Shown piece by piece: positions 1 to 28,346 of a DNA stretch of 28,346 nucleotides. This DNA is from a virus. A program made the position numbers and the translations under genes. The stretch is taken from positions 1-28,346 of the IMG/VR virus record IMGVR_UViG_3300027747_004424. One strand, written 5' to 3'. The stretch's first letter is position 1. The number at the start of each line of letters is the position of its first letter. The notes under the pieces were generated by a model. The model made no database searches. It was not told the origin of the DNA and worked only from the letters and a program-made list of their open reading frames with translations.

Positions 1-811
1 CGGGTGCCCCGAAAAATGCCGTCCTGGCCAGTCCTTGAGCAAAACCTCTTGTAGCAAGCATAGCCTGTGTCAATCCTTCTACAGCAGGTGTAGCGGTTGA
101 TTCACCACTACCTTCAAAGACTGCATCATTATCTTGAAAAGCATTAACAACTCTGTTTTGTGTATCGCTAAAATATGGTAGCGTGTATATAAATTTAGTT
201 GGTTCGGTTATGTATAAACCCTCGTAGGGTGTTAATACTGTGCTGTTTAAACTTGATGTAGCATTTTGACCTGGCCCGGATATAGATTTAATAGATTGAG
301 AGATAAAATTTGTAAAAGTTCCTGCAGCTGCAGCTATTGTACTGTTCGGGGTAAGTGCACCAACACCAGCAGATGTTAGAGCTGTTACTAATTTGGTAAA
401 TAAGCTACCGTCAGGAATTGCTGTGTTAACCGTTTTATTACCTAGTATTGCACCACCAACACCTTTCAACGCTGTTTGCATCTCTGGTGATAGACCTTCA
501 AAAGCTTTGCCTGCTTGTTTAGTAGAGTCTTTTATTGCTGCAATATTGTATAGTGCTTGGGCAACAAGAGAGTTCGTCATTAATTTTCTCTCTATTAGCT
601 GTATGGATGGCGTGTCCATGCGACTAGTTTGAGGTGATGTCGTCCATTGAAAGTTGTTAATTACATTGATTTGATGAAAGCCTAGGCTATTTTTAGCGAT
701 TTCACCTGCACTTGGACCGGTGACTGCTCCCGGGGGCAAAAGCGTGGGGGAGCCATCTTTTGCAAAATTTAGTGGCGCAAATTTGTATAGATCTCCTCCG
801 CCGTCTGTCAT
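1..811 (-). CDS. Virion protein, C-terminus cut by window edge
   Basis: The reading frame is open from an ATG at 811-809 to the left edge, giving at least 270 residues with no stop. The start overlaps the stop of the preceding gene as ATGA, which indicates translational coupling at the end of the tail/baseplate cluster. The visible part is rich in Ala, Thr, Ser and Asn. It has no transmembrane segment and contains a phrase reading EGLYITEPTKFIYTLPYFSD, about 205 residues in, then a Gly/Ala/Thr-rich stretch. I cannot name it. By position after the gp26/51-like gene and the disordered protein it could be a baseplate or tube-cap component (gp48/gp54 class). Being a structural protein is an inference from context; being a real gene is well supported by length and coupling. 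Confidence 0.75.
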   Translation of the reverse strand, partial: MTDGGGDLYKFAPLNFAKDGSPTLLPPGAVTGPSAGEIAKNSLGFHQINVINNFQWTTSPQTSRMDTPSIQLIERKLMTNSLVAQALYNIAAIKDSTKQAGKAFEGLSPEMQTALKGVGGAILGNKTVNTAIPDGSLFTKLVTALTSAGVGALTPNSTIAAAAGTFTNFISQSIKSISGPGQNATSSLNSTVLTPYEGLYITEPTKFIYTLPYFSDTQNRVVNAFQDNDAVFEGSGESTATPAVEGLTQAMLATRGFAQGLARTAFFGAP

Positions 812-2469
812 ACAGTAAATCCTGGGGTAGTGGGTCTTAATTGAGTATTATTCACGCTATTTTGAAATCTAAATGATCCCCTGTAAGTATTTATGGCACC
901 ATCATTAACAGTGGTGGTACTAGATGGTTTGCTTTGAATAGATCCACCTTCATTTACTGTTAAACTGCCTAAAGAACCCACACTTTTAAGTATTTCACCA
1001 AGGGATGTATTGATACTATATAAAACAGCTACCATGTTAGAGTTGACAGTTAAAATGTTTTTCATAATGTTTTCTGTAGGGTCTGTAGTTGCCGGTTTGT
1101 TTGCAGATTGAGGCATTGCTATAGCAGGGGACTCTACAGGTTCAGGTGATTGTTGCAATTTTGTAGCTGTAGGTTCAGTCTGTAGTACTGGCTCTGTTTT
1201 TTGATCTGCAGCAGCAGATTCACTGGATTGTGCGGGTGTTTGCTTGGCCTCTACAGTATCAGATGCTTGTTTACTTATTAATGAAGGATTGTTTAAAATG
1301 TCACTGTTTTCAGCTTTTATAGGTGTAATATTTTTATCAGGCTCAATGGTGGTTGAAACTGATGCTGTCTCTTTAGCAGATGTTGAATATTCTGGTGCTG
1401 TCTGATTGCCATTATTAGCTTCTTTGGCTTTTCGACTCATCATTTCTGTGTATAAGTCTCTTTCTAATCGATCTAATTGCTTAGCTTCATTCTCATCTTT
1501 CGATGGTTTATCAAAATTAAAAATACTAGAATATTCTTTGCGTAGCTCTTGCTTTTGTTCCATTGTGAGACTTGACTGCTCTCTCTCACTCTCAACTGCA
1601 TTGGTACTTTTCACTGAAGGCTCTGTATATAATGGTTGCAAGCTATCAACCTGTGCAATTGATGAAGACATTGAGTTATTTGTAGATTCAACTTTTTTTC
1701 GCTCACTCATCTTAGTATACAAATCTTTTTTAAATCGCTCTAGTTGTTCAGCTTCATCATTGTTTTTAGGTGGTTTATCAAAGTCAAGCATCGGATATTC
1801 TTCACGCAATTCACGTTCTTGTTCTATAGTAATATTTTGTATTATAGGTTGATTGTCGTCTTTCTTTTGAGGGGGTGGTGCTTCAGTTGAGGTAGGTAGC
1901 TTTCCAGGTGCAGACTCTTGCTTATCATTATTTGTTGTAGGCACTGAGATTTCTGTGGGTTTTAACAATGGTAAGATAGCTTCTGAATTGCTTTGTTCGA
2001 AGCTAGATTGTGCAGTACTTTGCTCCACTTTTATAGGTATAGTTGAAGGTTCTACAAATTCATTACTTGTTTGCTGCAGATCTGTGTTTGGCTTATTAGA
2101 GCTATTTTTTGTTAATTCCTTTACAGCCTCTGCCACAGCTTCTATTTTTTTACTGGTAGCTGTCTCTACCGAGGGTTCTTCTCTCAAAGGTTGAATACCA
2201 TTGACTCGCAATGTAGGTCTTGGCGCTCTAATACTAGATGTGGTATTATTATTTCTAGAGCCAGATGCTCTTGTGTTTACATTTAAATCATTCAACTCTT
2301 TTTGAGCTCTCTCCCCAGCTAGTTTTTTCTTTTCTGCTTCAAGAGACGTCCCCATGTGACGTAGATAGTCAATAGCCTCTTTAGTATATGACTGTAAGGT
2401 GCTAGAGTCTAAATTAGCATCCATTGCATATAACCGCTGTGCTTCTATATCTTCTGGGGTAAGGGCCAT
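808..2469 (-). CDS. Disordered repeat-bearing virion protein, unidentified
   Basis: This 553-residue protein has a predicted helical N-terminus (residues 1-65), a long Ser/Thr/Glu/Gln/Pro-rich middle of low complexity, and a more ordered C-terminus from about residue 465. Two copies of a charged helical module lie at residues 213-258 and 301-347. Both contain EQ-x-x-ELR-x-EY, then FDKP-x-K, then EA-x-QL-x-R, then DLYT-x-M. A shorter motif, QPL-x-x-EPSV, appears near 93 and 278. There is no signal peptide or membrane segment. A late-promoter octamer lies four bases upstream, and the stop overlaps the next start. Its size and place near baseplate genes are compatible with a tape-measure or hub protein (T4 gp29 is similar in length), but I see no diagnostic motif, so the function is unassigned. 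Confidence 0.75.
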   Translation of the reverse strand: MALTPEDIEAQRLYAMDANLDSSTLQSYTKEAIDYLRHMGTSLEAEKKKLAGERAQKELNDLNVNTRASGSRNNNTTSSIRAPRPTLRVNGIQPLREEPSVETATSKKIEAVAEAVKELTKNSSNKPNTDLQQTSNEFVEPSTIPIKVEQSTAQSSFEQSNSEAILPLLKPTEISVPTTNNDKQESAPGKLPTSTEAPPPQKKDDNQPIIQNITIEQERELREEYPMLDFDKPPKNNDEAEQLERFKKDLYTKMSERKKVESTNNSMSSSIAQVDSLQPLYTEPSVKSTNAVESEREQSSLTMEQKQELRKEYSSIFNFDKPSKDENEAKQLDRLERDLYTEMMSRKAKEANNGNQTAPEYSTSAKETASVSTTIEPDKNITPIKAENSDILNNPSLISKQASDTVEAKQTPAQSSESAAADQKTEPVLQTEPTATKLQQSPEPVESPAIAMPQSANKPATTDPTENIMKNILTVNSNMVAVLYSINTSLGEILKSVGSLGSLTVNEGGSIQSKPSSTTTVNDGAINTYRGSFRFQNSVNNTQLRPTTPGFTV

Positions 2470-2473
2470 AATT

Positions 2474-2481
2474 TATTTATA
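2474..2481 (-). promoter_or_regulatory. T4-type late promoter octamer
   Basis: On the minus strand this reads TATAAATA, an exact match to the T4 late-promoter consensus. It sits four bases before the ATG of the 553-residue protein, so a T4-like transcript would begin at or next to the start codon. Confidence 0.6.
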
Positions 2482-3325
2482 AGTTTATTGTTTTTTTAGA
2501 TTCTTTAGATCCTTCAAGCTCTGCTGCTAACATTCCGATATACACATCACATTCTATTGGTGTTAGAGAATTAACATCTGCTAGGGACATATTAAATTTT
2601 GACAACAAATTAAACTTCTTTTTAAACATGCTACGGGCAAATGGTTTGTATATCATAACTACAAAGTTATAGAGTGTGTTATCAAATAATTTTAAGCTAA
2701 TAGAATTAAAATTCTGCAGATTAGAATTAGACTTCAAGAGAAAGGTGTTAGCATACTTGCTATCATACTTGTTAATGAGCTGTTGTATATCCGCCTTTAA
2801 TTTATCTTGAACGCTTGCTAGCAAGGTTCGTTTTTCTCTTTCTGTCAATAACTCCAAATAAAATATTTCTTCATCTACTTTTATAGAAAAAATATTCTCT
2901 AGTACAGTATCACCTGTATAAAGCTTTCTCGATGGAGTCATTACCAGTGAAATTCTACCTTCAATCAAGGGGTCTATGGCTTCAAATTCTATTTCTGACA
3001 ATTCAGTTAAAATATTGAATAAGTTAAATTCTATATTGCAATCAACATTGCTTTTATCTTTTACCATAAAATACAAAGAAGGTGAAATGGATGAGGCTCT
3101 TAAAAACGTTAAAATGAACCATTTGTCAAATTTGGTTAAATCGGAGAAAAGTTCTTTATTTTCCAGATTTTCTTGAATTATATCTTCAAAGCAATTTGCA
3201 ATGTTCTCATCATCATTATTAGCAATATATTTTGCAAGTATGTCAAACTGAGACATTCTTAACTCTGATACTTTAGCATAGTTTTTTTTGCTAGGTACCC
3301 AGCAATTCAAATAAAAGGGTTGCAT
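2477..3325 (-). CDS. Baseplate hub assembly protein, gp26/gp51-like
   Basis: This is a 282-residue protein. Residues 1-90 resemble the T4 gp26/gp51 baseplate family: a short beta segment of substrate-like residues, a helical stretch of the kind reading LRMSQFDILAKYI, then a conserved LTKFDKWFILTFLRASSIS block near 62-80, which corresponds to the D-x-x-x-x-L-x-x-LRA-x-S signature I associate with that family. T4 gp26 and gp51 act during assembly of the baseplate hub. The gene starts five bases after the stop of the 311-residue gene upstream and shows no Shine-Dalgarno sequence, so it is probably co-transcribed and coupled. In T4 the equivalent genes lie among 25-26-51-27-28-29-48-54, which fits this cluster. 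The family call is from pattern memory, not alignment. Confidence 0.55.
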   Translation of the reverse strand: MQPFYLNCWVPSKKNYAKVSELRMSQFDILAKYIANNDDENIANCFEDIIQENLENKELFSDLTKFDKWFILTFLRASSISPSLYFMVKDKSNVDCNIEFNLFNILTELSEIEFEAIDPLIEGRISLVMTPSRKLYTGDTVLENIFSIKVDEEIFYLELLTEREKRTLLASVQDKLKADIQQLINKYDSKYANTFLLKSNSNLQNFNSISLKLFDNTLYNFVVMIYKPFARSMFKKKFNLLSKFNMSLADVNSLTPIECDVYIGMLAAELEGSKESKKTINL

Positions 3326-3330
3326 AAAGA

Positions 3331-4266
3331 TTAAAAGAATGCAGCTGCATTCGTAGGAAAATTTTGAGAATTTTGCAGAGGTGAAACTGTGGGTGTGTAA
3401 TTGCCATTTACAATGTTTTGTACACCAGTTATAATATCTGCTAGTGGCAAGTACATGCTATTCTGGACAGTGTAATTTGTGTATGTGAAATTGACTGTAT
3501 TAACAGGGGCAGAGGTAGGCTCATCAAATGTCCATGACTGTTGCAATATTTCATAAGGGGCACAATTGTAAAAGGTGAACACCTTTCTAGGAATTTGACT
3601 TACATTTTGGTAGCTTCTTGTATAATTCATTAAATGTATGGTGCATGTTACTTTATCTGCTGGATTTGGCCGGGTTACTAATCCCAAATGTGACACTGCC
3701 ATGATCCAAGGACGGAAAACAAAATCTAAAATACTGGTGTTTGTTTCTAGTAGGTTGAGTGAAAGTGGAGATGTATCATAACTACTTCTGCTCTTAGCGA
3801 CAATGCCTGGTATGAATCCTCGATTGTTGCCACTATTTCCAATTTCTGCATTTTCAATTGAATAGCGCTCTCCTGGCACCAATGCACTTTGAGCAAATAA
3901 ACAACCAATAACTTTTTGAAAAGGAAAGCTAGTTAATAAAGTTTTTGCAATGCTAATATCATATCCTTTCTTACCAGCGTCAGTCCGCTCTAGACTTTGC
4001 AAGAAATTTGTATTAAGAACTGCAGGAAATGTCTCAATAACAGCTATCCATTGCGATTGAAGAGGTATGGTTGTTAGCCAGCTTTGAAGTTGTAGTAAGA
4101 AGTAATCCCGTGTACTGATTAAAGGTACACCTGGAATATTGAAACCAAATAGACTTGTAGCTTGAGGCTGGGAAAGCGGATTTGTACCGTTAACTATGTT
4201 AGTAGAAAAGTTGCCTTGAAGCCCTTGTAGAGCACTACTAAACGCATCACTTAAGCCAGCTGCCAT
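3331..4266 (-). CDS. Baseplate/tail-tube initiator-like protein
   Basis: This 311-residue protein has a glycine/asparagine-rich N-terminus, a WLTTIPLQSQWIAVIETFP region near 64-82, and a C-terminal half with the pattern seen in tail-tube-fold proteins. That pattern is FVFRPWIMAVSHLGL (about 182-196), a beta strand with NYTRSYQNVS, PRKVFTFYNCAPYEI, then VNFTYTNYTVQN. The series RPW, GL, NY-x-R, FTFYN-x-P and F-x-Y-x-x-Y is what gp19, gp48 and gp54 proteins show in their beta-barrel. It follows directly after the tube gene. In T4, gp54 nucleates the tube on the baseplate and gp48 caps the hub, so either role fits. Its product is cytoplasmic until assembled into virions. Which of the two it is cannot be decided here. 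Confidence 0.5.
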   Translation of the reverse strand: MAAGLSDAFSSALQGLQGNFSTNIVNGTNPLSQPQATSLFGFNIPGVPLISTRDYFLLQLQSWLTTIPLQSQWIAVIETFPAVLNTNFLQSLERTDAGKKGYDISIAKTLLTSFPFQKVIGCLFAQSALVPGERYSIENAEIGNSGNNRGFIPGIVAKSRSSYDTSPLSLNLLETNTSILDFVFRPWIMAVSHLGLVTRPNPADKVTCTIHLMNYTRSYQNVSQIPRKVFTFYNCAPYEILQQSWTFDEPTSAPVNTVNFTYTNYTVQNSMYLPLADIITGVQNIVNGNYTPTVSPLQNSQNFPTNAAAFF

Positions 4267-4270
4267 ACTA

Positions 4271-4278
4271 TATTTATG
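4271..4278 (-). promoter_or_regulatory. Late-promoter-like octamer
   Basis: The minus strand reads CATAAATA (one mismatch to TATAAATA), four bases before the ATG of the 311-residue baseplate gene. The geometry is the same as at several other late genes in the window. Confidence 0.5.
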
Positions 4279-4304
4279 ACAGATTTATTTTTTTGTGAAT
4301 CAGC

Positions 4305-4853
4305 TTATGCTGTTTTACGAGTAAAATAATGATATGCCAATGTAACAGGGATTTGAACAATATTACCATTGCCATTGGCAAAATCGTAGTTTATTGCACC
4401 AACACTACGAATGCTAACACCTACAAGCTGATATTGAGCAACTTTATTCATCTGTGTATCCAATTGAATCAAATCAATTGTACTAGATTGTGTAGGTGTA
4501 AAATAATTACCAGTGCTATTGGCATCATTGAATGTATCTCTTGTCCAATCTTCAAATTTCTGTCTGAGATTGTTCTTAGCATCATTATAGAATGTTAAAG
4601 AGTAATTGTTGCTATTTGGGTATGAAGCAACACCAGGCAGATTAAAATTTAACCCCATGTACTTGGCATCTACATTAGTAATGGCCCTTTCGGGTAGTGA
4701 AGCTGCACGTGCATACACTAGGTCATTTTCATCAAATGTTACTGTTGTACCACCAGGTGAAATACTCAATACGCGAAATTGTATATCGCGCTGGAAGTCA
4801 CGAGATGAAGCTACTCTGTAGAAGTCTGTGATGAGTTGTTTTACGTCAGCCAT
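4305..4853 (-). CDS. Tail tube protein, gp19-like
   Basis: This 182-residue protein matches the T4 gp19 tail-tube family along its length (T4 gp19 has 163 residues). It begins with DFYRVASSRDFQRDIQFRV. Then come ARAASLPERAITNVDAKYMG (about 49-68), the equivalent of the gp19 segment with ALP and MNRKI, and YSLTFYNDAKNNLRQKFEDW, which parallels the gp19 phrase with VMNDEAHDARQKFVDW. The C-terminal strand, VTLAYHYF, parallels VTLALDYW. Rings of this protein stack to form the inner tube through which DNA passes on infection. It lies directly downstream of the sheath gene, as in T4 (18-19). A late-promoter-like octamer sits six bases before its ATG, which suggests separate transcription in addition to read-through. 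Confidence 0.9.
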   Translation of the reverse strand: MADVKQLITDFYRVASSRDFQRDIQFRVLSISPGGTTVTFDENDLVYARAASLPERAITNVDAKYMGLNFNLPGVASYPNSNNYSLTFYNDAKNNLRQKFEDWTRDTFNDANSTGNYFTPTQSSTIDLIQLDTQMNKVAQYQLVGVSIRSVGAINYDFANGNGNIVQIPVTLAYHYFTRKTA

Positions 4854-4859
4854 ATAACT

Positions 4860-4867
4860 TATTTATC
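4860..4867 (-). promoter_or_regulatory. Late-promoter-like octamer of the tube gene
   Basis: The minus strand reads GATAAATA, six bases before the ATG of the tail-tube gene. Confidence 0.45.
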
Positions 4868-4869
4868 CT

Positions 4870-7272
4870 TTACGCTAAGAGCTCCTGAAAGTTCTGACTT
4901 GTTCTTGTGGCGTAGAAGCTCACGAGAATGAACTCAGCAGTTCTGACCGGTTTGAGATAGATATCAATCTTCATCTCATTCTGATCAATAACATCGGGTG
5001 TATTATTTCGCTCATCGCATATGATAAGATAATCATAAACACCGTCTGTATTCTTTGCGGCATCAAAGATGGGTGTTAATGTGTTAACCACTTGTGTTCT
5101 TGTGAACAAGGAGTTTGGCTCGAATACGAAGAACTTAACTGTGTTTCGTGTGGCCACTTCAAGATTCAAGAACAATCTACGAACATTAATTCTATCAAAA
5201 GCACTTGGTTTCTTGAGCAATGTCTTCTGACCAAAGATTACAAATCCTTCAGCCGGGAAGAATGCTACAGGGTTCAAGCTGTTCTTGTACAATTGATCTC
5301 TTTGTTTTTGTTTTGGATAAACACCTAGATCATTCACACCAACTAAAACACCTCTTGTGAAGCCTGCTGGTGCAAACCAAGGTTGGAAGTTAACATCTGT
5401 ATTGCCCATGGCTGCTGCAGCAAATCCAGAGAACGGTACCCATACCTGTTGATTTGTCACTGTGTCTAACACTTGAGCAACATTTGCGTATGTGCAAGCA
5501 TAGCTAGTGTCAACAAGTGAGAACTGATGTCTCAATGGCCAGTAAATGTGTTGACCAAAGTTGGTTGCAACAAAATCTGAAGCACGTGGATCTGGATTAT
5601 TACCTGCATTAGGAGACCACAGCTTTTTAGTGTTGATTATCTTGCTATTATCACCCTGCACAAATGTATTGCGAAGGGCATCAAGAATTACCAAGAAGTC
5701 TTTACGCTGATTTTGTGCTTGATTGGTGAATATGCTCGCCACTGCATTGTAATTTGAGCGAATTCTCAAGCCGCTATTATCCAATGTCTCGCTATTTGTA
5801 GTATACAGTGCACTCAATGTATTCAAAGGTGTACTGTCTATAAATGGACCACATGCAGAAACTGGCGTGCTACTAGCAACAGCAGCTTCTGCTACATTAA
5901 CAAATATGGTTCCTAGTCCTGCTTCACACGCAAGTGTAATTGGATACAAATCAGGATTTTCTACTAGCTCAAAAGCCCTCTCGAGCTTTTCAGGTAGATT
6001 GCCAATATCCTTGGTAGTTGTAACAGTATTGGAGTAAATGCCCAGTGGGAATAGCGCATTTGTTGAACCAATTGAAGCTAGCAACCCTTGAACAGTTGCA
6101 GATGTAGCACCAACACGTGTTACATAACTTGCATTTGTATCGACGAAACCTGGAACGCTAAATGGTGTTGCTAGAGCTGGTGATAACATTCTCACCTTCT
6201 TCTTTGGTGCGCCATCAATATCAAGCCATGTGTTCTTGTAGCGGTTGTTAATGTTAGGATTAACAAGCACAGATACATTTACAGAGCTATCATCTCGACT
6301 GCCAAGATAGAAGCTAACTGCAGGGCCACCATTTTGATCTGCTATTTGTCTGTGATAATCCAGAGAACCGAAATAGCTCTCACTAAGAACGTAATCCAAG
6401 GCAATAACATCAGGTGAAAATACACTCTGTCTCAGTTTAAAGAGACCAAGTTGAAGCGTATCATCAAATGCTCTAGGACTCAAATCATAATTGCTCACAT
6501 TCTCCATCACTTCACTAATACTGCTACCATCACCAAACTTTGTTGCAGTCAGAGCAAAGTTCAAACGAGTTGTTGGAACATCTATGTATGATACAATGGA
6601 AGTTGCATTGCTTCCCAAACTTTGAACACTCTTGATACCATCAAAAGGTGTTGCAGGGTTATTGTTGTTGTTATCCGTCAGGCCAACATAATAGCCTTCA
6701 AAACGATTATTAACTGTTGTCTGTGATTTGTTGAGAATAATAACAGCAGCACTCCCTAAGGCTGAATAGGTGAATGCGCCACCAAACCCACCACTACCAA
6801 TTTGCTGATCAGCCCAATCAATATTGCCGTTGATCAATGCTTGATACTGTTCAAGACTCAATTCGAGATGTGTGGGTGTGCCAAGAAAATATGCGCTAGC
6901 ATTTGAATAAAGTGTTGATTGTGTATCTGAATTGGTATCGATACCAATGGCAGGGTATACCAGTGCACTATACTTCCAAGATGCGAAACCATCGCCTTTT
7001 GCAACACCGTAAGGTAGTCGAGTTACAAGCAATTGTACTGGTGCTTGTAAAGCAGCTTTTACTGTGTGATAAAAATATCTTTCAGCAGCATTTGTCGGGC
7101 TGCCATATACTTGTGTAAATTCACTGATGCTTGTTGGCTGTAGCACCTCATCAATAGGTCCTTGACTGGCAAACCCCGTGACAAAAACACTTGTCCCTTG
7201 GTTCACGACAGGTCTTAGCGATAAATCTACCTCTCTCGTTTCTACCCCTGGGCTTTGAATGGTTCTTGCCAT
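4870..7272 (-). CDS. Tail sheath protein, gp18-like
   Basis: This 800-residue protein starts MARTIQSPGVETREVDLSLR, the typical N-terminus of phage tail sheaths, in which a short segment begins with SPGV-x-x-xE-x-D. A following strand reads TSVFVTGFASQGPIDEVLQP. The C-terminal domain contains the sheath-core pattern: QRDQLYKNSLNPVAFFP, FVIFGQKTL, FDRINVRRLFLNLEVA, FVFEPNS and a final strand series ending in VRTAEFILVSF. Sheath subunits surround the tube and contract at infection. T4 gp18 has 659 residues, so about 140 extra residues are present, presumably as surface domains in the middle. The gene is preceded by a leader with a strong Shine-Dalgarno sequence, unlike its neighbours, consistent with very high expression. 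The tube gene follows closely. Confidence 0.95.
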   Translation of the reverse strand: MARTIQSPGVETREVDLSLRPVVNQGTSVFVTGFASQGPIDEVLQPTSISEFTQVYGSPTNAAERYFYHTVKAALQAPVQLLVTRLPYGVAKGDGFASWKYSALVYPAIGIDTNSDTQSTLYSNASAYFLGTPTHLELSLEQYQALINGNIDWADQQIGSGGFGGAFTYSALGSAAVIILNKSQTTVNNRFEGYYVGLTDNNNNNPATPFDGIKSVQSLGSNATSIVSYIDVPTTRLNFALTATKFGDGSSISEVMENVSNYDLSPRAFDDTLQLGLFKLRQSVFSPDVIALDYVLSESYFGSLDYHRQIADQNGGPAVSFYLGSRDDSSVNVSVLVNPNINNRYKNTWLDIDGAPKKKVRMLSPALATPFSVPGFVDTNASYVTRVGATSATVQGLLASIGSTNALFPLGIYSNTVTTTKDIGNLPEKLERAFELVENPDLYPITLACEAGLGTIFVNVAEAAVASSTPVSACGPFIDSTPLNTLSALYTTNSETLDNSGLRIRSNYNAVASIFTNQAQNQRKDFLVILDALRNTFVQGDNSKIINTKKLWSPNAGNNPDPRASDFVATNFGQHIYWPLRHQFSLVDTSYACTYANVAQVLDTVTNQQVWVPFSGFAAAAMGNTDVNFQPWFAPAGFTRGVLVGVNDLGVYPKQKQRDQLYKNSLNPVAFFPAEGFVIFGQKTLLKKPSAFDRINVRRLFLNLEVATRNTVKFFVFEPNSLFTRTQVVNTLTPIFDAAKNTDGVYDYLIICDERNNTPDVIDQNEMKIDIYLKPVRTAEFILVSFYATRTSQNFQELLA

Positions 7273-7281
7273 ATTATTTCA

Positions 7282-7289
7282 CACTCCTT
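7282..7289 (-). promoter_or_regulatory. Strong Shine-Dalgarno site of the sheath gene
   Basis: The minus strand reads AAGGAGTG, nine bases before the sheath ATG. It is one of only two good Shine-Dalgarno sequences I see in the window. Confidence 0.75.
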
Positions 7290-7317
7290 GCAGAAAAAGA
7301 ATAACTCATATCAGATT

Positions 7318-7325
7318 TATTTATT
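7318..7325 (-). promoter_or_regulatory. Second late-promoter-like octamer before sheath
   Basis: The minus strand reads AATAAATA, 45 bases before the sheath ATG. A T4-like start would leave a leader of about 40 bases that includes the Shine-Dalgarno site. Confidence 0.4.
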
Positions 7326-7356
7326 GTTTCTGAAGTAACTTTTTCAACTTTTTTCC

Positions 7357-7364
7357 TATTTATA
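7357..7364 (-). promoter_or_regulatory. T4-type late promoter before sheath gene
   Basis: The minus strand reads TATAAATA, an exact consensus match overlapping the stop codon of the upstream gene. It lies 84 bases before the sheath ATG and would give a leader of just under 80 bases. Confidence 0.55.
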
Positions 7365-7971
7365 ACAGAGTCATATTTAACTGGTGATATGCAAATTCAA
7401 AACCACAATCCATTTCATCAGGTACTCTATCATTATATGTGACACCATCCAGACTAACAGGAAACGTGCGAATGTAATCAAATCTTACTGTTTCTTTGTT
7501 GTATTCATCTAACCCGTAAATCGATATGTTTGTCATGTATTCATTGAGATTGGATGGAATGTCTGTGCTTGGACCAGCAAAATTCGGATCATAGATGCCT
7601 GTGAATGTATTGTTGAATATCTCTAACCATTTGAATAGAACCCAGTAGTTATTGAACTGATTATCCACAGTAAAGTCTACTTTGAGATGAGGAAACTCTG
7701 GACGGGCATAAGATGTTACTTTCAATGTTTGACCAGAATATGGCACAGATACCGGTGGAATTGTTATGGGCGGTGCAATTGCACCGAATACACTGAATTG
7801 AAGAGTATCAAAATTTATAGAATTGTTTCTTCTGACAACATCAACAACTTTGTCCCGTAAGACAGTTGGTATTGTCAGAACAAGTAAAAATTTATCTTTT
7901 CTTTGTTTGTTAAAAGGGCTTTGAAAGACCGGCTTTTGATTTACTGCTGTTGGGATGCCAGAATTAGCCAT
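7360..7971 (-). CDS. Tail-tube-fold virion protein, possible tail terminator
   Basis: This is a 203-residue protein between terminase and sheath. It has no name I can give with certainty. The residue pattern suggests a tail-tube-like beta-barrel. There is an early strand KDKFLLVLTIP, then a loop with PPITIPPVSVPYSGQTLKV, then FPHLKVDFTVDNQFNNYWVLFKWLEIFNN (about 93-121), a strand/helix signature common to tube-like proteins of distant T4 relatives. Near the end are ISIYGLDEYNKETVRFDYI and FPVSLDGVTYN followed by FEFAYHQL. T4 has no gene here. A second tube-like protein beside the sheath could be a tail terminator or completion protein (the role of gp3 or gp15), but this is inference from fold pattern and place. 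A late-promoter-like octamer lies four bases upstream. Confidence 0.55.
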   Translation of the reverse strand: MANSGIPTAVNQKPVFQSPFNKQRKDKFLLVLTIPTVLRDKVVDVVRRNNSINFDTLQFSVFGAIAPPITIPPVSVPYSGQTLKVTSYARPEFPHLKVDFTVDNQFNNYWVLFKWLEIFNNTFTGIYDPNFAGPSTDIPSNLNEYMTNISIYGLDEYNKETVRFDYIRTFPVSLDGVTYNDRVPDEMDCGFEFAYHQLNMTLL

Positions 7972-7974
7972 ATG

Positions 7975-8694
7975 TTATTTATGAGGTCTGTCTTGTGGAA
8001 AGAACCATCCTTGGCTCTTTAAATCTTCAAGCTCTGGATCTTCCACTTCATCTGGATTAAGCAAAGAAGGAAGAGGGGTGTGAAAGTTGTTATCTTTTTC
8101 ATTTGTGTACAATCCCAGTGGGCTGATTACACCCCGTACACCGTAGTCTAGAGTTTTAATAAGTTGTGGACGGTTGTAGTCATCCAACTTCACAACATCA
8201 AAATATTGAGAACATAATTCATTCTCTAAAATAATCAACGCCCACACCAATGCCATGATCCTATCATCATAGCTATCTGAACCTGGACGGGCACCCCACG
8301 TATTATTAGGATACCGTATAAAATTTTTCAATTCTTTCAGAGTGTTGATATCATGAAATTTTATAACTCTCAATTCATTTACCCAGTAGCGCATATTCAT
8401 GACACCGCGATATTTGGTATTTGTATGTGATAATATGCCAACTCTCTTTTTCTCAGCCATGTCACCTGCTTTGGCACCCCACGACACTACATTTTCATAA
8501 CCATGGGTAAATTTTAACTGTTCAACAACTTGTGCACCGCAACTGTTTCTTTCAATGCAGACTGTGGGTCTTCCCCATTGAGTTAAAATGTCCAACAGTT
8601 TAGCGGTAAATTGATAAGGTATGGTGTCTCTTGTATGGTAACAGGCAACTTGTTCTATTGATGTGAGATCTGTCACATCCAACACTTGTATCAC
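7975..8694 (-). CDS. Large terminase, C-terminal nuclease piece
   Basis: This 239-residue frame begins at a GTG (8694-8692) and encodes most of the RNase H-like nuclease domain of the gp17 family. IQVLDVTDL at the start equals the T4 IIDVT strand. CIERNSCG (Glu48) corresponds to T4 Glu458. SYDDRIMALVWAL (Asp143/Asp144) corresponds to the T4 Asp542 region. The first catalytic aspartate is not here but at the end of the upstream piece. The two frames overlap by four bases and differ by one frame; a stop closes this frame just before the GTG. A GAGGG about 12 bases before the GTG might serve as a ribosome site. The family expects a single protein, so this may be a frameshifted gene or a genuine split. 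Confidence 0.85.
   Translation of the reverse strand: MIQVLDVTDLTSIEQVACYHTRDTIPYQFTAKLLDILTQWGRPTVCIERNSCGAQVVEQLKFTHGYENVVSWGAKAGDMAEKKRVGILSHTNTKYRGVMNMRYWVNELRVIKFHDINTLKELKNFIRYPNNTWGARPGSDSYDDRIMALVWALIILENELCSQYFDVVKLDDYNRPQLIKTLDYGVRGVISPLGLYTNEKDNNFHTPLPSLLNPDEVEDPELEDLKSQGWFFPQDRPHK
7976..7983 (-). promoter_or_regulatory. Late-promoter-like octamer inside terminase end
   Basis: The minus strand reads CATAAATA, which overlaps the last codons and stop of the terminase C-terminal piece and stands four bases before the ATG of the 203-residue gene. Confidence 0.5.
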
Positions 8695-9677
8695 ACTTCA
8701 TTCACACCCTCACTGACGTCAACCCCTACAGTGTAGATACGGCCTTCTTTAGGCTCTTCCCAAACCAGATACTTGCTTTCGTCAAAAATATATTCTGGCT
8801 CGCGAGTCTCTTTGTACAGGTATTGATACAAGTCTTCATTAATAGTACTCTCACCGCTATGCAGGAATTCGTTTCCAAATTCTTGAGAAAATATTTCTTC
8901 ACTGCCCAATGTTTTGATTGTGTCGTTTTTCCACTTCTCATCTCTGCCAGGAATTTCCCACCAGTCAATTCTTTCTGCTTTCCAATTATTCTCACCATCC
9001 ATGGCACCTTGATACAGACGGTAAAATAAATTTTCTGTTCCGTTGGGGGTACTAGCAATAAAGATTTTACTCTTCTTGGAGCTACTAATAATAGGGTAGA
9101 CTGATTCCCAAAACTTTTCAACAATATGATTATCAATAAATGCAAGCTCATCAAGAATTAGACAGTTGCAAGAATCGCCTCTGCCAGCATCACTGCTCGT
9201 GGTGCTTATGCCTATGCTACTGCCATTTGTTAGCGTCATGCTTGTTTGTCCATACTCTACTACACCGGGTTTCAAATAATTTGGTAGCATTTCGTACGCC
9301 ATGCGTACGCGTTTAAAAATATTTTTTGCAGTTTGCTCTTTATTAGCCACAATTAAGATTCTTTGATCATCATTGAAGCAGGCATTCCACAAACAATAAA
9401 TGGTCATTTGTGTGGTCTTGCCACTCTGTCTTGAGGAAAGTAAAATGACAAATCTATTATCTCTCAAATCTCTCAACACTCTCTTTTGACAAGAATATAA
9501 TTTGATTTTTTCTTTGCCGCGATCCAGGTTAACAATGAAGAAATGATTCTCTGCAAAATGTAATAAGTTTTTTTTACACTTTTTTATTTCATTTACCATC
9601 TCAGGTGTGTACTCATGCAAAGTGTCACTTGTGGGCAATCGCTCATTGCCTAGGTAATATTTTTCTTTTTCTGGCAT
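8691..9677 (-). CDS. Large terminase, N-terminal ATPase piece
   Basis: This 328-residue protein holds the packaging ATPase of the gp17 family: Walker A SSRQSGKT at 81-88, Walker B CLILDE at 172-177, and the coupling motif FIASTPNG at 206-213. It ends at GVDVSEGVNEV. Asp320 in VDVSEG corresponds to T4 Asp401, the first nuclease catalytic residue. In relatives this motif continues as G-x-DYS into the strand that here opens the next frame. The ATPase drives DNA into the prohead at the portal, and the nuclease cuts the concatemer. A late-promoter-like octamer lies five bases before the ATG, divergent from the next plus-strand gene. The ATPase half looks intact; the break lies just after the nuclease motif I aspartate. 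Confidence 0.92.
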   Translation of the reverse strand: MPEKEKYYLGNERLPTSDTLHEYTPEMVNEIKKCKKNLLHFAENHFFIVNLDRGKEKIKLYSCQKRVLRDLRDNRFVILLSSRQSGKTTQMTIYCLWNACFNDDQRILIVANKEQTAKNIFKRVRMAYEMLPNYLKPGVVEYGQTSMTLTNGSSIGISTTSSDAGRGDSCNCLILDELAFIDNHIVEKFWESVYPIISSSKKSKIFIASTPNGTENLFYRLYQGAMDGENNWKAERIDWWEIPGRDEKWKNDTIKTLGSEEIFSQEFGNEFLHSGESTINEDLYQYLYKETREPEYIFDESKYLVWEEPKEGRIYTVGVDVSEGVNEV

Positions 9678-9682
9678 TTTAT

Positions 9683-9690
9683 TATTTACA
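9683..9690 (-). promoter_or_regulatory. Late-promoter-like octamer of terminase
   Basis: The minus strand reads TGTAAATA, five bases before the terminase ATG. It lies in a 30-base divergent spacer that also carries a plus-strand element. Confidence 0.45.
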
Positions 9691-9694
9691 AGAT

Positions 9695-9702
9695 AATAAA
9701 TA
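9695..9702 (+). promoter_or_regulatory. Late-promoter-like octamer, plus strand
   Basis: This reads AATAAATA (one mismatch), five bases before the ATG at 9708. It is divergent from the terminase element a few bases away. Confidence 0.45.
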
Positions 9703-9707
9703 GATAT

Positions 9708-10670
9708 ATGACAAGAGTTACCACAATAAAAGATATTGGCCTAGTTTACGAACAAATGAAGAAAGATCAAGCCCCTGTAGCTGAAGTTAAACCTACGGAA
9801 GTCGTTGAAGAGAAAGCAGTTAAGAAGCTCGAGTCATTTCCCAAGGCAACAGACAAAAAGATCAATATTGCCAAGACCACTGCAACCGAATCTGATGCAA
9901 AAGCATTCTTCCATAAAGACTCTGGCCCTGCTGCAGCAGCCGGCTTCAAGAAAGACATAGTTGATCCTAAAACGGCTAAAAAAGATAATTTCTACCAACC
10001 ACAAAAATTTTCTACAGCTTGTGAAAAAACAGGGTCTGAGAATATAAATAATCACATGAAGTCAATTTTTGATAAACTCTATGAAGATGTAATGGGTGGT
10101 GACACCCTCGACGTGGGAGTGCAAGCAGGACCTGAAGGTGCTGATGCTGATGCAACAGACCTGGGTCTTGACAGTGGTGATGAAACCACAGTAACTCTTA
10201 AGCTGGACAAGGACTTGGCTCAAAAGCTACATGATGCTCTGATGGCAGTTCTTGGTGGTGAAGGCGAAGGCGAGAGCGAAGGCGAGAGTGAAGGTCATGA
10301 AGCTGCTGAAGGTGAAACTGAAGAGAGTGAAGAAGAGGGTGAAGAGGAAGAGGAAACAGTAGCTGCTGAGACAGTAGAAGCTGAAGAAATCGGCCATGCT
10401 CTTGTAGGTAGTGGTGTCAAGGGTGGCGCACCAACATCACCTAAAGGTCAATCCAATGTTGTTAAAGGTTCTGTTACAGGTACTGCCAAACACGGCACAC
10501 CCGGTCAAAGCAAAGTAACTGATAAAGTTGGCAATGACGGTGAAAAAGGCCATGCTCTTGTAGGTGGTGGCATCAAAGGTGGTGCAGCAACATCCCCTAA
10601 AGGTCGCGCCAATGTTGTACCCGGTGTTATCAAGGGTGGCGGCAAAGGTGATCAGAGCCTGTTCCAATAA
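9708..10670 (+). CDS. Acidic virion/prohead-core candidate with nested start
   Basis: This is a 320-residue protein I do not recognise as a named family. Residues 1-116 are charged with an Ala-rich linker. Residues 117-183 begin MKSIFDKLYEDVMGG and contain a small folded-looking domain with VTLKLDKDLAQKLHDALMAVLG. Residues 184-228 are extremely acidic Glu/Gly/Ser repeats. Residues 229-320 are Gly/Lys-rich with two copies of a 24-residue repeat (GHALVG...KGGA...TSPKG...NVV). A late-promoter octamer at 10043 and an ATG at 10056 lie in frame inside it, so a 204-residue product is also likely. The N-terminus of that product resembles the capsid-targeting peptides removed by T4 prohead protease. 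A rho-independent terminator follows. Scaffold or internal head protein is an inference. Confidence 0.75.
   Translation: MTRVTTIKDIGLVYEQMKKDQAPVAEVKPTEVVEEKAVKKLESFPKATDKKINIAKTTATESDAKAFFHKDSGPAAAAGFKKDIVDPKTAKKDNFYQPQKFSTACEKTGSENINNHMKSIFDKLYEDVMGGDTLDVGVQAGPEGADADATDLGLDSGDETTVTLKLDKDLAQKLHDALMAVLGGEGEGESEGESEGHEAAEGETEESEEEGEEEEETVAAETVEAEEIGHALVGSGVKGGAPTSPKGQSNVVKGSVTGTAKHGTPGQSKVTDKVGNDGEKGHALVGGGIKGGAATSPKGRANVVPGVIKGGGKGDQSLFQ
10043..10050 (+). promoter_or_regulatory. Internal late promoter octamer
   Basis: This is an exact TATAAATA inside the coding region of the gene at 9708, five bases before an in-frame ATG at 10056. The geometry is identical to that at true gene starts elsewhere in the window. 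Confidence 0.55.
10056..10670 (+). CDS. Nested in-frame internal head protein candidate
   Basis: This is a proposed second product of the gene at 9708, of 204 residues, starting at Met117. Three things support the start: the exact TATAAATA five bases upstream, the MKSIFDKLYE N-terminus that looks like a T4-type capsid-targeting peptide (T4 internal proteins start MKTYQEFIAE), and the change of character from a charged linker to a folded domain at this point. The peptide ends in L-Y-E before Asp, which suits the T4 gp21 protease preference for (L/I)-x-E. It may be the main product, with the longer form minor. Nothing here proves either form is made. Confidence 0.45.
   Translation: MKSIFDKLYEDVMGGDTLDVGVQAGPEGADADATDLGLDSGDETTVTLKLDKDLAQKLHDALMAVLGGEGEGESEGESEGHEAAEGETEESEEEGEEEEETVAAETVEAEEIGHALVGSGVKGGAPTSPKGQSNVVKGSVTGTAKHGTPGQSKVTDKVGNDGEKGHALVGGGIKGGAATSPKGRANVVPGVIKGGGKGDQSLFQ
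10392..10618 (+). repeat. Two-copy direct repeat, about 70 bases each
   Basis: The copies start at 10392 and 10548 with the same 20-plus base opening, GGCCATGCTCTTGTAGGT, and continue with mostly third-position differences to about 10462 and 10618. They encode the 24-residue protein repeat at residues 229-252 and 281-304. The differences are mostly synonymous, so selection acts on the peptide. Confidence 0.75.
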
Positions 10671-10694
10671 TAATTAAAAAAACAGATTCAAAAG

Positions 10695-10722
10695 AAAGCC
10701 GCCATATGGCGGCTTTTTTTTT
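10695..10722 (+). terminator. Rho-independent terminator
   Basis: This is a perfect nine-base-pair hairpin, AAAGCCGCC/GGCGGCTTT with an ATAT loop, followed by nine T residues, 25 bases after the stop of the gene at 9708. The T run merges directly into the next late-promoter octamer. Confidence 0.92.
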
Positions 10723-10729
10723 ATAAATA
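10722..10729 (+). promoter_or_regulatory. T4-type late promoter after terminator
   Basis: This is an exact TATAAATA that begins in the last T of the terminator and stands four bases before a GTG at 10734. It would restart transcription for the small basic protein and the neck gene. Confidence 0.6.
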
Positions 10730-10733
10730 ACAT

Positions 10734-11162
10734 GTGAAGATGTTTGCCAATATATTCTTTAATCTATTAGAAGAAGAGGTGGATCAACTCAAAGAAGAAT
10801 TTGCCTACCAAGGATATATAAATGCTTTTGGCGGCTCGAAAAAGCCTTACCGCAAAACAACAATTCCTAAGGATCCAAAATTTACTAGCGCGAGACACAG
10901 AGCTGCCATTCCAAAAGATCCACGGTTTAGAAAGCATGCACAATTGGTTCCCACATCTCACAGGCCAGACACAACAAAAATACAAAAGGTAGAATTGGCC
11001 AAAGCTGGTTCTAGACAAGTGTTATCTCAAGATGAAATAACAGATGTATGTAAGAAATATAACATCAATAATCTTCATGTTAATGCACCAAAGAAGCTGG
11101 GTAATACTGGTGTCATGATGAAGTTTGACCCGCAGATAAGAGGGTATATTTTACACAGATGA
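10734..11162 (+). CDS. Small basic late protein, possible targeting peptide
   Basis: This is a 142-residue protein of unknown family. The start may be GTG at 10734, which keeps the four-base spacing to the late octamer, or ATG at 10740, which gives MFANIFFNLLEEE. That N-terminus resembles the one on the protein at 13520: Phe at 2 and 6, then L-L-E. The middle is basic with two PKDP-x-F motifs (residues 45-65), IPKDPKFTSARHR and IPKDPRFRKHA. The C-terminus reads LGNTGVMMKFDPQIRGYILHR. The stop overlaps the start of the neck gene as ATGA, so the two are translationally coupled. A role in head or neck assembly is suggested by the operon and peptide only. Confidence 0.7.
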   Translation: MKMFANIFFNLLEEEVDQLKEEFAYQGYINAFGGSKKPYRKTTIPKDPKFTSARHRAAIPKDPRFRKHAQLVPTSHRPDTTKIQKVELAKAGSRQVLSQDEITDVCKKYNINNLHVNAPKKLGNTGVMMKFDPQIRGYILHR

Positions 11163-11908
11163 GCGTGGACAAATATACTGGTGTCAATTGTATTCGGACG
11201 TACCCGCTTCAATACACGACCAGTACATTAAGATTCACAGACAAAGAAAACAATTGGTGTGAAAGGGAATTGTATAGCAATTATTGGCGTGAGCAGTTAG
11301 CTTTATACGGTCAAGCAGTATCATATCAGAGAAATTTATACAACGTTTTATCTGCAGACAACATTTATGGTGAGCAGCCTCTGCAGGCATTTGAGAATCC
11401 CAAGCAACTCATAATGGCCGTTAATTTAACTGAGAATGCTTTAATTCTGAGTAAATTTGGCTATCAAAGTGATGATCAGATAACAGCATATGTGCACATC
11501 AGTTCTTTTTATGCTGTGTACCCACCAGATGCTGAACCAAAGGCAGGGGACATATTCAAATTAACTGAATATGGTAGTGACAGACCAGGTGAAAGAGATG
11601 GAAAACTATTTGAAGTCACTGAGCGTGTGGACCAGGACAACAGTCAAATCAATCCATTGATGGGTCATTATGTTTGGATGTTGAAGGCCAAGAGATTTGA
11701 TTATTCATTTGAGCCTAATGTCACACCAGAAAAAGGTAGCAACCAAGTGCATGATGATACTGGATATGGCACGCTTAGCGCAGCAATTCTCTCTGCAGGC
11801 TCTTATACAAATAGAAATAATTACCCTGGAGATGCTGACTCACAAAGTACCAATACAGTCTTCAACATGGCACAGAATAATACCCTAGAGTATGGTGGGT
11901 ACTATTAA
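11159..11908 (+). CDS. Neck protein, gp14-like
   Basis: This 249-residue protein matches the T4 gp14 neck family in length (T4 256) and pattern. LALYGQAVSYQRNLYNV (about 48-64) is followed by DNIYGEQPLQAFENPKQLIM, equal to the gp14 phrase with a FGED element, then LSKFGYQSDDQITAYV (about 98-113), a GDIFKLTEYGSDRPGERDGKLFEV block, and HYVWMLKAKRFDYSFEPN. gp14 joins the filled head to the tail together with gp13. It is coupled by ATGA to the small gene upstream and shares its late promoter. Its stop overlaps the stop of the convergent minus-strand gene in a TTAA. I see no gp13 partner in the window. Confidence 0.75.
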   Translation: MSVDKYTGVNCIRTYPLQYTTSTLRFTDKENNWCERELYSNYWREQLALYGQAVSYQRNLYNVLSADNIYGEQPLQAFENPKQLIMAVNLTENALILSKFGYQSDDQITAYVHISSFYAVYPPDAEPKAGDIFKLTEYGSDRPGERDGKLFEVTERVDQDNSQINPLMGHYVWMLKAKRFDYSFEPNVTPEKGSNQVHDDTGYGTLSAAILSAGSYTNRNNYPGDADSQSTNTVFNMAQNNTLEYGGYY

Positions 11909-12240
11909 TTGAATGTGATAGTATCTTCTGCTTCTGCTTCTTCTGTGTCTTTAGCATCAACCGACTCAAGATTATTTGGCGGGGGAATAATTGGAATAGA
12001 AGTGAATCCTTCCTCTCTATTGATATCCAAAACCATAGTTTCAAGACGCTGCTCAATATACTTTTGAAATGCTAATGGTTTGACCCAAAAATCATCACTT
12101 GTTAAATCTTGCTTCAAGTCAACAGCTTTCCTCTCAATCAAATCTAGAGCTTCAATTAAACAGAGCCACCGGGCATATTCAACCTTTTGCATTGTGTGTT
12201 GTTTGTTACTAGCCTCAATTGTGATTTGTTCGTTATTCAT
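11905..12240 (-). CDS. Hypothetical protein, 111 residues
   Basis: This is a small protein with a helical, Leu/Glu-rich body (residues 10-75) containing VEYARWLCLIEALDLIERKA and a disordered acidic C-terminus with a PPPNN stretch. It has no Cys pairs or membrane segment. It is the last gene of a minus-strand group of four small genes and its stop overlaps the convergent neck gene stop. No Shine-Dalgarno sequence precedes the ATG. I do not recognise the family. The length, Met start and clean fit between neighbours make it a likely real gene. Confidence 0.65.
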   Translation of the reverse strand: MNNEQITIEASNKQHTMQKVEYARWLCLIEALDLIERKAVDLKQDLTSDDFWVKPLAFQKYIEQRLETMVLDINREEGFTSIPIIPPPNNLESVDAKDTEEAEAEDTITFN

Positions 12241-12277
12241 AAAGTAATACTAGAGGAATAATTTACAACAAGCAAGA

Positions 12278-12676
12278 TTATTTTTTAGATTTCGCAAGAA
12301 TAAAGCCTACTAGCGCTGCATACAAAACAAACGGCTCTATCTGTAGGTTTTGTTTTTCGAGAATTTTAAATACATTAGTTACAATTTCAAATGCTTCTTT
12401 AGTAGCAATAGAGGCCTCTTGAGCATTTGTCTGTGATTCTCTTACTTGCAGCTTGATTGCACCTTCAAGTGCATTGAAAAGACTCTGAATGAAATGTGTT
12501 TTAGATAGGGAATCTGGCAAAGAACTTGTGTAAGCATTTTTAAAAACTTTGTAAGCTACTTGACCTTTGCTAAAAAAATGCTGCTCAAACTGTCTATACA
12601 GATCAGTAATGTTTAGCTGAGTGTCAAATGCTGACACAGGCATAATCTGACTTGATCTAATGTAATTAATTTCCAT
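12278..12676 (-). CDS. Hypothetical helical protein, 132 residues
   Basis: This is an all-helical-looking protein with no recognisable family. Residues 24-60 include LYRQFEQHFFSKGQVAYKVF, and the C-terminus is hydrophobic (about 112-129, PFVLYAALVGFILAKSKK). That could be an amphipathic or short membrane-associated helix ending in a basic tail. Its start overlaps the upstream stop as TAATG, so it is translated with the membrane zinc-ribbon gene. The small cluster stands between neck and head-internal genes, so late expression is probable. Confidence 0.65.
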   Translation of the reverse strand: MEINYIRSSQIMPVSAFDTQLNITDLYRQFEQHFFSKGQVAYKVFKNAYTSSLPDSLSKTHFIQSLFNALEGAIKLQVRESQTNAQEASIATKEAFEIVTNVFKILEKQNLQIEPFVLYAALVGFILAKSKK

Positions 12677-13082
12677 TAGGAATTCTTAATTCATTTAACA
12701 TACTAGTATCGACAGGTGTTGTTACTAATGCTGTGCGCGGCTCAACATAAACACTGATTGTCTTGTCACAACCAGGACAAGTGTATTCATTGCGATCATT
12801 TAAATTAATTGGCACAAACGCTTCGACTCTTCTGTCACAAGGGCATGCAACATCCATACCCTGCATGGCGAGTGCTTTTTCTCTTTCTACTAAGAGTCTT
12901 TGCTCTTCAAGAAGAGCTTTCCTCTGCATGCGATCACTATAAAAATAAAACCCAACAAATTGCAATGTGATGAAAAAGCTAAATAAGCTCAAGAAAGTGA
13001 TGCCAATATAAGTCAAAGGCCAGGCGGCTGCAGCTGCAACCACAATTGTAAGAAGTAGACTACGCAATAATTTAACTAACAT
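12666..13082 (-). CDS. Membrane protein with coiled coil and zinc ribbon
   Basis: This 138-residue protein has two strongly hydrophobic helices at about 4-25 and 27-48, separated by Pro22, so they probably form a hairpin. A charged coiled-coil stretch (about 50-75, RMQRKALLEEQRLLVEREKA) follows, then a zinc-ribbon pair, ACPCDRR (Cys80, Cys82) and YTCPGCDK (Cys102, Cys105). The soluble part would face the cytoplasm by the positive-inside rule, given Arg and Lys after helix 2. The function is unknown. It is not an obvious holin or spanin because of the zinc ribbon. A TATAATAT element lies four bases before the ATG, and the next gene starts inside its stop. Confidence 0.75.
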   Translation of the reverse strand: MLVKLLRSLLLTIVVAAAAAWPLTYIGITFLSLFSFFITLQFVGFYFYSDRMQRKALLEEQRLLVEREKALAMQGMDVACPCDRRVEAFVPINLNDRNEYTCPGCDKTISVYVEPRTALVTTPVDTSMLNELRIPNGN

Positions 13083-13105
13083 TATAATATTATAACAGTG
13101 ACGTG

Positions 13106-13477
13106 TTATTTTTCAACTAAATTATTGAGCTCTTCTGTACAGTTAAAGATTTGATTCTGAATACTGTCAAGCTTCTCATTTAGCGCTCTGATGGCCTCAA
13201 TCTTTTGCTTGCTCTCCTTAATGACAGGGTTGCCAAGACTCATGGAAAGCAGTCGTCTTAAATTTGAAGCCTGAACAAATATTTCACCTAAGAAATCAAC
13301 TATATTTTGCAATGGGAAAGGGAAAGTTCTGGCCGCTTCAGGCCCATTTCGAAATCTATTAACAATGTCACTGACAGTAATAACTTCTGGCTGAAGATCA
13401 CGTTTGGCTATACCAGAAACCCATTTATTGTAAATTTTGGCGGAGTCTTCTCTAATTAGTTTAACGGGTTTTTTCAC
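13106..13477 (-). CDS. Hypothetical protein, 123 residues
   Basis: This protein starts at GTG (13477-13475), supported by an exact late octamer five bases upstream. The N-terminal part is basic (MKKPVKLIREDSAKIYNKW), the middle contains ITVSDIVNRFRNGPEAARTF, and the C-terminal third is a heptad-like coiled coil (ESKQKIEAIRALNEKLDSIQ). There is no membrane segment. The late promoter and its place beside the divergent internal-protein gene suggest a virion or assembly protein. I do not recognise the family. Confidence 0.65.
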   Translation of the reverse strand: MKKPVKLIREDSAKIYNKWVSGIAKRDLQPEVITVSDIVNRFRNGPEAARTFPFPLQNIVDFLGEIFVQASNLRRLLSMSLGNPVIKESKQKIEAIRALNEKLDSIQNQIFNCTEELNNLVEK

Positions 13478-13482
13478 TTAAA

Positions 13483-13490
13483 TATTTATA
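13483..13490 (-). promoter_or_regulatory. T4-type late promoter, minus strand
   Basis: The minus strand reads TATAAATA, five bases before the GTG at 13477. It is part of a 12-base palindrome, TATTTATAAATA (13483-13494), so it reads as a late octamer on both strands. Confidence 0.6.
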
Positions 13491-13506
13491 AATATCAATG
13501 CAGTTT

Positions 13507-13514
13507 TATAAATA
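13507..13514 (+). promoter_or_regulatory. T4-type late promoter, plus strand
   Basis: This is an exact TATAAATA, five bases before the ATG at 13520, divergent from the element at 13483. Confidence 0.6.
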
Positions 13515-13519
13515 TACAT

Positions 13520-13927
13520 ATGAGTTTATTTGAACGTAGTTTTGTTAAATTACTTGAAGCCGATCAGCAACCTATAGGCGATGAACAAGTTACAGACCAA
13601 CAGGCCATGGCTCAATCGCTAGATAAAGGCACAAAACCAGAAGATTTTAACGCTGAAACTTTACCACAAGGCATTGATCAGGCACGTGCCACGCATAATG
13701 CCGCACAAAAGAAAATGTTACAAGAATGGATACAACGTATTGCAGAATTCATGGAATATTTAAATGGAACAGGTCCAGAGAGTGTTCAGTCTAAGCTTCA
13801 CGGTGGTACATGTGAAACCATGTTCGAGAAAATCGCTTCAAGCGAAACAAAACGAATCTCTAGAGTAGCAATGGAGCTTAGCTCCCTGAACGAGTCCCTC
13901 AAGGGTTATCTAGTCGGTAGCGAGTAA
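13520..13927 (+). CDS. Small virion protein with targeting-like N-terminus
   Basis: This 135-residue protein begins MSLFERSFVKLLEADQQ. The first 14 residues form a short amphipathic peptide ending L-L-E before Ala, as expected for a T4-type capsid-targeting peptide cut after (L/I)-x-E. The rest is acidic and Gln-rich up to about 60, then helical (MLQEWIQRIAEFMEYLNG, and a C-terminal helix with RISRVAMELSSLNESLKGYL). No enzyme motif is visible. A strong late promoter stands in front. The stop directly abuts the stop of the convergent primase gene with no terminator between. Internal head protein or core component is an inference. Confidence 0.7.
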   Translation: MSLFERSFVKLLEADQQPIGDEQVTDQQAMAQSLDKGTKPEDFNAETLPQGIDQARATHNAAQKKMLQEWIQRIAEFMEYLNGTGPESVQSKLHGGTCETMFEKIASSETKRISRVAMELSSLNESLKGYLVGSE

Positions 13928-14941
13928 TTAAATTTGCGACAACAACATCTTAGCTTGCAGACCGTCGTACGTATTAGCTAAAATAAATTTCTCTGCTATA
14001 CTATCCAGCTTGTGTGCAACACAAGCATCGTTTATATCCTTGAATCGTTTCAACTCTTTTGGCCATAAAAATACTTTATATCCTTGCTTGATCAACATGC
14101 CTGTTTTCTTTTTACTGGTCTGATCTTTTCTTTGATTGTCTAATACCCAGACAATCTCATGAGATATAAAATGCTTCAACTGTTCTTTTTGTTTGTCAGT
14201 GAAAGTGTCACCCTTGCCCTCTGTAATACCTGCAACTGCAATTCCATTTGAAATAAAGCATGCATCTAGCGGTCCTTCAGTTATGAAGATATATTTACTT
14301 TTATCTGTAATATTGTTAATACCAAACAGAGTCTTTTCACTGTTACTCTTGGATAGATATTTCGGTGCAGCCCACCCTTTCTTCTCCACTAAAGTTCTCG
14401 ATTGATAATGTACTATCTTATTATCTGCATCATAAAAAGGTATTACTAATCTGTCTCGGTGAACCCGGTCAGTTAGACTTATCCAAAAATCTTTAGGTCT
14501 GTTAACTGCTGTATCTAACCGCCGCTGATGAATCACATCTAACGCTTTTTGTACAAATTTATTATCCTTATAAAACTCAACTTGTGTGCTGTCACTCAGA
14601 TTAATTGAATCTTGCGGCAAGGTTTCAACAGTAACAGGTTTTTCCAATTCTACATCTACAACTGGCTCAGTTCTAGCACTTCCACTCTCTTTCAATACCT
14701 CAGCATAATTCATGCCAGATACTTGCTGTATCCATTTTATTGGTCGTACACTCAAACCACAATTATGACAAAATACTAAATTCTTTTTAGTTACATAATA
14801 CAAACGTCTTTTTTTACCCCATGATTTGCCTTCTCGACAAGTTGGACAACCACCATTGTATGCTTTTGAAAGTCTATTATACTTTGGATAGCCAGCGTAT
14901 TGGTAGAATTTAGATACAATATAATCTTCAGCTAATAACAC
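13928..14941 (-). CDS. DNA primase, gp61-like
   Basis: This is a 337-residue primase of the T4 gp61 type (T4 342 residues), which makes RNA primers for lagging-strand synthesis with the gp41 helicase. A zinc-binding domain is seen at the N-terminus: CPTC (Cys32, Cys35) and CHNC (Cys58, Cys61). The Toprim core has ITEGPLDA at 220-227 with the catalytic Glu, and VLDNQ at 266-270 as the second acidic motif. The start is GTG at 14941; no nearby ATG extends it and the zinc domain begins at residue 32 as expected. It is the most downstream of the replication genes on this strand and ends flush against the convergent gene at 13520. Confidence 0.92.
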   Translation of the reverse strand: MLLAEDYIVSKFYQYAGYPKYNRLSKAYNGGCPTCREGKSWGKKRRLYYVTKKNLVFCHNCGLSVRPIKWIQQVSGMNYAEVLKESGSARTEPVVDVELEKPVTVETLPQDSINLSDSTQVEFYKDNKFVQKALDVIHQRRLDTAVNRPKDFWISLTDRVHRDRLVIPFYDADNKIVHYQSRTLVEKKGWAAPKYLSKSNSEKTLFGINNITDKSKYIFITEGPLDACFISNGIAVAGITEGKGDTFTDKQKEQLKHFISHEIVWVLDNQRKDQTSKKKTGMLIKQGYKVFLWPKELKRFKDINDACVAHKLDSIAEKFILANTYDGLQAKMLLSQI

Positions 14942-14977
14942 ACTATGAGTATACTAGAAATTTATACAAAGTCAATA

Positions 14978-15160
14978 TTATTTTTTATTAGGAAGGTCTT
15001 CTATACTAACTAAACCTCTCCTGATAAAAACACCGCTAGCCGGATCAATCCAATGAGCTTCTTTGTGTAGCTTGTTACCAACAACTTTTTCTACGATCTT
15101 TGGTTCAATATATTGACCGCTAATCGGGCTAGGTATTCTTACTGGTCTAACAAAGTCCAT
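14978..15160 (-). CDS. Conserved small protein, 60 residues
   Basis: This short protein has a distinctive sequence: VRIPSPISGQYIEPKIVEKV in the first half and HWIDPASGVFIRRGLVSIEDL in the second. The compact beta-rich pattern with conserved-looking Pro, Gly and Trp suggests a real folded domain rather than a chance frame. No function is known to me. It sits three bases after the preceding gene, so it is co-transcribed with the replication block. Confidence 0.65.
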   Translation of the reverse strand: MDFVRPVRIPSPISGQYIEPKIVEKVVGNKLHKEAHWIDPASGVFIRRGLVSIEDLPNKK

Positions 15161-15163
15161 ACA

Positions 15164-15523
15164 TTATTTAGTGGGAACAAGTTCTTTATCTACTATTTTA
15201 CTTTGCTTCAAACCATGGTGATATTGTTTCCAACATATCTGAAATATAGACGTTGGTAGTATTTTAATGAAAGATATAATTTTATTCTTTAGCCCTCGGT
15301 TCATATCATCAAAAGGCACTGACCTAATCAGCATTTTTGGCAAACTTAAGAACCTGTATTCGGTGCTAGTTTTTTCAACCAAAACAAAAAACTCCCCTAT
15401 GTATTTGCCTGAATTTATAGCGTAAATAGAACCAATTTTAGATTGGTTCTTACTTTTTAATAAACTGGCTAAGCTGTGCAATATCTCTTTCAAGTGAGCT
15501 CCTAGCATCGGGTAACGCCACAT
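15164..15523 (-). CDS. Hypothetical protein overlapping the reductase gene
   Basis: This is a 119-residue protein (114 if it starts at the ATG at 15508). The first 25 codons overlap the end of the reductase gene in another frame. The region most likely to be folded starts with KIGSIYAINSGKYIGEFFVLVE and continues FLSLPKMLIRSVPFDDMNRGL, then a hydrophobic/aromatic segment IISFIKILPTSIFQICWKQYHH. The true start is uncertain because no good ATG lies outside the overlap. I recognise no family. Confidence 0.55.
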   Translation of the reverse strand: MWRYPMLGAHLKEILHSLASLLKSKNQSKIGSIYAINSGKYIGEFFVLVEKTSTEYRFLSLPKMLIRSVPFDDMNRGLKNKIISFIKILPTSIFQICWKQYHHGLKQSKIVDKELVPTK

Positions 15524-16319
15524 TGTATGTTTTTATCTTAGCATTACTAAGAACACAATTGCTTCTATTGGCCTTTGTCTTTAGATCAGCTATCTCGATA
15601 AATTTCCAATTGTCATTAATTATTCCATGTGCTTTCATTATTTCAACCACTTCCTTGGCAGTCATGGACCCTTCATTCACTGTATTAATCGGGCCTGGGG
15701 GCATTTGTCTGTATAAAAATAACATTCTAAAAATAAATTCGTTTAAATCTGTTATACTTGTTAAGCTGTTTGGGCTACTAATTAGTGTATCATATTTGTA
15801 GAGTTTGGTTAGATAATTTTTACTATTCAATGTGCCTTCAAAAGGCATTCTAACTCTAAAAGTATAAACGTATAGATTTTTTACTAAAGTTTCATATGCG
15901 TGCTTACACTTGCTATAATAGCTGCTCATATCACTGTACAACCCAAAATTGGGTTCATCTTCTTCAGTATACTCTTTATCATAGCCGCTATATATGCAAC
16001 CACTACTCACATTGAATACGGGTAAGAAATGTGTACTTGCTGCAAGAGCTATATTATTAGGCACTATAACATTCCAAAACCAACAATCAGCTTTATTCTC
16101 TTCGCATGCATCTACATTAGGTGAACCAGTATAGCCTGAGCAATTAATAATAACTTCAAATTTATCTTTGTGCTCCAATAATAACTTTTGCAGAATAAAA
16201 GGATTTGTATAATCTAACTCTGATCTTCTGTAAGAAATCACTTGTAGATTTTTTTGTCTCAAGAATCTATCAAGCTGAGAACCTACGTAACCTTTTCCTA
16301 AGAGTAATACTGTCTTCAT
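15450..16319 (-). CDS. NAD(P)-dependent sugar-nucleotide reductase/epimerase (RmlD-like SDR)
   Basis: This 289-residue extended short-chain dehydrogenase has an N-terminal Rossmann motif LLLGKGYVGS (6-14), a NVSSGCIYSG strand with the conserved serines (104-112), and the catalytic Y-x-x-x-K as YSKCK (Tyr135, Lys139). The pattern is closest to dTDP-4-dehydrorhamnose reductases and related nucleotide-sugar epimerases, which act in the cytoplasm on nucleotide sugars. In a phage it could supply sugars for virion or DNA glycosylation, or alter host surface polysaccharide. A glycosyltransferase gene lies about 5.8 kb away in the same block. The start overlaps the upstream stop as ATGA. The exact substrate cannot be told. 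Confidence 0.8.
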   Translation of the reverse strand: MKTVLLLGKGYVGSQLDRFLRQKNLQVISYRRSELDYTNPFILQKLLLEHKDKFEVIINCSGYTGSPNVDACEENKADCWFWNVIVPNNIALAASTHFLPVFNVSSGCIYSGYDKEYTEEDEPNFGLYSDMSSYYSKCKHAYETLVKNLYVYTFRVRMPFEGTLNSKNYLTKLYKYDTLISSPNSLTSITDLNEFIFRMLFLYRQMPPGPINTVNEGSMTAKEVVEIMKAHGIINDNWKFIEIADLKTKANRSNCVLSNAKIKTYNVALPDARSSLERDIAQLSQFIKK

Positions 16320-16618
16320 TCGTCAGATTGTTTATTAGTATTGAAGAGCAGTCTGTTAATAGATGCACTCAAAGCATCGGCATCCATCTGGCTCTTTGCA
16401 TGTATGAGATTTACGGGACGGCCTGAGATATCATATCCAAGCACTATGAAGGGACTTAAATACTCAGAAATCAAATTAACGAGATTGTGCAAGTTCTTTG
16501 TCTTTTCAATCTTAATATTTGACTGCTGCACGAGGTGTTCCTGCATTACTGTCCGTAACAAATCTTCAATATTCTTTTTATCAACCTTTTGAATCTTGGA
16601 GGGATTGCTGTCTTTCAT
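16316..16618 (-). CDS. Hypothetical protein, 101 residues
   Basis: The start at 16618 (MKDSNPSKIQ) is chosen because a strong Shine-Dalgarno sequence precedes it and because longer starts would run deep into the upstream gene. The protein is helical: a charged N-terminal half (VDKKNIEDLLRTVMQEHLV) is followed by LHNLVNLISEYLSPFIVLGYDISGRPVNLIHAKS, which looks like a compact alpha/beta domain. The family is unknown to me. It ends with ATGA into the reductase gene and follows the clamp operon. Confidence 0.65.
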   Translation of the reverse strand: MKDSNPSKIQKVDKKNIEDLLRTVMQEHLVQQSNIKIEKTKNLHNLVNLISEYLSPFIVLGYDISGRPVNLIHAKSQMDADALSASINRLLFNTNKQSDE

Positions 16619-16626
16619 ATTATCAT

Positions 16627-16633
16627 CCCCTCC
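16627..16633 (-). promoter_or_regulatory. Strong Shine-Dalgarno site deciding a start
   Basis: The minus strand reads GGAGGGG, eight bases before the ATG at 16618, in the 16-base gap after the upstream stop. Confidence 0.75.
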
Positions 16634-16634
16634 A

Positions 16635-17009
16635 TTATTTGGCTGCTTGTTGGGCTTCTTCACTCTTATATTTAGGACGCTCAACATAATATGGACTATT
16701 CTTGGTCTTATTATTGACACCTTTATCCAACAGATACCTGATAATAACTTCGATACTATCTGTTTTAATGCTATAGTTTCTACATATACGAACCCCACCA
16801 TCATTCAATTCAAACATGATATCATTTAAAAACTCTTTGTTTTGGAAACATGTGATGAATACGCTAGCACCACTAGGATCAACAAGCACTGTCCATCTGC
16901 GAGGATCATGTTGACCGTAGCCATTGAAAATCTTAAGGGCAATAAAGCCATTATCTCTCAATCTCTTTAAAAAGTAACCTGGTGTTTTGATGGAATTTTT
17001 TGGTTTCAT
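16635..17009 (-). CDS. Conserved hypothetical protein downstream of clamp
   Basis: This is a 124-residue protein with a compact, conserved-looking core: TPGYFLKRLRDNGFIALKIF (9-28), DPRRWTVLVDPSGASVFITC (35-54), then FLNDIMFELNDGGVRI and a helix SIEVIIRYLLDKG. The C-terminal tail is Lys/Glu/Gln-rich. In T4 the genes after the clamp encode the clamp loader (44, 62) and RegA. It is too small for gp44/gp62, and its residues do not resemble RegA. It overlaps the clamp stop as ATGA, so it is translationally coupled to the clamp and may act with it. The function is unassigned. Confidence 0.7.
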   Translation of the reverse strand: MKPKNSIKTPGYFLKRLRDNGFIALKIFNGYGQHDPRRWTVLVDPSGASVFITCFQNKEFLNDIMFELNDGGVRICRNYSIKTDSIEVIIRYLLDKGVNNKTKNSPYYVERPKYKSEEAQQAAK

Positions 17010-17734
17010 TTTACTAATGATGAGGCTATGTACTTCGTATTGACAAGACCGCTACTTGTTTCAAATACTATTACCCCTAATTTTGGATTAATACTGCAAT
17101 GTAACTGCTTTACTCTCACACCACTAATTATTCTAATAAGTTCAAAGTTCAAGCACAAAGGTTGCAATTCTACACCACTGTACTCAGCTAGAGGCAAAGA
17201 AAAGCTATCAACATTGTGTCTGGCTTTGTCTGTTAAATCTCCAAATATCTTACCACCGCTTGAGTGTATATATAGTTTATTGCTCTCTGTGGCAAATGTA
17301 CTTCCTCTCAGAAGCTCTAGCAATGTTTTATATTCAATTGTAAATTTTACAGGAAATTCTAATTCCTGTATCTTTTTTACATTAACCTTTGGCACAGTAA
17401 TGATACCATCTTCCAGGAGATGATATTTGAACTTAACACCAGAACCACTATATGAAATATTGTTTTTATCCACCTCAAGTGCCACGGTGTCATTATCTAT
17501 ACAATCAAAAACCTTTATTAGCTTTTTTACATCAGAAATATTAAGATTGACAGGGTTGTCTAAATCTAATTCTGTGTTGTATGTTGTAGATAATATAACT
17601 GATGTATCAGCCGTACATACCACACAACTAATTTCATTATCTGTTAAACTAATGACACAACTGTCATTGATTTTGCCAATGGGCTGTAAAAAACCAGAAA
17701 CAAATATTTTCTTATCTGGTATCGCTAATTTCAC
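17006..17734 (-). CDS. Sliding clamp, gp45-like
   Basis: This is a processivity clamp of about 242 residues (T4 gp45 has 228), made of two repeated beta/alpha domains. The central IDCC-like strands and the C-terminal LGVIVFETSSGLVNTKYIASSL fit the family. It rings DNA to tether polymerase and, in T4, also activates late transcription with gp33 and gp55. I prefer the GTG at 17734 (MKLAIPDKK, like T4 MKLSKD), because TATAATAA lies four bases before it. A TTG at 17752 would add six residues. The stop overlaps the next start. No clamp loader subunit follows, unlike T4. Confidence 0.85.
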   Translation of the reverse strand: MKLAIPDKKIFVSGFLQPIGKINDSCVISLTDNEISCVVCTADTSVILSTTYNTELDLDNPVNLNISDVKKLIKVFDCIDNDTVALEVDKNNISYSGSGVKFKYHLLEDGIITVPKVNVKKIQELEFPVKFTIEYKTLLELLRGSTFATESNKLYIHSSGGKIFGDLTDKARHNVDSFSLPLAEYSGVELQPLCLNFELIRIISGVRVKQLHCSINPKLGVIVFETSSGLVNTKYIASSLVK

Positions 17735-17763
17735 TATCTTATTATAATACAATTAAATCAAAT

Positions 17764-18156
17764 TCAACTCTTTAACTTCTCAATAACCACATTAAGTTTT
17801 TCAATAATATTGTCTAGCTTATCATTAATAGTGTTGGGTGTAATAGGTTTGTTGAAATCAAATACTAATTGATTTGGGTCTTCTGTAGGTTCGGGTACAG
17901 GTATGGGTGCAGCTGCAGGTAGTGGCTGCACAGCCACCGGTTGAGGTTGGTGATAAACAGGTTGAGGCTGAGGGTGAGGCTGATCGAATAAATTTGAAAA
18001 TTGCCTTAAATCTGTCTTCTGAGCTAAGACATTATTAGAGCCACCTACAATGCTTTTATCAATCTCCTTTAAACCTGCTATTGTAGTTCCAAGTATTCCA
18101 ATTAGAGCCTCTTTAGCTCTTGGATCACGAGGATCTAGTGTTTGAATGGAGTCCAT
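17764..18156 (-). CDS. Hypothetical protein with Pro/Gln linker
   Basis: This 130-residue protein lies between SSB and clamp genes. An N-terminal helical segment (residues 1-55) is followed by a Pro/Gln/His-rich linker (58-90, HPQPQPVYHQPQPVAVQP), then NQLVFDFNKPITP and a C-terminal helix DKLDNIIEKLNVVIEKLKS, probably a coiled coil. The LVFDF segment could be a clamp-binding peptide of the hydrophobic kind used by T4 partners, but this is only a guess from its position beside the clamp. It starts two bases after the SSB stop. I recognise no family. Confidence 0.7.
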   Translation of the reverse strand: MDSIQTLDPRDPRAKEALIGILGTTIAGLKEIDKSIVGGSNNVLAQKTDLRQFSNLFDQPHPQPQPVYHQPQPVAVQPLPAAAPIPVPEPTEDPNQLVFDFNKPITPNTINDKLDNIIEKLNVVIEKLKS

Positions 18157-18158
18157 TC

Positions 18159-18968
18159 TTAATCAAGACCGGCTAAAAGGTTTTTTACTGTTTCATCTTC
18201 CAGGATATCTTCTCCTGAAGTTACTGGCGCTACCACAGCAGATTCCTTAGCAATCTTACCTTTTACTGGCTCTTCCTGAGTGTCTGAAGCACAGAAGAAG
18301 TGCTCATTTAGCATCTGTTTGAGTTCATCGTAACTCTTAACAGTAAATACAGTCTCTAGATCAATAATGCTATTGTAAAGACTGTCAATCTTGGATTTAT
18401 CTAACCCCTCCACAGCTTTAGGCATAGAGAATTTACTACTTACATATGTCGGGTAATCGCCCTGTTGCTCCACCTTAACCTTGAGACTTGAACCCTTTTC
18501 ACTCAAATCAAAGATACGGGATCCGAGATCTTCAGCACCTTCACCTTCGATAGCATCCATAATAATCTTATGAAGCTGCTTGCCATACCTCAACACCATT
18601 ACCTTACCATTATTCTCTGGTGTCACAGGATCATTAACAATATAAGCATTCACTAACCACTTTTCTGAGCGAATAATATTTTTAGCTTTATTCTTCTCTT
18701 CATCTGTGCCATTCTTGAGAAGTCGGTAGCGTGTTTCAGCAATAGGATCACGCGCATTAAACGAGGAAGGACTGACAGCAGCAACATATTGCCCTGTGCA
18801 AAGACTGGTCCATCCAAATGTATAGTAATGGAAAAAGGTCTTTTCAGGATTCTTTACATTAGGCAGAAGTCTTACAGTATAAGTATTTCCTACTTCTACT
18901 TTCAAGATATCCTTGTTTCGAGACTGGGTGTTATTTTTTACGAGAGCACTCTTAATACTCTCAAACAT
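18159..18968 (-). CDS. Single-strand DNA-binding protein, gp32-like
   Basis: This protein has about 269 residues from the ATG at 18968 (MFESIKSALV, like T4 MFKRKS); an ATG at 18989 is also possible. The core resembles gp32: NTYTVRLLPNVKNPEKTFFHYYTFGW, then SEKWLVNAYIVNDPVTPENNGKVMVLRYGKQLHKIIMDAI, the same order as the T4 WANILVVKDPAAPENEGKV block. The C-terminus is acidic (EDILEDETVKNLLAGLD), as needed for gp32 protein contacts. It binds single-strand DNA in replication, recombination and repair. The four zinc ligands of T4 gp32 are not visible; one Cys remains in that region. It stands just after gp59, as in T4. Confidence 0.88.
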   Translation of the reverse strand: MFESIKSALVKNNTQSRNKDILKVEVGNTYTVRLLPNVKNPEKTFFHYYTFGWTSLCTGQYVAAVSPSSFNARDPIAETRYRLLKNGTDEEKNKAKNIIRSEKWLVNAYIVNDPVTPENNGKVMVLRYGKQLHKIIMDAIEGEGAEDLGSRIFDLSEKGSSLKVKVEQQGDYPTYVSSKFSMPKAVEGLDKSKIDSLYNSIIDLETVFTVKSYDELKQMLNEHFFCASDTQEEPVKGKIAKESAVVAPVTSGEDILEDETVKNLLAGLD

Positions 18969-19021
18969 TGAATTTGTAATTACGTTCATATATAGTGATA
19001 TTAATATATTGATCGAATAAA

Positions 19022-19669
19022 TCAAGCATCTTTTTCTAGATTATGTTCAATTTTTTTGAGTCCAATTTCGGCTACCCTTTTAGCAGTTTTACTATTTAAA
19101 TATTTGGTACGGAAGACAGGCACATTATCATAGATTTCGCCAAGTGTAAATCTTAATAAATCTGGATCGTGTTGATTTAAATATTTGTCAAAATCATTAA
19201 AAGCGAATAAATTGTATATACTAATTTTTCTTTCTTTTAAATGAACTATAAACCCGCTTTGAACAGCTTCCCTGTGCTTTAAGTACTGGTCTAGTTTGAT
19301 ATTTTCATTAAAGCAAAAAGTCTGAATAAATCTCAATCCTTTAGAAATACAATTCAGGTGATAAGCATCATCTGGATCAAGCAACATCTTTTTCTTTAAT
19401 GCCAAGGTATACACCTTGATTGCCTTTTGAGATGAAAAGAAATCCAAATCAAATCCACTCTCCCCAGGATATATGGTGTAAGGCGCTTCAAAAAATTCAA
19501 CCACATCCACTGTTCTGTTTCTTGTGAAGAAATTCTTGAGCTTTAAAACCTTAACAAATTGTGGTGAGTCCTCGAAGCCATGCCACTGTTTGCGTAGTCT
19601 GTAAGGTAGCCCGCTTTTTGATCGGGAGGTCTTTAGAAATAAATTATAAATTAATTTTTCTGAGATCAT
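19022..19669 (-). CDS. Helicase loader, gp59-like
   Basis: This 215-residue protein is nearly the length of T4 gp59 (217), which loads gp41 helicase onto gp32-coated forks. The C-terminal half is diagnostic: VQSGFIVHLKERKISIYNLF and FNDFDKYLNQHD match the T4 segment with VQSSYIFKLLQSNIISFETF and DSFLNIIDKHD, and LNSKTAKRVAEIGLKKIE matches the T4 C-terminal helix. The N-terminal half is more diverged. The gene is adjacent to gp32, as in T4 (32-59-33). Its start overlaps the upstream stop as ATGA. Confidence 0.85.
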   Translation of the reverse strand: MISEKLIYNLFLKTSRSKSGLPYRLRKQWHGFEDSPQFVKVLKLKNFFTRNRTVDVVEFFEAPYTIYPGESGFDLDFFSSQKAIKVYTLALKKKMLLDPDDAYHLNCISKGLRFIQTFCFNENIKLDQYLKHREAVQSGFIVHLKERKISIYNLFAFNDFDKYLNQHDPDLLRFTLGEIYDNVPVFRTKYLNSKTAKRVAEIGLKKIEHNLEKDA

Positions 19670-19926
19670 TTTCTAGAGTTTATATATTTCATTATGTATT
19701 TGCTTTTACATAAAGAAGGATCAAACTCTAAGAATATTCTAACCGCGGAAATATCATTATCAACATCAAGCATGCATTGGAATAAATTCTTCACATTTTT
19801 ATTTTGCAAATACAGAAGAAGTATATTAGCCAAGTTATATTTTTTACTAAATGCTATACAAACATAGCTACAAAATGTTCTAAAAAGATGATCAGTCTCT
19901 TCCCTATTAATATTATTAAAGTTCAT
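19666..19926 (-). CDS. Hypothetical protein, 86 residues, gp33 position
   Basis: This is a small helical protein with several Cys and aromatic residues (LFRTFCSYVCIAFSKKYNLA and NLFQCMLDVDNDISAVRIF). It occupies the place that the late-transcription co-activator gene 33 holds in T4, directly before 59 and 32, but has no gp33-like hydrophobic clamp-binding tail and I see no sequence match. It overlaps both neighbours, so it is a real translationally coupled gene. The function is unassigned. Confidence 0.65.
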   Translation of the reverse strand: MNFNNINREETDHLFRTFCSYVCIAFSKKYNLANILLLYLQNKNVKNLFQCMLDVDNDISAVRIFLEFDPSLCKSKYIMKYINSRK

Positions 19927-20797
19927 TTGGCAGCAAGGTCTTACTGAAATTTATAAACACATCATTAAGAATGCCACCCGAAGAATTGGCATGACCGCCA
20001 CCTGCTGCTAAATTTTTAGCCAATGTGTTCAAATCGCAACCACATTCCTTTTGCTTTCTAAAGCTAACCTTGCCGCTTTTGAGGTTAACCACAACACCTA
20101 TATTAGTCTGAATCTTCGATAATAGATACTCGGCAACATCATTTACAGCAAAATCAGCAAACGTACTGCCTATAGTATATTGCTTATCGTCATGCGTAAC
20201 AACCCCTCTGTAGAACTGAAGGCTTTTGAGAGTCTCTCCCAGTCTCTTGAGATAAAAGGCAATTATGTTCTTTTGAAATTTAGTAAATCCACAAAACCCA
20301 TTCTGGAATTCATCATAAAATTTTGCAACCCTATCACCCTGATAACTCCAAAACAAATAGTTTAATAGTTTCGATTGCGGTAACTTGTGCTCGTAACTAT
20401 CATAATCATTAGCTAGCAAGAGTAGTAATTTTTTAGCTTTGTCTAAGTTAGGTTTTAAATAATTGTAAGCTAGTATACAGGTACTAGCCGCTTCCTCTGC
20501 TATCACCTGTGCTTTGGTAAATTTAGACTTTTTCTCTATGGTCGAAGCATGGTGATCGATAATAGTGACGTTTGGAAAATCAAACAACATCTCATTGCCT
20601 TCTGGACAAATATCACATATGTAAATCCTGTCAAACTTATCAATATTCTTCAAGATAGTATTCTTCCAGTATGTACTAAAATCTGCTGTGGTTAGTGGCT
20701 TCACAGGTATTCTTCTTCCCTTGAACCAACACACCACACAGTAAGACGCAGCACCATCGAGGTCAGTATGTGTTATAACGAGCTCTGTAGTGTTCAT
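19916..20797 (-). CDS. DHH-family phosphoesterase
   Basis: This 293-residue enzyme of the DHH/DHHA1 family shows HTDLDG (10-15), CDICPE (61-66), the signature DHH (81-83) and a C-terminal GGGHANSSGG (266-275), all as in NrnA/RecJ-type proteins. These enzymes use two metals to hydrolyse phosphodiesters in short oligonucleotides, cyclic dinucleotides or single-strand DNA ends. In a replication block it may recycle nanoRNA, process ends, or destroy host cyclic-nucleotide signals. The size favours NrnA-like enzymes over full RecJ. Its start overlaps the stop of the helicase gene (TAATG), suggesting linked expression. Substrate choice is not decided by sequence. Confidence 0.85.
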   Translation of the reverse strand: MNTTELVITHTDLDGAASYCVVCWFKGRRIPVKPLTTADFSTYWKNTILKNIDKFDRIYICDICPEGNEMLFDFPNVTIIDHHASTIEKKSKFTKAQVIAEEAASTCILAYNYLKPNLDKAKKLLLLLANDYDSYEHKLPQSKLLNYLFWSYQGDRVAKFYDEFQNGFCGFTKFQKNIIAFYLKRLGETLKSLQFYRGVVTHDDKQYTIGSTFADFAVNDVAEYLLSKIQTNIGVVVNLKSGKVSFRKQKECGCDLNTLAKNLAAGGGHANSSGGILNDVFINFSKTLLPNEL

Positions 20798-22140
20798 TAT
20801 TCTTCTACCAACGAGGTGAGCGATCTGGAGAATTGCACTGCTTCTTCACTTTCGTTTATAGTTTCGTCCTCTGTAATTGTTAATGTATTGTAATCCACCT
20901 TGAGTGCAATACTACCAAAATTAGGCCCGAAGCGATTCTTCGACATACCTAAATTAATAATACCCAATTCCTTATCTTCTTCTTTTTGCCAAATAGAAAT
21001 GATGGCATCGGCCGTTGTAGCTAATCCTATACTTTCAGAAATTGTCTCTAGACCTGGATTATCAATATTAAACCCAGATCTGTTTAACTGTGTTGCAGAT
21101 ACAATAGGACAATTTAATTCATAGCTAATTGCACGTACTTGTTGAGCGCTATATAAAACTCTTTCATAACTATTATTACCAACAGGGCTATGCAGTAGAT
21201 TCAAATAATCGAGAACTATTAAATCTATTTTAATATTCTTCTGTACTAATTTCTTAACAAAAGCTTTAAGTTGGTGCGGGGTTAATGTTGATGGGGGGAA
21301 TTCCTTAATAATAATCTTTGGCTTTTTACTTGTTAGAATTTGTGTCATTGATTCTTTAAGAAGTTGACTATCCTGCTTCAAATGTGAAATAGGTATGCTC
21401 GTAATAGAAGACGACAAGCGTCTTGCATACATCATTTCGCTCATTTCCAAAGAAACAAGCAAAACATTTTTACCGAGAAGCGCAACATTACTAGCGATAT
21501 TGCCCAGAAAAATACTCTTACCCACATTTGTTTCACCGGCAAACACATACAAAGATCGCCCGTTCTCAGCTAACCCACCACCCAGCTTATGATCAAGCCA
21601 TTTCCAACCAGTTCTAATACAAGGTTCCTCTCTGTTGAGCTCTTCAATAAAAACATCAATATCTTTGAATAAATCTAACCCCATCTTTTGTGATAGGTTT
21701 ACACTTACTGCCTTTTCGATCTTCTGCAATAATTCAGAGGTATTCAGTCTTTTATTATCAAGCTTTTCAGCAGCATCTAGCAGAGTATTAAACACTCCCT
21801 TTTCCTTTAAAAAGAGCTCAGTATTTTCTGCAAGTTCTGCTCTTTCGAATTTTTTATCTAAATCTATAAACGATGAAACTACTCGCTTGAAACTTTCCTT
21901 CAGTTCATCTGTCGTCAAGTAAGCCTTAATCTCTGTATTACTAGGAACTGTTCCATGCTTGCTGAAGAACTCAATAATAATTTTTATGACGTTCTGTATG
22001 TCTTTACTTCTGAAAAATTTTACTTCCAGATGATCTATGATGGCTGATAGATAAGTGGCATCAATCAAGCAATTATAGACTATAACAGTCTCGTAAAAAT
22101 CTAAATCTAAACTTTTATCTTTTTCTTTTATTTTGTCCAT
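20797..22140 (-). CDS. Replicative DNA helicase, gp41/DnaB-like
   Basis: This 447-residue hexameric helicase (T4 gp41 475) has an N-terminal helical domain (1-150), then a RecA-like core: Walker A AGETNVGKS (201-209), SLEMSEMMYARR (230-241), Walker B DLIVLDYLN (306-314), an ATQLNRSG motif and a C-terminal SKNRFGPN loop. It unwinds the fork and stimulates the primase encoded about 6 kb downstream. The helicase loader and SSB genes follow on the same strand. Its first codons overlap the end of the glycosyltransferase gene by 13 bases. Confidence 0.93.
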   Translation of the reverse strand: MDKIKEKDKSLDLDFYETVIVYNCLIDATYLSAIIDHLEVKFFRSKDIQNVIKIIIEFFSKHGTVPSNTEIKAYLTTDELKESFKRVVSSFIDLDKKFERAELAENTELFLKEKGVFNTLLDAAEKLDNKRLNTSELLQKIEKAVSVNLSQKMGLDLFKDIDVFIEELNREEPCIRTGWKWLDHKLGGGLAENGRSLYVFAGETNVGKSIFLGNIASNVALLGKNVLLVSLEMSEMMYARRLSSSITSIPISHLKQDSQLLKESMTQILTSKKPKIIIKEFPPSTLTPHQLKAFVKKLVQKNIKIDLIVLDYLNLLHSPVGNNSYERVLYSAQQVRAISYELNCPIVSATQLNRSGFNIDNPGLETISESIGLATTADAIISIWQKEEDKELGIINLGMSKNRFGPNFGSIALKVDYNTLTITEDETINESEEAVQFSRSLTSLVEE

Positions 22141-22787
22141 TTTTCAATAAAGGCCTTATTGCTTCTATTCCACTCTGTATCATTTACATTCAAGAGTCCC
22201 GGGCTCTGGTGTTCTATAAGAATAGGCCATACTCCCATTTTAATCTTATTCTTATTACAAGTCAAGCTAAAATCTATATCATAATGGTGCCATAAAAACG
22301 TTTCATCAAATCTCGCTTTAGATCCTTTTACCCTTCTAGCATCTAGCGCAAGAAATACACCATCCAGAATAGTGACACGGTCTGGTGACGGTCCAAATGC
22401 TGTAACAAATATTTCTTTAGAATTTTTTGCAATTGGATGGGCTGCAAATCCGCGTTGACTTGCTTTACCAGACATCCAATGCCAAAGATTTTTTTCAACA
22501 ATCCTAGGATCTTTGCAACCTGCTACACCGATGACATCAAAATACTTTAATCCTTCTTCAACTTGTAATCTTAAATTGCATAGTTTGAGTGAAACATCAT
22601 GATGGCAAAATATTAGAATATCATAAATGTTATTATTATTAATAATACTATTGTAATATTCACATAGACCCATGGTTGTGTTGTTGTATTTGATGTGAAA
22701 ATCTATATCACTATAATGCTTAATACTTTCTTCCAGAAGACAGTCAGAAGACAAGGGGCTGATAGAATATATTCCTATCTTTTTCAC
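22128..22787 (-). CDS. Glycosyltransferase-like protein (PF13712 type)
   Basis: This 219-residue protein fits the Glyco_tranf_2_5 pattern: an acidic ILIFCHHDVSL (58-67) in place of DxD, then IGVAGCKDP, ILDGVFLALDARR (140-152), FDETFLWHHYDIDFSL (160-175), and IEHQSPG near 191-197. Such proteins have a GT-A fold and usually use nucleotide sugars. In a phage the acceptor could be a virion protein, modified DNA, or host surface glycan. The start is GTG at 22787, and a TATAATTT element lies four bases upstream. The nucleotide-sugar reductase gene in the same transcription direction may supply a donor. It is not a DNA beta-glucosyltransferase of the T4 type by sequence. Confidence 0.8.
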   Translation of the reverse strand: MKKIGIYSISPLSSDCLLEESIKHYSDIDFHIKYNNTTMGLCEYYNSIINNNNIYDILIFCHHDVSLKLCNLRLQVEEGLKYFDVIGVAGCKDPRIVEKNLWHWMSGKASQRGFAAHPIAKNSKEIFVTAFGPSPDRVTILDGVFLALDARRVKGSKARFDETFLWHHYDIDFSLTCNKNKIKMGVWPILIEHQSPGLLNVNDTEWNRSNKAFIEKWTK

Positions 22788-22808
22788 AAATAAATTATAT
22801 GTGTAAGC

Positions 22809-22816
22809 TATAAATA
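22809..22816 (+). promoter_or_regulatory. T4-type late promoter, plus strand
   Basis: This is an exact TATAAATA, 11 bases before the ATG at 22828. The leader would be about six bases, a little longer than at the other late genes. Confidence 0.55.
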
Positions 22817-22827
22817 ATCAAGCATTT

Positions 22828-23706
22828 ATGAATAAAGATTCTAAGCTAATTTTTGAAGCATATAAACAGAATATCATTAATGAGGCGCCACCTGCTTATT
22901 CAGCAGGAGATCTCAGTTATACCGGTGATGTGGAGAATGCACCCGGTGGTGGATATGGCATTGGCAAGAAAGCTGCAAAAGAAGGCAAAAGTAAAACAGA
23001 AATAGCCAATGATCTTATAAAAAAGATTCAAACAGCTTTGTTCAAATCTGAACCTCATACTGTAGATGGTATAGAATATACTTTGTATTACCCAGGAAAT
23101 GAGATGAAGCTCAAAAATGATTTGGTTAATATTGTACAAAAGGAACTAGGATTGGGTAAGACTGAAGCCACATACACAGCACGTATTATAAAAAATTTAT
23201 CGAATATAGTTGTAAAGGATGAAGCTACTGGTGGTACAGTATCAAGACCAGAAGTGATCAAGAAAGCTGTCGCTGATGGCATGCAAGGCAAAGAAAGCAC
23301 ACCTGCTGCACCTGTTAAGACAGAGACTGTTTACGAGATTGATAAATCTGTAAAAATACCTAATGCAGGAATCAGATCTATTGTCATATCATTGCCAGAT
23401 GAAGATGTGCCTGAAAAAGAAATATTAGGCGTTCTTAAGAGTGCCATAAGTGAATATAATGACAAGCCTGGCATTGATCCAATTAAGATCAAGTCTTATG
23501 ATTTGCTAGACCAACTAAAAGAAGCTGGTGTTATCAAAGAAAAGCAAGTGGAAAGGCAAGCTGCAGAAGGTGAAGGCTCTGGTGAAGTAGAGACAATGGA
23601 TGAATACCCAGAGGCAGATGATGTTGGTTCTGTAGCAAGAGAGCTAGGATTTACCAGTAGAGGTCGCGGTGGAGACTCATTCGATAAGACAGCAATGTCT
23701 TATTAA
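22828..23706 (+). CDS. Virion protein with targeting-like N-terminus
   Basis: This 292-residue protein of unknown family begins MNKDSKLIFEAYKQNIINEA, a short helix with two (L/I)-x-E sites (IFE-Ala and INE-Ala), which fits the T4 prohead-protease rule. A Gly/Ala linker follows, then a region near 60-135 with IANDLIKKIQTALF and LGKTEATYTARIIKNLSNIV, then a Pro/Ala linker. A second folded part from about 165 to 235 is beta-rich and ends with YDLLDQLKEAGVI. The tail is acidic (AEGEGSGEVETMDEYPEADD). It has no enzyme motif. A late promoter precedes it. It is the only plus-strand gene in this block and its stop overlaps the convergent stop. Internal head protein is an inference. Confidence 0.7.
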   Translation: MNKDSKLIFEAYKQNIINEAPPAYSAGDLSYTGDVENAPGGGYGIGKKAAKEGKSKTEIANDLIKKIQTALFKSEPHTVDGIEYTLYYPGNEMKLKNDLVNIVQKELGLGKTEATYTARIIKNLSNIVVKDEATGGTVSRPEVIKKAVADGMQGKESTPAAPVKTETVYEIDKSVKIPNAGIRSIVISLPDEDVPEKEILGVLKSAISEYNDKPGIDPIKIKSYDLLDQLKEAGVIKEKQVERQAAEGEGSGEVETMDEYPEADDVGSVARELGFTSRGRGGDSFDKTAMSY

Positions 23707-24377
23707 GTAAAGAACGGGCTATTGAAATCAAACTGACTAACAGAAGTTAGTCCTTCGCGTGTTAATTGGTATATGTAACCTTCTTCCAAGGCCTCACTAT
23801 TTTTAAATTTTGTACTGCTAAAGTCATTACTCAACAGGTTTGCAAAAAGCGTGCTGCCACATCTTGCTATATAAATGCGCAAATCAATTGAACTATAAAT
23901 CCATAACCCAAAAGTACCTTCTAGCAAGCTCAGCCCCTTGGATAATGCATCTAAAGGATCTTTGCCTTCCTTACATAAACTATTAATAATGGCAGGAATA
24001 GTACTTGAGTCAACTGGATTTTTCCATTTTGGTAACATATTGATTTTAATTTCTTCAAAGTTTGTTAAAACACCGTTATGGGCCACAGTCCACCCTTCAG
24101 TATTAAAAGGGTGTGAAGTCGTTTTACTATATTCTCGTTTAGCAGATGTAGGTGCTTGTGTGTGGCCTAAAAAAGCGGTTGCCTTACTTTCTTTATCAAT
24201 AATTTTCAATTGATCCTCCACAGTTTTTACTGCTGGTGATCCCTGCCATTTCATCACAGGTAAATCCCCATTCTCCAACACTACGCTAATGGATGTAGCA
24301 AAGGTACCTCTTTGCTTGTTTAATTCGTAAAGTGTTAAAAATCTTTCTCTGTCGTTAGAACCAAATATACCGCACAT
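23703..24377 (-). CDS. Stand-alone class II glutamine amidotransferase
   Basis: This 224-residue Ntn-type glutaminase domain starts MCGIFG with Cys2 as nucleophile after Met removal. Further motifs are GHTQAPT (71-77), HPF (89-91) and AHNGVLTN (99-106), whose Asn-Gly forms the oxyanion hole in the family. It resembles the N-terminal domain of asparagine synthase and GlmS but has no synthase domain, so it probably passes ammonia to a partner. It begins immediately after the stop of the QueC gene, which is the obvious partner; fused GAT-QueC proteins are known from phages with 7-amido-7-deazaguanine DNA. The glutamine-binding Arg of GHTR in GlmS is replaced by Gln here. The stop overlaps that of the plus-strand gene. 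Confidence 0.85.
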   Translation of the reverse strand: MCGIFGSNDRERFLTLYELNKQRGTFATSISVVLENGDLPVMKWQGSPAVKTVEDQLKIIDKESKATAFLGHTQAPTSAKREYSKTTSHPFNTEGWTVAHNGVLTNFEEIKINMLPKWKNPVDSSTIPAIINSLCKEGKDPLDALSKGLSLLEGTFGLWIYSSIDLRIYIARCGSTLFANLLSNDFSSTKFKNSEALEEGYIYQLTREGLTSVSQFDFNSPFFT

Positions 24378-25121
24378 TCAATTATTATAGGTTTCGTAAT
24401 TAATTAATCTACACTTATATTTGTCCCAGACGGCAGATAAATCTTGTTTGTATGGTATTGGGTCTATGTAACCGGCATTGGCAAATCCCTTTATTCTCAA
24501 AGCGCTGCTAGGTGAGTTTGCATCAGATAAATCATCACCTGAATAACATGTATATGTTTTACTAAACATTACAAACAGTCTCACACCCTCTCTTACGATA
24601 TCCGCTTTGTCCATATTAATGAGTGGGGCCTCAATCGTTATTTTTGTTTCTCTATTCAAGGAAAGTACCCCATTGATTGTTGGTAAAAACTCAGGACTTG
24701 CATCCCAATACCCTGCTAAACTATCTATTTTAGTTGCACCATGGTAGACTGTTCCAGCACCTACAGCTTCGGCATATGAAGCAGCAATACTCAGGAATAT
24801 CATATTTCTATTAGGCACATATGATTTTGGTTGAGCTTCCCCTGCCACTTCCCTTATATCTGGTGTCTCTATGTCATTGTTTGTAAGGCTACTTGTGGGC
24901 GCAAGCTTTCTGATAAAAGTAGTGTCTATTGTTTGCCATTCTTTAATTTTTAATCTATTGACATGGTATTCTGCCAGTTCAAGCTCTTTCTTGTGGCGTT
25001 GACCATAATCATAAGATAGCCCAAACACATTGTCCCTGCCAAACTTCTCCACAGCTTGGTGTAGAATAACGGTACTATCCATACCGCCAGAAATAGGAAC
25101 AACTACTTTATTCTTTTTCAC
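24378..25121 (-). CDS. queC: Divergent QueC (7-deazaguanine ATP-dependent amidation enzyme)
   Basis: This 247-residue QueC-like member of the N-type ATP pyrophosphatase family has a SGGMDST loop (11-17), LSYDYGQRHKKE (35-46) and NRNMIFLSIAASYAE (104-118). QueC turns carboxy-deazaguanine into preQ0 through an adenylated intermediate and an amide. Here Cys192 (TYTCY) is kept, but the usual CG-x-C-x-x-C is DANSPSS: Asp200, Ser203 and Ser206. The expected YPDCR is YWDAS (138-142). The start is GTG at 25121, overlapping the UvsX end by 14 bases, and the stop touches the amidotransferase start. It probably acts in DNA-modification nucleotide synthesis; an amide rather than a nitrile product is possible. 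No queD or queE gene lies in this window. Confidence 0.8.
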   Translation of the reverse strand: MKKNKVVVPISGGMDSTVILHQAVEKFGRDNVFGLSYDYGQRHKKELELAEYHVNRLKIKEWQTIDTTFIRKLAPTSSLTNNDIETPDIREVAGEAQPKSYVPNRNMIFLSIAASYAEAVGAGTVYHGATKIDSLAGYWDASPEFLPTINGVLSLNRETKITIEAPLINMDKADIVREGVRLFVMFSKTYTCYSGDDLSDANSPSSALRIKGFANAGYIDPIPYKQDLSAVWDKYKCRLINYETYNN

Positions 25122-26190
25122 TCACCGGCTCACCAGATGCATTACCATACTTGTATGCAGCTTCTAGCTTTTTGTCTAACAAAGGAATAAGATCATCAAA
25201 GAACTTCTTATCCTTGGTGAAGTTCTTAGCATATCCAAGCTTAGTGCCATCGGGTTTAGTATAAGTAGCACCAGCTTGAATGATTAGACCGTGATTGACA
25301 GCCATCTCAAGCAAACCACTGTACCTGTCTAAACCAGTTAAATAGTTTAAATTGATACTAGCCTCAAGAAATGGAGGTACAAATCTATTTTTAACTGTTA
25401 ATGCGCGCAAGGTCACACCGCTATAGTTCCTAGCTTCCGGTAGAATTGCCTCATCTTCATTCTCTTGTTTTTCGTTTTTCTTAGCAAGCTGTACAATGAC
25501 ACTGGCCATGTACAACGGACCGCTACCACCGCTTTGATTCTGTACTAAAGAGGGGTACAGTGCAGCTGGATCACTATATGTATGGTTAGTCATCAAGATT
25601 GGTACACCAGCACGGCCAGCTTTATACGTTAAAAGTCTAAGCATGCTCTTAAGCCCTTTAGCCCTGGTGCCCATGTCTGCAGCGCCTTTATCTTTTTCAG
25701 CATCTTGCACCTCTTTACTACCAGCGAGATTGCCTAAGCTATCCAGGCTAATAATAAACTTGCCTTGCAGATTATTCTCAACAATACTATCTAGGAATGT
25801 ACTAATTTGATTCCGAGCATTCTCAATAGTGTATACTGGCACATACTTGGTTTTATCTGGATCTAAGCCTACTCCAGCAGTAGTATTTTTATCAATAGCG
25901 AACTCAGTATCAAAAATTACTGGTATGATACCTTTCTTCTGAGCAATACCTAATATCTTGTTAACTAAAAGGGTTTTACCAGTCTGAGAAGGGCCAGCAA
26001 AAATAACAATCCTTCCTTTAGGAATACCACCGTCCTTGAGCTTACCAGATATAATAGCATTTAATGCATAACACCCAGTATCATACCATGTATCAACATT
26101 ACACAGAGCGTTCTCTGACAGGAATGTTGCTTCAGGGTTTAGAGCATCAAGAGTTTTAAACGCTTTAGAGAGAATTTCGCTTTGGTTCAT
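25108..26190 (-). CDS. uvsX: UvsX/RecA-like recombinase
   Basis: This 360-residue RecA-family strand-exchange protein is similar in size to T4 UvsX (391). Walker A is GPSQTGKT (66-73), Walker B is FIISLDSLGNL near 144-154, and MTNHTYSDP near 200-208 matches the family strand before the DNA-binding loop. It forms filaments on single-strand DNA for recombination-dependent replication and repair. The start overlaps the preceding stop as TAATG, and its end overlaps the QueC start. Its place beside DNA polymerase is usual for T4-like replication blocks. Confidence 0.92.
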   Translation of the reverse strand: MNQSEILSKAFKTLDALNPEATFLSENALCNVDTWYDTGCYALNAIISGKLKDGGIPKGRIVIFAGPSQTGKTLLVNKILGIAQKKGIIPVIFDTEFAIDKNTTAGVGLDPDKTKYVPVYTIENARNQISTFLDSIVENNLQGKFIISLDSLGNLAGSKEVQDAEKDKGAADMGTRAKGLKSMLRLLTYKAGRAGVPILMTNHTYSDPAALYPSLVQNQSGGSGPLYMASVIVQLAKKNEKQENEDEAILPEARNYSGVTLRALTVKNRFVPPFLEASINLNYLTGLDRYSGLLEMAVNHGLIIQAGATYTKPDGTKLGYAKNFTKDKKFFDDLIPLLDKKLEAAYKYGNASGEPVSEKE

Positions 26191-26546
26191 TAGTCGTCAA
26201 ATAACTTGATAACCGGTGCACTTTTACTATCAGCAGGCTTCGATGGTGCTGGGGCTGCAGTTACAATACGCGTGTATTGTTCCTCAATCCTTGTATCCAG
26301 AACAGCGTCACTAGTGACAATATTCTTACGGTTAAACGTAAAATTTACACCAGCATCGCGCTTGTCTGCGGCTACAAACTCTCTAAACAACAAAGGAATA
26401 AGCTGCACTTGCAGCTGCCCTGTTTGATTAGGGGTTACATGGAGTACAGCAGGATTTTTTACAACGAGATTGTCGCCTTTCTCTTCAACCTGCTCCCCAA
26501 CAATTGCTTGACCGACATGATTTATAAACGAAATAATGTTACTCAT
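26190..26546 (-). CDS. Hypothetical protein, 118 residues, upstream of UvsX
   Basis: This small beta-rich protein contains LHVTPNQTGQLQVQLIPLLF (35-54) followed by VNFTFNRKNIVTSDAVLDTR, which looks like a compact Sm-like or OB-like barrel, and IEEQYTRIV. An Ala/Pro/Lys linker leads to a short tail, PVIKLFDD, that could bind the clamp or another partner. The start has TATATTAA four bases upstream, and the stop overlaps the UvsX start. I cannot name it. Conservation beside UvsX would point to a recombination or replication accessory. Confidence 0.7.
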   Translation of the reverse strand: MSNIISFINHVGQAIVGEQVEEKGDNLVVKNPAVLHVTPNQTGQLQVQLIPLLFREFVAADKRDAGVNFTFNRKNIVTSDAVLDTRIEEQYTRIVTAAPAPSKPADSKSAPVIKLFDD

Positions 26547-26587
26547 ATCATTAATATAATATATAGAAATTAGAAATCAACTCACTT

Positions 26588-28346
26588 TTATACTAAAAGT
26601 TCAAATAAATTACATTGAGTGACTTCACCTGGTTTGGTTAACACCCAACCAGCTGCATCATAAAACCGTTCAACAGAGCTAAAAATAATCTTATCAAACA
26701 TTAATTCGTGATCTGGTTCAAATAGTTTTGTAAATTCATCTGGGTAATAATATTTGTAGGCTATGGCATTAATGCCATATTTGTTTGGTTGCTTCACGTA
26801 GAAATATCGAATTTTATCACCACTGCCAATTTTTTCATATTTGGATAGCTTCAACATGTCTAATAACAAGTTGTGATGGTATGCTGCTTTGACGTGCAAA
26901 GGCATTGATTTAACTGTTTTAAATTTATCGCATTTGACAGCATACTTTTCATATCCTTTCAAACCTGTTACAAAAGATATATCGGCTATAGAAAGCTTTT
27001 TAAATACCTCATATGTTTCCGATACTACCTCACTAGTTTTCTTTTGATTTTGTGTCAATAACATTGTCTCAACAATTTTCTTAGCTAATGGTTTGATAGG
27101 TGCAGGCATTGTTGTTCTAGCAATTTCAACACCAGTGTATTTAAATTTACTACATGCTATACCTTCTTGATCCAATAAGTGAAGTACATACCGCTTTTTT
27201 TGTAGAAAAATACCTACATCACACAAGGCCTCTCGCTTGAATGTTATTCTACTGTCCTTACTATTTAAATTGCTCTCACACCATACTTTTATTTCTTTAT
27301 TGAGATAATCTTCGATATCTTGTATCAGCTTGTAATACTCTGGTGTTATCTTACCGTGCTCGTCATAGACTTTTAATCCAGTTTTCTCTACTAACAGCTT
27401 CAAGGAAATATAGGAGCTATCTGTATCGTTGTAGACTATTGGTGTGTCTTTGTCATTTAGCTCTTTGATTTGAGCATGCTCTCTTATAAAATCTGTTAAG
27501 ATTTTATTACTTTGTTTGATGACAGCTTGACCGGTTAAGGTAATACTCCTAGCAAGATCATCATCTCCAAGAGGAAAAACCTTGTTGCCCAGAGCGCCGT
27601 ATACTGAGTTAATAAAAATCTTTATCGTGTGTTGCTTGATGTTTAATCTTGATATCTCATCTTTTTTCTCCTGATACTCTGCAGAGTTTTTATCAAGGGT
27701 GCTCAGAGACTTCAATAGCTTTTTATGATCCTTACGTACTTGTACTCTGAGTTTATAGTATTGATCTACCATCTCCGGTATAATGCCTTTGTGTTTCTGA
27801 CTGAAAAGTACTTTGGCTTTACTAATACTTAAATCTTCTTGCTTGACCAATTGTGCAAATTTAGTCATAGGAATAGTCACAGTCTTTCCATTTACTTCGC
27901 GAATAGTGACTTGATTGTTTTCCTGAGATTCTATAACCCCCATTTTTGTTTCCGGGGATATATTCAATGTGATCATCACCGAGGGATACAGACTGTTAGC
28001 ATCAAAACTAGCAATATGCTCTTGAAATCCCCTCTTTGGCTCACTAACAAACGCACCCTCATTCTGCGTTCCATTGTCTTCGCCGCGTACAAATGTAGGG
28101 ATCCGTTTATGTTTGTGCCGCGCCCTGATTGCACACGCCCCAATAATAACACTCATGCTACCCATGGCAGCTTCTAGTGTTGTGAGTCCAGTGTAACTCA
28201 ACATTCTCAGTAGCTCAAAATACTGTAATTTTTCCTCTAGCCTAACGAGCAGTCTCACGTCCTGTACGTTATACTCTACAAACCTATTCCAATCAGTATC
28301 GGCCAATCCACTTAAATTTGTCTCACCATAATCTACTTTTGAATCG
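26588..28346 (-). CDS. DNA polymerase family B, gp43-like, N-terminus cut by edge
   Basis: The frame is open to the right edge, with no stop in the last 40 bases. About 586 residues are visible, while T4 gp43 has 898, so the N-terminal and most of the exonuclease domain lie outside. Numbering from a TTG at 28306: the ExoIII end EYNVQDV (11-17), polymerase motif A SFDANSLYPS (100-109), motif B KIFINSVYGALGN (229-241) and motif C YNDTDSSYISL (292-302) with both catalytic Asp. The C-terminus, NLFELLV, resembles the clamp-binding tail of T4-type polymerases. It copies the phage genome with the clamp and the gp41/gp61 primosome. The true start is beyond the window. Confidence 0.95.
   Translation of the reverse strand, partial: DSKVDYGETNLSGLADTDWNRFVEYNVQDVRLLVRLEEKLQYFELLRMLSYTGLTTLEAAMGSMSVIIGACAIRARHKHKRIPTFVRGEDNGTQNEGAFVSEPKRGFQEHIASFDANSLYPSVMITLNISPETKMGVIESQENNQVTIREVNGKTVTIPMTKFAQLVKQEDLSISKAKVLFSQKHKGIIPEMVDQYYKLRVQVRKDHKKLLKSLSTLDKNSAEYQEKKDEISRLNIKQHTIKIFINSVYGALGNKVFPLGDDDLARSITLTGQAVIKQSNKILTDFIREHAQIKELNDKDTPIVYNDTDSSYISLKLLVEKTGLKVYDEHGKITPEYYKLIQDIEDYLNKEIKVWCESNLNSKDSRITFKREALCDVGIFLQKKRYVLHLLDQEGIACSKFKYTGVEIARTTMPAPIKPLAKKIVETMLLTQNQKKTSEVVSETYEVFKKLSIADISFVTGLKGYEKYAVKCDKFKTVKSMPLHVKAAYHHNLLLDMLKLSKYEKIGSGDKIRYFYVKQPNKYGINAIAYKYYYPDEFTKLFEPDHELMFDKIIFSSVERFYDAAGWVLTKPGEVTQCNLFELLV

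Follow-up and report, generated by a model that had tools for sequence, protein, structure and literature searches.

Can a QueC-family enzyme that has lost most of its zinc-binding cysteines still convert 7-carboxy-7-deazaguanine (CDG) into preQ0, or does it make something else? This question is raised by an ORF in the window, the whole 28,346-base virus record (a 28-kb fragment of a freshwater phage) analysed here (Table 1). The original prediction for this locus had described a QueC homolog with three of its four zinc cysteines replaced, located next to a glutaminase, and had regarded it as probably active but changed, the zinc loss hinting at a different product or partner, such as a stop at the amide.

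A QueC-family protein with an altered zinc loop

The ORF gave a Pfam match to PF06508 (QueC) covering residues 5–216 with an E-value of 3.7e-52, and its PHROG match was PHROG 1550 (QueC-like). Structure prediction of the zinc region had been proposed from the beginning, and the AlphaFold model of the protein reached a mean pLDDT of 92, with blocks of 88–98 in the former zinc loop; these values carry the caveat applying to any metal site, namely that a confident fold is possible with or without the metal. When the model was searched with Foldseek, the QueC structures 2pg3 and 3bl5 came first; Cap9 (9nto) was also among the first PDB matches.

Alignment with the QueCs of E. coli and phages bore out the replacement of three zinc cysteines: CGxCxxC has become DANSPSS, so that the last three ligand positions are now occupied by Asp200, Ser203 and Ser206, and the first zinc cysteine, Cys192 in TCY, is retained. 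The ATP-binding loop is intact, as had also been stated. The reading YWDAS in place of YPDCR was likewise correct, but Tyr138 and Asp140 are kept; their counterparts, common to B. subtilis QueC, contact 7-deazaguanine in Cap9 (PMC13279940). Since zinc-keeping phage QueCs also read YWDA, YWDG, YWDT or YHDT at this place, with Ala, Gly or Thr for Cys, the YWDA variant is separate from the zinc loss and was ruled out as a part of it.

Lys172 and Tyr193 are intact in the window QueC. According to a family survey, alanine mutants of E. coli QueC at Y35, R99, Y131 and Y189 abolished queuosine formation (PMC13329287); all four corresponding residues (Tyr39, Arg105, Tyr138 and Tyr193) are retained in the alignment. 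With canonical QueC (PF06508 cluster 1; E. coli, B. subtilis 3bl5), the window protein shares the fold, SGGxDS, YxQxHxxE, VPxRN, the Tyr and Asp of YPDC and the essential Tyr that follows the first zinc Cys, whereas it differs by Asp, Ser and Ser for three zinc cysteines, by YWDA for YPDC and by an adjacent, separate glutamine amidotransferase (GATase). Apart from the zinc ligands, the whole published signature of canonical QueC is retained. We file the protein as a predicted zinc-less variant within the QueC family rather than as a canonical QueC, because C(x)8CxxCxxC is absent while the profile match, the fold and the other motifs of QueC are present. The notion of a probably active but changed enzyme fits this pattern of conserved motifs; the part concerning a different product fared worse (see below).

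Table 1. Coordinates of features in the window and in the related phage genome G001.
Feature	Sequence	Position	Strand	Remarks
QueC-family ATP pyrophosphatase without complete zinc site	window	24378..25121	-	247 aa, GTG start
SGGMDS ATP loop, residues 11-16	window	25074..25091	-	S11, G13, D15 and S16 invariant in 43 sequences
YGQRHKKE motif, residues 39-46 (YxQxHxxE)	window	24984..25007	-	alignment
VPNRN motif, residues 102-106 (VPxRN)	window	24804..24818	-	alignment
YWDAS, residues 138-142, counterpart of YPDCR	window	24696..24710	-	Tyr138 and Asp140 (deazaguanine contacts) kept
Former zinc loop, residues 192-206 (CYSGDDLSDANSPSS)	window	24504..24548	-	Cys192 kept; Asp200, Ser203 and Ser206 replace cysteines; alignment and codons
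Class II GATase, proposed ammonia donor	window	23703..24377	-	GATase_6; immediately downstream of queC
FolE	G001	173992-174648		
QueD	G001	176341-176994 (L122:5341-5994)		
QueE	G001	177775-178521		
phrog_19058 DpdA-like protein	G001	78730-79530		second cluster
IMPDH/GMP-reductase-type protein	G001	80107-81072 (L117:4107-5072)		second cluster
QueF	G001	82040-82957		second cluster

Fixation and repeated loss of the zinc site

In IMG/VR, 80 loci with a window-type QueC were found; the readable ones comprise 39 without and 40 with CxxCxxC. The zinc-less sequences form one clade (support 97/90 without the locus L047 and 80/80 with it), whose nearest relatives in the tree retain the zinc site. Within this clade, the site is absent in all 39 readable members, and the loop keeps its conservation to identities as low as about 50%. 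For close relatives of the window QueC, dN is about 0.09–0.16 and synonymous sites are near saturation, with the loop no less conserved than other parts of the protein. Chance, a pseudogene or decay, and an assembly error are ruled out by the 39 concordant members and the low dN. As read from these sequences, the zinc loss of the window QueC is fixed and the protein is under purifying selection.

The QueCs of L037 and L038 have Ser in place of the Asp of D-x-x-S-x-x-S. The zinc-less QueC of L047 (L047:5656-6453) lacks all four cysteines, and its loop contains an insertion; with its weak link to the window clade, it possibly represents a third zinc loss. The last zinc cysteine alone is replaced by Asp in L292 (CSKCGTDVER) and L313 (CGRCGTDNER), and these two QueCs are possible intermediates.

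A second zinc-less lineage includes the cultured Flavobacterium phage vB_FspM_immuto_2-6A (hereafter immuto; Immutovirus is reportedly the subject of a 2021 study by Hoetzinger). None of the four zinc cysteines is left in its QueC (gp028; TSY...SDYKSASSVER). At least 600 IMG/VR relatives of this protein are among the matches listed, and 80 of 80 examined are without the zinc site. With the zinc-loop columns removed, a single clade of zinc-less QueCs was rejected by the AU test (p 3.5e-17), which rules out one common origin, and on the tree built without these columns, well-supported branches make two changes necessary. By this phylogeny, the zinc site of QueC was lost independently at least twice. 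D-x-x-S-x-x-S occupies the former ligand positions in both lineages, an apparent convergence. The immuto QueC resembles the window QueC in its missing site and in this loop, but it differs in its separate origin in the tree, in the intact YPDCR, in the loss of all four cysteines and in that no GATase was detected. In one scan of cellular genomes, no zinc-less QueC was found among the 79 readable closest relatives, bacterial proteins that all keep CxxCxxC.

Pathway genes in related phages

No further preQ0 pathway gene was found inside the 28-kb window; a UvsX-like recombinase is encoded upstream of queC. Because the window is only a fragment, the pathway was inferred from G001 (229,717 bases), a genome that is collinear with the entire window and encodes a zinc-less QueC 85% identical to that of the window. 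The terminase large subunit, a single ORF in G001 (138561-140306), is divided in the window between two ORFs that lie in different frames and overlap (7975-8694 and 8691-9677, minus strand), due to a frameshift, a sequencing error or a true split. A DHH-family phosphoesterase (phrog_4771; window 19916-20797, minus strand) had no G001 counterpart when the window ORFs were compared with G001, and the window ORF 22128-22787 (minus strand; 219 residues, no PHROG match) is 60% identical to its counterpart there.

G001 encodes FolE, QueD and QueE and, in a second cluster, the phrog_19058 protein, a PurN-like formyltransferase, an IMPDH/GMP-reductase-type protein, a small ORF, a kinase-like AAA_28 protein and QueF. 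A corresponding gene set is found in G012 (zinc-less QueC) and G020 (zinc-keeping QueC), from both of which the IMPDH/GMP-reductase-type gene and the small ORF within the formyltransferase-kinase-QueF cluster are absent. The immuto genome combines the zinc-less QueC with FolE, QueD and QueE and with a run of DpdA, formyltransferase, kinase and QueF; its DpdA, formyltransferase and QueF are 44–52% identical to the counterparts in G001 or G012.

The nitrile-reductase signature is intact in the QueFs of G001, G012 and immuto. Phage QueF matches V. cholerae-type QueF structures with an E-value of 1e-48 and retains the catalytic LLKSNC, FHE and ESKSxKLY. A TGT was searched for by PF01702, with no match in 32 records. 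The phrog_19058 protein, present in G001, G012 and immuto and also in Campylobacter phage CPt10, has no Pfam TGT match either and came to light through its genomic context and its fold. Its predicted structure resembles TGT (2ash, E-value 1.3e-7) and the DNA preQ0 insertase DpdA (7ui4, E-value 6e-6), and the immuto homolog is annotated as DpdA in its record. The phrog_19058 protein is probably a TGT-like DNA transglycosylase of the DpdA type. We take this protein to be DpdA3, and the PurN-like formyltransferase to be DpdN, of Cui et al. 2023, who reportedly presented four further 7-deazaguanines together with DpdA3 and DpdN. Campylobacter phages with dADG are said to have been treated by Crippen in 2019.

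QueF is not universal beside a zinc-less QueC, since seven of the 13 large immuto-like contigs that carry such a QueC yielded neither a QueF nor a formyltransferase match. These seven contigs (L191, L196, L214, L229, L237, L240 and L249, corresponding to G033, G034, G036, G038, G040, G042 and G043) encode a more distant DpdA-like protein (34–36% identical). The end product may differ in such QueF-negative phages.

The adjacent GATase

The glutaminase claimed to adjoin QueC is indeed present, as a class II GATase on the same strand directly downstream; the two genes are separate ORFs meeting at 24377/24378, not one fused protein. Its active site residues Cys2 (nucleophile), Arg23, Asn101-Gly102 and Asp123 show little or no variation across about 80 relatives. 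A GATase adjoins QueC in most relatives, and equally in zinc-keeping ones. In the Vibrio Straboviridae (KVP40, nt-1, F86, 1.081.O), as in the window, a class II GATase gene comes directly after queC, and folE lies nearby as in the window lineage; KVP40 and 1.081.O also have a gene of the QueF family in this neighborhood. The QueC of these Straboviridae, unlike that of the window, keeps the zinc site. In the window-lineage genomes examined, no DpdA2-type transglycosylase like theirs was detected. A GATase was not detected in the immuto-like contigs in a search run without a positive control. Because zinc-keeping QueCs adjoin a GATase and the second zinc-less lineage gave none, GATase pairing and zinc loss appear unrelated.

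What does the zinc-less QueC make?

We consider it probable that the window QueC is a zinc-free enzyme making preQ0 with ammonia from the adjacent GATase, in a pathway which marks phage DNA with a preQ1-type base. CDG, supplied by the preceding steps of the phage-encoded FolE-QueD-QueE-QueC route, would be converted to preQ0 in two cycles, each with activation by ATP and attack by ammonia, and the ammonia would be released from glutamine by the class II GATase. Phage QueF would then convert preQ0 to preQ1, which would probably be formylated by the PurN-like formyltransferase and inserted into phage DNA by the DpdA-like transglycosylase (phrog_19058). The loop formerly pinned by zinc would presumably be held by hydrogen bonds of Ser and Asp or by another metal. 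QueF acts on the nitrile and occurs in phages with FolE, QueD, QueE and their own zinc-less QueC, so preQ0 formation by this QueC is the simplest explanation. For the window QueC, activity, product, order of steps and absence of metal are predictions. The window phage itself would carry the pathway genes outside the 28-kb fragment, and its final base, judging from QueF and the formyltransferase, would be of the preQ1 type and perhaps formylated. On the other hand, QueC is described as needing zinc for its function (PMC13329287), and a host QueC could be the source of preQ0 for the phage QueF. A QueC proven to make preQ0 and carrying the same D/S/S substitutions was looked for and not found.

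It is unlikely that the enzyme performs the first half-reaction only and releases the amide ADG, made with GATase ammonia as in asparagine-synthetase-type amide synthetases, to give DNA with dADG. Such DNA does exist in phages (PMC8306585), several immuto-like contigs combine a zinc-less QueC with no QueF match, and GMP synthetase and other GATase-paired ATP pyrophosphatases are without this zinc motif (PMC13329287). However, a stop at the amide predicts that zinc is absent where the amide is made and present where the nitrile is made, and the cases compared here go the opposite way. The QueC of CPt10, a phage reported to have all dG as dADG (PMC8306585), retains all four cysteines, and QatC and Cap9, proposed to make an amide-type bond only, retain zinc (PMC13329287). 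Conversely, the zinc-less G001, G012 and immuto encode an intact QueF, for which the nitrile preQ0 is required; in addition, GATase pairing is independent of zinc status. CPt10 resembles the window lineage in its DpdA-like family (47% identical) and a neighboring kinase, but differs from it in the intact zinc site of QueC and in that no QueF was found. The original suggestion of a different product, for example by stopping at the amide, is not supported by these comparisons, which are contextual rather than biochemical, and CPt10, Cap9, QatC and QueF weaken it too far to serve as the main reading.

We also regard it as quite improbable that the GATase-QueC pair acts like the Gat-QueC of archaea and phage 9g, using ammonia and preQ0 or its DNA-bound form to produce archaeosine (dG+). 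The two matching activities do lie side by side, and the 9g Gat-QueC yields dG+ together with DpdA (PMC6884629). The 9g protein has GATase II and QueC activities like the window pair, but it is a fusion, keeps the zinc cysteines and reads YPDN at the substrate motif; no QueF was found in the 9g gene cluster examined. Moreover, a separate GATase also accompanies the zinc-keeping QueC of KVP40, nt-1 and 1.081.O, and nt-1 DNA contains very little dG+ (PMC6884629). QueF would compete for preQ0 in G001 and G012, and the apparent lack of a GATase in the second zinc-less lineage is a further point against archaeosine.

Similarly doubtful is a metal-switched rather than metal-free site, where zinc would be weakly held by Cys192, Asp200 and the serines, or another ion, e.g., Mg2+ or Ca2+, would be bound there. 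The conservation of D-x-x-S-x-x-S in both lineages suggests a positive role of these residues, but the first cysteine is also lost in the immuto lineage and in L047. In addition, Ser replaces the Asp in L037 and L038, and serine is a poor zinc ligand.

Finally, a protein-modifying enzyme like QatC or Cap9, attaching a deazaguanine to a partner protein, is very improbable despite the shared fold and the Cap9 structure match: both QatC and Cap9 retain zinc and occur next to their protein substrates (PMC13329287), a type marked by a protein substrate gene or a CD-NTase gene alongside, whereas the window protein lacks the zinc site, neighbors a GATase and a UvsX-like recombinase and retains the small-molecule motifs of canonical QueC, and its relatives' genomes encode FolE, QueD, QueE, QueF and a DpdA-like protein.

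Zinc ligands of QueD

The zinc ligands of E. coli QueD are H16, H31 and H33. In an alignment with this protein, the QueDs of G001, G020, G030 and immuto have Phe or Tyr for the first zinc His and HGY for HGH; two of three zinc His are therefore lost (H16 to Phe/Tyr and H33 to Tyr, E. coli numbering), and the catalytic Cys, Asp-His and Glu are retained. QueD loci poor in zinc His are L122:5341-5994 (G001), L179:30008-30469 (immuto) and L102-L112. All three His are present in the QueDs of CPt10 and 9g, and phage FolE keeps its Cys-His-His and HxC segments. Since the altered QueD also occurs in phages with a zinc-keeping QueC, the QueD change is probably older than the QueC change. Ligand loss in both QueD and QueC is suggestive of zinc sparing. 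We tentatively propose, as a view that could well prove wrong, that aquatic phages evolved a zinc-sparing 7-deazaguanine pathway, in which QueC lost its zinc site at least twice, QueD lost zinc His and both enzymes work zinc-free. If true, zinc would not be intrinsic to the QueC reaction or the QueD reaction.

Significance for the QueC family

Among the features of QueC, the zinc motif counts as a hallmark; the accessible part of the 2026 family survey describes its absence for the non-QueC branches LarE and GMP synthetase only (PMC13329287). What appears to be new here is a convergent and widespread loss of this hallmark site within the known QueC family, with two independent losses in otherwise canonical enzymes among more than 100 phage loci examined. 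A dispensable zinc site would follow, and the zinc-less enzymes would provide a natural test of the role of zinc in nitrile formation. As the cultured phage immuto_2-6A carries a zinc-less QueC, this question is directly testable.
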